Positions 1 through 64,000 of a stretch of DNA of 64,000 nt are shown here, piece by piece (position 1 is the first letter of the stretch; each line of letters starts with the position of its first letter). The stretch is from Acetobacteraceae bacterium (GTDB lineage Bacteria > Pseudomonadota > Alphaproteobacteria > Acetobacterales > Acetobacteraceae), in the NCBI GenBank assembly GCA_003151425.1, contig PLXO01000031.1:1-64000 (forward strand), written 5' to 3'. The notes below the pieces were generated by a model. That model was not told where the DNA came from, ran no database searches, and was given only the letters and a program-made list of their open reading frames with translations. Position numbers and translations under genes: made by a program.

Positions 1-633
1 CAGCGCGATCTCTCGGTGTCCTACAGCAAGGTCGGCGACGTGCTGCTGGCGCAAGGCAACCTGGCGGAGGCGCTGAAGACCTACCGCAACGGCCTCGCCA
101 TCCGCGACCGCCTGGCCCGCGCCGACCCCGGCAACGCCGGCTGGCAGCGCGATCTCTCGGTGTCCTACATCAAGGTCGGCGACGTGCTGGTGGCGCAGGG
201 CAACCTGCCGGAGGCGCTAAAGAGCTACCGCGATAGCCTCGCCATCGCCGACCGGCTGGCCCGCGCAGACCCTGGCAACGCCGGATGGCAGCGCGTTCTC
301 TCGGTGTCCTACAACAACGTCGGCGACGTGCTGGTGGCGCAGGGCAACCTGCCGGAAGCGCTGAACAGCTACCGCGACAGCCTCGCTATCTTCGACCGCC
401 TGGCCCGCGCCGACCCCGGCAACGCCGGATGGCAGCACGATCTGTCGTTCAGCCTGGGGCGGGTCGCCGAGACCTTGCTGAAGCTGGGCCGGAAGGAGGA
501 GGCGCGTCCGCTGGCCGAGCGCGCGCTGGCCCAGCTCCGGTCCGCCATCGCCCGAATGCCGGACGATCCGCGGTTGACCCGCGATCTGCCGTATTTCCAG
601 GACCTGCTCCACCGCGCCGGTGGGACGCCGTAA
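1..633 (+). CDS. TPR-repeat protein, C-terminal part (5' truncated by window)
   Basis: The frame is open from base 1, so the gene starts upstream of the window; the GTG at 16 is only the first start-like codon. The protein is built from about 50-residue units that recur nearly verbatim three times, each with DPGNAGWQ, a SYxxVGDVL helix, AQGNLxEAL and a YRxxLAIxDRLARA helix. This is the pattern of tetratricopeptide (Sel1/TPR-like) helical hairpins that act as protein-protein scaffolds. The last ~50 residues diverge and cap the solenoid. The 150-bp DNA units are themselves very similar, which favours copy-number change by recombination. Catalytic domains, if any, lie outside the window. Function unknown. 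Confidence 0.85.
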   Translation, partial: QRDLSVSYSKVGDVLLAQGNLAEALKTYRNGLAIRDRLARADPGNAGWQRDLSVSYIKVGDVLVAQGNLPEALKSYRDSLAIADRLARADPGNAGWQRVLSVSYNNVGDVLVAQGNLPEALNSYRDSLAIFDRLARADPGNAGWQHDLSFSLGRVAETLLKLGRKEEARPLAERALAQLRSAIARMPDDPRLTRDLPYFQDLLHRAGGTP

Positions 634-964
634 CGGATGACCCATCGCCCGCCGGGCTGCGCCCATATTTGCGCGGTCCGCGGCACGCAGGCGCACGCCA
701 CGAGATGGCGCCGCGTGGCCATACCGCGCATCGACGGAATGATATCCGGCCGTCGCGCCCCAAGCGGTGGGAAGCACCGAGCCTCGCCGGCATCGCGACG
801 AAGATGAACCGCTTCATGCGCATCGCGAATGTTCGGGTGCGGAACGCGCCGCAAATGAGGTGCGAGGGCGTGGTCCCGCACCTCGGGCGTTGCAAGCGGC
901 GTCGAGCGAGGTCCCGGGCACGCCCGCGACGGCCTGGCGTAGCCCGACAATGCCGGCGACTTCC
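634..964. other. intergenic, no gene recognised
   Basis: The ORFs listed here are opposite-strand or frame-shifted shadows with Arg/Pro/Ala-rich composition and no recognisable domain. I see no RNA gene or clear terminator. The TPR gene ends at 633 and hicA ends, converging on it, at 965. Confidence 0.5.
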
Positions 965-1195
965 CTACCGCCCGAGCAGCCGCATGAACTGCTCGACCGT
1001 GAGACCTGCATCGGTGACGATGCGGCCGAGCGTGCCGGCCCGGATCTGCTGGTGATCGGGAACGACGACCCTGGCATGTGGCGCGTCGCGCCGGAGAATC
1101 ATGTGACTGCCCGCTTGTCGGCGGAACACGAAGCCCGCGCGTTCCAGGGCGGTCCGTACCTCCCGGCCGGAGAGATCGGTCGGAAGCTTTGCCAC
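965..1195 (-). CDS. hicA: HicA-family mRNA interferase toxin
   Basis: A 76-residue basic protein matching the compact double-stranded-RNA-binding-like fold of HicA toxins: GREVRTALERAGFVF, then the GSHMILRR strand carrying the catalytic histidine, then a VVPDHQQIRAGTLG segment and a C-terminal helix. HicA toxins cleave mRNA and are neutralised by HicB. The gene lies 15 bp downstream of hicB on the same strand, so this is a hicBA-order operon. The catalytic His is present and the length is normal, so it looks intact. The family call is firm; that the toxin is active is inference. Confidence 0.9.
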   Translation of the reverse strand: MAKLPTDLSGREVRTALERAGFVFRRQAGSHMILRRDAPHARVVVPDHQQIRAGTLGRIVTDAGLTVEQFMRLLGR

Positions 1196-1210
1196 GAACC
1201 CCGGACCCGT

Positions 1211-1432
1211 CTAGGCGGCGTCGACCTCGACGAATTCCCGGCCCGCCTCGATGGGAATTGGATCGCCGGCGTCGCGACAGTCGTCCAGGTACAGTTCAAT
1301 CGCTTCCTTTATATTGGCGAGGGCCTCTTCGCGGTTGTTCCCTTGGCTAACGCATCCCGGAAGAGCGGGGACGCTTGCCACGCAACCGCCGTCTTGTTCC
1401 TGTTCCAGAACCACGGTGTACCGCACGCGCAT
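1211..1432 (-). CDS. hicB: HicB-family antitoxin
   Basis: A 73-residue protein with the HicB partial RNase-H-like fold: a YTVVLEQEQDGGCVASVPALPGC strand pair, the GNNREEALANIKEAIELYL helix and a short acidic tail. It would bind HicA and probably repress its own operon. No added ribbon-helix-helix or HTH domain is visible, so this is the short HicB form. An AGGAG sits just before the ATG. It directly follows the parE stump, so the two toxin-antitoxin pairs are stacked head to tail on one strand. Confidence 0.88.
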   Translation of the reverse strand: MRVRYTVVLEQEQDGGCVASVPALPGCVSQGNNREEALANIKEAIELYLDDCRDAGDPIPIEAGREFVEVDAA

Positions 1433-1447
1433 TCTCCTGGTGGTCGA

Positions 1448-1540
1448 TCACGATCTGCCGCGACGGTTGTTTGGAGCGATCCCCAGCCAGATGTCTTCAA
1501 GGTCGCGTTCGGCCGGCGCCGTTATGACGACCCGGGTCAC
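1448..1540 (-). pseudogene. ParE toxin remnant (first ~25 residues only)
   Basis: The frame starts at a GTG overlapping the parD stop (GTGA), exactly where parE begins in parDE operons. It reads TRVVITAPAERDLEDIWLGIA, the typical N-terminus of RelE/ParE-superfamily toxins, then runs into unrelated sequence and stops after 30 codons; ParE is normally about 95 residues. hicB begins 16 bp later. The toxin body is therefore missing and the adjacent parD is left without its partner. Confidence 0.75.
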
Positions 1541-1812
1541 ACTGCTTCGGCTGTGCCCAACCGCTCGCGCGCAGCCACGAGGGTCCACTCGATATCGAGC
1601 GGCCGCGTCGCACCCCGGTCCTTGCCTGCATCCCACAAGTCCCGCAGACGACTGATGTCGTCCTCGAGCTGCGCGTGCTCAATCCGCCAGTCAGCGATCG
1701 CCTCCCGTACAATCTCGTCGCTCGATGCATAGGCGTCGCTATCCACTGCCGCCCGCAGGTCGGCCGCCTCATCTTCCGTCAGTGCGACACTGATCTTCCG
1801 AACGTCTGCCAC
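1537..1812 (-). CDS. parD: ParD-like (CopG/Arc) antitoxin, partner lost
   Basis: A 91-residue protein starting at a GTG preceded by GGGAG; the longer frame in the track has no ribosome site and no similarity upstream of it. The N-terminus VRKISVALTEDEAADLRAAV followed by ASSDEIVREAIADWR is the ribbon-helix-helix dimer of ParD antitoxins. The acidic helical C-terminus (EDDISRLRDLWDAGK) is the toxin-binding tail. It overlaps the truncated parE by 4 nt. It may persist as an autorepressor or by neutralising a ParE encoded elsewhere; both are inference. Confidence 0.82.
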   Translation of the reverse strand: MADVRKISVALTEDEAADLRAAVDSDAYASSDEIVREAIADWRIEHAQLEDDISRLRDLWDAGKDRGATRPLDIEWTLVAARERLGTAEAV

Positions 1813-2160
1813 GGCTACTCCCACGCCCGCCGCCATGGCCCAAAGGTAGTGATCCGGCCGCCGCGTGTCCATGCGGGACTCCCGGAGGCAACGCGCGCGC
1901 CGCGATCCCAGGAAGGCGGACGCAGTGCCGGATATCTTCTCCGCGTGCTCCGCGGTGGATCTTCTTCCTTGCGGACCATCCAGCTCCTCGCGGACCATCC
2001 AGCACCACCGACGGCTGGCATCGCGACTCCAGCCGCCGCCCGCCCCGCCGCTCCCCGGTTCCCGCCGCCATGATTGCCGCTATACTGCCCCCAACAAGAG
2101 GGCCACATGCCCCTGGGAGACCGTGATTTGACCTCCGACCAACCGGCGCGCTGACCCGGC

Positions 2161-3153
2161 ATGGGCGCCTTCATCGTCTCGCGCATCCTGCAGGCCGTCC
2201 CGGTCCTGCTGGTGATCGGCTTCATCAGCTTCGCCATGTTCGCCTATGTCGGCGACCCCGTCACGATCATGCTGGGCCAGGACTACACCGAGGCCCAACG
2301 CGTCGCCCTGGTCCACCAGCTAGGCCTCGATCAACCGTTCTTCATCCAATACGCAAAATTCATCTGGACCGCGCTGCACGGCAACCTCGGAATGTCCTAC
2401 CGCCTGGCCCAGCCGGTCGCCGGCCTGATCGAGCAACGCCTGCCCGCGACCCTGGAACTGGTCGCCACCGCCACCGTATTCTCCCTGGTCGTCGGCGTGC
2501 CGCTCGGCGTCTACACCGGCATCTACCGCGACGCGCCGCTGGCAAGACTGTGCATGGCGATCAGCCTGGTCGGAGTATCGCTGCCCACCTTCCTGATCGG
2601 CATCCTGCTGATCCTGGTGTTCTCCGTCATGCTGGGCTGGCTGCCGAGCTTCGGACGCGGCGACGTGGTGCATTTCGGCACCTGGTGGTCCACCGGGTTC
2701 GTGACGATCAGCGGACTGCGCGCCCTGGTGCTGCCGGCGATCACGCTCGGCCTGTTCACGCTCACCCTGGTCATGCGCCTGGTGCGCGCCGAGATGCTGG
2801 AGGTACTGCGCACCGACTACATCAAATTTGCCCGCGCCCGCGGCCTGAGCAATCGCGCAGTCTATTTCGGTCACGCATTGAAGAACACGCTGGTGCCGGT
2901 GATCACCATCGTCGGGCTGCAGATCGGCAACATCATCGGCTTCTCTTTGGTTACCGAGACGGTGTTCCAATGGCCGGGGATGGGGCTGTTGCTGGTGCAG
3001 TCGGTGGCGGTTGCCGACATACCCGTGATGTCGGCCTACCTGCTGCTTGTCGGCGTGGTGTTCGTGCTGATCAACCTGATCGTCGACCTGCTTTACTTCG
3101 CGGTCGATCCAAGGCTGCGTGTCGATCGCGCCGCGGCCACGGCCGCACGATGA
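2161..3153 (+). CDS. oligopeptide/dipeptide ABC transporter permease (DppB/OppB family)
   Basis: A 330-residue inner-membrane permease with the family N-terminus (MGAFIVSRILQAVPVLLVIG), six membrane segments and the EAA-type cytoplasmic loop that docks on the ATPase (LRTDYIKFARARGLSNRAV). First gene of a four-gene import operon with DppC-, DppD- and DppF-like genes. No periplasmic binding protein is present here, so the substrate cannot be assigned; peptides, nickel and opines are all handled by this family. It ends inside a 14-bp tandem-repeat block that also carries the start of the next gene. Confidence 0.92.
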   Translation: MGAFIVSRILQAVPVLLVIGFISFAMFAYVGDPVTIMLGQDYTEAQRVALVHQLGLDQPFFIQYAKFIWTALHGNLGMSYRLAQPVAGLIEQRLPATLELVATATVFSLVVGVPLGVYTGIYRDAPLARLCMAISLVGVSLPTFLIGILLILVFSVMLGWLPSFGRGDVVHFGTWWSTGFVTISGLRALVLPAITLGLFTLTLVMRLVRAEMLEVLRTDYIKFARARGLSNRAVYFGHALKNTLVPVITIVGLQIGNIIGFSLVTETVFQWPGMGLLLVQSVAVADIPVMSAYLLLVGVVFVLINLIVDLLYFAVDPRLRVDRAAATAAR

Positions 3154-3216
3154 ATGCGCCACGATGAACGTGCCGCGATGAACGCGCAACGATGAACGTA
3201 ACGCAATGAGCGCAAC
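3147..3216 (+). repeat. five 14-bp tandem repeats bridging a stop and the next start codon
   Basis: Five consecutive 14-bp units (ACGATGAATGCGCC, ACGATGAACGTGCC, GCGATGAACGCGCA, ACGATGAACGTAAC, GCAATGAGCGCAAC). The first unit holds the stop of the DppB-like gene and the fifth holds the ATG of the DppC-like gene. Each of units 1-4 contains an ATGA stop/start overlap, as if an original ATGA junction had been amplified. The unit length is not a multiple of three. Confidence 0.9.
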
Positions 3217-4135
3217 CCACCCTCCGACGCGCTGGGCGCGCACGCTGGACAGCGACCTGCTGTACAGCTTCCGCCGCTCGCCGCTGGCGGTGGCCTCGGC
3301 GGGGGTTGCGCTGATCCTGATCCTGGCCGCCGCGCTGGCGCCCTGGATCGCGCCGCAGGATCCCACCAACGTCGCCAACCTCAACCTGCTGAACAGCTTC
3401 AATCCGCCGCTGCCGTTGGAGGGTTCGGACTGGGCGTTTCCCCTCGGCACCGACGAGCAGGGCCGCGACATGCTCTCGGCGATCATGTTTGGCTCCCGGA
3501 TCAGTCTGATCGTCGGCGCGGCGGCAATGATCTTCGCCGTGGTGGTGGGCGTCGCGGTGGGCCTGCTGGCGGGGTACGCCGGCGGGATCGCCGACGCGCT
3601 GCTGATGCGTGCGGCCGACGTGCAACTGACGTTTCCCGCGATCCTGATGGCGCTGCTGGTCGACGGCGTGGTCAGCGCGGAGCTGCCGCAGACCATGCAC
3701 GCGACGCTGCAGATCTACGTGCTGATCTTCGCCATCGGCATCAGCCGCTGGCCGCAATTCGCCCGCACCGTGCGCGGCTCGACGTTGGTAGAGCGCAACA
3801 AGGACTACGTGATGGCCGCCAGGCTGATCGGCCTCGGCCGCGTGCGGATCATGGCGACGCACATCCTGCCCAACGTGCTGGGGCCGGTGCTGGTGCTCGG
3901 CACATTGACTCTGGGCCTGGCGATCCTGGACGAGGCGACGCTGTCGTTCCTGGGCGTCGGGCTGCCGCCGACAAAGCCCTCGCTCGGCACATTGATCCGC
4001 ATCGGAGACGATTTCCTGTTCAGCGGCCAGTGGTGGGTGACGATCTTTCCGGGCCTGGCGCTGGTGCTGATGGTGCTGTCGATCAACCTGTTGGGCGACT
4101 GGCTGCGCGACGCGCTGAACCCCAGGCTTCGCTGA
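3206..4135 (+). CDS. oligopeptide/dipeptide ABC transporter permease (DppC/OppC family)
   Basis: A 309-residue second permease. It has the family's short N-terminal cytoplasmic segment, a first membrane helix, the periplasmic stretch with DEQGRDMLSAIMFGSR, and the EAA loop (ERNKDYVMAARLIGLGRVRIMATHILPN) typical of DppC. It would form the heteromeric channel with the DppB-like protein. The ATG lies in the last unit of the upstream 14-bp repeat. The stop overlaps the next ATG (TGATG), so translation of the ATPase is probably coupled. Confidence 0.92.
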   Translation: MSATHPPTRWARTLDSDLLYSFRRSPLAVASAGVALILILAAALAPWIAPQDPTNVANLNLLNSFNPPLPLEGSDWAFPLGTDEQGRDMLSAIMFGSRISLIVGAAAMIFAVVVGVAVGLLAGYAGGIADALLMRAADVQLTFPAILMALLVDGVVSAELPQTMHATLQIYVLIFAIGISRWPQFARTVRGSTLVERNKDYVMAARLIGLGRVRIMATHILPNVLGPVLVLGTLTLGLAILDEATLSFLGVGLPPTKPSLGTLIRIGDDFLFSGQWWVTIFPGLALVLMVLSINLLGDWLRDALNPRLR

Positions 4136-5124
4136 TGGCGTTGCTGAACCTCGAAAACCTGACCGTCGAGTTCCCCACCCGCCGGGGCATCCTGCGCGCG
4201 CTGGACGGCATCTCGCTTTCTATCGATGACGGCGAAGTCCTAGGCGTGGTCGGTGAATCCGGCGCCGGCAAGTCGCTGACAGGCGTCGCGGTCATCGGCC
4301 TGCTGGAACCCCCGGGCCGCATCGCCGGCGGCCAGATCCTGTTGAACGGCAAGCGTATCGACAATTTGCCGTATGAGGCGATGCGGCGCATCCGCGGCCG
4401 GCAGATCGGCACCATCTTCCAGGACCCGCTGACCACGCTCAACCCGCTCTATTCGATCGGCCGCCAGTTGGTCGAGACGATCCAGACGCATCTGCATTTG
4501 TCGGACGCCGACGCCCGCAAGCGTGCCATCAACTGGCTGTCCGAAGTCGGTATCCCTGCCGCTTCGCAACGGATCGATGCCTATCCGCACGAATTCTCCG
4601 GCGGCATGCGCCAGCGCGTGGTGATCGCGCTGGCGCTGTGCGCCGAACCGATTCTGGTCATCGCCGACGAGCCCACGACGGCGCTGGACGTCTCGATCCA
4701 GGCACAGATCATCACCTTGCTGAAACGGCTGACCCGCGACCACGGCACCGCCGTGATGCTGGTCACCCACGACATGGGCGTGATCGCCGAGACCGCCGAC
4801 CGCGTCGCCGTCATGTATGCCGGCCGCATTGCCGAGATCGGCCCGGTGGCCGAGGTGGTGAGGCACCCCGCGCACCCCTACACCGAGGGCCTGATGGGCT
4901 CGATCCCGTCGCTGGAGCACCGCGTCGCCCGGTTGCGCCAGATCGACGGCGCGATGCCGCGGCTGAACGCCATCCCGCCGGGCTGTGCCTTCAACCCGCG
5001 CTGCCCCAAGGTGTTCGACCGCTGCCGCAACGAACGTCCAGAGCTGCTGGCGGCGGGCGCCACGCACGCCGCCTGCTGGCTGTTCGGCGGAGGGCGGGCT
5101 GATGCCGAGGCCGACGATGCGTGA
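4135..5124 (+). CDS. oligopeptide/dipeptide ABC transporter ATPase (DppD/OppD family)
   Basis: A 329-residue ATPase starting at the ATG overlapping the previous stop; the track start at 4030 lies inside the permease and is rejected. Walker A GESGAGKS, Q-loop FQDPLTTLNPL, signature FSGGMRQRV, Walker B LVIADEPTTALDV and the H-loop THDMG are all present. The C-terminal oligopeptide-transporter motif has the cysteine-rich GCAFNPRCPKVFDRC, which in relatives binds a 4Fe-4S cluster. It pairs with the DppF-like ATPase downstream. Its 3' end runs into the pentapeptide-like repeat tract. Confidence 0.93.
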   Translation: MALLNLENLTVEFPTRRGILRALDGISLSIDDGEVLGVVGESGAGKSLTGVAVIGLLEPPGRIAGGQILLNGKRIDNLPYEAMRRIRGRQIGTIFQDPLTTLNPLYSIGRQLVETIQTHLHLSDADARKRAINWLSEVGIPAASQRIDAYPHEFSGGMRQRVVIALALCAEPILVIADEPTTALDVSIQAQIITLLKRLTRDHGTAVMLVTHDMGVIAETADRVAVMYAGRIAEIGPVAEVVRHPAHPYTEGLMGSIPSLEHRVARLRQIDGAMPRLNAIPPGCAFNPRCPKVFDRCRNERPELLAAGATHAACWLFGGGRADAEADDA

Positions 5125-5314
5125 GGCGCCGTTGCCTCGCGCCCCGTTGCCCGAGGCGCCGATGCTCGGGGAGCCAATGCCGGGGGCACCGCTGCCCGGG
5201 GCGCCAATGCGTGAAGCACCAATCCCCGAGGCGCCAACGCCTGCGACATCCGGGACAATGGTGTCGGAGGTGCCAATGCCCGGAGCGCCAATGGGCCGCG
5301 GCGCCAATGCTTGA
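5102..5314 (+). repeat. 15-bp-period GCGCCAATGCC-type repeat tract at an ATPase-ATPase junction
   Basis: About 200 bp built from degenerate 12-15 bp units around GCGCCRATGCC, nearly all with an ATG. In frame 2 it is one continuous ORF of 70 residues starting inside the upstream gene and reading as pentapeptides (PMPGA, PLPGA, PMREA, PIPEA). Its stop overlaps the likely start of the next ATPase. On the opposite strand the same tract reads as GASGIGA-like repeats. Whether any frame is translated is unknown. Confidence 0.85.
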
Positions 5315-6356
5315 GCCACCCACCCCCGCCGCACCAATTCGTGCGTCGTCTGATGCGCCGGTGCCCGACGCGCCGATGCTCGAAGCATCCGCGATCTCGC
5401 GCGTGTTCGACGTCTCGAAACCCTGGCTGCAGCGGGTGCTGGCGCGCGAGCCGCGCCTGACGCTGCGTGCGGTGGACGAGGCAAGTTTCAGCATCGCCCC
5501 CGGCAGCACGCTGTCGCTGGTGGGCGAGTCCGGCTGCGGCAAATCGACCATTGCGCGCATGGCGGTCGGCCTGCTGCCGCCCAGCGCGGGAGAGCTCCGT
5601 TTCGAGGGCAACCCCATCTCCACCGCCCGCGCGCAGCCGGAGCTGCGCCGGCGGATGAACATGATCTTCCAGGACCCCTACGCCTCGCTCAACCCGCGCT
5701 GGCGGGTGCGCAATATCGTTGCCGAACCGATCCGCGCTTTCGCCATCCTGTCCGGCACGCCGGCGATCGCCGCGCGGGTCGGCGAGCTGCTGGCGCAGGT
5801 CGGCCTGGCGCCCGCGGACGGCGAGAAATACCCGCACGAATTCTCCGGCGGCCAGCGCCAGCGCATCTCGATTGCCCGCGCGCTGGCCTCGGAGCCGGAC
5901 TTCCTGGTGTGCGACGAGCCGACCAGCGCGCTGGACGTTTCGGTCCAAGCACAGATCCTCAACCTGATGCGCGATTTGCAGCAGCGGCTGGGCCTGACCT
6001 ACCTGTTCATCAGCCACAACCTGGCCGTGGTGCGCCATGTCTCCGACCGGCTCGGCGTGATGTACCTCGGGCGTATCGTCGAGCAGGGACCGGCCGAAAC
6101 GATCTTCCGCACCCCGCGCCACCCCTATACGCGCCTGCTGCTGGACGCGATCCCGGACCTGGAGATGGTCGGACGCAGCCGCACGCCGGTGGGCGGCGAG
6201 GTGCCCAGCCCGATCGATCCGCCCTCCGGCTGCCCGTTCCATCCGCGCTGTCCGCTTGCCAATGACCGCTGCCGCGCGGAGAAACCGAAGCATACACAGC
6301 AGCGCGAGGTGCAGGTGGCGTGCCACGCCGTGGCGGAAGGACGGGAGGCGATCTGA
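5307..6356 (+). CDS. oligopeptide/dipeptide ABC transporter ATPase (DppF/OppF family)
   Basis: A 349-residue ATPase. I start it at the ATG at the end of the repeat tract; an alternative ATG at 5376 would give a more typical 326 residues, and the track's upstream Cys/Arg-rich extension is repeat-derived. Walker A GESGCGKS, Q-loop FQDPYASLNPRW, signature FSGGQRQRI, Walker B LVCDEPTSALDV, H-loop SHNLAV, and the cysteine-bearing SGCPFHPRCPLANDRC tail are present. It energises the upstream permease pair together with the DppD-like protein. Its stop overlaps the ATG of a 19-codon leader ORF. Confidence 0.92.
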   Translation: MLEPPTPAAPIRASSDAPVPDAPMLEASAISRVFDVSKPWLQRVLAREPRLTLRAVDEASFSIAPGSTLSLVGESGCGKSTIARMAVGLLPPSAGELRFEGNPISTARAQPELRRRMNMIFQDPYASLNPRWRVRNIVAEPIRAFAILSGTPAIAARVGELLAQVGLAPADGEKYPHEFSGGQRQRISIARALASEPDFLVCDEPTSALDVSVQAQILNLMRDLQQRLGLTYLFISHNLAVVRHVSDRLGVMYLGRIVEQGPAETIFRTPRHPYTRLLLDAIPDLEMVGRSRTPVGGEVPSPIDPPSGCPFHPRCPLANDRCRAEKPKHTQQREVQVACHAVAEGREAI

Positions 6357-6445
6357 TGTCCGATCACGATCAATCCGGGCACGATCGATACCGACAAGGA
6401 CGGAAGGCGGTCTGATGTCCGATCAAGATCAATCCGGGCCCGATC
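6337..6445 (+). repeat. 59-bp-spaced duplication of a gene start
   Basis: A ~50-bp segment including the DppF-like stop, an ATG and the first codons of the following small gene occurs twice, 59 bp apart, with about five differences. The first copy makes a 19-codon ORF (MSDHDQSG...) at 6356-6415. Its TGA shares one base with the ATG of the second, full-length copy at 6415. Confidence 0.9.
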
Positions 6446-6624
6446 AGGACAGGGAACCGGCACCCGGGCCGCCGCGTGGCGCTCTGATGGCCCTGCTGCT
6501 GGTAGCCGTGCTGATCGGCGCCGTCATGTTCATTATGAATCGGCTGCGCCAGGCAGGTCAGCTCCAGGATTGCGTGGCTTCAGGGCGGACCAACTGCGCG
6601 CCGATCGACACGCAGCACCAATAG
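6415..6624 (+). CDS. small single-span membrane protein, unknown
   Basis: A 69-residue protein: an acidic/polar N-terminus (MSDQDQSGPDQDRE), one strong transmembrane helix (ALMALLLVAVLIGAVMFIM), then a short tail with two cysteines about 11 residues apart. I do not recognise a family. It sits between the peptide importer and yraN, overlapping a duplicated leader ORF upstream, and its stop abuts the yraN ATG. Translation coupling to the transporter operon is likely. The ORF track shows it only inside a longer spurious frame from 6256. Confidence 0.6.
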   Translation: MSDQDQSGPDQDREPAPGPPRGALMALLLVAVLIGAVMFIMNRLRQAGQLQDCVASGRTNCAPIDTQHQ

Positions 6625-6999
6625 ATGGACGCGCGTCAGCGACGCGGGCGGCGCGCCCATACGCGCGGCGTCGACACCGAGGCCGCTGCCAGCGCGGCGC
6701 TGCTGCGTGACGGCTGGACGGTGCACGCGCGACGCCTCCGCACCGCATCGGGCGAGATCGATCTCGTTGCGGAAAAGGACGGGCTGCTGGCCATCGTCGA
6801 AGTGAAATCCCGCCCCACCCTTGCCGACGCCGCCGCTGCGCTCACCACCAGGCAGCGCGCACGGCTGATTGCCGCGGCGGAAATCCTGCTGGGCGAGCAC
6901 CCAGAGTGGGGCACGAACGGCGTCCGCTTCGACGTGGTCGTGGTGGATGCCACCGGCGCCGTGCGACGGATCGCCGATGCGTTCCGGCTGGAGGGTTAG
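6625..6999 (+). CDS. YraN/UPF0102 family nuclease-like protein
   Basis: A 124-residue protein of the UPF0102 family. The restriction-endonuclease-like core is visible: GVDTEAAASAALLRDGW, then the GEIDLVAEKDGLLAIVEVKSR stretch with the conserved Asp and E-x-K residues, then RAAEILL-like helix and RFDVVVVD. Homologues are usually encoded near rsmI or lipoproteins; here it ends the importer operon. The catalytic motif D...EVK is intact. Biological role is poorly known in the family. Confidence 0.88.
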   Translation: MDARQRRGRRAHTRGVDTEAAASAALLRDGWTVHARRLRTASGEIDLVAEKDGLLAIVEVKSRPTLADAAAALTTRQRARLIAAAEILLGEHPEWGTNGVRFDVVVVDATGAVRRIADAFRLEG

Positions 7000-7029
7000 A
7001 GCATTTTCACCCTGGCCGGAAACGCACCC

Positions 7030-7150
7030 TGTCATTGCGAGGAGCGCAGCGAGGAAGCAATCCCCTGCGTCGGGGGGGATTGCTTCGTCGCTACGCTCCT
7101 CGCAATGACAGGTGGGGGCAATGACAGGTGGGGGCAATGACAGGTGGGGC
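7030..7150. repeat. REP-like palindrome plus three 16-bp direct repeats
   Basis: An 81-bp inverted repeat (arms 7030-7046 and 7094-7110, TGTCATTGCGAGGAGCG and its exact complement, with further pairing inside) is followed by CAATGACAGGTGGGGG repeated at 7103, 7119 and 7135. A half copy of the same palindrome occurs at about 38337-38367, so this is a dispersed element. Confidence 0.9.
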
Positions 7151-7222
7151 CGGCGATTCCAGTCAGCGTGAACGTGCTCTTGTTGTGCCGATGATCGCCG
7201 GTGACGGTCGGGGCCGGCTGCC

Positions 7223-7948
7223 TCACCACCACCCGACGCCCAGCGGACATGGGCTGCGTCCTTTTACCTCTTTCGCCCAGTCTGGCGTGCAAACACGGAT
7301 ATCTCCTGCAATCACCTTGAAAACACCAAGGTCATCGCGAAGTCGATCCCGCGTCGTCATGAGCGAAACAACCAAGACGTGGTCAGCGACCTCTTGCATC
7401 GCGCGGTCGACACTGTAAAGGCCCACGACCCTGACCTCGACGGAGCGTCGGTCCTCGATCAGACATCCGGCTGCCACAACGCCAAGCAGTTGAATTCCGG
7501 CAGGCACCGGGGCGTGTGGCTCTCGGCAATAAATCTGCAATGCCTCACGCGGCGTCCGCGGCGGCGAGTACCGACCTGATCCTGGCGAAATCTCGACCAC
7601 GTTGTACGCATAGTAAAGACCGATGGTCGGCACACGCGATCCTGGAGAGCGATCAGACGACCAATACGATGTCGACGCGCCGCATCCGGCAGGTGGCACC
7701 AGATAGACCTCGGTGCCGTGATCCGACCCGACCCAGTCCTTCGGCAGCGGACAATACGTCAGACCAGGTGGAAAGCTGGCCATCAGACCATGGTTTTCCG
7801 TGACATAGACGGGCGGGACCGGTCGCGGCTGGTCGGCGCCGAGATCGTCGGCCACGCTCGGCGCGATCCGGAGGAACCAGGTCATACCCAGCAGGAGACG
7901 CACAAGCCGAATGTCGCACCGCACCGCCACGTCCCTGGCCTGACGCAT
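7223..7948 (-). CDS. secreted hypothetical protein
   Basis: A 241-residue protein with an N-terminal hydrophobic segment (LVRLLLGMTWFLRIAPSVA) that looks like a signal peptide, followed by a cysteine-containing mature domain (PPGLTYCPLPKDW, YLVPPAGCGAS, LQIYCREPHAP, VAAGCLIEDRR). Four or more cysteines fit periplasmic disulfides. I do not recognise the family. The start is uncertain: no good ribosome site precedes the ATG at 7948, and a GTG a few codons in is possible. It is a lone gene between a REP element and otsA on the same strand. Confidence 0.6.
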   Translation of the reverse strand: MRQARDVAVRCDIRLVRLLLGMTWFLRIAPSVADDLGADQPRPVPPVYVTENHGLMASFPPGLTYCPLPKDWVGSDHGTEVYLVPPAGCGASTSYWSSDRSPGSRVPTIGLYYAYNVVEISPGSGRYSPPRTPREALQIYCREPHAPVPAGIQLLGVVAAGCLIEDRRSVEVRVVGLYSVDRAMQEVADHVLVVSLMTTRDRLRDDLGVFKVIAGDIRVCTPDWAKEVKGRSPCPLGVGWW

Positions 7949-7993
7949 TATTCGTGTCGTCGATATGTCATCGACGAACGACGATGACGCACA

Positions 7994-9385
7994 CTAGGCA
8001 CATTCAAGCATCGGCTGCGTCTTGCACGCCGCCAGATGCTGCAGGAACACCTCGCAGAATCGCCGCGCGGTCGACTGGTGAACCTTGTCCTGCAGTGCCT
8101 GGTGCCGGGCACGGCGTTCGTCCAGCTCCATCAACAGCGCCCGGTGGATGGCCTCAGCAATCTCGTCCGGGTCGAACGGGTTGACGATCAGCGCCTCGGT
8201 CAGCTCATCCGCCGCACCGGCGAAGCGCGACAGCACGAGCACGCCGGGATCGGCCGGGTTCTGTGCCGCGACGTATTCCTTGGCCACCAGGTTCATGCCA
8301 TCGCGCAGCGGCGTCACCACACCGACGCGGGCGATGCGATAGAAACCGGCCAGGGTGCGCCGGCTCAGCGCGCGGGTGATATAGCGCACCGGAGTCCAGT
8401 CGAACTCGGAGTAGCGGCCATTCGTGTCACCGACGATACGGTCCAGCTCGCGGCGAAGCTGCAGGTAGTCGGTGTTGTCCTCGCGTGAGCGTGCGGCGAC
8501 CTGGAGGAAGCTCACCTTGCGGCGATGCTCGGGATACTCGGCGAGCAGCCGGCCGAACGCGATCAGGCGGTTGGGCAGGCCCTTCGAGTAATCCAGCCGA
8601 TCCACGCCGACCGCCAGCGCGCGCCCCTCCAGGCTGTCGCGCAACCGCCGTGCCTCCGCTCCACGCGCTGCCCGTACCGCATCCTTGACGAATGCCTCGG
8701 TATCGATGCCGATCGGGTCGACGATGGCATGCACCGTCGAGCCATTGTGCACGAAGGAGTCGCGGTCCAGTTCCACGCCGAGCATCTGCTGTGCGCACTG
8801 CAGGAACGCGCGGCGATACCCATCGGTGTGAAAGCCGACCACGTCATAGGCCGCCATTCCTTCCAGCAACTCCGGCGCACAAGGTAGCACCTCAAGCATC
8901 ACCGGTGGCACGAAGGGGATATGCAGGAAAAAGCCGATCCGATTTCGCACCGACAGGCGTCGCAGCTCCTGGGCCAGCGGGATCAGATGGTAATCGTGCA
9001 CCCAGATCAGGTCGTCAGGTTGCAGCACCGTCGCCAGCGCCGCGGCGAAGCGCCGATTGACGGCGCAGTAACCAACATAATCCTCACGCCGATACGTCAT
9101 CAGGCCGAGCCGAAAATGCAGCAGCGGCCACAGCGCGCCATTGGCGAAGCCGACGTAGAAGGCGCGGTACTCGGCCTCCGTCATATCGACCGTGGCGTAG
9201 GTGACCCCGTCCGCCTGCACGAGCTCCGGTGTCTCCGCCGGCGTCTCGACGCGCTTTCCGCTCCAGCCGAACCACAGCGTCCCCGGTCGCAGCGCATCGG
9301 CCAGCGCCACCGCGAGACCGCCGGCTCGCGGCCCGCGCTCCGTCGGCAGCGGGACCCGGTTGGAAACGATTACCAGGCGTGCCAC
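7994..9385 (-). CDS. otsA: trehalose-6-phosphate synthase (GT20)
   Basis: Catalyses UDP-glucose plus glucose-6-phosphate to trehalose-6-phosphate, for osmotic and desiccation protection. I start it at the GTG 3 nt after a strong GGGAGGAGGG site; this gives 463 residues, close to E. coli OtsA, and the track extension is spurious. Seen in order: RLVIVSNRVPLP, GWSG, the WPLLHFR segment, IWVHDYHL, GFFLHIPF, VGFHTDGY, VDRLDYSKG with the nucleotide-binding Arg/Lys pair, and the C-terminal TPLRDGMNLVAKEYVA. No otsB phosphatase is adjacent. Divergently transcribed from a GT4 glycosyltransferase. Confidence 0.95.
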   Translation of the reverse strand: MARLVIVSNRVPLPTERGPRAGGLAVALADALRPGTLWFGWSGKRVETPAETPELVQADGVTYATVDMTEAEYRAFYVGFANGALWPLLHFRLGLMTYRREDYVGYCAVNRRFAAALATVLQPDDLIWVHDYHLIPLAQELRRLSVRNRIGFFLHIPFVPPVMLEVLPCAPELLEGMAAYDVVGFHTDGYRRAFLQCAQQMLGVELDRDSFVHNGSTVHAIVDPIGIDTEAFVKDAVRAARGAEARRLRDSLEGRALAVGVDRLDYSKGLPNRLIAFGRLLAEYPEHRRKVSFLQVAARSREDNTDYLQLRRELDRIVGDTNGRYSEFDWTPVRYITRALSRRTLAGFYRIARVGVVTPLRDGMNLVAKEYVAAQNPADPGVLVLSRFAGAADELTEALIVNPFDPDEIAEAIHRALLMELDERRARHQALQDKVHQSTARRFCEVFLQHLAACKTQPMLECA

Positions 9386-9576
9386 ATGCCCTCCTCCCAC
9401 GAGCGCGACGGGCGCACTCACGCTTATTTGTTCATCCTGGTCACCCGCACCCCAGATTGACAAGAGCCGGCCGCGCCAAGTCTGCGGCGAAATCCGGGCG
9501 GGCGCGCCGCAAAAGCGACCCAATCACCGCGCTTTGGTAGGCATGGCGCTGCCGCCGCCCCCGGAGCTTCACGATT

Positions 9577-10629
9577 ATGCGAATTGCCCAGATCGCGCCG
9601 CTGACCGAATCGGTCCCGCCGAAGCTCTATGGCGGAACCGAGCGGATCGTTTCATATCTGACGGAAGAGCTCACCGAGCTCGGTCACGACGTGACGCTGT
9701 TCGCCAGCGGCGATTCGACCACCTCGGCGACACTCGAGCCGATGTCATCCTGCGCGCTGCGCTTCGACGCCGCGCTGCGCGACCCGATCGCACCTCATAT
9801 GGCGATGCTGGAGACGGTGTATCGTCGCGCGCATGAGTTCGACGTGCTGCACTGCCACCTCGACTACTGGACGTTCTCGCTGTTCAGCCGCGCGGCGACG
9901 CCGTTCCTGACGACGCTGCACGGCCGGCTCGATCTGCCGGACCATGCGCCAGTTTACGACCTGTTTCCAGACGTGCCGCTGGTCTCGATTTCCTTCGCGC
10001 AACGCCGCGGCCTGCCGGGCGCGAATTACGTGAAGACGATCCACCACGGCATCCCGCCTGATCTGCTGACGCCGCAACGGGTCGAGCCGAGCTACCTCGC
10101 GTTCCTGGGCCGCATCACGCCCGACAAGCGGGCCGATCGCGCCATCCGCATTGCAAGGCGCGCCGGCCTGAAGCTGAAGATCGCCGCCAAGGTGGACCGC
10201 GTGGACCAGGCGTATTTCGACGCGACGATCCGTCCGATGATCGACGGGGATCAAATCGAGATGATCGGCGAGATCGGCGACGACACGAAGTCCGCATTCC
10301 TGAGTGGGGCGCACGCGCTGCTGATGCCGATCGACTGGCCGGAACCGTTCGGTCTCGTGATGATCGAGGCGATGGCCTGCGGCACCCCGGTGATCGCGTT
10401 CGACTGTGGCTCGGTGCCGGAGATCGTCGACCACGGCCTGACCGGCTTCGTCGTCGACAGCGAGGATGCGGCGGTCGCCGCGATCCCGCGCCTGCAACGC
10501 CTGTCGCGCCACGCGATCCGCCAGCAATTCGAGCGCCGGTTCACCGCGCGGCGGATGGCGAGCGATTACCTGGATCTGTATCACCAGCTCGCCATCCGCG
10601 AGCGCCCGCGGCTGCGCGTGGTGTCGTAA
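9577..10629 (+). CDS. GT4 family glycosyltransferase
   Basis: A 350-residue GT-B glycosyltransferase. The N-terminal domain begins MRIAQIAPLTESVPPKLYGGTER, typical of a GT4 subgroup often found beside trehalose or glycogen genes. The C-terminal donor domain shows LGRITPDKRADRAI and the E-x7-E motif in PEPFGLVMIEAMACGTPVIAF. Acceptor and sugar are not predictable. It is divergent from otsA with about 190 bp between them, and a TTGACA hexamer lies about 115 bp upstream of the ATG, so co-regulation with trehalose synthesis is plausible but not shown. Confidence 0.85.
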   Translation: MRIAQIAPLTESVPPKLYGGTERIVSYLTEELTELGHDVTLFASGDSTTSATLEPMSSCALRFDAALRDPIAPHMAMLETVYRRAHEFDVLHCHLDYWTFSLFSRAATPFLTTLHGRLDLPDHAPVYDLFPDVPLVSISFAQRRGLPGANYVKTIHHGIPPDLLTPQRVEPSYLAFLGRITPDKRADRAIRIARRAGLKLKIAAKVDRVDQAYFDATIRPMIDGDQIEMIGEIGDDTKSAFLSGAHALLMPIDWPEPFGLVMIEAMACGTPVIAFDCGSVPEIVDHGLTGFVVDSEDAAVAAIPRLQRLSRHAIRQQFERRFTARRMASDYLDLYHQLAIRERPRLRVVS

Positions 10630-10903
10630 CGCGCGCGTCCACGGCTGTTCGGTAGAGTCGGGCGCACCGCCCGGCGTTTACTTGCCGTCGCGCCAGGGAC
10701 AGTCCCGCTTCTTGTCGCGAGACAAGCCAGGGCCGCACTCCCGCGATATGGAAGCGAAGGCAGCTAGCGCCCAACGTCGTGCGGCGTGGCCGAATCAGGA
10801 AACAAACCTGCTTGCGACGCGCCTCCCCCGAGGAGAATTTCCTCCGCCGGCCTACCCCCTTGCCTTCCCGGCCATTTTCTTTCTTTGTCGCGGCGAACGA
10901 CCG
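10630..10903 (+). other. intergenic leader before the sulfonate-type importer
   Basis: No gene is convincing here. A small perfect hairpin (CTTGTC-GCGA-GACAAG, about 10713-10728) and a near-palindrome GAGGAGAATTTCCTC about 70 bp before the ssuA-like ATG could be regulatory. The long track frames across this region are read-ins from the neighbours. I see no T-run terminator. Confidence 0.4.
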
Positions 10904-11887
10904 ATGGAGCTCACGTTGCCGCCACATCTATCACGCCGCGCGTTCGGCGGCACCGCCTTGGCACTTCTCGCGCAGCCGCACATCGCCCGCGCAGCGCCGG
11001 CGGACATCACCATCGACTGGGCAACCTACAACCCCGTCAGCATCGTGCTGAAACAGCAGGCCCTGCTCGAGCGGGAGCTCGCCCCCGACAGGATCGGCGT
11101 CCGTTGGGTGCAGTCGCTGGGATCGAACAAGGCGCTGGAGTTCCTCAATGCCGGCTCGATCGACTTCGGCTCGACCGCCGGCGCGGCGGCGCTGATCGGC
11201 AAGATCAACGGCAATCCGATCAAGTCGATCTACGTCTTTTCGCGGCCCGAATGGACGGCGCTGGTGACCATGCCGAACAGCCCGATCCACACCGTCGCCG
11301 ATCTGAAGGGGCAGCGCATCGCGGTGACGCGCGGCACCGATCCGCACATCTTCCTGGTGCGTGCGCTGGCCACCGCCGGGCTGACGGAACACGACGTGAA
11401 GCTGGTACTGCTGCAGCGTCCGGACGGCCGCACCGCGCTCGAGCGTGGCGACGTCCCCGCCTGGGCCGGCCTCGATCCGATGATGGCCGCCGCAGAGATC
11501 GAGAGCGGCGCCCGGCTGTTCTACCGCAATCCGGCGGCGAACACCTGGGGCGTGCTGAACGTGCACGAGGCATTCGCCGCCGAGAACCCGGAGCTGGTGC
11601 GCCGCGTCCTCGCGACCTACGAGCATGCGCGGCGTTGGTCGGTGGAGCATCCGGCCGAGCTGAAGGCGCTGATGGTCGCGGCGATGAAGCTGCCGGACGC
11701 GGTGGTGGCGCGCCAGCTCGAACGCAACGATCTGTCCAGCGGCGCGATCGGCGACAAGCAGGCGCAGACTATCATCGAGGCGGGCAAGGCGCTGCAGCTT
11801 GCCGGCGTGCTGCCGGGGGATGTCGACGTGGCCGCGGTGACCAATCGGATGATCGACCCGACCTACGCGCGTGCTGCCGGGGCATGA
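10904..11887 (+). CDS. ABC transporter substrate-binding protein, aliphatic-sulfonate/nitrate type (SsuA-like)
   Basis: A 327-residue periplasmic binding protein. The start at the ATG of MELTLPPHLSRRAFGG gives a Tat/Sec-like signal (RR-AFGGTALALLAQ...ARAAP) about 30 residues long; the longer track frame is a read-through of intergenic DNA. The mature part has the NMT1/SsuA pattern: ALEFLNAGSIDFGSTAGAAAL, ADLKGQRIAVTRGTDPHIFL, WAGLDPMMA. The family binds taurine, alkanesulfonates, nitrate or pyrimidine precursors; the exact ligand is not predictable. Its stop overlaps the permease start (ATGA). Confidence 0.88.
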   Translation: MELTLPPHLSRRAFGGTALALLAQPHIARAAPADITIDWATYNPVSIVLKQQALLERELAPDRIGVRWVQSLGSNKALEFLNAGSIDFGSTAGAAALIGKINGNPIKSIYVFSRPEWTALVTMPNSPIHTVADLKGQRIAVTRGTDPHIFLVRALATAGLTEHDVKLVLLQRPDGRTALERGDVPAWAGLDPMMAAAEIESGARLFYRNPAANTWGVLNVHEAFAAENPELVRRVLATYEHARRWSVEHPAELKALMVAAMKLPDAVVARQLERNDLSSGAIGDKQAQTIIEAGKALQLAGVLPGDVDVAAVTNRMIDPTYARAAGA

Positions 11888-12717
11888 ACGTTACGACTAC
11901 CGCTACTCCCCCTCCCCTTGAGGGAGGGGGAGTAGTAACAGTAGCAGCAGTCCGCCTGCGCCATTACCTAACCGCCCTGATCGTTCCGGTGGCGCTCGCC
12001 GTCGCCTGGGAAATCGCGGTGCGCGCCGGCGTCGCACCAGGCCGGCTGATGCCGCCGCCGTCGCGCCTGCTGCACACCGCGATCGCGCTAGCCGCATCGG
12101 GCGAGCTGCAAACGCACGTCGCAGCGACCATGACCCGCGTCGTCATCGGCTTCGGCGTCGGTGCCGTTGCCGGCACGCTGTTCGGCATGCTGACCGGCGC
12201 CAGCGAGACCGCGCGCCGCCTGCTCGATCCCTCCATCCAGGCGCTGCGCGCCGTCCCCTCGATCGCCTGGGTGCCGATCTTCATCCTCTGGCTCGGCATT
12301 TTCGAGACCTCGAAGCTCGCGCTGATCGCTTTGGGCGTGTTCTTCCCGGTCTATCTCGGCGTGCTGTCCGCCATCCAAGGCGTAGACCGCAAGCTGATCG
12401 AGGTCGGCCGCGTGTTCGGCCTCTCCCAAGTTGGCATCATGCTGCGCATCACCTGGCCCGCCGTGTTGCCAATCTGGATCGCGTCGCTGCGCAGCGGCCT
12501 CGGGCTCGGTTTCATGTTCGTTGTCGCGGCGGAACTGATGGGCGCGTCGGAGGGCCTCGGCTACCTGCTGCTCGACGGCCAGCAGATGGGGCGCGCCGAC
12601 ATCATCCTGGTGGCGATGATCGTCTTCGCCCTGCTCGGCAAGGCGTCGGACGGCGTGCTGGTCGCGGTGACCCGGCCGCTGGTGCGCTGGCAGGATACGG
12701 TGCGGGAACGACTGTGA
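11884..12717 (+). CDS. ABC transporter permease, SsuC/TauC type
   Basis: A 277-residue inner-membrane permease with six predicted spans, the family EAA loop (EVGRVFGLSQVGIMLRITWPAVLP) and the SIAWVPIFILWLG segment common in SsuC/TauC. The ATG overlaps the binding-protein stop. Its first ~20 codons contain a perfect palindrome that encodes PPPLEGGG in frame, so the N-terminus has been altered by a dispersed repeat. The stop overlaps the GTG of the ATPase (GTGA). The order SsuA-SsuC-SsuB differs from the E. coli order but is common. Confidence 0.9.
   Translation: MNVTTTATPPPLEGGGVVTVAAVRLRHYLTALIVPVALAVAWEIAVRAGVAPGRLMPPPSRLLHTAIALAASGELQTHVAATMTRVVIGFGVGAVAGTLFGMLTGASETARRLLDPSIQALRAVPSIAWVPIFILWLGIFETSKLALIALGVFFPVYLGVLSAIQGVDRKLIEVGRVFGLSQVGIMLRITWPAVLPIWIASLRSGLGLGFMFVVAAELMGASEGLGYLLLDGQQMGRADIILVAMIVFALLGKASDGVLVAVTRPLVRWQDTVRERL
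11904..11934. repeat. 13-bp-arm palindrome inside a permease gene
   Basis: Perfect inverted repeat with arms TACTCCCCCTCCC and its complement around a CTTGA loop. Its 21-nt core recurs exactly at 48510-48530 inside another transporter permease gene on the other strand, so it is a small mobile or dispersed palindrome that tolerates in-frame insertion. Confidence 0.88.
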
Positions 12718-13514
12718 CCCGGCTTGCGATCAACGGTCTGGGAAAGACCTATGCCGACGGCACCGAGGCGCTGCGCGATATCCATATCGTGGCGCAGAGC
12801 GGCGAGATCGTTGCCATCCTCGGTGGTTCCGGTCGCGGCAAGACAACGCTGCTGCGCCTGACGGCCGGGCTGGATCGGCCGAGCGCCGGGGTGATCTCCA
12901 TTGATGGCCGGGCGATCGACGGGCAGGCCGCCTCGGGCACGCATCCGGCGATCAGCGCGGTGTTTCAGGAGCCGCGCCTGCTGCCCTGGCTGACGGTCGG
13001 GCGCAACATCGCGTTCGGCGGCAGACGTATTGCGCGGCCGGAACGACAGCGCCGCGTCGCCGACCTGTTGGCGCGTATCGGGCTGGCGGGTTACGGCGCG
13101 CGCTGGCCGAAGGACCTGTCCGGCGGCCAGCAGCAGCGGGTGGCGGTCGCCCGCGCGCTGATCGGCCATCCCGAGATCCTGCTGCTGGACGAGCCGTTCT
13201 CCGCGCTGGACGCTTTCACCCGAGGCAGCCTGCACGAGATGCTGTTGAGCCTGTGGCAGGAACTGCGGCCGACGATCCTGATCGTCACGCATGACGTGGA
13301 GGAGGCGGTGTTCCTCGCCGACCGCATCGTGGTGATGCGGCCGCGGCCCGGGCGGGTGTACGAAACGATGACGATCCGACTGCCGCGGCCGCGCAACAAG
13401 TTGACCTCGGAGTACGACGTGGCGCGACGCGATGTGCTGCGTGCGATCGACCGGTCGTTGGCGTCGGAGGGGGCGAGCGGACTGTGGTCCGGCGCGGTGT
13501 CGCCCTGGGTGTAA
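12714..13514 (+). CDS. ABC transporter ATPase, SsuB/TauB type
   Basis: A 266-residue ATPase with a GTG start overlapping the permease stop. Walker A is GGSGRGKTT, with Arg where this subfamily normally has Cys; the Lys and Thr that bind nucleotide are kept. Q-loop VFQEPRLLPWL, signature LSGGQQQRV, Walker B LLLDEPFSALD and H-loop THDVEE are present. It drives the SsuA/SsuC-like importer. The gene ends about 20 bp before the 3' end of the convergent tracrRNA. Confidence 0.92.
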   Translation: MTRLAINGLGKTYADGTEALRDIHIVAQSGEIVAILGGSGRGKTTLLRLTAGLDRPSAGVISIDGRAIDGQAASGTHPAISAVFQEPRLLPWLTVGRNIAFGGRRIARPERQRRVADLLARIGLAGYGARWPKDLSGGQQQRVAVARALIGHPEILLLDEPFSALDAFTRGSLHEMLLSLWQELRPTILIVTHDVEEAVFLADRIVVMRPRPGRVYETMTIRLPRPRNKLTSEYDVARRDVLRAIDRSLASEGASGLWSGAVSPWV

Positions 13515-13535
13515 CGGATTAGAGGGGGGAAAGGC

Positions 13536-13631
13536 GCAAGAATCCCCCTCCCGGGCCGTTGCCGATCCGAGAGGGGTTATCCTTCGGTGGTAGAAAACCA
13601 CCTTGCCGTGGCTTTCCTACCGATTTCCCCG
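13536..13631 (-). ncRNA. predicted tracrRNA, divergent from cas9
   Basis: On the minus strand 13631-13605 matches the plus-strand form of the CRISPR repeat at 26 of 27 positions, so it can pair with crRNA repeats. It is followed, as in Neisseria-type II-C tracrRNA, by an AAGG junction, a 6-bp hairpin (GGTGGT/ACCACC, 13586-13602) and a larger terminal stem (CCCCTC/GAGGGG, 13545-13576) with further pairing inside, then ATTCTT. Predicted length is about 90 nt. The single C-A mismatch sits in the middle of the duplex, where other systems have a bulge. Ends are estimated from structure, not mapped. Confidence 0.85.
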
Positions 13632-13633
13632 CT

Positions 13634-13665
13634 ACTATCTGCGCGAAATGATCACCGCCTGTCAA
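13634..13665 (-). promoter_or_regulatory. predicted tracrRNA promoter
   Basis: A perfect minus-strand TTGACA at 13665-13660 and a GATAGT -10-like hexamer at 13639-13634, 20 bp apart, which is longer than ideal. Initiation 6-7 nt downstream would start the RNA within GGGGAAATCGG, matching the 5' end expected for a II-C tracrRNA. Confidence 0.5.
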
Positions 13666-13692
13666 TAGCGCGGGATCGGCGGGGAAATGACA

Positions 13693-16600
13693 ATGCGCAT
13701 TTTCGGCATCGACGGCGGTATCGCCTCCATCGGCTGGGCCGTTCTGGACATCACGGACGACACGGCATCCATCGTCGCCGCTGGTGTTCGCATGTTCGAT
13801 GCGCCGGAGACGGATAAGGAGCGCACGCCGACGAACGCAGTGAGGCGGCTGCATCGCGGCCAACGCCGCGTCATTCGCCGGCGCCGGCAACGCATGGCGG
13901 CGTTGCGGATGATGTTCCAGCAACACGGGTTGCTGACCGAGGCGCATCGCGACGCATTGAAGCAGCCGGGCCTCGATCCGTGGCGACTGCGTGCGGAGGG
14001 ACTCGAACGGCCTCTGTCCGGTCTCGAAATGGCGGTGGTGCTCGGCCACATCGCGCGGCATCGCGGCTTCCGCTCCAACGCCAAGCGGGAGGCGGGCGCA
14101 AATGCGGCCGACGAGACGTCCAAGATGAAAAAGGCCATCGCGGCGACGCAGGAGCGGCTTGGCCAATGGCAGACGGTCGGCCTGATGTTCGCGCGTGATC
14201 CGAACTACACGGACCGCAAGCATAACCGCGGCCTGAATTTTGACCGGTCGATCCAGCGTTCGGATCACGAAGACGAGGTCCGCACGCTGTTCGCCACTCA
14301 ACGTCGGCTTGGCAATGCGCTGGCGACGGAAGAACTCCAGGTTGCATATGCCGACAAGGCATTCTCCCAGCTTCCGTTGCAGGACAGCGAGCACCTGCTC
14401 GCCGCCTGCCCGTTCGAGCCGGACCAGAAGCGCACCGCCCGCCGCTGCTATGCATTCGAGAAGTTCCGTCTGCTGTCGCGGTTGGCGACGCTGCGACTGA
14501 CCGTGCGTGGCCAGGAACAGCCGCCGTTATCGGCCGAACAGATCAGCCTGGCGGCAGCCGATTTCGGCCACCAAAAATCGCTGTCCTACCGCTGGCTGCG
14601 CAAGACCCTGGACCTTGATACGGGCGTGCGCTTCGCCGGGGTGGCGGAAAAGGACGAAAAGAACGACTTCGTCGCCCGGAGCGGTGCCGCAGTCGAAGGC
14701 ACCTACGCGCTGCGTGAGGTCCTGGGCGATGCCGGCTGGCGGGTGCTGATGCACAACCCGGTCATGCGCGACCGCATCGGCGAGGTACTGACGTTCCGCG
14801 AAGATCCTGGCTCTATCCGCCGCGGCCTGGAGGAGGCCGGCGTCGCGGGACTGATCCTGGACGCACTGATGGACGGTGTCGCCACCGGCAAGTTCCACGC
14901 GTTTACCCGCGCTGGCCATATCTCCGCCAAGGCAGCGCGGGCACTGATTCCGCCGCTGGCGCGTGGGCTGGTCTACTCCGACGCCTGCGCCGAAGTGGGC
15001 TACGACCATGCTAAACGGGTGGAGGTAAAGTTGGAGGACGTGCGCAACCCGGTGGCCCGCAAGGCGGTGACCGAGATGCTGAAGCAGGTCCGCGCACTGG
15101 TGCACGAATACGGCCTGCCCGAGTTCATCCATGTCGAACTGGCGCGCGACATCGGCAAGGGCGTCGAGGAGCGCGACAAGATCACCAAGGGCATCGAGGA
15201 TCGCAACAAGGAACGCGATAAGGCGCGAAAGCGCCTTGAGGAAGACATATTGGGTCGTCCGGCCAGCCTGGAAGAATTGATTCGTTACGAATTGTGGAAG
15301 GAGCAGAACGGCTTCTGCCTGTATACCGGCGACTACATCGAACCGGGATGGATCGCCGCCGGCGACAACCGCGTGCAGGTGGATCACATCTTGCCTTGGA
15401 GCCGGTTTGGCGATGACAGTTTCGTAAACAAGACGTTGTGCCTGGCACGGGCGAACCAGGCAAAGCTCGGACGCACGCCGTACGAGTGGTTCGAGGCTGA
15501 GGGTCTCGACTGGCCGCTGTTCGCCGCCCGCGTAGAAGGCTGCAAGGAGATGAAGGGCCGCAAAAAGGGCGGCTTCTATCTGCGGAAGAACGCCGTGGAG
15601 GTGGAGGAGCGGTTTCGCAACCGCAACCTGGGCGACACCCGCTATGCGACACGCCTGCTGCTCGATCTACTGGCGAGAATGTATCCGAGGGATGGGCAAC
15701 TTCACGTTCTAGCGCGTCCCGGACAGTTGACGGCAAAGTTGCGGCGGGCCTGGGGCCTCGATGATCTGAAGAAGGACGCGGAGGGTAATCGCCTGGAGGA
15801 TGACCGTCACCACGCCCTGGACGCGATCGTGGTGGCGGCAACGAGTCAATCGATGCTCCTGCGACTGACAAAGGCAGCGCAAGAGGCAGAGCGGCAAGGA
15901 GCCCCTCGTGGCTTCGATTTTGAGCATGTGCCGCTGCCGGCGGGAGGGTTCCGTGACGTTGTGCGGGATGTGGTTAAGGATGTGTTCGTCTCCCGCGCCG
16001 AACGGCGGCGGGCACGCGGCGAGGCGCATGCCGCGACGATCAAGCAGGTGCGCGAGATCGACGGCGCGCAGGTGGTGTTCGAGCGGAAGGCCATTGAGCG
16101 GCTGACGCCGGCGGACCTGGATAATATCCCGATCCCTGAGCCGTATGGGAATATCGGCGATCCGGGGAAGCTGCGCGATGAGACCGTGGCGGAGCTGCGG
16201 CGCTGGATCGAGGCCGGCAAGCCGAAGGATGCGCTGCCGCACTCGCCGAAGGGCGATGTGATCCGCAAGGTGCGCGTGGCGAACAAGGACAAGGTCGCAG
16301 TCGAGGTGCGAGGTGGCACGGCGGATCGCGGCGACATGGCGCGGGTGGATGTGTTCGCGAAGGCAGATCGACGCGGCCGGAAACAGTACCACGTGGTACC
16401 AATCTACCCTCACCAGATAGCCGACAGAGACGCATTTCCACAACCGCCCGATCGAGCAGTTATCGCGTTCAAGTTGGAAGCAGATTGGACAAAAGTGGAT
16501 CCGACCTTCGACTTCCAATTCAGTTTATATCAGAACAGCTTCGTTGAGGTTGCCAAACCTGACGGCGAGATCATTCGCGGCTATTTCAAGGGAATGGATC

Positions 16601-16770
16601 GGCAGGGAGCGCAGATTCATCTTGCGCTGCATTCCAGTCAACGCAGCCTCATTCGGGGAATCGGCAGCAAGACACTGTTGGCGTTCCACAAATTCGCCGT
16701 CGACAGGCTGGGGCGCATGTCAGAAATCGAGCACGAGAAACGCACATGGCATGGCGAGGCGTGCACATAA
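13693..16770 (+). CDS. cas9: Cas9 endonuclease, compact type II-C
   Basis: RNA-guided DNA endonuclease. I prefer the second ATG (13693): GGGG lies 8 nt upstream and the protein then starts MRIFGIDGGIASIGW; the track ATG at 13687 is 2 nt from that site. Length 1025 residues, in the compact II-C range. RuvC-I with D7; Arg-rich bridge helix about 48-75; RuvC-II PEFIHVELARDIG with E482; HNH with D564-H565 and N588 (spacing as in SpCas9 840/863); RuvC-III DRHHALDA with H707 and D710. All nuclease residues are present. The PAM-interacting region (about 897-1025) is strikingly AT-richer than the rest. The gene overlaps cas1 by 25 nt. Confidence 0.97.
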   Translation: MRIFGIDGGIASIGWAVLDITDDTASIVAAGVRMFDAPETDKERTPTNAVRRLHRGQRRVIRRRRQRMAALRMMFQQHGLLTEAHRDALKQPGLDPWRLRAEGLERPLSGLEMAVVLGHIARHRGFRSNAKREAGANAADETSKMKKAIAATQERLGQWQTVGLMFARDPNYTDRKHNRGLNFDRSIQRSDHEDEVRTLFATQRRLGNALATEELQVAYADKAFSQLPLQDSEHLLAACPFEPDQKRTARRCYAFEKFRLLSRLATLRLTVRGQEQPPLSAEQISLAAADFGHQKSLSYRWLRKTLDLDTGVRFAGVAEKDEKNDFVARSGAAVEGTYALREVLGDAGWRVLMHNPVMRDRIGEVLTFREDPGSIRRGLEEAGVAGLILDALMDGVATGKFHAFTRAGHISAKAARALIPPLARGLVYSDACAEVGYDHAKRVEVKLEDVRNPVARKAVTEMLKQVRALVHEYGLPEFIHVELARDIGKGVEERDKITKGIEDRNKERDKARKRLEEDILGRPASLEELIRYELWKEQNGFCLYTGDYIEPGWIAAGDNRVQVDHILPWSRFGDDSFVNKTLCLARANQAKLGRTPYEWFEAEGLDWPLFAARVEGCKEMKGRKKGGFYLRKNAVEVEERFRNRNLGDTRYATRLLLDLLARMYPRDGQLHVLARPGQLTAKLRRAWGLDDLKKDAEGNRLEDDRHHALDAIVVAATSQSMLLRLTKAAQEAERQGAPRGFDFEHVPLPAGGFRDVVRDVVKDVFVSRAERRRARGEAHAATIKQVREIDGAQVVFERKAIERLTPADLDNIPIPEPYGNIGDPGKLRDETVAELRRWIEAGKPKDALPHSPKGDVIRKVRVANKDKVAVEVRGGTADRGDMARVDVFAKADRRGRKQYHVVPIYPHQIADRDAFPQPPDRAVIAFKLEADWTKVDPTFDFQFSLYQNSFVEVAKPDGEIIRGYFKGMDRQGAQIHLALHSSQRSLIRGIGSKTLLAFHKFAVDRLGRMSEIEHEKRTWHGEACT

Positions 16771-17636
16771 CGCAGCCCTCGCGGCTGTCACTGGCGGACG
16801 GACAGCTCGTCGTTACGCGCGACGACGGGGACGTGCGCCTGCCGATCGAGGATGTGGCCTGGCTGATGATCGATACGCCGCAGGTGACGCTGTCCACCGC
16901 GCTGATCTCGGCCTGCATGGATGCCGGGATGGTGCTGATCACCACGGATCGGACCCACACGCCAAGCGGAATGATGCTGCCGTTCCACCGGCACCATCGC
17001 CAGGCCGAAATCGCCGCATTGCAGATCGCGATTTCCGCACCGCTGAAAAAGCGCCTGTGGCAGACGATCATTCAGATGAAGATCGCCAACCAGGCAGCGG
17101 TGCTAACCGGCTGCGGACAGAGTGCCTCGGCCTTGCTGGCGATGGCGCGGCTGGTCGGCTCCGGCGATCCCGACAACACCGAGGCGCGCGCGGCCCGCGC
17201 CTATTGGCCAAGGCTGTTCGTTGATTTCATCCGCGAGGATGGCAGCGACAAGCGCAATGCATTGCTCAATTATGGCTATGCCGTTGTGCGCTCAGCGGTG
17301 GCGCGCGCGCTGGTGGCCGCCGGCCTGCTGCCGGCCTTCGGCGTCAACCACGCCAGCATCACCAATGCGTTCAACCTGGCGGATGACCTCGTGGAACCGT
17401 TTCGGCCGTTCGTCGATCGGCTGGTATGGCGCCTGACCGACACGGGCCGCACGCGAACCGGCGAAACGACTGTGGAGGAGCGGCGTTCGCTGGCCTCCCT
17501 GCCCACGGAAGAAGCCCTGTTTGCCGACGACACGGTGACTCTGCTGGTCGCTACCGAACGCACGGCGGAAAGTTTGGTGCGGGCGATGGAAGGCAACAGC
17601 GCCGCGCTGCTGTTGCTGCCGCGGCTCGACGGCTGA
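16746..17636 (+). CDS. cas1: Cas1 integrase, type II-C
   Basis: Metal-dependent integrase that inserts new spacers with Cas2. 296 residues, type II form. The catalytic triad is visible as E146 (NTEARAARAYW), H202 (GVNHASITNAFN) and E217 (LADDLVEPFRP). The N-terminal beta domain begins WRGVHITQPSRLSL. The start lies inside the end of cas9 and the stop overlaps cas2 (TGATG), so cas9-cas1-cas2 is one tightly coupled operon. No cas4 or csn2 is present, which defines subtype II-C. Confidence 0.97.
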   Translation: MAWRGVHITQPSRLSLADGQLVVTRDDGDVRLPIEDVAWLMIDTPQVTLSTALISACMDAGMVLITTDRTHTPSGMMLPFHRHHRQAEIAALQIAISAPLKKRLWQTIIQMKIANQAAVLTGCGQSASALLAMARLVGSGDPDNTEARAARAYWPRLFVDFIREDGSDKRNALLNYGYAVVRSAVARALVAAGLLPAFGVNHASITNAFNLADDLVEPFRPFVDRLVWRLTDTGRTRTGETTVEERRSLASLPTEEALFADDTVTLLVATERTAESLVRAMEGNSAALLLLPRLDG

Positions 17637-17965
17637 TGCCGGCGACCGAGATCCGGTTCGTGTGGTTGTTTGTGTTCTTCGACCTGCCGGTGGGCACCAA
17701 GCCGGAGCGGCGGGACGCCACGCGGTTTCGTAACTTCCTCAAAGACGATGGCTTCATGATGTTGCAGTATTCAGTTTACGCGCGCGTCTGCCGGGGCGAG
17801 GATGGTTCGATGAAACACGTTGCACGCGTGACGCGGAACCTGCCCGGCAAGGGCAGCGTCCGCGCGCTTCAAGTCACCGACCGGCAGTACGGCCGGATGC
17901 GGTTGCTACTCGGCGAGGCGACAAAAACCGAGTCGGTCGGCTCCCGACAGATGGTGTTGCTGTGA
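17636..17965 (+). CDS. cas2: Cas2, type II-C
   Basis: A 109-residue ferredoxin-fold protein that bridges Cas1 dimers in the integration complex. The strand FVWLFVFFDLPVGT has the conserved Asp (D16), then RFRNFLKDDGFMMLQYSVYARVC, typical of type II Cas2. The start is the ATG overlapping the cas1 stop; the longer track frame is not used. The stop codon is embedded in a 16-bp perfect inverted repeat that separates the operon from the array. Confidence 0.95.
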   Translation: MPATEIRFVWLFVFFDLPVGTKPERRDATRFRNFLKDDGFMMLQYSVYARVCRGEDGSMKHVARVTRNLPGKGSVRALQVTDRQYGRMRLLLGEATKTESVGSRQMVLL

Positions 17966-18001
17966 ATTCCGACTCGGCAAGAAGCCGGAATTCACAGCAA
18001 C
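17956..18001. terminator. 16-bp perfect inverted repeat over the cas2 stop codon
   Basis: Arms GTTGCTGTGAATTCCG and CGGAATTCACAGCAAC are exact complements with a 14-nt loop. The cas2 TGA lies in the left arm. The hairpin is strong, but no T-run follows on either strand, so a terminator (for the cas operon or for the oncoming array transcript) is only one reading. The first repeat begins 22 bp later. Confidence 0.6.
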
Positions 18002-18023
18002 TCCATACGTCTATCGGCAAGGG

Positions 18024-18786
18024 AACCTACCACGGGGAAATCGGTAGGGAAGCCACGGCTAGATGGTGGGAACATAGAAGGGATTGCCAAACCTACCACG
18101 GGGAAATCGGTAGGGAAGCCACGGCCTGACAATCCAGCCGGCTAACGCTCATAACAACCTACCACGGGGAAATCGGTAGGGAAGCCACGGCCCGCTGAGC
18201 CGAACACCCTTGTTGGTGGACAACCTACCACGGGGAAATCGGTAGGGAAGCCACGGCAAGATGATTTCGTCATTCGCACCGCCGGGGAACCTACCACGGG
18301 GAAATCGGTAGGGAAGCCACGGCCAAAGACAGGTGTCATGCCGTCTGACTTGAAACCTACCACGGGGAAATCGGTAGGGAAGCCACGGCGTTGCTACAGG
18401 GATGGGGCGTTGTGCTTCGAACCTACCACGGGGAAATCGGTAGGGAAGCCACGGCGTTTCGTAGGTTGAAAACTCTGTGTGTGTGAACCTACCACGGGGA
18501 AATCGGTAGGGAAGCCACGGCTGGCGCGACGATCACCCGGACATTGGCCGTAACCTACCACGGGGAAATCGGTAGGGAAGCCACGGCCCTAAGCCTGCAA
18601 GGGTAATATACCCCAGAAAACCTACCACGGGGAAATCGGTAGGGAAGCCACGGCGTATAGCATTGACGGGCACGGACGCAAGGGAACCTACCACGGGGAA
18701 ATCGGTAGGGAAGCCACGGCCCCCAGAACGGCGGCAAGTACAAGCGCCATAACCTACCACGGGGAAATCGGTAGGGAAGCCACGGC
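18024..18786 (-). CRISPR. type II-C CRISPR array: 12 identical 36-nt repeats, 11 spacers
   Basis: Repeats start at 18024, 18090, 18156, 18222, 18288, 18354, 18420, 18486, 18552, 18619, 18685 and 18751; plus-strand form begins AACCTACCACGGGGAAATCG. I found no sequence difference among the 12. Spacers are 30 nt except the ninth (31). The minus-strand reading (GCCGTGGCTTCCCTACC...) lines up with the Neisseria II-C repeat and is complementary to the tracrRNA, so crRNAs are predicted on the minus strand, transcribed towards cas2. The minus-strand repeat end carries TGGTAGGTT, an extended -10-like sequence where the Neisseria repeat has its internal promoter. Confidence 0.97.
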
Positions 18787-18790
18787 CGAT

Positions 18791-18865
18791 CCGGTCTTCG
18801 CGGCGAGGGGCGCCACGCGCGCCGGAAATCGTGTCACCGTGCCCGCCCCTCGCCGCGAAGACCGG
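18791..18865. repeat. 22-bp perfect inverted repeat at the leader-side end of the array
   Basis: Arms at 18791-18812 and 18844-18865 are exact complements (left arm begins CCGGTCTTCGCGGCG), with a 31-nt loop, starting 4 bp after the last repeat. A smaller GGGGG/CCCCC hairpin follows near 18868-18885. On the predicted crRNA strand this lies just upstream of the first repeat, where a leader would be. Between this and 18971 I see no gene. Confidence 0.85.
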
Positions 18866-18971
18866 AAGGGGGCCACGACCCCCAAAGGCTCATGAAGCCC
18901 GCGGAAAAGAAAATTAGTACGAAACAACCGCACCACGGCAAGGATGGCGGAAGGCGCTGCGCTTTTCGGCC

Positions 18972-19982
18972 CTACGACGCCATCGCCTGCTCAAACACCC
19001 CAGTATACCCGAACAGCCCAACCGCCCCGCCCGTGTGCAAAAACACCACCCGCTCGCCCTTGCCGATCGCGCCCTTGCGGATCAGGTCGATCATCCCCGC
19101 CATTGCCTTGCCGGAATAGACCGGGTCCAGCAGCACACCCTCAAGCCGTGCCAGCATCAGCACCGCCTCGATCATCCCCGGCGTCGGCTGGCCATACCCC
19201 GGCCCGACATAATCGCAATTCGCCTCCACCGCCCCGCGCGGCACCCCGCCACGCACGCCAACCAACTCCGCGGTCGCCTCGGCCAGCCGGTGCACGTTCG
19301 CCTCCTGCCGGTCCTTCGGCAGCCTTACGCCAATCCCCAGCACCGGCACCCCGGCGTTGCAGCCGGCCAGTCCCACCACCAGCCCCGCCTGCGTCCCGGC
19401 ACTCCCCGTCGCCGTCACCACACGGTCGATCCGCAGCCCCATCTCGTCGGCCTGCTGCATCAGCTCCTGCGCGCAACCGACATAGCCCAGCGCGCCCACC
19501 GGGTTCGATCCACCGCCCGGGATCACGTACGGCTTCGCGCCCGTCTCGCGCAACGCGGCGCCCTTCGCCTCGGCCTCGGCGTTCATGTCGAGGCCAGCCG
19601 CCCGGTACTCGATCGCGCAGTCGAACAGCCGGTCCAGCAGCACGTTGCCGCTGTTCAGGTAGTCGCGGTCGTTGGTCTCGATCCGGTGCTCCAGCAGCGC
19701 GGTGCACTTCATGCCGAAGCGCCGCGCCACCGCCGCCGTCTGGCGCACATGGTTGGACTGCACCGCACCCTGAGTCACCAGGTGGTCCGCCCCCTCGGCC
19801 CGCGCCGCGCCAACCAGGTACTCCAGTTTTCGAATTTTGTTGCCGCCGGTCGCCACCACCGTGCAGTCGTCCCGCTTGATCCAGATCTCCGGCCCGCCCA
19901 GCTCGCGTGTCAGGTTGTCCAGCCGCTCCAGCGGCGTCGGGGTCGGAAACATGCGAACGCGAGGGAACCGGGCGAGGTGCAT
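18972..19982 (-). CDS. dcyD: D-cysteine desulfhydrase / ACC-deaminase family PLP enzyme
   Basis: A 336-residue fold-type II PLP enzyme converting D-cysteine to pyruvate, sulfide and ammonia; close relatives deaminate 1-aminocyclopropane-1-carboxylate. I start at the ATG 9 nt after AGGAG. The PLP lysine is in [13 protein letters not shown] (K49), followed by [15 protein letters not shown], the [14 protein letters not shown] phosphate-binding loop and a C-terminal FLHTGGA. ACC deaminase and desulfhydrase are hard to separate by eye. It lies just beyond the CRISPR array, transcribed towards it. Confidence 0.88.
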
Positions 19983-20147
19983 CAGCGTAACTCCTGTCAA
20001 GGTGCCACCCACGGCGAGGCAATACCCGGGGGCGGCTGTAATGTTCCCGATCCTCGGGCGTCCGACAATCAGGGCGCATGCAGGGCAGATGGCAATGGCC
20101 GGCCGCCGCATGTGTTTGTATGCTGACCAACCGGAAGGGACCACCCG

Positions 20148-21089
20148 ATGCTGATCAAGCGACGCCGAGGCTGGGAAATACCGGACCGCGAGGCCACGCC
20201 GGAGGCTCTGGTGCTACGCCGCCGCGACGCCATGGCCGGCGCCGTTGCGGTGTCCGTCGCTATGCCGACGATCATCGCGCCCGCCGCGGCCCGCGCCGAC
20301 TCCGCGCCGGTGCCGCGCAACCCGAAATACACGGTCGATCGGGCGCTGACCGCGGAGAAAAACGCCACCACCTACAACAACTATTACGAATTCAGCGATG
20401 ACAAGGATTTGTGGCAGGACGCTCAGGCGCTGCATCAGCGCCCGTGGTCGATCGAGCTGGCCGGCATGCTGCCCAAGCCGCGCACCATCGGCCTCGACGA
20501 CCTGTTGAAGCAGTTCCAGCTCGAGGAGCGCGTCTACCGCCATCGCTGCGTGGAGGCGTGGGCGATGACGGTGCCCTGGACCGGCTTCCCGCTCAGCCAA
20601 TTGGTAAAACTCGCGGAACCGCTCGGGTCGGCCAAGTATGTTGTGTTCCAGACCATCCAGGACAAGACGATGCCCGGCCTCAGCGCGCCGTACTACCCGT
20701 TCCCGTATACCGAGGGCGTCACCATGGACGAGGCCAACAACGACCTTGCCTTCATGGTGACCGGCCTCTACGGCAAGCCCGTGCCGCCGCAGAACGGTGG
20801 CCCAATTCGCCTCGCACTGCCCTGGAAATACGGCTTCAAATCCGCCAAGGCGATCATCAAGATCACATTCACCGACCAGCGCCCGCACACCTTCTGGGAA
20901 GCCATCCAGCCCAGCGAGTATGGCTTCTGGGCCAACGTCAACCCGGAGGTCTCGCATCCGCGCTGGAGCCAGGCGAGCGAACGCCTGCTCGGCAGCAACG
21001 AACGCGTGCCAACCCGCCTGTATAACGGCTATGCTGAGTTCGTCGGGGGGCTGTACCAGAACCTCAATGGCGAGAAGCTGTTCATGTGA
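20148..21089 (+). CDS. msrP: MsrP (YedY) periplasmic methionine-sulfoxide reductase, molybdopterin subunit
   Basis: Repairs oxidised methionines in periplasmic proteins using Mo-molybdopterin. 313 residues with a Tat-type signal ([17 protein letters not shown]...ARADS). The Mo-ligating cysteine is C134 in [11 protein letters not shown], followed by [11 protein letters not shown], the [12 protein letters not shown]-like stretch and WKYGFKSAK, all characteristic of the family. The usual haem partner MsrQ (six spans) is not adjacent; a two-span protein follows instead, overlapping by 4 nt. Confidence 0.95.
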
Positions 21090-21397
21090 TTGCGCAACGC
21101 ATCCTCGCAATTCTATCAGCGGCGCTGCTGGTCGGCGCGGTGGCCGTGGCACTGCTCGCACCGCCGGGCATGCCGCTCGGCCAGGCGCTGCTGACGATCG
21201 ACCACACGATGCTGGATGTGCTGCGGTCCGCGGTGGAGCGGGTCTTCGCGCGCTGGATGTGGACCGAGGTCGTTCTACCCGTGCTGGCACGCCCCGCTTG
21301 GCTGCCCCCGGCGGCCCTGGGCCTGATCTGCGGCGGTCTCTGTGTCACGCTGCCGCTCGGCCGGCGTGCCGAGCGGCCTCGCCAGCGTAGATTCTGA
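21086..21397 (+). CDS. small two-span membrane protein downstream of msrP
   Basis: A 103-residue protein with a GTG start overlapping the msrP stop (GTGA). It has an N-terminal span (ILAILSAALLVGAVAVALLA), a soluble middle with DHTMLDVLRSAVERV, and a second span (WLPPAALGLICGGLCVTLPLG). I do not recognise the family. The overlap suggests co-translation with MsrP; a role in anchoring or electron supply is speculative, as it lacks the haem histidines and length of MsrQ. Confidence 0.65.
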   Translation: MIAQRILAILSAALLVGAVAVALLAPPGMPLGQALLTIDHTMLDVLRSAVERVFARWMWTEVVLPVLARPAWLPPAALGLICGGLCVTLPLGRRAERPRQRRF

Positions 21398-21399
21398 CC

Positions 21400-21545
21400 C
21401 GGACACTCGGGTCTGATCCGGCCACGCGGGGTCTGATCTTGGCACGCGTCCGGGCACGCACCAACCGGGCACGCACCAACGTGATGCCGGGGTGACCCGA
21501 TGCCGGTGTGACCGATGCCAGCGTGACTCGCCAACGTGACGCCGG
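21400..21545. repeat. degenerate 12-20 bp tandem repeats upstream of a histidine kinase
   Basis: The stretch is made of drifting copies of CGGGCACGCACCAAC and GATGCCGGTGTGACC-like units. There is no ORF with a ribosome site in it. From 21546 to the kinase ATG at 21633 the only feature seen is AAGGAGG at about 21610. Confidence 0.75.
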
Positions 21546-21632
21546 CGTGACACGATACGCCACGGTGCGTGACGGCACATTACGGGCATCGCAAGCGCCC
21601 GTCCACGCACCAAGGAGGCTGCCACCCCGGAG

Positions 21633-24600
21633 ATGTCTGATCCGTCGCCGCCATCGACGACCAGTGCCGTGGAAATGCCAGGCCACAAGCGCGGACTGGC
21701 ACCGTTGGGAGCCCTGTTGATTGTCGTCGTCGTCGCCATGGCGGCACTGGCAATCATGGGCGCGCGCAAGCACGCGATCACGCAGGCGCAGCAGATCAGC
21801 GGCAATCTTGGCGCGCTGCTGGCGGAGCAGACCTTGCGCACGCTGCAAGGGGTCGATGTCGCGCTGCAAACGACCGCCGAGCAAATCCGCGCCGCCGGCA
21901 TCGCCTCGCCCGACGCGTTCCGTCCAGGGCTGGACAAACCCGTGGTGGGCAACCCCGGGCGGGACAAACCGGCGCTGGGCAGCGAGCGCATGCACGACGC
22001 GCTCGCGGACCAACTGAAGAGCCTGCCGCAGGCCACCGCACTGGCGGTGCTCGACGCGGACGGCAAGACGGTGGTCTCGTCGCTGTCCTGGCCGACGGTG
22101 CCGGCCGACCTGTCGGATCGTGACTTCGTGCGCACCCTGCGCGCCCATCCGGAGACGGCGATTTATATCGGCGCGCCGGAGCGCAGCCCTGCCGGCAGCG
22201 ACGGGTCGATCGTCCTCGCCCGTCGCGTCAGCGGCCCGAACGGCGAGCTTCTGGGCATCGTCGCGGCGTCCTTGCCGGTGCGGTATTTCGAGCAATTCTA
22301 CCAGGCCATCGCGCTGATGGACGGCGCAAAGGTCAGCATCGTCAGGCGCGACGGCACCCGGCTGGTGCTCTTCCCGCATGACGACGAGGTGATCGGCGCG
22401 GCGGTCTCGCCCGGTTCCCCCTGGTACCAGCTCGTCGCCGCGGGAGGCGGTGACTACTTCGCGCAAGACCGCGGTGCGGCAGACTACGTTTCCGTCCGCC
22501 CGCTGCGGGAGTATCCCCTGGTCGTCGATGTCGGCGTGACGCGCGACGCAGCGCTGGCCGGATGGTGGCAAGATGCGATCTCGATCATGCTCGGTGCGCT
22601 CGCGATCGTGCTGGCGATCGTGCTGCTGTTCCTCGTGCTGGCGCGCCAGTTCCAGCGCCTCGCGGCGTCGGAACGCTCGCTCGCCCAGAAGAACGCCGAC
22701 CTCGAGCGCACCCAGCGCCGGCTGCAGATGCAGGCCACCGAACTCCGCCGCACCGCCGACGCGCTCACCCAGAGCGAGCATCTGATTGCCGAGAAATCCG
22801 CCGTGCTCGAGACCACGCTCGAGTCCATGGGCCAGGGCATCATGATGATCACCGCGAACCGGACCGTGGCGGTTTGCAACCAGCGCACCATCGAGATGCT
22901 CGGCCTGCCGCCCGAGATGCGCACGCCCGGCACCCCGTTCGCGCAGGTCCTCGCCTATCAGTGGCGCACCGACGAATTCAAGCACACGCCGGCCGACCTG
23001 CTGGATTTCATCCGTGCCGGCGGCATCCTCGACCAGCCGCATGTCTACGAGCGGCGGCGGCCGGACGGGCGGATGATCGAGGTGCGCAGCACGCCACTGC
23101 CCGACGGCAGCGTCGTGCGCACCTACACCGACATCTCCGAGCGCAAGGCGGCCGAAGACCGCGCCGCGCAGGCGCACGAACTGGCCGAACAGGCCCGCAT
23201 CCACGCGGAGGAGGCGAGCCGGGCAAAGACCGACTTCCTGGCGCGCATGTCGCACGAGATCCGCACGCCGATGAACGGCATCATCGGCATGAACGCCATC
23301 CTGCTCGGCTCCAAGCTGGGCGAGGAGCAGCGCGAATGCGCCGTCGCGGTGCGCGAGAGTGCCGACTCGCTGCTTGGCGTGATCAACGACATCCTCGACA
23401 TCTCCAAGCTCGAGGCCGGCTGTCTCGAGCTGGAGACGATCGATTTCGACATGGTCGATCTGATCGAGGGGGCGGTTGGGCTGCTTGCGCCGCGGGCACG
23501 CGAGAAACGGATCGAGCTTTCTACCTTTATCGATCCGGCCGCGAGGTTCGGCTTCCGCGGCGATCCGACGCGGCTGCGCCAGGTGGTGCTCAACCTGGTC
23601 GGCAATGCGATCAAGTTCACCGACGCCGGCGGGGTGGCCGTCGAGGTGATGTTGCAGTCAGGCGCCGGGCAGTCAGGCGCCGGGAACTCACGCGCAGCGC
23701 AACACGAGTCCGGCGAAGCGAACTGGCGCGTGCGCGTCGAGGTCGCCGACACCGGCCCCGGCGTCCCGCAAAGCGTCAGGGCGCGGCTGTTCGAGCCATT
23801 CGCCCAGGCCGACCGCTCGATCTCGCGCCGCTTCGGCGGCACCGGCCTCGGCCTCGCCATCTGTCGCCAGCTCGTGGAGCTGATGGGCGGCACGATCGGA
23901 ATGACCTCCACGCCCGGCCGCGGCAGCCGCTTCTTCTTCGAGGTCAAGCTGGCCCGCGCCGACGCCCCCGTGCTGATCCGCCGTTCGCTGCCCGAACAGT
24001 TGCGCGGCCTGCGCGTGCTGCTGGTCGACAGCACCGACATCAATCGCCGCGTGCTGCGCCGCGAGCTGGCCGCGCTTGGGATGGAGATCATCACCGCGCA
24101 GGACGGCGGCGCGGCGATCGCCGTGCTGGAGCAGGGCTGGTACGCCGGCGAGCCCTTCGATCTGGCGCTGATCGACCTGGAGATGCCCGGCCGTCCGCGT
24201 GTGGGCCTCGCGGGTAAGGGTCTCGCGGGAGAGGACCTCGCAGGTGCGGCGTTGGTGCGGCGGATCCGCGACATGCCAGGCATGGGCGAGCTGCGACTGG
24301 TGATCGTCGGCTCGGCGGATTGCGATGCGCTGCCGCCGTCGCTGGAGCCGCTGGTCGACGCGGTGCTGACAAAGCCGGTGCGCGAGCAGCCCCTGCGCGA
24401 CACGTTGGGCCGGCTGTTCGGCCTGGCCGCACCCGGCGGCGGTCTTCCGACCGCGCCGGCTCCCGGACAGGACGTGGCGAACCTGTTGCCGATGCGGGTG
24501 CTGGTGGCGGAGGACAACAAGATCAACCAGCGGCTGATGGTGATGCTGCTCGGCGCGGCCGGCCATCAGGTGGAGGTCGTCGGCAATGGCGAGGAAGCCG

Positions 24601-25316
24601 TGGCCGCCGCGCGCCAAGGCGGTTTCGACCTTATCCTGATGGATATCCAGATGCCGGTGCTCGACGGCGTCGGTGCCATCCGGCGCATCCGCGCCATGCC
24701 CGAACCACTGTGCTCGGTCCCCATCCTGGCGCTGACCGCCGATGCGATCGCCGGGGCGGAGGAGCGCTACCTGGCGGTGGGCGTGGATGCCTATCTCGCC
24801 AAACCGATTACCCCCGCGGCGCTACAGGCCGCACTCGCCAGGCTAACCGCGCGGAGGCGCGACCTGCATGAGACCGCTGCCGACGAGACTGCTTCCGACC
24901 TGGCGTCGGTTGCCCGATCACCTGCCCCGGCGGCGCTGCGGCCGCCACCGTCCGAGCCGCGGTTGGATGGACCCCAGCTCGATCCGTCGGTGCTGGCGGA
25001 GCTGCGCCGCATCTTCAATCCGGACCAGTTCGACAGCTTCCTGGCCGACGCGCTCGATGACATTCCACACCGTATCGTGCGACTGAGCGAACGCCTGGCA
25101 GCCGGGGAACTGCCGGTGGCGACGCAGGAGGCGCATGACCTTGTGGCGTTGTTCGGCAACCTGGGCGCACGCCGGGCGAGCGGGCTCGCGCGCGCGGTCG
25201 AGCAGACGTGCCGCGCCGACGATCGAGCCACGGTGCTGGCGCGGCACCACGCGTTCGCCGCCGCCGCCGCCGCCGCCTTGGCCGAGCTGGCGGCGCAGCG
25301 CCAGTTGGTCGGTTAG
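21633..25316 (+). CDS. hybrid sensor histidine kinase (dCache-PAS-HisKA-HATPase-REC-REC-HPt)
   Basis: A 1227-residue membrane sensor. In order: span 1 (about 28-50), periplasmic dCache-like domain, span 2 (about 313-336), coiled coil, PAS domain (about 390-510), HisKA with H541 in [11 protein letters not shown], HATPase with N-box and GTGLGLAI G-box, a degenerate first receiver (VDSTD instead of an acidic pair, with a repeat insertion after LIDLEMPG), a canonical second receiver with D1004, and an HPt with H1168. Phosphate would pass H541-D1004-H1168 to an unlinked regulator. The signal is unknown. Three in-frame repeat expansions interrupt it (near 21915, 23650 and 24205). No response-regulator gene is adjacent. 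Confidence 0.93.
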
Positions 25317-25793
25317 CAGCCTGTCGGACCTAGCCGAAAATTGGGGGAATTTGGAGTTTTATGTCGTCTAGCCGCGATTTCCACGGAGCGGAATTGGCCT
25401 AACAATTGGCGCACACCACAAGCTGCCGGAGCTCGGTGGCCACTCGCTTTGCGGCGCAGAGCCAACCGCACGGCAGTTCGCCATGGCTGCACGGAGCGTG
25501 GCTCCGATGGGATGGCCTTGTGGCTGTTGTACGCAAGCAAGGACTAACGTAGAGATCGCAGAGAAGAAAGCCTTGGGTGCTTCGCGCGGCAGCGTCTCGG
25601 CACTGTCATCGAAGTTGGTACGACGGTCTCCGGTTGTTTACATGTGATACCTCGCGAACCGTCTCGGGGTTGGCTCCGCGGCCGGCGCCAGGGATTGACT
25701 CGCGTGCGACCAATGCGCTCAAGCCGACGGGCATAACCGACTCAAAAGACCTCAAGAACCTTCCGGACGGACGCTTAGGTCCGACAGGCTGCT
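25315..25793. mobile_element. MITE-like element with 18-bp perfect terminal inverted repeats
   Basis: AGCAGCCTGTCGGACCTA at 25315-25332 recurs as its exact complement at 25776-25793, bounding 479 bp with no transposase. The left end overlaps the kinase stop codon (TAG). No clear target duplication is visible. Internal ORFs look random. It may be an internally deleted insertion sequence. It separates the kinase from the AI-2E transporter and is the whole of that intergenic gap apart from 65 bp. Confidence 0.7.
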
Positions 25794-25858
25794 CGGGACT
25801 GTTCGGGACTTGGCCCGACAGGAACGTGCGAGGCACGGGACAGAAGGACCTCCCTGTG

Positions 25859-27877
25859 ATGCTGGATTTTCCTGCCCGTTCGGACCGCCCCCCCGTCCAG
25901 GTCGCGCCGGCCGAAACCCCTGGCCTGCGCAGCCTGCTGACCATCGCCGTCGCGTTCGTCGTGGTCGCAGGGCTTTATTTCGGCCGGTCGGTGCTGATCC
26001 CACTTACGCTTGCGGTGCTGTTGTCCTTCCTGCTCGCGCCGCTCGTCAGCCTGCTGCGGCGGGGGCATCTCGGCCGTATCCCCTCGGTGATGCTTGCCAT
26101 ATTGGCGGCCCTCGCGGTGATCCTGGCGCTCGGCGGTCTGATCGGCACACAGGTGGCCGGACTGGCAGATGATGTGCCGCGCTACGTGTCCACCATCCAG
26201 CAGAAGGTCGATACGGTGCAGCGGCTTGTGCTGTCGCGCATGACGACATTCACGCGCAGCCTGGTCAATCAGCCTGCTCCTGTCGACGTCGCCGCCAGCA
26301 CCAAACCGCGTGCCGCCCCGGTTGGAACACCACCGGCTGGAACATCCCCGGCTCCGGCACCATCCGCTGCCGCGCAGAAGCCGATCCCGGTGGAGGTGCA
26401 TCAGCCGGACCAGACGGTCATTCAGCTCGTGCAGCGCATCGTCACGCCGGTTGTCGAACCGCTGTCCACGACGGCTATCGTGTTCGTCGTCGCGATCTTC
26501 ATCCTGCTGCAGCGCGAGGACCTGCGCGACCGGATGATCCGGCTGTTCGGCTCCTCCGACCTGCACCGGACCACAGTCGCGATGAACGACGCGGCGCGAC
26601 GCCTGTCGCGCTACCTTTTTACCCAGCTTGTCGTGAACACGGCGTTCGGCGTGTTCATCGCCACGGGTCTGGCCTTTATCGGCATACCCTCGCCGGTGAT
26701 TTGGGGCGTTCTCGGCGCTTTGCTGCGCTTCGTGCCCTATATCGGCGCGCCGCTGTCCGCCGTGATTCCGCTGGCGCTGGCCGCTGCCGTCGATCCTGGG
26801 TGGTCCGGACTGCTGTGGACCGCTTGCCTCTACCTCGTGGTGGAGATGGCCATGAGCCAAGTGGTCGAGCCGCTGCTTTACGGCCACAGCACTGGGCTCT
26901 CGCCCTTCGCGGTCGTGCTGGCGGCGACGTTCTGGACGTGGTTGTGGGGGCCGATCGGGCTTATCGTTTCCACCCCGTTGACGCTCTGCCTGGTGGTGCT
27001 CGGCCGGTATGTGGCGCGGCTGCAGTTTCTCGATGTACTGCTCGGCGACCGCCCGGCGCTGACACCGGTGGAAAGCTTCTATCAGCGAATTCTGGCGGGC
27101 GATCCGGACGAGGCACACGATCAGGCCGAGATCCTGCTGAAGGAGCGGCCGTTGTGGTCCTACTATGACGAGGTGGCGTTGCAGGGCCTGCGGCTCGCCG
27201 TCATCGACGCCGAAAGAGGCGCGCTGACCCCTGCCCATCTCGAACGGATCAAGGTGTCCATCCAAAGCCTGATCGAGGATCTGGACGATCACGAAGACGA
27301 TCAACCAACGCAAGACACGGCCGAGGAGGCGACCGCAGTCCGGCTCCGCGCCGAGCAGGGTGTTCCGAAAACCCCCCCCCCTGACGGTGCGGCGCCGACC
27401 GGGCTCGACCTTGCGCCGGCATGGCGCGGCGCGGCGCCGGTGTTGTGCATTGCCGGCCCTGGGATACTGGACGAGGCGGTTTCGACAATGCTCGCGCAAT
27501 TGCTGGAGAAGCGAGGGATTGCGGCCAGGGTTGTGGTGCACGCGGCAACCTCACGCGCCACGATCGGCGCATTGGACGTGGACGGCGTGGCGATGGCGTG
27601 CGTCTCATGCCTGGAGCTATCTGGCAGTCCGTCGCACCTGCGCTACCTGTTGCGGCGGCTGCGCCGGCGCCTGCCGCCGGAGGTGCCCGTGCTGGTCGGG
27701 GTGTGGCCGGCCGAGGACGCGATTTTGGCGGACGAACGGGTGCGCGCGGCAGTGGGTGCGGATTACTACACGACCTCGTTGCATGACGCGGTGGAGGCGT
27801 GCCTGGACGTCGCACGCAATGCGCAGGTCGACGAGCAGCCACCGTCGGAGACGATGGCGGCGGCGGCGATGCCTTGA
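25859..27877 (+). CDS. AI-2E/PerM family transporter with long C-terminal domain
   Basis: 672 residues from the ATG after AAGGACC; the track start upstream runs through the MITE. The N-terminal half is a PerM-type membrane domain: paired spans (LLTIAVAFVVVAGLYFG, LIPLTLAVLLSFLLAPL), a linker, then the FVVAIFILLQREDLRDRMIRLFG block and several spans ending LCLVVLGRYV. The C-terminal ~250 residues are soluble, with VLCIAGPGILDEAVSTMLAQLL and VPVLVGVWPAEDA suggesting a Rossmann-like fold. The family exports small molecules or ions; AI-2 is only a namesake. The linker has a repeat expansion (PVGTPPAGTSPAPAPS). Confidence 0.85.
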   Translation: MLDFPARSDRPPVQVAPAETPGLRSLLTIAVAFVVVAGLYFGRSVLIPLTLAVLLSFLLAPLVSLLRRGHLGRIPSVMLAILAALAVILALGGLIGTQVAGLADDVPRYVSTIQQKVDTVQRLVLSRMTTFTRSLVNQPAPVDVAASTKPRAAPVGTPPAGTSPAPAPSAAAQKPIPVEVHQPDQTVIQLVQRIVTPVVEPLSTTAIVFVVAIFILLQREDLRDRMIRLFGSSDLHRTTVAMNDAARRLSRYLFTQLVVNTAFGVFIATGLAFIGIPSPVIWGVLGALLRFVPYIGAPLSAVIPLALAAAVDPGWSGLLWTACLYLVVEMAMSQVVEPLLYGHSTGLSPFAVVLAATFWTWLWGPIGLIVSTPLTLCLVVLGRYVARLQFLDVLLGDRPALTPVESFYQRILAGDPDEAHDQAEILLKERPLWSYYDEVALQGLRLAVIDAERGALTPAHLERIKVSIQSLIEDLDDHEDDQPTQDTAEEATAVRLRAEQGVPKTPPPDGAAPTGLDLAPAWRGAAPVLCIAGPGILDEAVSTMLAQLLEKRGIAARVVVHAATSRATIGALDVDGVAMACVSCLELSGSPSHLRYLLRRLRRRLPPEVPVLVGVWPAEDAILADERVRAAVGADYYTTSLHDAVEACLDVARNAQVDEQPPSETMAAAAMP

Positions 27878-27898
27878 AGGCGTCGCGGCGCTTCGCTA

Positions 27899-28086
27899 GA
27901 GCCCGGATTCCTCACACTGTCGCGGGAGGATGGCAAAGGGCACTGCCGTGCCCCAATAGTCCTATGTGGGTTTTCCCGCCGCCGCCAATACCGGGTGTAT
28001 GCGCAGGGCGCGAAAACCCCCATTGGTCCCTTGGGGCGCGACAAGGACCGAGCCAGCATCCGCGAGAGGCTGAGAAGTCCGGGTTA
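27899..28086. repeat. 188-bp imperfect palindrome (MITE/REP-like)
   Basis: The two halves are diverged inverted copies of about 80 bp: AGCCCGGATTCCTCA...TCGCGG on the left answers AACCCGGACTTCTCA...TCGCGG read from the right, with GTGGGTTTTC and GGGGGTTTTC facing each other near the centre. It would fold into one long hairpin. It ends within the yqjD-like gene's stop region, so it may act as a terminator between convergent transcripts. Confidence 0.8.
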
Positions 28087-28332
28087 GTTCCCAGACGAAT
28101 GGCGCGAAGGGAGGAGCGACCCAAGGCGGCCAAACAGATACCCCAGCGTGAATACCACCAGAGCGGCGGTGATCGGCTGCGCGCGAATCACGTCCCGCAC
28201 CTCACCGATGCCGCCTCGGGCCGCGCATGCCGCACGCTGGGCCCGGTCCGCTGCGTCCTGAACGCCGTCCGCGACCCCTTGGACTGCCTCCGTGACCGAG
28301 TCCCGAATGCCGCTTTCGTCTGAATCGCTCAT
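28084..28332 (-). CDS. YqjD/ElaB-like (DUF883) small membrane protein
   Basis: An 82-residue protein with an amphipathic N-terminal half (SVTEAVQGVADGVQDAADRAQRAA) and a C-terminal span AALVVFTLGYLFGRLG, the arrangement of DUF883 proteins that tether to the inner membrane and bind ribosomes in stationary phase. AAGGAGG lies 6 nt before the ATG. It converges on the AI-2E gene across a long palindrome. Family assignment is by pattern. Confidence 0.7.
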   Translation of the reverse strand: MSDSDESGIRDSVTEAVQGVADGVQDAADRAQRAACAARGGIGEVRDVIRAQPITAALVVFTLGYLFGRLGSLLPSRHSSGN

Positions 28333-28768
28333 GCTTACCTCCTTGTGGCGCGCGCACCCTGGCGGCGGCTTATGGCCGTTTCGAGGCGACGGCGCGGCAT
28401 CGCTTCGGGCCCCCCTGCGTGCTGACGCATGTTGGGTGGCTGCTACAAGTTGTCACCAGTACGACCGATCCGCCGGCAACGAAACCCGTTCCATGCACAA
28501 CGACGGACCACAGGCCCTGCAACGTTTTCTGTTCGATATTGGCGAGACACCAACCGGCGGAAGCGTTGAGCCGTTCCAACGCTTTCGCCGGTTGGTATCG
28601 CGCGCGGGGCTGCCCGAGGGAGGCAACGTGCGGCCACGCGCCACTCCAAGACAGATGCCGGCCACCCGACGATCCGGCCAAATGTCAAACCTTCGGGCGG
28701 CTGGCATGACGCGCGGCCCGCCAATCATCCCGGTGGGCGATACGACCCACGGTAAATGCCCACGGTAA
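28333..28768. other. intergenic region with a REP-like hairpin and a 13-bp tandem repeat
   Basis: No gene is supported. Arms at 28549-28567 and 28578-28596 (ACCAACCGGCGGAAGCGTT and its complement with one mismatch) form a 19-bp stem with a 10-nt loop. CCCACGGTAAATG is tandemly duplicated at 28746-28771, so the yihY-like ATG exists twice in two frames. Confidence 0.75.
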
Positions 28769-29671
28769 ATGATGGAACGGTCATCATGCTCCGCGGCGCG
28801 CGTCGGCTTGTGGACGTTCATCACGTTAACGTGGCGGAGGATTTACCAGCACAACCTCTCGGCTCTCGCCGCCGCCGCGGCGTTCTACGCGCTGCTTTCC
28901 ATTTTTCCCACGCTCACGGCTCTGGTGTCGCTCTATGGCCTCGTTACGGATCCTGCCATGGCGGAACGGCAAGCCGCGGCCATGGAAGGGGTGCTTCCGC
29001 CAGAGGCTCTCAAACTGGTGGCTACCTGGCTCCAGGCTCTGGTCCAAGGACCGGCCGCGAGGTTTGGTATCGGGCTGCTCATCAGCGTCCTTCTCGCCTT
29101 ATGGAGCGTGTGGTCGGCGACCGTGATGCTGATGAATGCCATCAACATCTGCTACGGCGACAAGGAAACGCGCAGCTTCGTTCGGTTCAACCTTGAAGCC
29201 GTCGCGCTAGGTGCCGGCCTCGTGCTTTTTGGTGTCGTTGCTATCACGCTCGTTGCGGTGGTGCCCGTCCTCTTGGACAGTCTCCATGCGACAGGAGCAT
29301 GGCACGCCGTGATCTCGCTGGTACGCTGGCCGATCCTGGCGGCGCTGGTCATCACCCTGCTGGCGATCATCTACCGATACGGGCGCGCCCGGGTACTGCG
29401 GAAGTGGGAATGGATCAGTAGGGGCGCGGCGACCGCCACGGCGTTATGGCTCATCGGTTCGATCGTCTTCAGCTTCTACGTCTCCGAGGTCGGAAGCTAC
29501 GACAGGACATATGGATCGCTGGGCGCGGTCATCGTCCTGCTGCTCTGGTTCTATATGACCGCCTACGTCATTTTGATCGGGGCGGAATTGAATGCCGAGG
29601 CGGAACGTCAGGCGGCAGGTCAAGGTTCTGCTCTGCCCAAGCCAGCCGGAGGCGATGCCCCTGGACCTTGA
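28769..29671 (+). CDS. YihY/BrkB family inner-membrane protein
   Basis: A 300-residue protein with six predicted spans, the family N-terminal amphipathic stretch (HNLSALAAAAAFYALLSIFPTL), the NAINICYG segment and the C-terminal SYDRTYGSLGAVIVLLLWFYMTAYVILIGAELNAE, which is the most conserved part of the family. Once annotated as RNase BN; now regarded as a membrane protein of unknown function, possibly a transporter. The start is uncertain because the 13-bp duplication supplies two ATGs in different frames; only the second is in frame. Confidence 0.88.
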   Translation: MMERSSCSAARVGLWTFITLTWRRIYQHNLSALAAAAAFYALLSIFPTLTALVSLYGLVTDPAMAERQAAAMEGVLPPEALKLVATWLQALVQGPAARFGIGLLISVLLALWSVWSATVMLMNAINICYGDKETRSFVRFNLEAVALGAGLVLFGVVAITLVAVVPVLLDSLHATGAWHAVISLVRWPILAALVITLLAIIYRYGRARVLRKWEWISRGAATATALWLIGSIVFSFYVSEVGSYDRTYGSLGAVIVLLLWFYMTAYVILIGAELNAEAERQAAGQGSALPKPAGGDAPGP

Positions 29672-29817
29672 GCCATGGCGAATGGAATTATACCTTCCCG
29701 GCCTGGATCACCGTATTCGTCGCTGTGATCGATCAACATTCGATTGGCGCGATCCCGCGCGGGATGCGCGCGGCACGCGCCGGCGCGGCGTTGCCAGCAC
29801 CCTGAGAGGACCACGAA

Positions 29818-30294
29818 TTGGAAACCATCCTTACGGCGCACGCCGACCCCGACCAGCCCCGCGCCACGTTTCGCGCGATCGAGGCCGTGCTCGCCGAAGC
29901 GCCGGGCCACATCCTGTTCACCGTCCTGGCGCACCATCCGGCGGCGCGGCAGTCAGAGCGCTGCTACACCAACCGGCCGGACGCCTATCCGATCGGCGGG
30001 CGCAAGCCGGTGACCGACAGCGCCTGGATGCAGCGCGTGATCCATGGCGGCAAGCCGTATATCGGCCGCACGCGCGAGGACATCGCGGCGCATTTCTTCG
30101 ACCACGCGCTGATCGCGTCGCTGGGCTGCGAGTCGATCCTGAACATGCCGGCACGCTGGCGCGGCCAGACGCTCGGCACGCTGAACCTGTGCCACCGCGC
30201 CGGGCACTATACGGAGGCCGATCTGCCGCGCCTGCGCCTGATCGCCCAGCTTGCGGTGCCGGCGCTGCTGATGGTGGGCGCTGTCGGCGCCTGA
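29818..30294 (+). CDS. GAF-domain protein
   Basis: A 158-residue single-domain protein beginning at a TTG preceded by GAGAGGA. It shows the GAF pattern: an N-terminal helix (FRAIEAVLAEAPGHILFTVLAHHP), RCYTNRPDAYPIGGRKPV, and the SLGCESILNMPARWRGQTLGTLNLCHRAGHYTEADL strand-helix block. GAF domains bind small ligands such as cyclic nucleotides or haem. No output domain is attached. No obvious operon partner. Confidence 0.8.
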   Translation: METILTAHADPDQPRATFRAIEAVLAEAPGHILFTVLAHHPAARQSERCYTNRPDAYPIGGRKPVTDSAWMQRVIHGGKPYIGRTREDIAAHFFDHALIASLGCESILNMPARWRGQTLGTLNLCHRAGHYTEADLPRLRLIAQLAVPALLMVGAVGA

Positions 30295-30343
30295 GAAGCG
30301 GAAGGCGCACAAGCCGCATCGCGGCGATGCGTCTCGGGCCATC

Positions 30344-30422
30344 TACGTGTTGCAGATTCATTACGTGTTGCGGATTCATAAAGCATGACCACACGTGTTG
30401 CAGATTCATAAAGCATGACCAC
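30344..30422 (+). repeat. ACGTGTTGCAGATTCAT tandem repeats
   Basis: An 18-bp unit is followed by two 30-bp units (ACGTGTTGCRGATTCATAAAG...) that differ at one or two bases. They are AT-richer than their surroundings and lie 120-200 bp upstream of the polyamine-type importer. They could be operator sites or simple slippage products. Confidence 0.85.
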
Positions 30423-30545
30423 GCGACCCGGCGCCGTCGAAGGCCTGAAGATAACGGCCCCTCGCGCCGCCACCGGCTTCCTCGTTGACACCGCCAGCCG
30501 CCGCGCGGAATGCTCCCGCCGGGAGATTTCCGGGCTGGAACAATC

Positions 30546-31358
30546 ATGACGGACGCCCTGGCGCGTGTAGAGCACACGGCGGTATCGCTGCTGGTGGCTC
30601 TCGGCGTCGCGCTGATCGGCGTGCCGCTGCTTCTCACGCTGTACCTCAGCGTGTTCGACGAGAAGCTGATCCTGTTCCCGCCGCACGCCTACACCCTTGG
30701 TTGGTATCCCGCGATCCCCGTCACCTTTGGCGCGCCGATCTGGACCAGCCTGCAACTCGGCATCGCCGCCGTCATCGGCAGCCTGCTGCTGGGCGTGCCC
30801 GCCGGCATCGGCCTTTCGCGCCATCGCTTCCGCGGCAGCAGGTTAATCGGCACGCTGCTGCTCGCCCCGCTCACCGTGCCCGGCATCGCGCTTGGCCTCG
30901 CGATCTACATCGTGCTGGTGAGCATCGACGAGCAGACCGGCACGGCGCTGACCGGTTCGCTCGTTGGGCTGGTGCTGGGCCACATCCTGATCACCACGCC
31001 CTGGGTGGTGCGGCTGTGCCTCGCCAGCCTGGCCACAACCGACCGCACCGCCGAGGAAGCCGCGGCCAGCCTCGGCGCCCATCCGCTCAAGGTGATCTGG
31101 CGCGTCACCCTGCCCGCGATGCGCCCCGGCATCATCGCCGGCGCGTTGTTCGCCTTCGTGATTTCCTTCGAGAACCTCGAACTGGCGCTGTTCCTGAGCA
31201 GCCCGGGCGTGACCACGCTGCCCGTCGCGGTACTGCAATATCTTGAATACCATATCGATCCGATGGTGGCGGCCGTGGCGGTCGCGCAGACCGTCGGCAT
31301 CGCCGTCCTGCTGTTGCTGCTCGACCGCTTCGTGCGGCTCGGCCGGGTGGTGCGATGA
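30546..31358 (+). CDS. ABC transporter permease, spermidine/putrescine type (PotC-like)
   Basis: A 270-residue permease with six predicted spans and the EAA loop EEAAASLGAHPLKVIWRVTLPAMRPGI. YLSVFDEKLILFPPHAYTLGWY is typical of PotC N-termini. I use the ATG at 30546; an in-frame ATG 12 codons earlier is possible. First gene of an importer in the order permease-ATPase-binding protein-permease. Its stop overlaps the ATPase ATG (ATGA). Confidence 0.88.
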   Translation: MTDALARVEHTAVSLLVALGVALIGVPLLLTLYLSVFDEKLILFPPHAYTLGWYPAIPVTFGAPIWTSLQLGIAAVIGSLLLGVPAGIGLSRHRFRGSRLIGTLLLAPLTVPGIALGLAIYIVLVSIDEQTGTALTGSLVGLVLGHILITTPWVVRLCLASLATTDRTAEEAAASLGAHPLKVIWRVTLPAMRPGIIAGALFAFVISFENLELALFLSSPGVTTLPVAVLQYLEYHIDPMVAAVAVAQTVGIAVLLLLLDRFVRLGRVVR

Positions 31359-32626
31359 CCGCGGCGCCGGGCGCATCGTCGCTTTCTCTGGACCACCTGA
31401 CGCGGCGGTTCGCCACCCACACCGCGGTGGACGAGCTTAGCCTCGAGGTCAGCCCTGGCGAGATGGTCGTGCTGCTCGGCCCCTCCGGCTGCGGCAAGAC
31501 CACGACGCTGCGGATGATCGCCGGCTTCATCGCGCCGCACGCCGGCGACATCCGCCTGGACGGCAGCAGCATCGTTGCACTGCCGCCGCACCGGCGCGAC
31601 ATGGGCATCGTGTTCCAGAGCTACGCGCTGTTCCCGCATCTCAGCGTGGCGCGCAACATCGCCTTCGGGCTGGAGATGCGCCGGGCAGGCACGGCCGCGA
31701 CCAACGCGCGGGTGACGGAGATGCTGCGCCTCGTGCGGCTCGATGCGTTCGCGACACGGTTGCCGCGCCACCTGTCCGGCGGCCAGCAGCAGCGGGTGGC
31801 GCTGGCGCGGGCACTGGCGATCCACCCGCGCGTGCTGCTGCTGGACGAGCCGCTGTCCAACCTGGACGCCGCGCTGCGCCAGGATATGGCGCGTGAGATC
31901 CGCCTGCTGCAACGGGGCCGCGGCATCACCACGATCATGGTGACGCACGACCAGACCGAGGCGATGGCACTGGCCGACCGGCTGGTGGTGATGCATGACG
32001 GCAAGGTGCAACAGATCGGCCCGCCCGAGGCGCTGCATCTGCGCCCCGCCAACCCCTTTGTCGCCCGCTTCATCGGCGGCAGCAATGTCGTGCAAGGTCG
32101 GATCGATGCCGGAACACGACTGGTGCTGGCCGACGGACCGGCGCTTGCGCTTGCCGCCGCCTATCATGGCGCCGGTCATTGCGCCACCGGTCATGTCGCC
32201 GCATCTCATGCCATTGCTGCGGCAACGCTCGCCGTGCGCCCTGACAGCATTCGGCTCGCCGAACCAGGTCGGCGCGAGGCCCGCACCGAGGGCACCGTCG
32301 AGCTCTGCACATGGCTCGGCGCCACGCTCGAGCACGTCGTGCGCCTCAGTCCGGGAGTGGCGATCCTGGCGCGCGGTCCAGGTCTCGGCCCGGACGCGGC
32401 CCCGCGCCACGCGGCTGGGACGCGCGTCTCGCTGCACTGGTCGGCTTCAGACGAATTCCTGTTCGATGCCGGGGATCGCCCGGTCGCCGCGGATGCGCCC
32501 CACTTCACCGCAGCCCACGTCCCGCCGCCCGACTTCACTTCGCCCCCCTTCACCCCGCCCAGCTGCACTCCACCCAACTGCACGCCGCCCAACTACACCC
32601 GTCCAACTTCACCCCGCCCCACTTGA
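31355..32626 (+). CDS. ABC transporter ATPase, PotA type, with repeat-derived tail
   Basis: A 423-residue ATPase: Walker A GPSGCGKTT, Q-loop VFQSYALFPHL, signature LSGGQQQRV, Walker B LLLDEPLSNLDA, H-loop THDQTEA, then a TOBE-like C-terminal domain. After the usual end (about residue 380) it continues as a proline-rich tail of ~40 residues in pentapeptide-like steps (FTPPS, CTPPN, CTPPN, YTRPT) from a tandem-repeat expansion. Another repeat lies inside the TOBE region (GAGHCATGHVAASH). It works with the flanking PotC- and PotB-like permeases. Confidence 0.9.
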   Translation: MTAAPGASSLSLDHLTRRFATHTAVDELSLEVSPGEMVVLLGPSGCGKTTTLRMIAGFIAPHAGDIRLDGSSIVALPPHRRDMGIVFQSYALFPHLSVARNIAFGLEMRRAGTAATNARVTEMLRLVRLDAFATRLPRHLSGGQQQRVALARALAIHPRVLLLDEPLSNLDAALRQDMAREIRLLQRGRGITTIMVTHDQTEAMALADRLVVMHDGKVQQIGPPEALHLRPANPFVARFIGGSNVVQGRIDAGTRLVLADGPALALAAAYHGAGHCATGHVAASHAIAAATLAVRPDSIRLAEPGRREARTEGTVELCTWLGATLEHVVRLSPGVAILARGPGLGPDAAPRHAAGTRVSLHWSASDEFLFDAGDRPVAADAPHFTAAHVPPPDFTSPPFTPPSCTPPNCTPPNYTRPTSPRPT

Positions 32627-32647
32627 ACCCAGCGAGGGAGACCGACC

Positions 32648-33727
32648 ATGCCTGAGCCCACTGATCGCCCTGCCCTGCCCCGCCCGCTCTATGACCGCCC
32701 CCTTTCCCGCCGCACCATGCTGGGCGCCGGTGCGCTGCTAGCCGCGCCTGCCCTGCTGTCGCACCGCGCCGCGGCGGCCGAGAACTGCGTCGTCGGCACC
32801 TGGGGCGGCGACTATGCCAGGCTGCTGCGCGACAATATCGACGACCCAATCGTGAAGCCCCTGGGCATCGATGTGATCCAGGATGTCGGTGACGAGACGC
32901 CACGCTTCGCCAAACTGACCGCGCAACGGAAATTGCCGCGCGGCACGATGGACATCGCCTGCCTCGGCGCCGTGAACGGGTTCCGCGGCACCGACGCCGA
33001 TCTGGTGGAAACGCTGGACGAAACGAAGGTGCCAAATCTCAAGCACGTCCTGCCGGCGCTGCGCATGCCCGCCTTCGTGCCGCATATCTATAGCGCCCAG
33101 GTGATCGTTTACAATCCGGCCAACGTTCCGAACCCGCCACAGAGCTTCGGCGACCTGCTCGATCCGCAATGGAAGGGCAAGATCGGCATGGTCAGCACGG
33201 TCGCGCAATGGGTGATGGCGGGAGCCAGCCTCTACGCGACCGGCACCACCACCGACTTCGACAAGGCCAAGGCCTTCATGCTGAAGCTAAACGCCAATGG
33301 CCTGCGGCTGTATCCGGAGACCGACGCTTTGGCGCCCGCCTTCAAGTCCGGCGAGATCGATGTGGGCGTCATCTGGCTGGCACGCAGCTTCATGTGGCAG
33401 AACGCCGGCTTCCCGGTGAAGGGCGCGTTCCCCAAGGAGGGGGCCATCCTTTACGTATCTGGTATGGTTCTGCCGAAGAACGCACCGAACAAGGAGGCCG
33501 CCTACAAATATTTGAACGCGTTGCTGGAACCGTCGGCCCAGCAAGGTTTCGCGGCCCATATGGGCTATCTGCCCACGGTCGACGACGCGCCGCTGAGCGG
33601 CAATGTGGGCGAGCAGCTCGCTTTCCCGGAACCCAAACCCAAGCTCGTCACGGTGGATTACGCGGCCATGAGCAAGGCAATGTCGGATCTGAACGATTGG
33701 TGGCTCAAGAACATCCAGCATAGCTGA
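32648..33727 (+). CDS. ABC transporter substrate-binding protein, polyamine/Fe type (PotD-like)
   Basis: A 359-residue extracytoplasmic protein with a Tat-like signal (LSRRTMLGAGALLAAPALLSHRAAA). The mature protein has the PotD/F-type folds: NCVVGTWGGDYARLL, an YSAQVIVYNPANV strand, FGDLLDPQWKGKIGM and GAFPKEGAILY. The ligand (polyamine, opine or similar) cannot be fixed from sequence. It lies between the ATPase and the second permease; GAGGGAG precedes the ATG. Confidence 0.87.
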   Translation: MPEPTDRPALPRPLYDRPLSRRTMLGAGALLAAPALLSHRAAAAENCVVGTWGGDYARLLRDNIDDPIVKPLGIDVIQDVGDETPRFAKLTAQRKLPRGTMDIACLGAVNGFRGTDADLVETLDETKVPNLKHVLPALRMPAFVPHIYSAQVIVYNPANVPNPPQSFGDLLDPQWKGKIGMVSTVAQWVMAGASLYATGTTTDFDKAKAFMLKLNANGLRLYPETDALAPAFKSGEIDVGVIWLARSFMWQNAGFPVKGAFPKEGAILYVSGMVLPKNAPNKEAAYKYLNALLEPSAQQGFAAHMGYLPTVDDAPLSGNVGEQLAFPEPKPKLVTVDYAAMSKAMSDLNDWWLKNIQHS

Positions 33728-33759
33728 AGCGCGATCGCTTGAGGCGGGCTCGTGAAAGC

Positions 33760-33801
33760 ATGAACCACGCAATCAAACTGGCAGAGCGTCGGCACGCGTG
33801 A
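33760..33801 (+). other. 13-codon leader ORF duplicating the start of the next gene
   Basis: ATG at 33760 reads MNHAIKLAERRHA then TGA, and the GTG of the PotB-like gene overlaps that stop (GTGA). The real gene starts MNDAINQAERAARRR, so the leader is a diverged copy of its first codons, 38 bp upstream. This is the same architecture as at 6356/6415. Confidence 0.75.
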
Positions 33802-34682
33802 ATGACGCGATCAATCAAGCGGAACGTGCGGCGCGCCGGCGTGAGGCGGGCGCCGCGATCTCGCTGCTCGGCCCGGCCAGTCTGCTGATGCTGCTGATGC
33901 TGCTCGTGCCGTGCGGCTTCATGCTGCGCGACAGCCTGAACCGTTTCGATCCCACCGAGATGATGATCGCGGCGGTGACGCCGGAGAACTATCTGCGGTT
34001 TATCGTCGACCCGTTCTATCGCGGCGTGCTGTACACGACCATTCGCGTCTCCGTCATCGTCACCGCTGCGTGCCTGGTATTCGGTCTGCCGATGGCCCGG
34101 CGGCTCGCGCGCAGCACAAGTCGATGGAAATCCGCGCTGGTAGTGCTGACGGTGCTGCCACTGTTCATCGGCTCGACCACGCGTACCGCCGGCTGGATGA
34201 TCCTGTTCAGCCGCGGCGGCATGCTGGACATCGTGTCGCAACGCATGTTCGGCGCCGGGTCGGTCAATCTGATGTACACCGAGCCCGCGGTGATCCTGGG
34301 CATCATCGCCATCAACCTGCCGTTCACCATCCTGACCTTGCAGAGCGTGTTCGAGGGCATCGATCCGCGGCTGGAGGAAGCCGCGGCCTCGATGGGCGCG
34401 GCACCGTCGCGTGCATTCTGGCGCATCGTCTTCCCGCTGGCGCTGCCGGGCGTGCTGATCGCCGGCGTGCTGTGCTTCATCCTATGCATGAACGCGTTCG
34501 CGACGCCGGTACTGCTGGGAGGGCCAAAGTTCCAGATGATGGCGCCGCTGCTGTACTGGGCGTTCTCCGGCGACAACAACTGGCCGTTCGCGGCGGCGTT
34601 GGCGTTCATATTGATGGGAACGACGCTCGGCCTGACCGGGTTGGCGAACGTAATGATCCCGCGGCGGTACCGCGGAGGATGA
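33798..34682 (+). CDS. ABC transporter permease, spermidine/putrescine type (PotB-like)
   Basis: A 294-residue permease with six spans and the EAA loop EEAAASMGAAPSRAFWRIVFPLALPGV; the N-terminal span SLLMLLMLLVPCGFMLRDSL and the NYLRFIVDPFY periplasmic loop fit PotB. GTG start overlapping a leader-ORF stop. Last gene of the importer operon; a convergent gene ends 18 bp downstream. Confidence 0.88.
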   Translation: MNDAINQAERAARRREAGAAISLLGPASLLMLLMLLVPCGFMLRDSLNRFDPTEMMIAAVTPENYLRFIVDPFYRGVLYTTIRVSVIVTAACLVFGLPMARRLARSTSRWKSALVVLTVLPLFIGSTTRTAGWMILFSRGGMLDIVSQRMFGAGSVNLMYTEPAVILGIIAINLPFTILTLQSVFEGIDPRLEEAAASMGAAPSRAFWRIVFPLALPGVLIAGVLCFILCMNAFATPVLLGGPKFQMMAPLLYWAFSGDNNWPFAAALAFILMGTTLGLTGLANVMIPRRYRGG

Positions 34683-34699
34683 ACGCCAGGCGGATGAGA

Positions 34700-35071
34700 C
34701 TACGCGTCGGTTTCGCGCAGCACCTCGGTCTTCACCTTCAACACCTCGCCCATCCACATCGCGTGCAGGGTGTGATCGTCACGCGGCCGGCCCGATTCCG
34801 GGTGCAGCAGCACCGTCAACCCCATGCGGTTCAGCATGATGAACGGCGCCAGCGTCGGGAACACCTCGGGCTGGAATGCGATCTGGTACATCGCCGTCGG
34901 ATGCGGCCCGACCGGCACGTCGTGCCAGCTTCCCATGCGCACCGGGAACCGCGCCGCAACCCACTCGCGCAGCAGCGCTGCCCGAGCACGGCTGTCCGCG
35001 TCGGCCGGATCGTAATAGATGTGCGCGTGATAGTCGGTGATCCTGGCGACGTCCTTTGCTTGCTCGCTCAT
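34700..35071 (-). CDS. DOPA 4,5-dioxygenase family protein
   Basis: A 123-residue vicinal-chelate-like protein. The conserved histidines are visible in YHAHIYYD, SWHDVPVGPHP and HTLHAMWMGE. In fungi and plants the family opens the ring of DOPA; bacterial members act on uncharacterised catechols. The ATG overlaps the ligase stop (ATGA), so it is the last gene of a thiolase-ligase-dioxygenase operon. Confidence 0.85.
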   Translation of the reverse strand: MSEQAKDVARITDYHAHIYYDPADADSRARAALLREWVAARFPVRMGSWHDVPVGPHPTAMYQIAFQPEVFPTLAPFIMLNRMGLTVLLHPESGRPRDDHTLHAMWMGEVLKVKTEVLRETDA

Positions 35072-36606
35072 TCTTCCCGCTCCTGCAACATGCGTTTGAC
35101 CTCGCGCTTCGTGACCTTGCCGTAGCCCGATTTGGGCAGCTCCCGCCAGAACACGACCCGCGTCGGCCATTTGTATTTCGCCAGCCTGCTTTCGAGATGG
35201 ATGAAGACCTGTGCTTCGTCCACCTTGGTCCCGGGATCGGTCACCAGCACCGCCGCGCCGCTTTCGCCCCACCGCTCATGCGGCATGCCAACGACGCAGG
35301 CTTCTACAACGCCGGGGCAGGTCAGCAGCACCTCCTCGATCTCGCGCGGGTACACGTTCGATCCGCCGGAGATGTACATGTCGGACGCGCGGCCGGTGAT
35401 GTAGACCAAGCCGCGCGCGTCCACGTGGCCGAGGTCTCCGGTATGGAACCAGCCGAACCGCGTCGCCGCCTCGGTCGCCTCGGGGTTGTTGTGATACCCG
35501 GCGAACACGCCGGGGCCGCGCACACAGATCTCACCGGTGACATCGGGCGGCAGATGGGTGCCGTCCGTGTCCATGATCGTGACGTCCATACCGGTACGCG
35601 GGAAACCGCAGCTCCCGACTGGCATCTCCGCATCGTCCAGGCTGTGCAGCGATGGCGGCAGCACGGTGATGTTGCCGGTCACCTCGCCCATGCCGAAATA
35701 TTGCACCAGCACCGGACCAAGTTTGCTCAGCGCATACTTCTGGTCCGCCCGATACAGCGGCGAGCCGGCATAGATCACGTAGCGGAGACTGGAATGATCA
35801 TACCGGTCGACCGCGTCGTGCCGCGCAAGCATTGTCAGGATGGTCGGCACAGTAAACATGTTGGTCACCCGGTGCCGTTCGACGAGCTGCCATGCCTCCT
35901 CGCAGTCGAGACGCTCGCCCGACAGCAGCACCGTTGCCGCGCCGCGCGCCACCTGCGGCAGCGCGTGGATGCCGGCACCATGCGACAGCGGCGCGACCAC
36001 GAGGGATACATCGTGCTCCGTGGTGCCGGGCATCAGGTCGCACAGATGGTTGCAGATGACGTACTCCATCTGGCCGTGCGTCAGCACGCCCGCCTTCGGG
36101 CGGCCGGTCGTTCCGGAGGTGTAGAAGAACCATGCCGGATGGTCGCGCGCCACATCCGCCGCGCGTTCCGTCGGTTTGCCGTCCGCCGCCAGTCCGTCCC
36201 ACTCGGCACCAATGAGAATCTCCAGCCGGCAGGCCGGGTTTTCCGCTTTGGCCGCCGCCTGGTGATCGGGATAGACCGGATCAAAGATATGCACCGCGGC
36301 GCCGGATGACTTCGCCAGATACGCCACCTCCGGCGGGGTCAGACGGAAATTCGTCGGAACCCACACCGCGCCGAGCATCCAGGACGCGAACATCGTCTCC
36401 AATACGGCGTTGGAGTTGCGCGCGTGCAGCAGCACGCGGTCGCCGTGCCGCACGCCACGCGCCGCCAGCGCCCCGGCGGCCGCCTGGACGCGGGCGGCAA
36501 ATTGCGCCCAGGTCCAGGTCTGCTCGCGCCAGATGATCGCCGGCCGATCGGGAAAACGCCGCGCGGTCTGCAGCAGCAGATGCGCGAGGTTGCTGGTCGG
36601 GATCAG
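35068..36606 (-). CDS. acyl-CoA synthetase (AMP-forming), probable CTG start
   Basis: ATP-dependent activation of a carboxylic acid to its CoA ester. The track starts at an internal GTG (36453) and misses 51 residues that match family N-termini (SNLAHLLLQTARRFPDRPA...WTWAQFAARV). That stretch contains no ATG, GTG or TTG. A CTG at 36606 overlaps the thiolase stop (CTGA) and has GGAGAAG 5 nt upstream, so I start there: 512 residues. Motifs: YTSGTTGRPKAG, the YFGMGEVTG block, GWFHTGDLG, and the catalytic Lys in SGYGKVTK. Substrate unknown. Confidence 0.88.
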   Translation of the reverse strand: MIPTSNLAHLLLQTARRFPDRPAIIWREQTWTWAQFAARVQAAAGALAARGVRHGDRVLLHARNSNAVLETMFASWMLGAVWVPTNFRLTPPEVAYLAKSSGAAVHIFDPVYPDHQAAAKAENPACRLEILIGAEWDGLAADGKPTERAADVARDHPAWFFYTSGTTGRPKAGVLTHGQMEYVICNHLCDLMPGTTEHDVSLVVAPLSHGAGIHALPQVARGAATVLLSGERLDCEEAWQLVERHRVTNMFTVPTILTMLARHDAVDRYDHSSLRYVIYAGSPLYRADQKYALSKLGPVLVQYFGMGEVTGNITVLPPSLHSLDDAEMPVGSCGFPRTGMDVTIMDTDGTHLPPDVTGEICVRGPGVFAGYHNNPEATEAATRFGWFHTGDLGHVDARGLVYITGRASDMYISGGSNVYPREIEEVLLTCPGVVEACVVGMPHERWGESGAAVLVTDPGTKVDEAQVFIHLESRLAKYKWPTRVVFWRELPKSGYGKVTKREVKRMLQEREE

Positions 36607-37772
36607 TGCAACTTCTCCAGGATCGAAACGTAGTTCGCCACCGCAGCGCCGCCCATGTTGAACACTGCGCCGAGATCGGCCTTCGGCAACTGCATCCCGC
36701 CGGCCTGGCCGGTAAGCTGCATTGCGGTGATCGCGTGCATCGATACGCCGGTGGCACCGATCGGATGGCCCTTCGCCTTCAGCCCACCCGAGGGATTGAC
36801 CGGCAGCCTGCCGTCCTTCGCCGTCCAGCCCTCCAGCACCGCCCGCGCCCCCTGCCCCACCGGCGTCAGGCCCATCGCCTCGTATTCCAGCAGTTCGGCA
36901 ATGGTGAAGCAGTCATGCGATTCGACGAAGGACAGGTCTTGAAGTTTGACATCCGCCGCCGAGAGCGCGCGCTGCCACGCCTCGGCCGCACCCTCGAAGC
37001 GCGTGATATCGCGTTTGCTGATCGGCAGGAAATCGTTCACCTGCACGGCGGCACGGAAGCGGACCGCCTTGCCCATCGCGCGCGCGGTGTCCTCATCGGC
37101 CAACACCAGTGCCGCGGCGCCGTCCGAGACCAGCGAGCAATCCGTGCGCTTCAGTGGTGGCGCGACGTAGGGGTTCTTCTCCGACACCGTGCGGCAGAAG
37201 GCGAAGCCAAGGTCTTTGCGAATCTGCGCATAGGGGTTGTCGACGCCGTTCTTGTGGTTCTTTGCCGCGATCGCCGCCAGCGCGTCGGATTGGTCGCCGT
37301 AGCGCTGGAAATAGCCGTCGGCGATGCGCCCGAACACGCCGGCGAAGCCCGCGGGGATGTCGGCTTCCTCCTTCTGGTAGCTGGCCTTCAGCAGGATCTC
37401 GCCGACCTCGGCGCCTGGCGTGGCGGTCATCTTCTCGACGCCGATCACCAGGGCGAAGCGGCCGCGCCCGGCGCCGAGGAAGTCGCGCGCGCCATGCACC
37501 GCGGCGGAACCGGAGGCGCAGGCGTTCTCGAACCGCGTGATCGGCTTGAAGCGCAGCTCCGGCACATGCTGCAGCACCAGCGAGGCCGGGAAGTCCTGCT
37601 TGGAAAACCCGTTGTTGAACAGGCTGACGAAGATGCCATCGATGTCGCCGGGGGCGATGCCGGCGTCCTCGATCGCCGCGCCGGCGACGCGGCCGATCAG
37701 CGATTCGATGTCGGGGTCTTCCAGCTTGCCGAACGGCGAATGCGCCCAGCCGACGATGCAGGCTTCGGTCAT
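36603..37772 (-). CDS. thiolase-family acetyl-CoA acetyltransferase (SCP-x type)
   Basis: A 389-residue thiolase. The acyl-accepting cysteine is in ENACASGSAAVHG; ESHDCFT and GHPIGATG supply the catalytic His. The second catalytic Cys region reads GAVFNMGGAAVANY with no cysteine, as in SCP-x-like thiolases, which favour cleavage of branched or steroid-like 3-ketoacyl-CoAs. First gene of the operon with the AMP ligase and the DOPA-dioxygenase-like protein. No DUF35 partner follows. Confidence 0.88.
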   Translation of the reverse strand: MTEACIVGWAHSPFGKLEDPDIESLIGRVAGAAIEDAGIAPGDIDGIFVSLFNNGFSKQDFPASLVLQHVPELRFKPITRFENACASGSAAVHGARDFLGAGRGRFALVIGVEKMTATPGAEVGEILLKASYQKEEADIPAGFAGVFGRIADGYFQRYGDQSDALAAIAAKNHKNGVDNPYAQIRKDLGFAFCRTVSEKNPYVAPPLKRTDCSLVSDGAAALVLADEDTARAMGKAVRFRAAVQVNDFLPISKRDITRFEGAAEAWQRALSAADVKLQDLSFVESHDCFTIAELLEYEAMGLTPVGQGARAVLEGWTAKDGRLPVNPSGGLKAKGHPIGATGVSMHAITAMQLTGQAGGMQLPKADLGAVFNMGGAAVANYVSILEKLH

Positions 37773-37925
37773 GGCTCAGGTCTCCTGGTTTGGTGGGCTG
37801 AGGGTAGCGGATCGGGGCGGGGATGGCGACGGCGGGCGCCCTCCACCGCACCGCCGACGCCAGTGTGGATTGACAGGCACGGTGCGTCGGCCACCCTGGC
37901 AATCGTGTGATGTGGAGTCGGGCGC

Positions 37926-38261
37926 GTGGCAAAGGCACAAAAATTTATACCTAGCAAATTGCAACCTTGGATCGAGGCGCGACGGCGACACCACTTGTCA
38001 CATGCCCACGTGCAGATGGCCCGCAAACTCGGCATGAATCCGAAGAAACTCGGCGGCCTGGACAACCACCTTCAGGAGCCCTGGAAGCAACCGCTGCCAC
38101 AATTCATCGCCACGCTCTACGCCAAGGCGTTCGGCAGGGATGCGCCCGATGTCGTGCGAAGCATCGAAGACATGGTCGCCATGAAGCGGGCAAAGAAACA
38201 GGCAAGCAGGGCGGCAAAGGCTGTGGCAGAGACAACGCCCGCGACGGACGCACCGGGCTGA
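37926..38261 (+). CDS. conserved hypothetical basic protein
   Basis: A 111-residue lysine-rich protein with a GTG start: MAKAQKFIPSKLQPWIEARRR, then HVQMARKLGMNPKKLGGLDNH, EPWKQPLPQFIATLYAKAFG and a Lys/Ala-rich tail. Predicted helical and soluble. I recall similar unnamed proteins in other bacteria but cannot assign a function. It stands alone between the thiolase operon (divergent) and an SDR remnant. Confidence 0.6.
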   Translation: MAKAQKFIPSKLQPWIEARRRHHLSHAHVQMARKLGMNPKKLGGLDNHLQEPWKQPLPQFIATLYAKAFGRDAPDVVRSIEDMVAMKRAKKQASRAAKAVAETTPATDAPG

Positions 38262-38262
38262 C

Positions 38263-38310
38263 CTGATCCGCCGTCCACCCGCCATCGATCACAAGGCTCT
38301 ACCCGCTCAT
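38263..38310 (-). pseudogene. 3' remnant of an SDR oxidoreductase gene
   Basis: Minus-strand codons read M-S-G-stop-SLVIDGGWTAD, the C-terminal signature of short-chain dehydrogenases, with TAG where the intact gene at 42131 has a Gln codon and without the final stop. The nucleotide match to the end of that SDR is close. It looks like a leftover of a recombination or duplication that also involved the intact copy. Confidence 0.65.
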
Positions 38311-38336
38311 GCAGGCCGGGGCGTGAGCGGCCAGGA

Positions 38337-38373
38337 AGAAATTGCTTCGTCGCTCCTCGCAATGACGTGGCGC
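38337..38373. repeat. half copy of the REP-like palindrome
   Basis: ATTGCTTCGTCGC and CTCCTCGCAATGAC recur from the right arm of the 7030-7110 element with an internal gap. It borders the interrupted thiolase gene. Confidence 0.7.
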
Positions 38374-38390
38374 GCGGCGGATGCCGCGCC

Positions 38391-40091
38391 TCACGCCACC
38401 TCGAACAGCCCCGCCGCGCCCATGCCGCCGCCGACGCACATCGTCACCACGACGTATTTCGCGCCGCGCCGCTTGCCCTCGATCAGCGCGTGCCCGGTCA
38501 TTCGCGCGCCCGACATGCCATACGGGTGGCCGATCGCAATCGCCCCGCCATCGACGTTCAACTTGTCCGGATCGATGCCGAGCCGGTCGCGGCAATAGAT
38601 CAACTGGCAGGCGAACGCCTCGTTCAGCTCCCACAATCCGATGTCGTCCACCGTCAGCCCGTGCTTCGCCAGCAGCTTCGGCACCGCGAACGCCGGGCCG
38701 ATGCCCATCTCGTCCGGCGCACACCCCGCCACCGCCATGCCGCGATAGATGCCGAGCGGCTGCAGGCCGCGACGCTCCGCCTCCTTCGCCTCCATCAGCA
38801 CCGCGGCCGAGGCGCGGTCGGACAACTGCGACGCGTTGCCGGCGGTGATGTACTGCCCCGCCTTCACGCGCTGCCCGTCGGCGAACACCGGCTTCAGCGC
38901 GGCCAGCCCCTCCAGCGTGGTGTCCGGACGGTTGCCCTCGTCCTTGCCGAGCGTCACCTGCTTCGGCGACGTGGCGCCGGTGGCGCGGTCGGTGACCAGC
39001 ATGGTGGATGGCAGCGATACGATCTCGTCGTCGAACCGCCCAGCCTGTTGCGCCGCCGCGGTGCGCTGCTGCGAGCGCAACGCATATTCGTCCTGCGCGT
39101 CGCGCGCGATGTTGTAGCGGTCGGCGACGATCTCGGCGGTTTCGATCATCGCCATGTAAAGCGCGGGGATGCGCTCGACCAACGCCGGGTCCTGCCCGCG
39201 GTTGCGGTTCATCTGCGGCGTCTGTACCAGCGAGATGCTCTCCAGCCCGCCGCCGACCACGATCTGCATGTCGTCGTCGATCCGCACCGGCCTGACATTG
39301 CAAGATATCATTGCGCTCCCGGCCGCACGAATGCTGGCTGGCCACCAACAGTCCGGTCATGGGGCCAGTGTGAAATTCACGTCGATCGTCGTGAGTACTA
39401 ACATCGGTTCGCCATTAATCAAGGTCGGGGCGTACACCCACTGTTCCACCGCTTGAAGAGCCGCCTGCACCAGCAGGGGATGGCCAAGCATGACGTGCAA
39501 CTGCTGGACCGTGCCATCCTTTGCGATGACGGCGCTGAGCTCGACCGTGCCTTGAACGCGCGCCTGCTTGGCGAGCGGCGGGTATGTCGGACGGACCTGG
39601 CGGATCAACTTGGCGGCCTGTATCTGGCGGTCAACCGTGATTTGCGCGGGCGTCACACTACCGGTCGATGTCGGCGGGGGGGGGGAGGGGGGCGGCGCTC
39701 GATTGACGCGTGATAGCGCCGCCGCCTGACAATGCCAGGACCACCAGATGCTCAAGAGCCCAAAGAACTTCAAAGCGTTGATCTGCTTCGCCGCGGTGGC
39801 GATCGCCATCAGCCCGGACGAACACTGCCGATCCACCGTCATGCCGGCGACGCTGTCCGGCAGGCCGGCGGCGAGCGCGCACTGGCGAGCGAGGTTAAAA
39901 CCCTGTGCGCCTTGCTGCAGCGCGGCGCCCATCACCACGTCGTCCACCTCGGCGGGGGCGACGCCGGCGCGCTGCACGGCGGCGGCGATGACGTGGCCGC
40001 CCAGCGTCTGCGACTGGGTGTCGTTGAACGCGCCGCGATAGGCGCGGCCGATCGGCGTGCGCGCGGTGCAGACGATGACGGCGCTGCGCAT
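38391..40091 (-). pseudogene. acetyl-CoA C-acyltransferase (thiolase) interrupted by a ~0.5-kb insert
   Basis: The N-terminal 103 residues (40091 down to about 39780) run through the catalytic Cys in DRQCSSGLMAIATAAKQ. The remaining ~293 residues resume at about 39285 ([16 protein letters not shown]) and continue through [17 protein letters not shown] and the second Cys in [13 protein letters not shown] to 38391. Joined, they give a full-length degradative thiolase with no residues missing, so about 500 bp have been inserted cleanly after the KQ codons. The C-terminal half has no credible start of its own. Confidence 0.85.
39357..40091 (-). CDS. chimeric ORF: thiolase N-terminus fused to a TonB C-terminal domain
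   Basis: The insert keeps the thiolase frame open, giving a 244-residue hybrid. After KQ comes INALKFFGLLSIWW, a proline tract from a G-rich run (39670-39690), then VRPTYPPLAKQARVQG...WVYAPTLINGEP...IDVNFTLAP, a complete TonB C-terminal (energy-transducer) domain. TonB domains contact outer-membrane receptors from the periplasm; without a signal or membrane anchor this one is unlikely to work as such. The TonB wording resembles Acidobacteria proteins, so the source may be foreign. The ORF is real in sequence; expression is unknown. Confidence 0.7.
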   Translation of the reverse strand: MRSAVIVCTARTPIGRAYRGAFNDTQSQTLGGHVIAAAVQRAGVAPAEVDDVVMGAALQQGAQGFNLARQCALAAGLPDSVAGMTVDRQCSSGLMAIATAAKQINALKFFGLLSIWWSWHCQAAALSRVNRAPPPSPPPPTSTGSVTPAQITVDRQIQAAKLIRQVRPTYPPLAKQARVQGTVELSAVIAKDGTVQQLHVMLGHPLLVQAALQAVEQWVYAPTLINGEPMLVLTTIDVNFTLAP

Positions 40092-40415
40092 GGATGTTCT
40101 CCCGGTGGGTCGCTTGGCGCGGAGTGTTGGCGCGGAATGGCTTGGGCGTCCAGCCGGGGGTGGGCGGCTTCCGCGATACGGTGCGGCGTATCATGGTCCG
40201 TCCGTCGGGTATCGCGTGGGACGCTGGCCTTGTCGCGCATCAACCGAACGTACGCGCCAGATCGCCCGCAGGAACGTGGGTTCGCGGCCGAAGCGCGCCG
40301 GCAATCGCTGGAGGCAGCGGTCGTTGCTCGCAATATGGCGACGGGCAGGCAATGCTGGACTCCGTATGGACAAGGTCCACACATCACCCTAGCGTGGCGT
40401 CATCAAGAGACCATC

Positions 40416-40715
40416 ATGGCGCGTGCCGTCACCACAAGTCACACCCAGCCCGCCGTACGCAGCGGCGTCATCAACATCCGCGTCCGCCCCGATGAACGCG
40501 CGCTGATCGACCGCGCCGCCTTGGCCCAGGGCAAGAGCCGCTCCGACTTCATGCTGGAAGCGTCGCGCCGCGCCGCCGAGGAGGCATTGCTCGACCAGAC
40601 AGTGCTGCGGGTAGGTGCGGCAACCTACGCTCGTTTCGTCGAGCTGCTGGATGCGCCGCCTCGGCCGAATGCCGCGCTGCGCCGGCTGATGCAGACCAAG
40701 GCGCCGTGGGAGTAG
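40416..40715 (+). CDS. DUF1778 (TacA-like) antitoxin, no toxin partner
   Basis: A 99-residue protein starting at the ATG of MARAVTTSHTQPAV. The ribbon-helix-helix core INIRVRPDERALIDRAALAQGKSRSDFMLEASRRAAEEAL is diagnostic of DUF1778 antitoxins. Its normal partner is a GNAT acetyltransferase toxin (TacT) encoded immediately downstream; here there is no such ORF in the 95 bp before the next, convergent gene. It sits beside the interrupted thiolase and the ApeA-like gene in an accessory patch. Confidence 0.85.
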   Translation: MARAVTTSHTQPAVRSGVINIRVRPDERALIDRAALAQGKSRSDFMLEASRRAAEEALLDQTVLRVGAATYARFVELLDAPPRPNAALRRLMQTKAPWE

Positions 40716-40810
40716 GTGCGGCGCCCCACGGCGCTGTTGGCCGTCGGATCGCGCATAATGATTGAGGCAAAATTGCCGTTGACGCTTTGAATTCGCGGGA
40801 GGCGGTGTCC

Positions 40811-42126
40811 TCAGCGGTGCTTTTCGTGACTCCATCCAACGTAGGGCTCGAAAGTGCGGAGGTGCTCCCGTATCTCGTCATCACTCAGCCCCATCACCCC
40901 AAGAAGACACACCTCCGCGAACAGGCGGGTCTTTTCAAAAAGGATCAGCAGCCGTCTTGACCATAATATGTCGCTCCCGAGCGATTTGGGTCTACTGTAG
41001 TGTGTCAAGTAATTCCTCACGTCCTTTAGCAAACCCATATCACCCAGCCCGGCGGGGAATATAGGTGTCAGGGATTTAGGATAACTCTCGAATAACTCGC
41101 TTAACCTCCCCACCAGCGTAAGGTCGCGCGAAGCTGTGAATCGCTCTCGGTGCAGGACTTCCAACGCCTGCAAGTATGCGAGCAACCTTGCGTGGATATA
41201 GCTGTCACTCTGATACGATGTTCCGGCGAACAAGAGCATTGCGTTCATTAAACCCTCGTAATTCTCCCGCCACGATCGCAGGCAGCCTGCCAAACGATTC
41301 CCGAGTTGCCCTTTCGTAAACAGAATGTAATCATGGTTCTGGCGAGCGATCGAGGCGGGATCCCGTCTCCCTGGAACCATTAGGCCAAATGGGGTCGTGC
41401 CCTTTGCCTTATCCGCGATTGAAAAGCGAGCGTCATCGAGGTAGACTGCCTGCCGCAGGGCCAGCGTGAAGAAGGTTTGCCAGATGGTAAGTTCGTTGTG
41501 AAGCTCCGCGATAGATATCGGCTGGCCAAAATCCAGTTCCAATCGATTAATTTCACGTAATGTCACCTCTTTTGTGTTGGCAAAGGCAGCAGGTCCGTCG
41601 TAGTCACATCGAAAGCGCAATTTTCTGCCACTGCCGAGAGGGTACCATGGGCTGAGAGCCGATCTGTACGTCAGAGTCAGCGACCATACTTGATCGTCCC
41701 CTCTTCGGTAATAACGACGCGTCCTGTCATCCCGGAGTCGTCGCACCATTGAGAGAATCCCGTTAATCTGATGCGCGCTCTCGTAATCAGGGGATCGGAA
41801 ACCGACTGAACGTGTGCTCCGACAACGATCTCGTTAGTAAATAGTTCTGCCTCCACCTTCCTCTGCGGTGCGGCGGTGGAATATCGTGGCCATCCTCGAT
41901 GCATGATGGTCTTGAGCAAGGTGACTTCGTAATCGTATCCTGATGATATTTTGCCATAAAAGGTTCGCTCCCCTTGCGCCCAATCTTGCGGCGGCGTTCG
42001 ATCGCTGATCAGTGTCAGTTTCCCATGATTACTGGGCTCTATCTCCAACACTCCCCCCATCTTGTTGTCAGGCTCTCCTGGTTGCCACCACAACCCTTCT
42101 AGCCGCTTGCCTCGCAAATGGTCCAT
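40811..42126 (-). pseudogene. ApeA-like HEPN anti-phage protein, split by a frameshift
   Basis: Two overlapping minus-strand frames make one protein. The first (42126 to 41677) has the ApeA N-terminal domain look: LEGLWWQPGEPDNKMGGVLEI. The second, in the -1 frame, continues SLTLTYRSALSPWYPLGSG through a helical C-terminal domain with the HEPN RNase motif RNYLTH. ApeA is an abortive-infection protein that cleaves tRNA when triggered. The shift lies near 41680-41740, which includes a GGGG run. GC here is about 42-53% against 65-70% around it, so it was probably acquired. It could be a pseudogene, a sequencing error or programmed slippage. Confidence 0.75.
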
Positions 42127-42130
42127 GCTG

Positions 42131-42873
42131 CTAATCCGCCGTCCAGCCGCCATCCACCACCAGGCTCTGCCCGGTCATATATGTCGACGCATCCGACGCC
42201 AGAAACACCACCGCGCCCCCCATCTCCCGCGGCGTGCCAAAGCGGCCGAGCGGGATATGATCCAGGAACGGCTTGCCGTGCACCTCGTGCGACAGCAACG
42301 CATGGGTCAGATCGGTATCGACATAACCGGGCGCAAGGCAGTTCACCCGCACCCCACGCTTGGCCCAATCCAGCGCCAGCGCCTTGGTCAGCAGCTCCAC
42401 ACCGCCCTTCGAAGCGCAGTAAGGCACCGAGCGCGTCACCCCGACACGCCCGGCGATCGAGCTGACATTGATCACCGAGCCGCCCTGCCCGATCGCGCTG
42501 CCGAGGTATTTGCAGCACAGGAACGTGCCGGTCAGGTTGGTGTCGATGATCGCCTGCCAGTCTGCCAGGCTGGTCTTCTCGATGCCGCGCCAGACCGGGT
42601 CGATGCCGGCGTTGTTCACCAGCACGTCGATGCGGCCGTGCCGCGCCAGCACCGCGTCGCGCAACGCGATCACGTCCGCCTCGCGCGTCACATCGGCGAC
42701 CTGCGTGCTCGCCGCGGCGCCGATCGCGGCGGCAGCGTCGGCCAGCGTCGCCGCGGTCCGTCCGCTCAGCACCACGGTCGCGCCGTACCGCGCCAGGCTC
42801 TCGGCGATGCCCCGGCCGATGCCGCGCCCGGCGCCGGTGACGACGCAGACCTTGCCGGTCAGATCGAAGTCGC

Positions 42874-42877
<4 letters not shown>
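42131..42877 (-). CDS. SDR family oxidoreductase (FabG-like)
   Basis: A 248-residue Rossmann-fold NAD(P)H dehydrogenase. TGAGRGIG cofactor loop, NNAG, catalytic Ser in INVSSIAG, YCASK with the Tyr and Lys, and the C-terminal YMTGQSLVVDGGW. Likely a 3-hydroxyacyl or alcohol dehydrogenase in the acyl-CoA pathway. The start overlaps the acyl-CoA dehydrogenase stop (ATGA), so they are one operon. The ApeA-like gene begins 4 bp after its stop. Confidence 0.93.
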
Positions 42878-44043
<1,166 letters not shown>

Positions 44044-44081
44044 TGTTTGGGTGCCTTCAATGCGCGCCCCTCTCTACCCGT

Positions 44082-44153
44082 CATGGCCGGGCTTGACCGG
44101 GCCATCCGCGCAGCACCGGTCGTGCGGGGATGGCCGGGTCAAGCCCGGCCATG
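44082..44153. repeat. REP-like inverted repeat (CATGGCCGGGCTTGACC type)
   Basis: Arms of 26 bp at 44082-44107 and 44128-44153 are complementary with one mismatch. This sequence family is widespread between genes in Alphaproteobacteria. It lies between the phosphotransferase and acyl-CoA dehydrogenase genes. Confidence 0.88.
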
Positions 44154-44198
44154 AGGGGCGGGAGGTCGAGGAAGATGCGGGGTGGTGATCGGTGCGCA

Positions 44199-45269
44199 TC
44201 AGAACGCGTGGCCCTGGGCGATCTCGTGGGCGAATTCCAGGATGCCCGTGCCGATCGCCGACAACGGCGCATAGCGCGGATCCGTGGTGGCCCCGGTTCG
44301 CCAGCGCAGGCCAAGCTGCAGGAAGATAACGCCCAGCTTGTACATCGCCAGCACGCGGTGGAACAGGAAGTCGGACACGTCGCGCCCGGTCAGCCGCGCG
44401 TAGGATGCCACAGCCTCGGCGCGCGAACACAGATGCGCCTCGACCGCGGGCATCTGCGCCATGTCGTGCATCGGCTGTGGGTCCTCGGCGTGCACCCAAT
44501 AGCTAAGAAGGGTGGCGAAATCGAACAGCGGGTCGCCGCGAGTGCCCTGGTCCCAGTCCACCACCGCGACCGGCGACAGATCGATCCGGTCCAGGATCAT
44601 GTTGTTCAGCTTGAAATCGTTGTGCAGCAGCCCAGGCTTGCCATCCGGCACCAGATGCGCCTCCAGCCAGGTGCCCAGCGCGGCGTGCAGCGCGTCGGTG
44701 CCGTCTTCTTTCGCCGCCAGCCCGCGCCGGCGCCAGCCGGACACCGCGCGCTCCAGGAACCCGTCCGGGCGGCCAAGCTCGTCGAGACCGATCGCCGCCG
44801 TGTCGACCGCATGGATCGCCGCGATCGTCTCCAGCAGCACCTGCGACAGCCGCGCGCCCAACCCGGGGCGCGCGGCAAGGTCGGGTGGCACGTGCTCGCG
44901 GATCACCAGTCCCGGGCGGTATTGCAGGATCTGGAACGGCGCGCCAAGCACCGCGGCATCGGTGCACAGGAACAGGCTGCGCGGCACGAACGCCAGCACG
45001 TCGGGCAGGCGGCTCAGGATGCGATGCTCGCGCGCCATGTCGTGACTGCCGGCCGGCAGTTCGCCCAACGGCGGGCGGCGCAGCACCGCCGGTGCACCGT
45101 CGAGCCGGATCAGAAAGTTGAGGTTGGCAAGGCCGCCGGCAAATTGACGCGGCGGCTGATCGAGTTCCAGCGCGTGGCCGTGCGCCGCCAGATGCGCGTG
45201 CGCCTGCGGCCAATCGAGCTGCACGCTCTCCGCCGCGGGACGGGTATCTGCGGGAACTTCGTCTGGCAC
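44199..45269 (-). CDS. phosphotransferase family protein (ACAD10/11-type APH domain)
   Basis: A 356-residue kinase-like protein; I choose the GTG after GGAGGGA rather than the track ATG in the upstream repeat block. The APH fold is shown by GGLANLNFLIRL, the Brenner motif LLHNDFKLNNMI and the metal-binding VVDWDQGTRGDPLFDFA. Relatives fused to or encoded beside acyl-CoA dehydrogenases phosphorylate 4-hydroxyacyl-CoAs so they can enter beta-oxidation. The downstream acyl-CoA dehydrogenase and SDR fit that pathway. Confidence 0.87.
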   Translation of the reverse strand: MPDEVPADTRPAAESVQLDWPQAHAHLAAHGHALELDQPPRQFAGGLANLNFLIRLDGAPAVLRRPPLGELPAGSHDMAREHRILSRLPDVLAFVPRSLFLCTDAAVLGAPFQILQYRPGLVIREHVPPDLAARPGLGARLSQVLLETIAAIHAVDTAAIGLDELGRPDGFLERAVSGWRRRGLAAKEDGTDALHAALGTWLEAHLVPDGKPGLLHNDFKLNNMILDRIDLSPVAVVDWDQGTRGDPLFDFATLLSYWVHAEDPQPMHDMAQMPAVEAHLCSRAEAVASYARLTGRDVSDFLFHRVLAMYKLGVIFLQLGLRWRTGATTDPRYAPLSAIGTGILEFAHEIAQGHAF

Positions 45270-45299
45270 GCTCCCTCCGGTTCGGCCGACGGCGACCCT

Positions 45300-45465
45300 G
45301 CGAAGGTGGCGCGCCGGCGTCAAGGCGGCCCGACCATGGCGCCGCCTTGACGCCGACGCGACCAACGTGGTGCCGCCACAGTCAAGACGGGAACGAGCGT
45401 GGCGCCGCTGCTGTCAAGACGGGACCGAGCGTAGTAACGCCACAGTCATGGCGGGACGAGCGCGG
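45300..45465. repeat. degenerate repeat block between two minus-strand genes
   Basis: Drifting copies of GTCAAGACGGGAACGAGCGTG and GCCGCCACAGTCAAGACG fill the gap between the phosphotransferase start and the 3' end of the Fe-type ATPase gene. Two or three copies of each unit are seen, with frequent substitutions. Confidence 0.75.
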
Positions 45466-46501
45466 CCCCGTCGGCGTCCAGCACGATCCCCACGCTGGCG
45501 CCCGTGTCCAGCGGTACCGCAACATTCGCATCGATCACGAACAGTTCCTTCGCCAGCCCGTCGACGGCGACCTGATACTCCATGTGATCGCCCAGGTAGG
45601 CCGCCTTGGCGATCCGCCCGGTCAGCTCGCCGCGATCGGCCCCAAGCCGCACGGCACGCGGGCGGATTGCGAGCTCCGCCGGTCCGGGCGGCACGCCGTG
45701 ATGCAATAACTTAATGACCGCCGGCCCGATGCGCACCACTGCCTGCTCGCCATCGTGGCGCTCGATCGTCACCGGCAGAAGGTTGGCGTCGCCGATGAAA
45801 TCGGCGACGAAATGGCTGTTCGGCCGCTCGTACAGCGATCGCGGCGTGCCGTCCTGCGCGATGCGCGCGGTGTTCATGACGATGATCCGGTCGGACACCG
45901 CCAGCGCCTCCTCCTGGTCATGCGTGACGTAGACCACGGTCAACGCCAGGTCCTGCTGCAAGGCGCGGATCTCCTCACGCACCCGCCGACGCAGCTTGGC
46001 GTCCAGATTAGACAACGGCTCGTCGAACAGCAGCACCTGCGGCTCCAGCACGATGGCGCGGGCGACGGCGACGCGCTGCTGCTGGCCGCCGGACAGTTCG
46101 CTCGGCAGGCGATGCTCGTAGCCGGCCAGGCCCACCAGCGCGAGCTTCGCCGCTGCCTGCTCCCGCGCTCGCCCCCGCCGCGTGCCGCCGGCGCGCAGGC
46201 CGTAGCAGACATTCTCCAGCACCGTCATGTGGGGGAACAGCGCGTAGGATTGGAACACCATCGACACGTCTCGCTCGGCCGCCGACAGCGTGGTGACATC
46301 GGCGCCACCGATCATGATGCGCCCGGCGCTGGGCTGCTCCAGGCCGGCGATCAACCGCAGCGTGCTGGTCTTGCCGCAGCCGGACGGGCCCAGCAGCGTC
46401 ACCAGGCTGGCGCGCGCGATGGCGAAGCTGACCTCGTCCACCGCGACGACCGGGCCGTAACGCTTGCTGACCGCGTGGAACTCGACCGCCGGCGCGCTCA
46501 T
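45446..46501 (-). CDS. ABC transporter ATPase, Fe3+/FbpC type
   Basis: 351 residues from the ATG overlapping the permease stop (ATGA); the longer track frame reads backwards into the permease. Walker A GPSGCGKTS, Q-loop VFQSYALFPHM, signature LSGGQQQRV, Walker B LLFDEPLSNLDA, H-loop THDQEEA, then a C-terminal TOBE-type domain. It powers the FbpB-like permease with the FbpA-like binding protein. Ferric iron is the usual substrate, but 2-aminoethylphosphonate and sugar-phosphate systems look alike. Confidence 0.9.
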   Translation of the reverse strand: MSAPAVEFHAVSKRYGPVVAVDEVSFAIARASLVTLLGPSGCGKTSTLRLIAGLEQPSAGRIMIGGADVTTLSAAERDVSMVFQSYALFPHMTVLENVCYGLRAGGTRRGRAREQAAAKLALVGLAGYEHRLPSELSGGQQQRVAVARAIVLEPQVLLFDEPLSNLDAKLRRRVREEIRALQQDLALTVVYVTHDQEEALAVSDRIIVMNTARIAQDGTPRSLYERPNSHFVADFIGDANLLPVTIERHDGEQAVVRIGPAVIKLLHHGVPPGPAELAIRPRAVRLGADRGELTGRIAKAAYLGDHMEYQVAVDGLAKELFVIDANVAVPLDTGASVGIVLDADGAALVPP

Positions 46502-48753
46502 CCCTGCACCGCAACGACGGTGGTGGCGGGCCGCGCCTCGGTCCGCCGACCGAGCCGGCGCTCGCCGACCAGCGCCTGGATCACCAGCAGCACCAGCAGC
46601 ATGAACACGATCAGCACGGCGGAATACACGATCGCCACCCCCAGGTCGCCGACATCGACGCGACCGACGATATAGACGGTGGCGAGGTTGTAGGCCCCAG
46701 TGGTCAGGAAGATCACCGCCGAGACCGCGGTGACCGCGGCGACAAAGCTGTAGACCATCGCGGTCACCACCGCCGGGCGCATCAGCGGCAGCAGGACGCG
46801 CAGCAACGTGCCGGGCGCATGCGCGCCCAGGGTCAGCGACGCCTCGTCCAGGCTGCGGTCGATCTGGCTGAGATTGGCCAGCCCGGCGCGGATTCCCACC
46901 GGCAGGTTGCGGAACACGAACGAGATGACGATGATCGTTCCGGTCCCAGTCAAGGACACCGGTGGCACGTTGAACGCCAGGATGTAGGCGACGCCGATCA
47001 CCGTGCCGGGAATGGCAAAGCTCATCATCACAAGGAACTCGAAGCTGCGGCGCCCCGGGAAACTCTGCCGGTCCAGCAGCCAGGCGGTCAGCAGCCCGAG
47101 CGCCGCGGTGAACGGCATGGCGATCAGCGACAGCTCGATCGTGGTGACGAAGGACGGCCAGGCCGAGCCCGACAGGAACCAGCCGGCGACGCCCTTCTCG
47201 AACGAGAACGCGGTCCACAGATACTCCAGCGTCGGCGTGTTGTCGCGCCCGATCGAGACGACGAAGCCGCCGGCCAGGATCATGCCGTAGACCGCGACAG
47301 TCAGCACCAACCAGGGCAGGATCGCGCCCAGACATAGCGCGCGCAGCGGGCCTGGCAGCTCGCCCGGCAGGCCCGCGTCGCCCTTGCCGGTCAACGTCGC
47401 GTAGCTGCGCCGCCCGATCCACAGCCGCTGGGCCACGAAAGCCGAAAGCGTGAACGCCAGCAGAACGATCGCCAGCACCGCCGCGCGCCCCTGGTCGTGT
47501 GCGGCGCCGACCACGGCGAAGAAGATCTCGGTCGACAGCACGTTGAAGTTGCCGCCGATCACCAGCGGATTGGCGAAATCCGCCATGCTCTCGATGAAGC
47601 CGATCAGGAACGCGTTCGCCAGTCCCGGGCGGATCAACCGCCAGGTGATCGTGCGGAAGACGCGCCAGGGATGCGCGCGCAGCGTCTGTGCGGCTTCCTC
47701 CAGGCTGGGGCTGACGCCCTGGAGAACACCGGTGACCATCAGGAACGAGATCGGGGTGAACGCCAGCACCTGGGAGATGGCGATGCCGGGCAGGCCGTAG
47801 ATCCAGCGGCTGCGTGGGATGTCGAACATGTTATCGAGCCAGATCGTTACCACGCCGGCGCGGCCGAACAGCAGGATCAGCGCCAGGCCGATGACAAACG
47901 GCGGCGTGATCACCGGCAGGATCGCCAGCGCGCGCAGCACGGGCTTCAGCGGCAGCCGCGTTCGGTTCGCCACCAGCGCGAAGGCCAAGCCCAGCAGCGT
48001 GGTCAGCAGACCTACAAGCACCGCCAGCGCAACGGTGTGCCACGCCACGCCGCAAGCGCCCTCACCGGTGACGCAGCCCACACCCCAGATCGACGCGCTG
48101 AACAGTTTTTGCGCGAACAGCTCGGGGGCGAACCTGCCGACATTGTCTCGCAATGCCGACAGCAGGATGCAGATTACCGGGTAGAACACGAACAGCGCTG
48201 TCACCCCAACGACTGTCAGCAGCGCGCCGACGACGAACACGTCGCCCTTGCACAGGCCCTGGCGTGCCAGCCCCACGGCCATCAGCATCGTGCAGCTGGC
48301 GGCATAGAGCACCGCACCCCAGCCCAGCGCCGGTTGATCCGGTCCCGGACCGAGCAGCGCGGTCAGCCAGGCGAGGCCCCAGCCATGCTGCACGATCGCG
48401 AAGGCCTCGATCGCGAGCCAGACCAGCCCGGCGGCACCGGCGGCCGCCAGGACACGCGGCCGGACGTCTCGGGGATCAGGATAGGCATGGGTCGGCGAAC
48501 CTTCTCCCGCTCCCCTTGAGGGAGGGGGAGAGTCTTTGGCTTCCCCGGCCTTGCGTTTATCCTGGTGCGCGCCCCGCCGCGCCCGTCCGACCGCGGCCCA
48601 CGTCGCCAGCAGCAGCGGCGCGGCCAGCGGCCACAACCAGGCACGGCCCGCCAGCATCGCCACCGGCGAAATCCCGTCGTCCAGCCCGTACCAGGGCACC
48701 ACCAGCAGACCCGCCCAGGCGACGACCAGCCAGACCAACAGCGCGCGCCGCAT
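46498..48753 (-). CDS. fused double permease, Fe3+/FbpB type
   Basis: A 751-residue inner-membrane protein made of two FbpB-like permease halves. Each has an EAA loop (LEEAAQTLRAHPWRVFRTITWRLIRPG and LDEASLTLGAHAPGTLLRVLLPLMRPA). The N-terminal ~170 residues add extra spans, and between the first ones a dispersed palindrome encodes the polar stretch KDSPPPSRGAGEG. The start follows the binding-protein gene by 31 bp. Two permease domains in one chain is normal for FbpB. Confidence 0.9.
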   Translation of the reverse strand: MRRALLVWLVVAWAGLLVVPWYGLDDGISPVAMLAGRAWLWPLAAPLLLATWAAVGRARRGAHQDKRKAGEAKDSPPPSRGAGEGSPTHAYPDPRDVRPRVLAAAGAAGLVWLAIEAFAIVQHGWGLAWLTALLGPGPDQPALGWGAVLYAASCTMLMAVGLARQGLCKGDVFVVGALLTVVGVTALFVFYPVICILLSALRDNVGRFAPELFAQKLFSASIWGVGCVTGEGACGVAWHTVALAVLVGLLTTLLGLAFALVANRTRLPLKPVLRALAILPVITPPFVIGLALILLFGRAGVVTIWLDNMFDIPRSRWIYGLPGIAISQVLAFTPISFLMVTGVLQGVSPSLEEAAQTLRAHPWRVFRTITWRLIRPGLANAFLIGFIESMADFANPLVIGGNFNVLSTEIFFAVVGAAHDQGRAAVLAIVLLAFTLSAFVAQRLWIGRRSYATLTGKGDAGLPGELPGPLRALCLGAILPWLVLTVAVYGMILAGGFVVSIGRDNTPTLEYLWTAFSFEKGVAGWFLSGSAWPSFVTTIELSLIAMPFTAALGLLTAWLLDRQSFPGRRSFEFLVMMSFAIPGTVIGVAYILAFNVPPVSLTGTGTIIVISFVFRNLPVGIRAGLANLSQIDRSLDEASLTLGAHAPGTLLRVLLPLMRPAVVTAMVYSFVAAVTAVSAVIFLTTGAYNLATVYIVGRVDVGDLGVAIVYSAVLIVFMLLVLLVIQALVGERRLGRRTEARPATTVVAVQG
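48510..48530. repeat. second copy of the permease-gene palindrome
   Basis: CTCCCCTTGAGGGAGGGGG and its next two bases are identical to 11912-11932. Here it is translated from the minus strand within a loop of the FbpB-like permease. Confidence 0.85.
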
Positions 48754-48784
48754 CTACTATTTCGTCGTCTGCAACTTCGGGGGA

Positions 48785-49822
48785 TTACTTCGGCGCGTTC
48801 TTCACCTCGTTGGTCCAGCGTCCCAGCAGCCGCGCGCGCGTGGCCGACGAGCCATAGGTCGCAAAATCGTATTCGATCAGCTTGATCTTCGACAGATCGG
48901 GGGCCTCCGGCGGCACCGGCGTTTCCGGATTCGACGGGATCTGGAAGCTGCCGGACGGCGCGGCGAGCTTCTGCGCCGGCACGGTCAGCGCCCAGTCGTA
49001 GAACTTGCGCGCCTCGTCCAGGTGCCGCCCGCCCTTGATCAGGCTCATCGAGCCGATCTCGTAACCAGTGCCCTCGCAGGGCGAGACCACGGCGACCGGC
49101 TTGTGGTGCTCGGCCACATCGATGATGTCGTGCTGGAAGGCGATGCCAATCAGCGTCTCGCCCTGCCCGGCGGCGAGCGCGGGCGCTGCGCCGGCCTTGG
49201 TGTATTCGTTGATGTTACGGTTCAATGCCTTCATGTAGTCGAACGCCTTCGCCTCCCCCATCAACTGCACGATGGTGGCGAGCATGGTCCACGCCGTGCC
49301 CGACGAATTCGGGTCCGCCATCTGCACCTCGCCCTTGAACTCGGGCTTGATCAGGTCGGCCCAGCAGGCGGGCGGCGTCAGCTTGCGCCGCTTCATGTCC
49401 TCCGTGTTGTAACCGAAGCCCAGCGCGCCGAGGTAGATCCCGACGGTGCGGTACTGCGAGCGTTGCGCCTGGCGCTGCGCCCAGTCGCGCAGCTTGGGCA
49501 GCACCGGCGATTGATACGGCTCGGTCAGGCCCTCGTCGGCGGCCTGCAGATGTGGGTCGCCGGTGCCACCCCACCAGATGTCACCGTGCGGGTTGTCCTT
49601 CTCGGCGCGGATACGAGCAAAAATCTCGCCGGCGCTCATGCGGGTCATGTCGATCTGGACGCCGGTCTCCTTCTGGTAGGTGTTGGCCATGCTGCGGCAC
49701 CATTTCTCGTCGACACCGCAATACATCACCAACGTGCGCTGCGCCGCCGCCTGACCGGCGGCGAGAAGGGTGGCGGTGCTGAAGGCAAGCGCGAACAGAG
49801 TACGTCGCGTGGTCTCGGACAT
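48785..49822 (-). CDS. ABC transporter substrate-binding protein, Fe3+/FbpA type
   Basis: 345 residues from the ATG after GGGGAG; upstream codons of the track frame are not used. Sec signal TTRRTLFALAFSTATLLAAGQAAAQ, then TLVMYCGVDEKWCRSM, TGVQIDMTRMSAGEIFARIRAE, GDIWWGGTGDPHLQA, the hallmarks of the FbpA / 2-aminoethylphosphonate group. The Tyr residues expected for ferric binding cannot be placed by eye, so the ligand is open. First gene of the importer operon (binding protein, permease, ATPase). Confidence 0.88.
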   Translation of the reverse strand: MSETTRRTLFALAFSTATLLAAGQAAAQRTLVMYCGVDEKWCRSMANTYQKETGVQIDMTRMSAGEIFARIRAEKDNPHGDIWWGGTGDPHLQAADEGLTEPYQSPVLPKLRDWAQRQAQRSQYRTVGIYLGALGFGYNTEDMKRRKLTPPACWADLIKPEFKGEVQMADPNSSGTAWTMLATIVQLMGEAKAFDYMKALNRNINEYTKAGAAPALAAGQGETLIGIAFQHDIIDVAEHHKPVAVVSPCEGTGYEIGSMSLIKGGRHLDEARKFYDWALTVPAQKLAAPSGSFQIPSNPETPVPPEAPDLSKIKLIEYDFATYGSSATRARLLGRWTNEVKNAPK

Positions 49823-49983
49823 GGTGAGACTCCCCCGGGTGTATCCGTAACGGTCGGTGATCGTACCCGATTCGCTCGGGGTTCGCATTGGGGTCACCGT
49901 ATCGCCACACGATAGATCGGGAAAGCGCCGGCGGGCGAGAAAGCAATGGACCAAACAATGCATCGCAGCCAAAGGAGGGCACC

Positions 49984-50931
49984 ATGTCAAAGCCCGATCA
50001 GATCAAACATGTCGCAGTGCTGGGGGCCGGCACGATCGGTGCGAGCTGGACTGCGCTGTTCCTGGCGCGCGGCCTGTCTGTCGCGGTGCAGGACCCGAAC
50101 CCGGCGGCCGAGGCCTACGTACGCCGCTACGTCGCGGACGCCTGGCCGACGCTGCATCGCCTGGGTATGGCGGCCGACGCGGCGCCGGATCGCTGGACCT
50201 TCCATGCCTCGCCGGTCGCAGCGGTGGACCGGGCGGAATTCGTCCAGGAGAACGCGCCGGAGCGGCTGGAGATCAAGCGCGCCCTCTATGCCGAGATCGA
50301 CGCGGCGCTGCCGCCGCGGGCGATCCTGGCGTCCAGCTCCTCCGGCCTGATGATGAGCGATCTACAGCCGGGCGTGGCGAGCGCGTCGCGCATGGCGATC
50401 GGCCACCCGTTCAACCCGCCGCACCTGATCCCGCTGGTCGAGGTGGTGGGCGGCAAGGACACCGCGCCGGCAACGGTGGACTGGTGCCTCGACTTCTACC
50501 GCCACATCGGCAAGCGGCCGATCCACATCCGCAAGGAGGCGCCGGGCCATCTCGCCAACCGGCTGCAGGCGGCGCTGTGGCGCGAGGCGATCAACGCCGT
50601 CGTCACCGGGCTGGCCAGCGTGGAGGACGTCGACACCGCGATCAGCGCCGGGCCGGGCCTGCGCTGGGCGGCGATGGGGCCGCACATGACGTTCCACCTC
50701 GGCGGCGGCGAGGGCGGCATGACGCACATGCTCGCCCAGTTCCGCCCCGCGTTCGAGGCATGGTGGCGGACCATGGGCACGCCGGAACTGACCGACGCGG
50801 TCTGCCTGCAGTTGATCGAGGGGGTGGCGGCGGAGGCGCGCGGACGCGACATGGCGACCCTGGTGCGCGACCGCGACGCCGTGCTGCTGCCGCTGCTGGA
50901 GCTGGTGAGCAAGCCGGGCAGTCGGACGTAG
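49984..50931 (+). CDS. 3-hydroxyacyl-CoA / L-carnitine dehydrogenase
   Basis: A 315-residue NAD-dependent dehydrogenase; AAAGGAGG lies 5 nt before the chosen ATG. The Rossmann loop is VAVLGAGTIGASWTALFL, followed by EFVQENAPERLEIK, ASSSSGL, the HPFNPPHLIPLVEVVGG motif and GHLANRLQAALWREA. The sequence resembles carnitine 3-dehydrogenases more than fatty-acid FadB-type enzymes. Divergent from the Fe-type importer with about 160 bp between starts; no carnitine-specific genes are adjacent. Confidence 0.88.
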   Translation: MSKPDQIKHVAVLGAGTIGASWTALFLARGLSVAVQDPNPAAEAYVRRYVADAWPTLHRLGMAADAAPDRWTFHASPVAAVDRAEFVQENAPERLEIKRALYAEIDAALPPRAILASSSSGLMMSDLQPGVASASRMAIGHPFNPPHLIPLVEVVGGKDTAPATVDWCLDFYRHIGKRPIHIRKEAPGHLANRLQAALWREAINAVVTGLASVEDVDTAISAGPGLRWAAMGPHMTFHLGGGEGGMTHMLAQFRPAFEAWWRTMGTPELTDAVCLQLIEGVAAEARGRDMATLVRDRDAVLLPLLELVSKPGSRT

Positions 50932-51190
50932 GAAGCAAGGCCAGGGGCTCCGCCCCTGGACCCCGCCAAGGGGCTTTGCCCCTTAGAACCCCACCAAGGG
51001 CAGCGGCCCTTGGAACCCGCTCTTTGAATGTGGGGCACGGGAGGGGGACCCCCCTCCCGTGCCCCACATCCAAAAAATGGAGTCCAGAGGCCGCTGCCGG
51101 CGCCTGCCCCCGGGCACTTGACCCGGGGGGTGGGGGTCCAGGGGGCAAAGCCCCCTGGCGGGTTTCAGGGCAGAGCCCTGACCTTGCTTC
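50932..51190. repeat. composite palindromic repeat with a 19-bp hairpin
   Basis: Nested inverted units fill the gap: GGAAGCAAGGCCAGGG at the left answers CCCTGACCTTGCTTCC at the right. In between are AAGGGGCTTTGCCCCTT, AAGGGCAGCGGCCCTT and a strong stem TGTGGGGCACGGGAGGGGG paired with its complement, followed by AAAAAA. Such stacks are common in Acetobacteraceae intergenic DNA. The A-run gives a terminator for the minus-strand sigma factor gene or an end for the plus-strand dehydrogenase transcript. Confidence 0.85.
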
Positions 51191-51192
51191 CT

Positions 51193-51945
51193 TCACCCGA
51201 TTGCCAAGCCCTTCTGCCAACCCCGCGCCCACGCGATCAGCCGGCCCAGCGCGGCGGCCGGACCGCGGCGCGGCGGCGGGCTTCCGGCGGTCGATGGCAG
51301 TGCCGGGGCTGGGGTGGGCGCCGCGCCGGCAACCAGCGCATCGATGGTCTTGCGGATCCGGCCGCGGGCGCGGTGCGGCAGCACGCGCTGGTTCTCCGCG
51401 CTGATGCCGAGCAGGGCGCAGGCCTCCTCCGCCTCGCTGCCCTCCATGTCGCGCAGGATGATCACCGCGCGCTGGCCGGCGGGCAGACGCTCGATCGCCG
51501 CCTGCACATGGGTCCAGAGCTGCCGGCCCGCGACCACCCGCTCCGGGTTGATCTCGTCCCACAGCCGGGGCGCCTCGACCCAGTGGCCGTCGGCCTGGAA
51601 TTCGGTCACATCAACCGCCCGCTCGTTGCCCTGGGCGCCGTCGAGGATCCCTGGCAGTCCGACCAGCCGCTTCTCGCGCCCGGCGCGGGTGCGCGCGCGG
51701 TTCAGCACGATGGAGAATAGCCAAGTGTCCAGGCTGGAGCGGCCCTCGAAGCGGCGGATCCCATTGAACACTGCCAGCCAAGCGTCCTGCACCACCTCCT
51801 CCGCCTGGGCGCGGCTGCCGATGATCGAGTTGGCGACCGACACCAAGGACGCATGGAACCGGCGGATCAACTGCCGGTAGGCGCCGTCCTCTCCCGCCCG
51901 GAGCCGCGCCAGGAACGCCGGATCGTCGAATTCGGCCGTGCGCAT
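51193..51945 (-). CDS. ECF-type RNA polymerase sigma factor
   Basis: A 250-residue sigma-70 factor with regions 2 and 4 only. Region 2: YRQLIRRFHASLVSVANSIIGSRAQAEEVVQDAWLAVFNGIRRFEGRSSLDTWLF. Region 4: AAIERLPAGQRAVIILRDMEGSEAEEACALLGIS followed by ENQRVLPHRARGRIRK. The C-terminus adds ~40 Pro/Ala-rich residues. I start at the ATG of MRTAEFDD; the track extension is spurious. The divergent zinc-finger anti-sigma is its likely partner. Confidence 0.92.
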   Translation of the reverse strand: MRTAEFDDPAFLARLRAGEDGAYRQLIRRFHASLVSVANSIIGSRAQAEEVVQDAWLAVFNGIRRFEGRSSLDTWLFSIVLNRARTRAGREKRLVGLPGILDGAQGNERAVDVTEFQADGHWVEAPRLWDEINPERVVAGRQLWTHVQAAIERLPAGQRAVIILRDMEGSEAEEACALLGISAENQRVLPHRARGRIRKTIDALVAGAAPTPAPALPSTAGSPPPRRGPAAALGRLIAWARGWQKGLAIG

Positions 51946-52118
51946 GCGCCCTCGCCCCTCCGCCTGGCCCGGTGACCGGGAGACCGGGGATGGTGTAACG
52001 TCTTGGCGGCTGGGGTGTCCAAGATTGTATTGGGACAGTCCGTGGGCGACCGCGGGGGGAGGCAGCCGAACCGCGGAGGGCCGCGGGGAGAGAGAGAGCC
52101 GGTCCTCGGGCGACCGCG

Positions 52119-52403
52119 GTGGAACGAGAGAAGGTAAAGAGAGACCAGGACGTGCCGACCTGCAGAGACGTAAGCGAGCTGGTGACCGACTATCTGGAGC
52201 GCCGCCTGTCGGTGCGCGGCTGGCTGGGGGTGCGCTGGCACCTGCGCCAATGCGACGCCTGCCGGCGCTATATCGCGCAGATGCGCCAAACCATACGACT
52301 TCTAGCCGACAGCGCATTCCCGCCGCCGGGCACCGAGACCGAGGAAACCGTGTTGCGCGCCGTGCATGGCAGCGCGCCGCCTGACCCCGCTCCGGGCGAG
52401 TAG
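52119..52403 (+). CDS. zinc-finger anti-sigma factor
   Basis: A 94-residue soluble protein with a ZAS-type anti-sigma domain: TCRDVSELVTDYLERRLS, then HLRQCDACRRYIAQM, giving the H-x3-C-x2-C zinc site. No membrane span follows, so this is a cytoplasmic form. Start at GTG 52119; another GTG 11 codons later is possible. It is transcribed away from the ECF sigma gene, with about 170 bp of GC-rich repeats between; usually such pairs are co-directional. Confidence 0.8.
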   Translation: MEREKVKRDQDVPTCRDVSELVTDYLERRLSVRGWLGVRWHLRQCDACRRYIAQMRQTIRLLADSAFPPPGTETEETVLRAVHGSAPPDPAPGE

Positions 52404-53012
52404 CCATGGGTTGCCCAGCGCCGGTTGCTCAGTGTTCGGGCAGAGGATGCCCCCGGGGCCGCCAGAGTGCCGCGCGCTTACCCAATCGGTGTGACCAACC
52501 GCTCATCGGACTCACCGTCAGGACTAAAATCTTAATGGATTATTAAGCATACGGATGTAGGTTGCACAGTTCCCGGCGTCTCCACACCGGCTGACGCCAC
52601 AGGACACGGAGTCGGTTTATATGCCGCGACGTCCTGACTCACGAAATTCCTTGCCGCCAGGAGCAGAACGCGCGGCGGGCGTCACCCACCCTGCCCCAGG
52701 CCGCGCCCATCCCCACCTTGGCGCCGTCCTGATTCCCCCGAGTCGTCATTCCGCCAGCGGTCGTCCCGCCAGCGGTCATCTCCCCAGTCGTCATCCATCG
52801 TCATCCCCGGGGTCGCAGTCCCCCCTTGGGCATTGCGACTCGGGCGCCCATATATTTTGGAGAGTCCCGCATGGCCACTCAAAAACCACACTTTTTCCCG
52901 ATAAGCGCCGCACCCCCACGATTATCATTGACGGGGTGTCGGCGTAGCGGGCTAGGCTCGCATCCATCTTGCATCTCCCGACACGGTGACAACCATGCCT
53001 AAGGGGGCACCG
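52404..53012. other. 600-bp leader before prkA with an AT-rich island and CGTCATC/CCAGCGGTC repeats
   Basis: No gene is supported. An AT-rich patch at 52523-52560 holds the palindrome CTTAAT-GGATT-ATTAAG (52531-52547). From 52730 to 52815 short units GTCATTCCGCCAGCGGTC and CGTCATCC repeat. A possible promoter (52928-52958) lies near the end. Confidence 0.5.
52928..52958 (+). promoter_or_regulatory. possible prkA promoter
   Basis: TTGACG at 52928 and TAGGCT at 52953, 19 bp apart, 55 bp before the chosen prkA start. The fit is modest and the spacing slightly long. Confidence 0.3.
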
Positions 53013-54959
53013 ATGCACACGGCCGATGACCTGTTCGCCGCCTATGCGCGTGGCTTCGAGGCGCATCGCGACGCTGAGCTGACGCTCGCGGAGTACCTGG
53101 ACGCCTGCCGCGCCAACCCGATGTCGTACGCAACCGCGACCGAGCGGCTGCTGGCGGCGATCGGCGAGCCGGAGATGGTGGACACCTCGAAGGACGCGCG
53201 CCTCGGGCGCATGTTCATGAACCGCACCATGCGGCTGTATCCCTCGTTCTCCGAGTTCTACGGCATGGAGGAGACGATCGAGCGCATCGTCGGCTTCCTG
53301 CGCCATGCCGCCCAGGGGCTCGAGGAGCGCAAGCAGATCATGTATCTGCTCGGCCCGGTCGGCGGAGGAAAATCGTCCCTGGCCGAGCGGCTGAAGGCGC
53401 TGATGGAAACCTATCCCATCTACGTCCTGAAGGCCGGCAGCGAGGTCAGCCCCGTGTTCGAGAGCCCGCTGGGGCTGTTCGATCCCGACAAGATGGGCAA
53501 GCTGCTGGAGGACCGCTACGGCATCCCGCAGCGCCGGCTGACCCGCATCATGAGCCCATGGTGCCTCAAGCGGCTGGACGAGTTCGACGGCGACCTGACG
53601 AAGTTCCGCGTGGTGAAGCTGATGCCGTCGCGGCTGCGCCAGATCGCGGTGGCGAAGACCGAGCCGGGCGACGAGAACAACCAGGACATTTCTTCCCTCG
53701 TCGGCAAGGTGGACATCCGCAAGCTGGAGTTGCATTCGCAGAACGATCCGGACGCGTACAGCTATTCCGGCGGGCTGAACCGCGCCAACCAGGGCATGCT
53801 CGAATTCGTGGAGATGTTCAAGGCGCCGATCAAGATGCTGCACCCGCTGCTGACCGCGACGCAGGAGGGGAATTACATCGGCACCGAGAATATCGGCGCC
53901 ATCCCGTTCTCCGGCATCATCATGGCCCACTCCAACGAGGCGGAGTGGACGAGCTTCAAGAACAACCGCAACAACGAAGCGTTCATCGACCGCATCTATG
54001 TCATCAAGGTGCCGTACTGCCTGCGGGTGACCGAGGAGCAGAAGATCTACGAGAAGCTGGTGTCGGGCTCGGAGCTCTCCGCGTCACCCTGCGCGCCGGC
54101 GACGCTGGAGATGCTGGCCCGCTTTTCCGTGCTGTCGCGGCTGAAGCGGCATGAGAATTCTACCCTCTACGCCAAGATGCGTGTCTATGACGGCGAGAGC
54201 CTGAAGGAAACCGACCCGCGCGCGCGCAGCCTGCAGGAATACAAGGATGCCGCGGGCGTCGAGGAGGGCATGGACGGCGCGTCCACCCGCTTCGCGTTCA
54301 AGGTGCTGGCGGCCACGTTCAACCACGACACCACCGAGATCGCGGCCGATCCGGTGCATCTGATGTACGTGCTGGAGCAGTCGATCCGGCGCGACCAGTT
54401 GCCGGCCGAGACCGAGAAGCGCTACCTCGAGTTCATCAAGGGCGAGCTGGCGCCACGTTACGCCGAATTCATCGGCAATGAGATCCAGAAGGCGTATCTG
54501 GAATCCTATCATGACTACGGCCAGAACCTGTTCGACCGCTACGTGGCCTATGCCGATGCCTGGATCGAGGATCAGGACTTCAAGGATGCCGACACCGGCC
54601 AGTTGCTGAACCGCGAGCTGCTGAACCAGGAGCTGACCAAGATCGAGAAGCCGGCGGGCATCGCCAATCCGAAGGACTTCCGGAACGAAGTAGTAAAATT
54701 CAGCTTGCGCACGCGGGCCAACAACAACGGAAAGAACCCGTCCTGGACCAGCTACGAGAAGATCCGCGAGGTGATCGAGCGGCGCATGTTCAGCCAGGTG
54801 GAGGAACTGCTGCCGGTGATCAGCTTCGGCTCGAAGAAGGACGGCGAGACCGAACGCAAGCACGACGAGTTCGTGCTGCGCATGACCGAGCGCGGCTATA
54901 CGGAACGCCAGGTGCGGCGCCTGGTCGAATGGTATATGCGGGTGAAGCAGGCCGGATGA
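53013..54959 (+). CDS. prkA: PrkA serine protein kinase / AAA+ protein
   Basis: 648 residues from the third in-frame start, an ATG with AAGGGGG 6 nt upstream, which aligns with E. coli YeaG; the track GTG is 9 codons earlier. AAA+ core with Walker A GPVGGGKSS and a sensor-like IPFSGIIMAHSNEAEW, then the C-terminal kinase-like domain ending RQVRRLVEWYMRVK. Homologues phosphorylate proteins or act as AAA+ proteases under nutrient stress. It heads the conserved prkA-yeaH-spoVR operon. Confidence 0.95.
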   Translation: MHTADDLFAAYARGFEAHRDAELTLAEYLDACRANPMSYATATERLLAAIGEPEMVDTSKDARLGRMFMNRTMRLYPSFSEFYGMEETIERIVGFLRHAAQGLEERKQIMYLLGPVGGGKSSLAERLKALMETYPIYVLKAGSEVSPVFESPLGLFDPDKMGKLLEDRYGIPQRRLTRIMSPWCLKRLDEFDGDLTKFRVVKLMPSRLRQIAVAKTEPGDENNQDISSLVGKVDIRKLELHSQNDPDAYSYSGGLNRANQGMLEFVEMFKAPIKMLHPLLTATQEGNYIGTENIGAIPFSGIIMAHSNEAEWTSFKNNRNNEAFIDRIYVIKVPYCLRVTEEQKIYEKLVSGSELSASPCAPATLEMLARFSVLSRLKRHENSTLYAKMRVYDGESLKETDPRARSLQEYKDAAGVEEGMDGASTRFAFKVLAATFNHDTTEIAADPVHLMYVLEQSIRRDQLPAETEKRYLEFIKGELAPRYAEFIGNEIQKAYLESYHDYGQNLFDRYVAYADAWIEDQDFKDADTGQLLNRELLNQELTKIEKPAGIANPKDFRNEVVKFSLRTRANNNGKNPSWTSYEKIREVIERRMFSQVEELLPVISFGSKKDGETERKHDEFVLRMTERGYTERQVRRLVEWYMRVKQAG

Positions 54960-54987
54960 CGGAGGGCGCCACAGGGGTAAGCGTTTC

Positions 54988-56379
54988 ATGAACATCGTCG
55001 ACCGCCGCCTCAACCCCAGCGGCAAGAACCTCGCCAACCGCCAGCGCTTCATGCGGCGAGCGAAGTCGTTGATCCGCAAGGCGGTGCATGAAAGCTCCGC
55101 CAGCCGCAGCATCAAGGATGCCGACGAAGCCGGCGAGGTCTCGCTGCCGGCGCAGGGCGTGCAGGAGCCGTCGTTCCGGCGCGGTGCCAGCGGCGGGGTG
55201 CGCGACTACCTGCTGCCCGGCAACAAGGAGTACCTGGAGGGCGACACCATCCCGCGCCCGCCCGGCGGCGGCGGTGGGTCCGGGAGCGAAGGCGCGCCGG
55301 ATGGCGAGGGCCAGGACGATTTCCGCTTCGCGCTGTCGCGCGAGGAGTTCGTCGACCTGTTCCTGGAAGACCTGGAACTGCCGGACCTGGCCAAGCGCAA
55401 GGTGGTGGACGCCGAGGCGCTGAGCTGGAGCCGCGCGGGTTATTCCGTGTCCGGCTCGCCGGCCAACCTCGCGCTGATGCGCACGGTGCGCAACAGCCTG
55501 TCGCGGCGCATCGCGCTGAAGCGGCCGAAGGCGGGCGAGATCGCCAAGCTGCGCGACGACATTGCCGAGCTGGACGCCGCCGCGGCGGGCGTCGCCGGCG
55601 TGGGCAGTGGGGCGCTGGACACAGGTGCGCGCGACCGGAACGCCGAGGACGATGCGCGGCGCATCGCACTCGAAGCCGAGCTGCAACGGCAGCTTCGCCG
55701 CACCACCCTGATCCCCTACATCGATCCGCTGGATGTGCGCTACAAGCGGTTCGAGGCGCATCCGAAGCCGGTGGCGCAGGCCGTGATGTTCTGCCTGATG
55801 GACGTGTCCGGCTCGATGACCGAGCACATGAAGGACCTGGCCAAGCGGTTCTACGTGCTGCTTTACATCTTCCTGAAGCGTCGCTACAAAAACGTCGACG
55901 TCGTGTTCATCCGCCACACGCATTTGGCGCAGGAGGTCGACGAGGACACGTTCTTCAACAGCCCGGAGACCGGCGGCACCGTGGTCTCCACCGCGCTGGA
56001 GGAAATGCAGCGCGTGGTGCGGGAGCGCTACAACCCGGACATGTGGAACATCTACGCCGCGCAGGCGTCGGACGGCGACAACACGGCGTCGGACAACGAG
56101 CGCACGGCGGCGCTGCTGAACGGCTCGATCCTGCCGTCGTGCCAATACTACGCCTATCTCGAGGTCGGGCGCGATTCGGAACATTTCCCGCCCGGATTCA
56201 TCCGTCGCGAAAGCGACCTGTGGCAAACCTACACCGAGATCTGCCGCACCGGCGCGCCGATGGCGATGCGCAAGGTGGGCCACCGGCGCGACATCTATCC
56301 GGTGTTCCGGGAACTGTTCGCACCGCGCAACGGTGCCGGGCAGACGGCGGGCCAGACCGCGGGAGTCGAAGCCGAATGA
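54988..56379 (+). CDS. YeaH/YhbH family protein (DUF444)
   Basis: A 463-residue protein with a VWA-like domain: the MIDAS-type DVSGSM in FCLMDVSGSMTEHMKDL, then FIRHTHLAQEVDE and GGTVVSTALEEM. The N-terminal segment IVDRRLNPSGKNLANRQRFMRR is the family signature, followed by a Gly-rich linker. It acts with PrkA in stress responses, probably as an adaptor. The stop overlaps the spoVR ATG (ATGA). Confidence 0.93.
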   Translation: MNIVDRRLNPSGKNLANRQRFMRRAKSLIRKAVHESSASRSIKDADEAGEVSLPAQGVQEPSFRRGASGGVRDYLLPGNKEYLEGDTIPRPPGGGGGSGSEGAPDGEGQDDFRFALSREEFVDLFLEDLELPDLAKRKVVDAEALSWSRAGYSVSGSPANLALMRTVRNSLSRRIALKRPKAGEIAKLRDDIAELDAAAAGVAGVGSGALDTGARDRNAEDDARRIALEAELQRQLRRTTLIPYIDPLDVRYKRFEAHPKPVAQAVMFCLMDVSGSMTEHMKDLAKRFYVLLYIFLKRRYKNVDVVFIRHTHLAQEVDEDTFFNSPETGGTVVSTALEEMQRVVRERYNPDMWNIYAAQASDGDNTASDNERTAALLNGSILPSCQYYAYLEVGRDSEHFPPGFIRRESDLWQTYTEICRTGAPMAMRKVGHRRDIYPVFRELFAPRNGAGQTAGQTAGVEAE

Positions 56380-57941
56380 ACGTCATCACGCGCGTCGATC
56401 GGCCGTTGTTCGAAGGGGCCGAGTGGGACTTCTCCGTCATCCAACGCGTGCATGACGCAATCCAGGCGGTGGCGGTCAACGAGCTCGGACTGGACGTCTA
56501 TCCGAACCAGATCGAGGTGATCAGCACCGAGCAGATGCTGGACGCGTATTCCTCGATCGGCATGCCGCTATTCTACAAGCACTGGTCGTTCGGCAAGCAT
56601 TTCGCCCGCAACGAGGCGCTGTATCGCGCCGGCATGCAGGGACTGGCCTACGAGATCGTCATCAATTCCAACCCGTGCATCTCCTACATCATGGAGGAGA
56701 ACACGGCGACGATGCAGACGCTGGTGATCGCGCACGCGGCGTTCGGCCACAACCATTTCTTCAAGAACAACTATGTGTTCCAGCAATGGACCGATGCCGA
56801 TGGCATCCTGGACTATCTGGAATTCGCCCGCGGCTATATCGCCACCTGCGAGGAGCGCTACGGCGAGGCGGCGGTGGAACGGTTGCTGGACGCCGCGCAC
56901 GCGCTGATGAGCCACGCGGTCCACCGCTATCCGCGCAAGCGCGTCACCGATCTGCGCATGGAAGAAAAGCGCGCGCGCGACCGGCGCCAGTACGACGAGG
57001 AGATGTTCAACGATCTGTGGCGCACCGTGCCGCACAAGGGCGCCAAGAAGAAGGACAAGTCCGTCGAGGAACGCCGCCGCGCGCTGCTGCAACTGCCGCA
57101 GGAGAATATCCTGGCCTTCCTGGAACGGTCGGCCCCGCGTCTGGTGCCTTGGCAGCGCGAGATATTGCGCATCGTGCGGCAGATCGCCCAGTACTTCTAT
57201 CCGCAGGGCCAGACCAAGCTGATGAACGAGGGCTGCGCGACCTACGTGCACTATCGGATCATGCAGCGCCTGCACCAGACCGGCGCGCTGACCGACGGGG
57301 CGATGGTGGAGTTCCTGCGCAGCCACACCAACGTGGTGTTCCAGCCGGAGTTCGACGATCCGCGCTACAGCGGGATCAATCCGTACGCGCTCGGGTTTGC
57401 CATGATGCGGGACATCGCGCGCATCTGCACCGATCCGAAAGATGAGGACCGCGAGTGGTTCCCGGCGATCGCCGGCCGTGGCGACGAGATGGCGGTGCTG
57501 CGCGAGGTGTGGGCGAATTATCGCGATGAGAGCTTCGTGTTGCAGTATCTGAGCCCGCGCATGATCCGCGAGTTCGGCCTGTTCCACGTGCTGGATGACG
57601 CGAGCGAGCAGCATCTGCGGGTGCAGGCGATCCACGACGAGCGCGGCTATCGGAAGATCCAGCGTGCGCTGGCGCGGCAGTACGACGTGGCCTACACGAC
57701 GCCGGACATCCAGGTGGTGGACGTGAACCTGGAGGGCGACCGCAAGCTGATCCTGCATCACCGCACGCTGAACCGCGTGCTGCTGGAGGAGAAGGACACC
57801 AAGCTGGTGCTGCAGCACGTGGCCGATATGTGGGGCTACGACGTGGTGCTGAAGGAGATCGATCCGGCGAACGATTCGGTGCTGAAGGAGCATGCGGCGA
57901 CGCCTCGGCCGGGGATCCTGCCGACGGTTGGGGACACGTAG
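56376..57941 (+). CDS. SpoVR family protein
   Basis: 521 residues from the ATG overlapping the yeaH stop. Family motifs: VYPNQIEVISTEQMLDAY, YKHWSFGKHFARNE, NSNPCISYIMEENT, GHNHFFKNNYVF, and the C-terminal VLLEEKDTKLVLQHVADMWGYDV. Named from a Bacillus spore-cortex gene but widespread with prkA-yeaH in non-sporulating bacteria. Function is unknown; the operon is usually induced in stationary phase or nitrogen limitation. A hairpin directly follows the stop. Confidence 0.95.
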   Translation: MNVITRVDRPLFEGAEWDFSVIQRVHDAIQAVAVNELGLDVYPNQIEVISTEQMLDAYSSIGMPLFYKHWSFGKHFARNEALYRAGMQGLAYEIVINSNPCISYIMEENTATMQTLVIAHAAFGHNHFFKNNYVFQQWTDADGILDYLEFARGYIATCEERYGEAAVERLLDAAHALMSHAVHRYPRKRVTDLRMEEKRARDRRQYDEEMFNDLWRTVPHKGAKKKDKSVEERRRALLQLPQENILAFLERSAPRLVPWQREILRIVRQIAQYFYPQGQTKLMNEGCATYVHYRIMQRLHQTGALTDGAMVEFLRSHTNVVFQPEFDDPRYSGINPYALGFAMMRDIARICTDPKDEDREWFPAIAGRGDEMAVLREVWANYRDESFVLQYLSPRMIREFGLFHVLDDASEQHLRVQAIHDERGYRKIQRALARQYDVAYTTPDIQVVDVNLEGDRKLILHHRTLNRVLLEEKDTKLVLQHVADMWGYDVVLKEIDPANDSVLKEHAATPRPGILPTVGDT

Positions 57942-57959
57942 GGCGGGTTGTAACCCGCC
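57942..57959 (+). terminator. hairpin after spoVR
   Basis: GGCGGGTT-GT-AACCCGCC begins one base after the stop codon. There is no T-run, but the stem is GC-rich and its AACCCGCC arm repeats a few bases later. Confidence 0.55.
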
Positions 57960-58041
57960 GCTTGCAACCCGCCGCGATCGCCAACCAACCCCCGCGCCAC
58001 GCCGGTCCCGCCTCTCGGGGCCACCGCTTACGCAACGGCGT

Positions 58042-59046
58042 TTATGCGGGGATTTGACACTGGTACGGAGGCGGCCCGCTCTCACGTCTTGGCGGCGTCT
58101 CCACCCGACGCCGTAGGGCCGCAAGAATTTTGTGTCCGTCAGCCGTCAGTTCGTATGGGGCGCGTCGCGCATCGGTCTGGTTACGAACCGTATTTTTGCG
58201 CTTTAAGGTTTTGCATGAGCGCGTTCATCGATGTTTGAGAAATCCCCAACGCGAGGCCGACGTCCCGCGTGCGTGTCGGCCCCTGGCTCTCCAGGTAGGA
58301 CAGCACGTCGCGAACCCGCGCCGACCGGAACGGAAGCGGCGGGGTATCAGCGTGGAACGCGGCCGCCGATCGTTGCCAATGCGTCGCTCCAGCCGCGGTT
58401 AGCCGATACAGATCGCCATAGGTTGCGTGCCCGGTCTTCTCGATAAGGCCCGCCTCGCGCAAAGATTCCGCGATCCTGGCAGTCTTGCCGGCATACATAT
58501 TTGTCACGACGGCGATCTTCGATAGCGTCGTCGCCTCGGTTCCCGGAACCGCGGATAGCGCGCGTTCCTGGTCTGGCCGCAGCAAGGTCGATGGGTCGTC
58601 CCTGAGCACTACTACAAACGTGGGATAATTCGGGTCAGCGGATCGTATGAGGCCGCGTGCGGTCAGGGCGACAACCAATTGATGGACACGTTGGCGCGTT
58701 ACGCCGAACAAGGTCACCAATTCTGCTCCACGTCGAGGCCGGTCGAGCGACGCCAGCAAGCGGGAAGCTGAGCCGCCAGGGACCGCGTCGGTCATTGCCT
58801 TTCGGCCGCGCGTCCGGACAGCGGCAGCGATCGATATGTCCACCCGCTTCCCCCGTGGGGTGAGATGCCAGGCGCGATGTCCGTTGCGCGCGGCAAGACC
58901 CGACGAGGCGAGTGTTGCAAGGTCCAGTTGGTCCGCCGGAGATTCAGGCCCGCGCGCAGGGCAATCAGCGTCTTTCGGTCGGTACCGGAGCGAAGAGCTT
59001 CGAGGCAGGCAGCTTCGGACGCACGCAACGCGATGGGCTTTTGCAT
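58042..59046 (-). pseudogene. winged-helix transcriptional regulator with two frameshifts
   Basis: Three pieces in different frames form one protein. From the ATG at 59046: MQKPIALRASEAACLEALRSG...LRAGLNLRR. After a shift near 58925: LATLASSGLAARNGHRAWHLTPRGKR, running into the 220-residue track ORF with wHTH units (LVTLFGVTRQRVHQLVVALTARGLI and GPTRTRDVGLALGISQTSMNALMQNL). After a second shift in an AAAAA run near 58200: NTVRNQTDARRAPYELTADGHKILAAL to TAA at 58042. At least three winged-helix modules, MarR-like wording. Either decayed or assembly error; two independent shifts favour decay. Confidence 0.75.
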
Positions 59047-59129
59047 CGCAGCTCGCTCATTCAAAGTGGAAGTCGCAGCATGCCTCGCTACGCGATGTGG
59101 TGGCGATTCGCTATCGTGGTGGGTCGAGT

Positions 59130-59156
59130 GGCGCGGCGGAGTTTCACCGCCGCGCC
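59130..59156 (-). terminator. 10-bp-stem hairpin downstream of the small-protein module
   Basis: GGCGCGGCGG and CCGCCGCGCC pair perfectly around a 7-nt loop, about 100 bp after the end of the small membrane-protein gene on the minus strand. No T-run is seen. Confidence 0.45.
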
Positions 59157-59258
59157 GGTCGACCTCGTGGTTGACCTTAGGGGCCAGGGTGATCGCATTT
59201 GAGCCGCTGGGTGGCCCGGGTGCGCCGGCTGATCGAGGCGCCAAACCGGCGCGCGGCC

Positions 59259-59438
59259 TCAGGAAGCACGCGACAGAAGGACCGGTGTCTCGGACGGCAC
59301 CGGACCACCCGGCCGTTGCGAACGCGGAAGCGCGCGCTTGGCCGAGCGGTCCAGCGGCGCCAGCAGGGCACCGAGCAATGTCGCCATGACCAGGGCGCCC
59401 AGTGGGGCACCAAGCGCACCCAGGATCATGGACGTCAT
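59259..59438 (-). CDS. small membrane protein, module copy A
   Basis: A 59-residue protein not translated correctly in the ORF track. It begins MTSMILGALGAPLGALVMATLLGALLAPLDR, a single hydrophobic segment ending in an ALLAPLD motif, then a basic/proline tail. GGGAGCCCGACG precedes the ATG, as for its paralogue at 62715-62918 (GGAGCCCGACA). It follows a 40-residue secreted peptide gene by 37 bp. Function unknown; the paired arrangement on both sides of emrAB is the main support. Confidence 0.6.
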   Translation of the reverse strand: MTSMILGALGAPLGALVMATLLGALLAPLDRSAKRALPRSQRPGGPVPSETPVLLSRAS

Positions 59439-59475
59439 CGTCGGGCTCCCGCGGGAGGGGGGCGTCGCCGACAGG

Positions 59476-59598
59476 TCAGCCGGCCGACGTGGACGGCGGG
59501 TACAGCGACACGGTCGAGGCGTGTGCCGCCGGGATCAATTCGGCGGTGCCGAGGGCGATGCCCAGAATGGCCGCCAGGGTGAGGAACATGGTTTTCAT
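59476..59598 (-). CDS. 40-residue secreted peptide, copy 1
   Basis: MKTMFLTLAAILGIALGTAE, then LIPAAHA and a mature part STVSLYPPSTSAG. This is a complete Sec signal peptide with an AHA cleavage site leaving about 13 residues. It is too short for the ORF track in its own frame. Two near-identical paralogues lie at 62962 and 63215. Start ATG is preceded by GGAGAACGACG in all three. The tiny mature peptide (TVSLYPPSxSAG) is conserved between copies. Similar short exported proteins occur in other Acetobacteraceae; role unknown. Confidence 0.75.
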   Translation of the reverse strand: MKTMFLTLAAILGIALGTAELIPAAHASTVSLYPPSTSAG

Positions 59599-59790
59599 CG
59601 TCGTTCTCCAGGTTAGCCGTGGTCCGCAGAAGCACGGCAGGTTGGTCTGGCATTTCGTCTGCCGCTGAGTAGATCGTCGGAGCTCGCGGTTTATTCCGCC
59701 GCTTCAATTCGTGTCGGTGGATTCGCTCACTGTTACCGCTTCAATTCGGGTGGATGGGTTCGCCTTGCTGATGTGCGGATCGAGGGCGGG
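59599..59790. other. intergenic with a 40-bp direct repeat
   Basis: CCGCTTCAATTCGTGTCGGT and CCGCTTCAATTCGGGTGGAT head two imperfect copies (59698 and 59737) just before the efflux-gene stop. No gene seen. Confidence 0.6.
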
Positions 59791-61359
59791 TCAGTGCGCG
59801 CCCCCTCCGCTCACAGCCCCCTTGCGCAACAGGGCGACCGACACCGCGGCCAGCAGCAGGACCGCGCCCAGCAGGGCGAAACTGTCGCTGTAGCCCATCA
59901 GCGTCGCCTGCGCGCGGATCGTGTTGCCGACGGCGATGATCGCGCTGTGCATCGCGGCGGCCGGATCCGCCGAGCCATGCGCCAGGAAATATTGCTGCAT
60001 CGCGGAGAGTTGCGCCCGGGTTGATGGTTCCAGCAGCGAGACGTGCTGATTGATGACGAACGAGTGGTACTGCTCGCGCTTGGTATAGAAGGTCTCCAGC
60101 ATCGCGGTGCCGATCGCGCCGCCGAGATTGCGCATCATGTTGAAGATGCCGGAGGCGCCACCTGCGTCCTGGCCACGGATGCCGAGCAGCGCGATCGAGG
60201 ACAGCGGCGCCATCACGACGGCCTGGCCGAGCGCGCGGGTGACGTCGGGCCAGAACAACTGCGGTGCGGCGTAGTTCGCGTCCATGTGCAGGTTCATGAA
60301 GCAGCTTGTCGCGAACACCACCAGGCCGGTGCCGACCAGCAGGCGGGGGTCGATGCGGCGCATCAGCAGCGGCAGCAGCGGGATCACCACAAGCTGCGGC
60401 AGGCCGGTCCAGGCCATGACACTGCCGATCTGCTGGGCGTTGAAGCCCTGCGCATTGGCGAGGTACTGCGGCAGCAGATAGGCCGAACCATACAGCGCGG
60501 AGCCGAGCAGGAAATTGGCCAGCGTACCGAAGCCGAAATTGCGCCGTGCCAACAGACGAAAATTCACCAGCGGCTCCGGCCGGGTGAATTCCACGATCAG
60601 GAAGCCGCCGAGCGCCAGCGCCGCGACCAGGGTCAGTTGCACGATGAAGGGAGAGCCGAACCAGTCGTAGACGTTGCCCTCGTCGAGCACCGTTTGCAGC
60701 GCGGCGAGCCCGACCGCCATCAGTGCGATACCGAGCCAGTCGCCGCGGCGCAGCAGGTCGAGCTGCATCTTGGACCTCGGCAACGCGTAGACCAGCATCG
60801 CCAGCATCGCCGCGCCGGGCACCAGGTTGAGGTAGAAGATCGAGGACCAGCCGTAGGTTTCCGTGAAGTAGCCGCCGATTGTCGGGCCGATCGCCGGAGC
60901 GAAGGTGGCGGTCAGCGCGAACGCCGCCAGACCGATCGCGCGCTTGGCCGGCGGCAGCATGGTCACCACGATGGTGAAGGCCAACGGGATCAGCACGCCG
61001 CCGGCGAAGCCCTGCAGGCCGCGCAGCACGATCATCTCGGGCAGGCTGCTGGCCTGGCCGCACAGCGCGGAGAACAACAGGAACAGCGCGACGTTGGCGA
61101 TCAGGTAGCGGCGCAGCGAGAACACCCGGCTGAGATAGTCGGACAGCGGAATGACGATGATCTCGCCGATCAGATAGGCGGTGGTGATCCAGGCGCCGTT
61201 GACGCCGCCGGTGCCGATGCCGCCCTCGATGTCCCGCAGCGAGGCGTTGGTGATCTGGATGTTCAGCACCGCCATGAAGGCGCCGAGCATCGCACCGGCG
61301 ACGACGATCCAGGTCTTGATCGAAACGGTCGGCTCGCTGCTCGTGGTGGCTTCAGACAT
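59791..61359 (-). CDS. EmrB-type MFS multidrug efflux permease (DHA2 family)
   Basis: A 522-residue proton antiporter with 14 predicted spans. The N-terminus has NIQITNASLRDIEGGIG and WITTAYLIGEIIVIPLSDYLSR, and motif C-like GPTIGGYFTETYGW follows in the fifth span, all typical of EmrB/QacA-type DHA2 pumps. It works with the EmrA-like adaptor encoded upstream and an outer-membrane factor located elsewhere. The gene pair is separated by a repeat block. Confidence 0.92.
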   Translation of the reverse strand: MSEATTSSEPTVSIKTWIVVAGAMLGAFMAVLNIQITNASLRDIEGGIGTGGVNGAWITTAYLIGEIIVIPLSDYLSRVFSLRRYLIANVALFLLFSALCGQASSLPEMIVLRGLQGFAGGVLIPLAFTIVVTMLPPAKRAIGLAAFALTATFAPAIGPTIGGYFTETYGWSSIFYLNLVPGAAMLAMLVYALPRSKMQLDLLRRGDWLGIALMAVGLAALQTVLDEGNVYDWFGSPFIVQLTLVAALALGGFLIVEFTRPEPLVNFRLLARRNFGFGTLANFLLGSALYGSAYLLPQYLANAQGFNAQQIGSVMAWTGLPQLVVIPLLPLLMRRIDPRLLVGTGLVVFATSCFMNLHMDANYAAPQLFWPDVTRALGQAVVMAPLSSIALLGIRGQDAGGASGIFNMMRNLGGAIGTAMLETFYTKREQYHSFVINQHVSLLEPSTRAQLSAMQQYFLAHGSADPAAAMHSAIIAVGNTIRAQATLMGYSDSFALLGAVLLLAAVSVALLRKGAVSGGGAH

Positions 61360-61429
61360 GGTGGCGTCCCTTCTACTGCGCGTCGTTTGACGTGCGCCCG
61401 TTCCTGTTCATGGCGCATCTCACCGGTGC

Positions 61430-61510
61430 ACGCTCCGGTGAGCGCACGCCGCGGCCGGTGCGCCGGTCAGAGCGCGCCGGTCGGCGCACGCCGGCCAGAG
61501 CGCGCCGATC
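61430..61510. repeat. CCGGTCAGAGCGCGCCGGTCGGCGCACG-type repeats between emrA and emrB
   Basis: Degenerate 12-18 bp units (GGTCAGAGCGCGCC, GGCCAGAGCGCGCC, GATCAGAGCGCGCC) run up to the stop codon of the EmrA-like gene. They widen the emrA-emrB gap to about 150 bp, whereas such pairs are often almost contiguous. Confidence 0.75.
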
Positions 61511-62627
61511 AGAGCGCGCCCGGGTCGGCGACCTTGGTGTCGATGGTCGGCTCGACCGACATGCCCGGGCGCAGCATGCCGGCGAGCGGATCGTGCGGAT
61601 CGATGACGATCTTCACCGGAATGCGCTGGACGATCTTGGTAAAGTTGCCGGTGGCGTTGTCGGGCGGCAGCAGGGTGAACTCCTGGCCGCTGGCCGGGGC
61701 AATACTGTCGACATGGCCGTGCACGACGGCGCCGGGGAACATATCGACATCGATATAGACCTGCTGGCCGGGCCGCACGTCGGTGAGCTGCGTCTCCTTG
61801 TAGTTCGCGGAGACGTAGACCGCCCGCAGCGGCACCACTGCCATGAGCTGGGTGCCGGCCTGGACGTACTGGCCGACGCGCAACGTGCGCGCGCCCACCG
61901 TGCCGTCGTTCGGCGCGGTGATGGTGGTGTAGCTCAGGTTCAGCTCGGCCTGGTGCCCCGCGGCCTGGCGCTGCGCCAGCGTGGCCTGCGCCTTGGCAAG
62001 CTGGGCGCGCAGCACGTCGGTCTGTTTCGATGCCACGCCGATGCCGGCCTGGTCGTGTGCCAGCGTTGCCTGCCGCTCCTGGATCTCGGCCTGGTATTGC
62101 TGTGCCTGCTGGATCGTTCCGGCGCCGGTGCGCGCCAGGTCGGTGTAGCGCAGGCGCTGCTGATCAGAGAATGTCACGGCGGCCTGATCGGCGGCGACCA
62201 GGGTGCGTGCCTGCGCGATGATCAGGGCCTGCTGCTCGATCTCCTGTTGCAGGTTGACGATGTCGGCCTGGGCCGCGGCGACGTCGGCGCGCGCCTGGTC
62301 GAGGGCGGTGCGGTAGTCGCGGTCGTCGATGCGGGCCAGCACGTCGCCGGCGTGCACCGGCTGATTGTCCTGCACCAGCACCTGGGCGAGGATGCCGGAG
62401 ACCTTGGGGCTGAGGATCACCGAGTCCGCGGCGATGTAGGCATCGTCGGTGGCGACCTGGAAGCGCCCGACGGTCCACCAGTCATGCGCATACACGCCGG
62501 CGGCGGCGACGATGCCAAGCGCGGCTGCGCCGAGCAGCAGGCGCTCGGCGGAAATTCCGGCACGCTGGCCGGCGATGGCGTGGGGCGGCAGGGTGATCTC
62601 GTCTGCGCAGGAATCGGATGCATCCAC
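61509..62627 (-). CDS. EmrA-type membrane-fusion adaptor (HlyD family)
   Basis: A 372-residue periplasmic adaptor: a short cytoplasmic tail, one span (LLLGAAALGIVAAAGVYA), split lipoyl domain (ATDDAYIAADSVILSPKVSGILAQVLV ... ITAPNDGTVGARTLRVGQYV), a long alpha-hairpin rich in Gln/Ala, and a C-terminal beta-barrel (YVSANYKETQLTDVRPGQQVYIDVDMFP). It links the MFS pump to an outer-membrane channel. GGAGGG precedes the start. Confidence 0.92.
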   Translation of the reverse strand: MDASDSCADEITLPPHAIAGQRAGISAERLLLGAAALGIVAAAGVYAHDWWTVGRFQVATDDAYIAADSVILSPKVSGILAQVLVQDNQPVHAGDVLARIDDRDYRTALDQARADVAAAQADIVNLQQEIEQQALIIAQARTLVAADQAAVTFSDQQRLRYTDLARTGAGTIQQAQQYQAEIQERQATLAHDQAGIGVASKQTDVLRAQLAKAQATLAQRQAAGHQAELNLSYTTITAPNDGTVGARTLRVGQYVQAGTQLMAVVPLRAVYVSANYKETQLTDVRPGQQVYIDVDMFPGAVVHGHVDSIAPASGQEFTLLPPDNATGNFTKIVQRIPVKIVIDPHDPLAGMLRPGMSVEPTIDTKVADPGAL

Positions 62628-62714
62628 GGGGCTGCCCTCCAGGTCATGTCGGGAAAATTGTGTTGGAACGAAACGAAGGTGTGTCCGCGCCGGTGCGCGG
62701 CGTCAGGCGGCGTT

Positions 62715-62918
62715 CTACTCGCCGCACGGCCTGCCGCTTGGTGCGGCGGGCAGCAGAGGGCGGCTCGGCCACTGCGACCCGCGCGGCGGCCACGGGGGCG
62801 ACCGCAGGGCTGCGCGGCAAGCCAAGAAATCCAGCGGCGCCAGCAGGGCACCGGCAACTGTCGCGATGATCAGAGCAGCCAGAGGAAGGTAAAGGACCAC
62901 CAGGACCACGTGCGTCAT
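62715..62918 (-). CDS. small membrane protein, module copy B
   Basis: A 67-residue protein beginning MTHVVLVVLYLPLAALIIATVAGALLAPLDF, followed by a basic, proline-rich tail. The LAALIIATVAGALLAPLD segment corresponds to LGALVMATLLGALLAPLD of copy A (59259-59438), and the ribosome site (GGAGCCCGACA) is shared. It follows the secreted-peptide gene at 62962 by 43 bp. Tails differ completely, so only the membrane part is conserved. Confidence 0.6.
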   Translation of the reverse strand: MTHVVLVVLYLPLAALIIATVAGALLAPLDFLACRAALRSPPWPPRGSQWPSRPLLPAAPSGRPCGE

Positions 62919-62961
62919 TGTCGGGCTCCTGCCGGAGTGCCGCGGTCAACGTCGGGACGGG

Positions 62962-63084
62962 TTAGCCGGCCGACTGGGACGGCGGGTACAGCGACACGGT
63001 CGAGGCGTGCGCCGCCGGGATCAGCGAAGCGGTGCCGAGGGCGATGCCGAGGACGGCCGCCAGAGTGAGGAACATGGTCTTCAT
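62962..63084 (-). CDS. 40-residue secreted peptide, copy 2
   Basis: MKTMFLTLAAVLGIALGTAS then LIPAAHA and STVSLYPPSQSAG. It differs from copy 1 at three residues and from copy 3 at one. Same GGAGAACGACG ribosome site. It is followed by the module-B membrane protein, then by emrA on the same strand. Confidence 0.78.
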   Translation of the reverse strand: MKTMFLTLAAVLGIALGTASLIPAAHASTVSLYPPSQSAG

Positions 63085-63096
63085 CGTCGTTCTCCT

Positions 63097-63176
63097 TGTT
63101 CTCCGCGCGTTGCGCGGTGATTGGTTCGCCGCGCTTTGCGCGGTGTTTGATTCGCCGCACGTTTCGCGGTGATTGA
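63097..63176. repeat. three ~26-bp units each with a CCGCGC-GCGCGG hairpin
   Basis: CCGCGCGTTGCGCGGTGATTG, CCGCGCTTTGCGCGGTGTTTG and CCGCACGTTTCGCGGTGATTG lie in tandem directly upstream (minus strand) of secreted-peptide copy 2. A related unit (CCGCGCGTCGCGCGGTGGTTG) lies at about 63355 upstream of copy 3. Each is a small perfect or near-perfect palindrome: operator sites or RNA hairpins. Confidence 0.75.
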
Positions 63177-63214
63177 ACTTTCTGCTTAGCGCTTCGGTCG
63201 CGGTCGCCGACGGG

Positions 63215-63337
63215 TTAGCCGGCCGACTGGGACGGCGGGTACAGCGACACGGTCGAAGCGTGTGCCGCGGGGATCAGCGAAGCGGTGCCCAGGGCGATGC
63301 CGAGGACGGCCGCCAGGGTGAGGAACGTGGTCTTCAT
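63215..63337 (-). CDS. 40-residue secreted peptide, copy 3
   Basis: MKTTFLTLAAVLGIALGTAS then LIPAAHA and STVSLYPPSQSAG. One substitution (Met to Thr at position 4) from copy 2. It has no associated membrane-protein gene; copy 2 follows instead. The track shows it only as the tail of a 175-residue frame that starts in repeat DNA; the internal ATG with GGAGAACGACG is the real start. Confidence 0.75.
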   Translation of the reverse strand: MKTTFLTLAAVLGIALGTASLIPAAHASTVSLYPPSQSAG

Positions 63338-63837
63338 CGTCGTTCTCCTTGTTTCCGCGCGTCGCGCGGTGGTTGATCTCGTCGTTGGGACCGTCTCATC
63401 GGGTTCCACCGACGCGACGGGATATGGCCCATGCCGCTTGCGCCGATAATCTGGTAAACCAGCACATGATTTATGCGTAAAGCGGCGAAATAGCCGGCTT
63501 GATCCTACTGCCGATGGCAGGTGGCCAGCGCGAGGCGCGCCCGTCGCTGACCCGACCGGTCGTCCAACCATCCATCGCGGCAGAGTGACGCTACCGATGC
63601 CCGGGACAAGCCCGGGCATGACGATGTGGGCGGCCACGGTGATGGGGGCGGGCATGACAATGTGGGCGGCATGGTGATGCGGGCGGGCATGGTGATACGG
63701 GCGGGCATGACGATCCGACGACGAGTCGATGGCAGCGCCCATGCGCGGCGTGCTGGCATCGACTCTTGCCTGTTCCGGGGTGCCCGGACTGTGACAGGAT
63801 ACAAGGCACGGGCTGATCAGCGGAACTGGAACGGGCG
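63338..63837. other. intergenic, with GGGCATGACGATGTGGGCGG-type repeats at 63605-63715
   Basis: No gene is supported. About six copies of a 15-20 bp unit around GGGCGGGCATGRTGATNC run head to tail between 63605 and 63715. The remainder shows nothing I recognise. Confidence 0.6.
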
Positions 63838-64000
63838 ATGCTCAATCTGACGAAAATGCGATCCTTGCTGGATGCGCGCCAGCCGAACCACGCTTTGCCG
63901 CAAGGCTGCTACACGGACCCCGAGGTGTTCGCGTTCGATCTGGCCGCAATCCATGAAAGGAACTGGATCCTGGCCGGGTTCGAGGTGGAGCTGCCGGAAC
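63838..64000 (+). CDS. Rieske ring-hydroxylating oxygenase alpha subunit, N-terminus (3' truncated by window)
   Basis: 54 codons are visible before the window ends. LTKMRSLLDARQPNHALPQGCYTDPEVFAFDLAAIHERNWILAGFEVELPE matches the N-terminal helices that precede the Rieske domain of aromatic-ring or quaternary-amine (carnitine/stachydrine-type) dioxygenases. The iron-sulfur ligands would lie just beyond the edge. Confidence 0.75.
   Translation, partial: MLNLTKMRSLLDARQPNHALPQGCYTDPEVFAFDLAAIHERNWILAGFEVELPE

What the first reader, a model, noticed from the sequence alone, without database searches (positions are those of the whole stretch)
33760..33840. Second case of a duplicated gene start as overlapping leader ORF
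MNHAIKLAERRHA-stop precedes MNDAINQAERAARRR by 38 bp, with a GTGA overlap. The same design as at 6356, in an unrelated operon, suggests a recurring mutation route or a selected coupling device.
Basis: partly seen in the sequence, partly recalled or inferred. Interest (0 to 1): 0.6.

Follow-up and report, generated by a model that had tools for sequence, protein, structure and literature searches.

The report
Stop-start ladders between operon genes
The tiny reading frame in front of this transporter gene is most likely an old, diverged copy of the overlapping stop/start junction between two neighbouring genes, and the same genome holds some 30 clearer cases in which such junctions were copied in tandem, in a length that lets a ribosome step from stop to start to stop along the row.

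Summary
The mini-ORF is real: ATG 33760, MNHAIKLAERRHA, TGA 33799-33801, overlapping GTG 33798 of an ABC permease. The two starts match 23/32 nt at 38-nt offset (gapped score reached by 2/2000 shuffles and 1/1532 other gene starts), so the resemblance is probably, not certainly, real. Relatives mostly lack the spacer; their permease start overlaps or closely follows the stop of the binding-protein gene. The mini-ORF thus lies in about 101 extra nt. It is not one of two oddities. Three or more equally spaced ATGA (periods 13, 14, 16, 17, 19-24) occur at 30 places in the 7.75-Mb genome with periods of 2 mod 3 (14, 17, 20, 23) but at 4 with 1 mod 3. In the 2 mod 3 class each unit reads ATG...TGA and its stop overlaps the next start. 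Five such rows run from the stop of one gene to the start of the next; the clearest is in this window: dppB-like, four 14-nt rungs, dppC-like at 3150-3208. Case 6356 is a one-rung tandem duplication (59 nt); the finding fits a diverged one-rung version. Best reading: tandem duplication of stop/start junctions, of which mainly phase-keeping ones survive because they keep termination-reinitiation coupling. Function beyond that is unproven.

The parts
33760..33801 (+). Leader mini-ORF MNHAIKLAERRHA-stop
33798..33801 (+). GTGA: permease start GTG overlapping mini-ORF stop TGA (4-nt overlap)
33758..33789 (+). Copy 1 of the 38-nt-offset resemblance (around the mini-ORF start)
   Evidence: 23/32 identical to copy 2
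33796..33827 (+). Copy 2 (around the permease start)
33728..33828 (+). About 101 nt between the binding-protein stop and the first permease sequence shared with nearest relative L025, where it is absent
   Evidence: unique in the genome
33724..33727 (+). CTGA at the binding-protein stop; CTG is in the mini-ORF frame and 74 nt (2 mod 3) from GTG 33798; same place as the TTGA start of relative L027/L009
   Evidence: use of CTG as a start is inferred
33739..33741 (+). TTG, alternative in-frame start of the mini-ORF, 11 nt after the binding-protein stop
33741..33748 (+). GAGGCGGG, Shine-Dalgarno-like (-7.5 kcal/mol) but 12-15 nt from ATG 33760; GTG 33798 scores only -2.7
32648..33727 (+). ABC substrate-binding protein gene
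   Evidence: PF13416, PF13343
33798..34682 (+). ABC permease gene
   Evidence: PF00528
30510..32626 (+). Upstream operon members: ABC permease (30510-31358) and ATPase (31355-32626)
6337..6445 (+). Comparison case: 59-nt tandem duplication of a TGATG junction; mini-ORF 6356-6415 (MSDHDQSGHDRYRQGRKAV) starts like the downstream ORF and ends like the upstream gene (GRKAV / GREAI)
3150..3209 (+). Four-rung ladder, 14-nt units MNAPR*, MNVPR*, MNAQR*, MNVTQ*, each stop overlapping the next ATG; first TGA (3151-3153) is the stop of the dppB-like gene, last ATG (3206) starts the dppC-like gene
2161..4135 (+). dppB-like (2161-3153) and dppC-like (3206-4135) permease genes joined by the ladder
   Evidence: PF00528 + PF19300; PF00528 + PF12911

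Best explanation
The mini-ORF is the product of an old expansion of the junction between the binding-protein and permease genes. Ancestrally the permease start overlapped or adjoined the binding-protein stop, as in most relatives. In this lineage about 101 nt of extra sequence arose there, at least partly by copying the start region (38-nt offset). The added lengths are such that the mini-ORF frame is open from the binding-protein stop (CTGA 33724) to GTGA 33798 (74 nt, 2 mod 3). A ribosome ending the binding protein can therefore, in principle, restart on the mini-ORF and then on the permease, which has a poor ribosome-binding site of its own. It is a one-rung, diverged instance of a recurring kind: 'stop-start ladders', tandem copies of a stop/start junction with unit length 2 mod 3, so that every unit is a mini-ORF whose stop overlaps the next start. 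Slippage or tandem duplication creates copies of any length; mainly those that keep the stop-start phase persist, because a gap of 20 nt or more would otherwise break coupling. Shown: sequence, geometry, recurrence, phase preference, anchoring of ladders at both genes, absence of this spacer in relatives. Inferred: origin of this spacer by duplication, actual reinitiation, use of CTG or TTG, and purifying selection as the filter.
For: Start resemblance above chance. Relatives have compact junctions at the same place: TTGA in L009/L027, ATGA in L011 and L015, GTGA in L042, 8-nt and 14-nt overlaps in L030 and L028, no spacer in the nearest, L025. Genome-wide recurrence: mini-ORFs with >=22/32 similarity to a gene start and stop within 4 nt: 7 seen, 0.125 expected. 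ATGA triples: 30 loci at 2 mod 3 against 4 at 1 mod 3, p = 6e-6; with unit identity >=0.5, 27 against 4; both sampled rungs are open in 28 of 30. General tandem arrays in the sample show no such preference (88 at 2 mod 3, 81 at 1 mod 3). Repeats running from a gene end to a gene start: 8 at 2 mod 3, 1 independent at 1 mod 3. Ladders join real gene pairs: dppB/dppC-like permeases, MlaE/ABC ATPase, TGT/QueF, two sugar-type ABC permeases, GST/glyoxalase-like. Family: period-17 repeat-like loci 50 in 33 genomes, against 21 in 18 (period 16) and 12 in 11 (period 13). Published: gaps of about 20 nt almost abolish coupling, 4-nt overlaps are the commonest junction (PMC10666635).
Against: At 33760 only two diverged copies resemble each other; a third copy at the binding-protein stop was tested and rejected (A-C score reached by 1312/2000 shuffles). 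Irregular chains of RTGA-linked mini-ORFs are not more common than in Markov sequence. Counted over ATGA and GTGA together in the 2.19-Mb sample, repeat-like runs are 13 at 2 mod 3 against 10 at 1 mod 3, not significant. Expansion of the finding's junction has no intermediate among relatives. No translation data.
Confidence: 0.6

Rival explanations
1. The resemblance at 33760 is chance plus shared start-region composition; the spacer arose by an unrelated insertion or deletion, and the GTGA overlap is the usual bacterial junction.
For: Only 70% identity over 30 nt and no TRF call. Gene starts in this genome share MNDA/MSDA-like openings, and 1 of 1532 other gene starts matches copy 1 as well. 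Six of nine differences are at third codon positions, as similar N-terminal composition would also give.
Confidence: 0.22
2. The permease really starts at or before ATG 33760: an in-frame 39-nt (13-codon) N-terminal repeat exists and one base was lost, by a recent frameshift mutation or an assembly error in this draft genome.
For: The offset is one base short of 39; the mini-ORF lies in the frame that the ancestral start (CTG 33724, compare TTGA in L027) would have used; differences concentrate at third positions (6 of 9). The genome is a 368-contig draft.
Against: GTG 33798 overlaps the stop exactly as in the commonest kind of bacterial gene junction, which would be a coincidence; a fused N-terminus would be longer than in the nearest relatives. 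Reads are not available.
Confidence: 0.13
3. The mini-ORF and the ladders are selected translational devices: rungs tune the ratio of downstream to upstream product or act as contingency loci that change by unit gain or loss.
For: Recurrence, phase rule and anchoring; three or more rungs are seen only in the 2 mod 3 class of the repeat-like runs listed; ladders join subunits of the same complex or pathway; the mini-ORF has a stronger SD-like site than the permease.
Against: The mini-ORF is absent from relatives; the dppC ladder has no SD-like site at its last three rungs or at the dppC start, and only -1.7 kcal/mol at the first; neutral survival of phase-keeping duplications explains the pattern.
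Confidence: 0.12

Closest known systems
Termination-reinitiation (TeRe) translational coupling at ATGA/GTGA/TGATG gene overlaps (PMC6728339, PMC10666635)
   Same: Same 4-nt or 1-nt overlaps between co-directional genes of one complex or pathway.
   Different: Known pairs have one junction; here the junction itself is copied in tandem, with mini-ORFs of 5-24 codons in between.
Short upstream ORF coupled to its gene, e.g. that of iraD (PMC5574718), and bicistronic-design leaders of synthetic biology (PMC5995908)
   Same: A short leader cistron whose stop overlaps or adjoins the start of the gene.
   Different: Those leaders are single and, as far as I know, not copies of the gene start; here the rung resembles the gene start and can be repeated.
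Bacterial minisatellites / VNTR and phase-variable tandem repeats
   Same: Tandem units of 14-23 nt of the kind produced by slippage or unequal exchange.
   Different: Here the unit carries the stop/start junction and the period keeps the chain in phase whatever the number of units.

Membership tests
Termination-reinitiation coupled gene pair | Overlap of stop and start codon (ATGA, GTGA or TGATG) | tested here: met
   GTGA 33798-33801
Termination-reinitiation coupled gene pair | Translation of the downstream gene depends on translation of the upstream one | not testable with these tools
   Needs reporters or ribosome profiling
Stop-start ladder (this report) | Two or more tandem copies of the junction with period 2 mod 3 and open rungs | tested here: inconclusive
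   At 33760 one rung: 38 nt from ATG, or 74 nt from CTGA; similarity 23/32 only. Met at 3150 and, with one rung, at 6356
Stop-start ladder (this report) | First stop belongs to the upstream gene, last start to the downstream gene | tested here: inconclusive
   Right end met; left end only through a CTG at the binding-protein stop. Met for window 3150, L142, L100, L141, L092
Minisatellite / tandem repeat array | Recognised head-to-tail copies | tested here: not met
   TRF finds none at 33760
Regulatory leader peptide or structured leader RNA | Known RNA family, or leader conserved in relatives | tested here: not met
   No Rfam match at E <= 1; mini-ORF absent from relatives

The most novel reading that the evidence does not exclude
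Acetobacteraceae carry a so far undescribed class of elements, stop-start ladders: rows of 2 to 8 mini-ORFs of 5 to 8 codons, each linked to the next by an ATGA overlap, bridging consecutive genes of an operon and serving as adjustable translational links whose rung number can change without losing phase.
Probability: 0.2. Interest if true: 0.8.

Novelty: new variant of a known kind. Interest (0 to 1): 0.58.

Why it matters
If ladders are translated, a ribosome would end and restart several times in a row between two genes. That is a natural test of how efficient and repeatable termination-reinitiation is, and of whether it is the same ribosome that goes on. Even as neutral by-products, the phase rule is evolutionary evidence, independent of reporters, that coupling at overlapping genes matters enough to filter duplications. 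It also explains some apparent gaps and frameshifts that gene finders meet at operon junctions, and why draft annotations of such genomes may carry wrong starts.

Tried and rejected
Three-copy model (binding-protein stop, mini-ORF start, permease start as tandem copies): rejected, A-C similarity is at chance. A 102-nt-offset repeat 33729-33749 / 33831-33851 (81%): noted, too short and GC-rich to interpret. Dispersed element or transposon as source of the spacer: no other copy in the genome. RNA element: no Rfam match. Simple excess of RTGA-linked mini-ORF chains: not seen against Markov sequence, so the claim rests on repeat-structured chains and on phase. Strict scan with long ORFs only found no second case; widening to all candidate starts and shorter genes did. 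A 16-nt ATGA repeat that first looked like counter-evidence is one dispersed element (GCAATGACAGGTGGGG-like) and was left out of the phase count together with related CAATGACAG repeats at periods 20, 23 and 24. A first check of rung openness had an off-by-one error and was redone. In the phylum sample period-17 triples occur in 56 of 200 genomes, mostly with unlike units by eye; no period-16 control was run there. Literature searches found coupling and leader-cistron papers but nothing on tandemly copied stop/start junctions; most subscription journals are not covered.

Full report
Observation. The sequence is as described. ATG 33760 opens a 13-codon frame ending in TGA 33799-33801; the ABC permease gene (PF00528) starts with GTG 33798, so stop and start share GTGA. 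The starts are 38 nt apart and match 21/30, or 23/32 in the best stretch. Two nulls were used. With gene starts exchanged among genes, a match this good with a mini-ORF stop beside the start is expected 0.075 times in the 2.19 Mb sampled. In a gapped comparison the score is reached by 2 of 2000 shuffles and 1 of 1532 other gene starts. The resemblance is thus probably real, but it is weak evidence alone. The 6356 case is strong: 50 nt at 92% with 59-nt spacing, covering a TGATG junction, so the mini-ORF starts like the downstream ORF (MSDHDQSG / MSDQDQSG) and ends like the upstream gene (GRKAV / GREAI).

Context in relatives. The operon holds a permease, an ATPase, a binding protein and the second permease. 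Close relatives labelled Acetobacteraceae or Rhodospirillales were found. In nearly all of them the permease start overlaps or closely follows the binding-protein stop: TTGA in L009/L027, ATGA in L011 and L015, GTGA in L042, longer overlaps in L028 and L030; L029/L032 has a long gap of its own. The nearest relative, L025 (89% identity from residue 21), has no spacer: sequence homologous to window 33829 follows its stop directly. The window therefore carries about 101 extra nt, unique in its genome. The mini-ORF frame runs open from CTGA at the binding-protein stop (33724) to GTGA (33798), 74 nt or 2 mod 3, and 33724 is where L027 has its TTGA start. The SD-like pairing is stronger before ATG 33760 (-7.5 kcal/mol, though 12-15 nt away) than before GTG 33798 (-2.7).

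Recurrence in the genome. The finding's own test was to look for other cases. In 2.19 Mb of the genome (1626 genes), mini-ORFs whose 32-nt start region matches the gene start in >=22 positions and whose stop lies within 4 nt of it number 7, against 0.125 expected. Reading them showed something more general: tandem arrays at gene starts carrying ATGA or GTGA in register, more often on the sense strand (35 arrays) than the antisense (15). In the clearest, the unit is 14, 17 or 20 nt. Since these lengths are 2 mod 3, each unit reads as ATG, a few codons, TGA, with the TGA inside the next ATGA. In this window, 3150-3208, the stop of a dppB-like gene is the first ATGA, four rungs follow (MNAPR*, MNVPR*, MNAQR*, MNVTQ*), and the last ATG starts a dppC-like gene. 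The same both-ended arrangement joins GST- and glyoxalase-like genes (L142, 17 nt x 4), MlaE and an ABC ATPase (L100, 14 x 3), TGT and QueF (L141, 20 x 3) and two ABC permeases (L092, 17 x 2).

Phase. Three equally spaced ATGA were counted over the whole genome for periods 13, 14, 16, 17 and 19-24. With one dispersed repeat family left out, 30 loci have periods of 2 mod 3 and 4 have 1 mod 3 (p = 6e-6; 27 against 4 with unit identity >=0.5). Both sampled rungs are open in 28 of 30; the other two end in TGATGA. General tandem arrays of the sample show no such bias (88 against 81). Repeats that run from the stop of an ORF of >=100 codons to the start of another number 8 at 2 mod 3 and 3 at 1 mod 3, two of which are double periods of the window and L142 ladders. 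Over ATGA and GTGA together in the sample alone, the bias is not significant (13 against 10), although among those repeat-like runs three or more rungs occur only at 2 mod 3. In 200 family genomes, repeat-like loci number 50 for period 17 (33 genomes), 21 for 16 (18) and 12 for 13 (11); period 14 occurs in 98 of 200 genomes, inflated in a few by 7-nt repeats. The window's genome has many: 32 matches at period 14 and 16 at period 17.

Explanation. This genome is rich in short tandem arrays (603 in 2.19 Mb), so duplications of junctions will arise. Published reporters show that a gap of about 20 nt almost abolishes coupling, and that 4-nt overlaps are the commonest junction (PMC10666635; PMC6728339). 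A duplication of 2 mod 3 length across an ATGA, GTGA or TGATG junction keeps a 4-nt or 1-nt overlap at every step; other lengths break the chain or, at 0 mod 3, repeat the start in frame. Survival of phase-keeping duplications then gives ladders without need of a new function. The finding fits as an old one-rung case; its own duplication origin is the weakest link.

What is not shown. No translation of any rung, no dependence of the permease on the mini-ORF, no strain variation in rung number, and no intermediate for the spacer. A one-base error or frameshift within an in-frame 39-nt repeat remains possible at 33760. Gene starts used in the scans come from a simple coding-score caller of my own, not from curated annotation. 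The period classes were counted after the pattern had been noticed in the sample, so the whole-genome counts are not fully independent of it; the family counts are nearly so, as the window's genome adds only 5, 2 and 1 loci to them.

Verdict. Observation confirmed; interpretation partly supported: the recurring route is real and larger than claimed, the selected device is open.

Noticed in passing
window 3150-3209: Four 14-nt stop-start rungs between dppB-like and dppC-like permease genes; became the clearest member of the class described here.
   Followed up: yes
window 5148-5383: 15-nt units with ATG starts at the beginning of the second ATPase gene of the dpp-like operon, in frame, so the true start is uncertain.
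   Followed up: partly
window 7102-7149: GCAATGACAGGTGGGG x 3, a 16-nt repeat with close copies on several other contigs of the genome; a dispersed short element, not a gene start.
   Followed up: partly
window 13693-18790: Cas9-like protein (HNH_4, RuvC_III), Cas1, and a regular repeat array (AACCTACCACGGGGAAATCGGTAGGGAAGCCACGG) at 18021-18790: a CRISPR-Cas locus that looks like type II.
   Followed up: partly
window 32496-32624: 15-nt array (CGCCCAACTTCACCC, about 8.7 copies) at the 3' end of the ATPase gene just before the binding-protein gene; another expanded operon junction.
   Followed up: no
window 30363-30422: 30-nt unit ACGTGTTGCAGATTCATAAAGCATGACCAC x 2 upstream of the first permease gene, carrying GCATGA.
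   Followed up: no
L148 (reverse strand) around 19194-19400: Row of 15-nt GTGAAACCCAAGGAC units before a membrane-protein start that looks like signal peptidase II; in-frame variant of start copying.
   Followed up: partly
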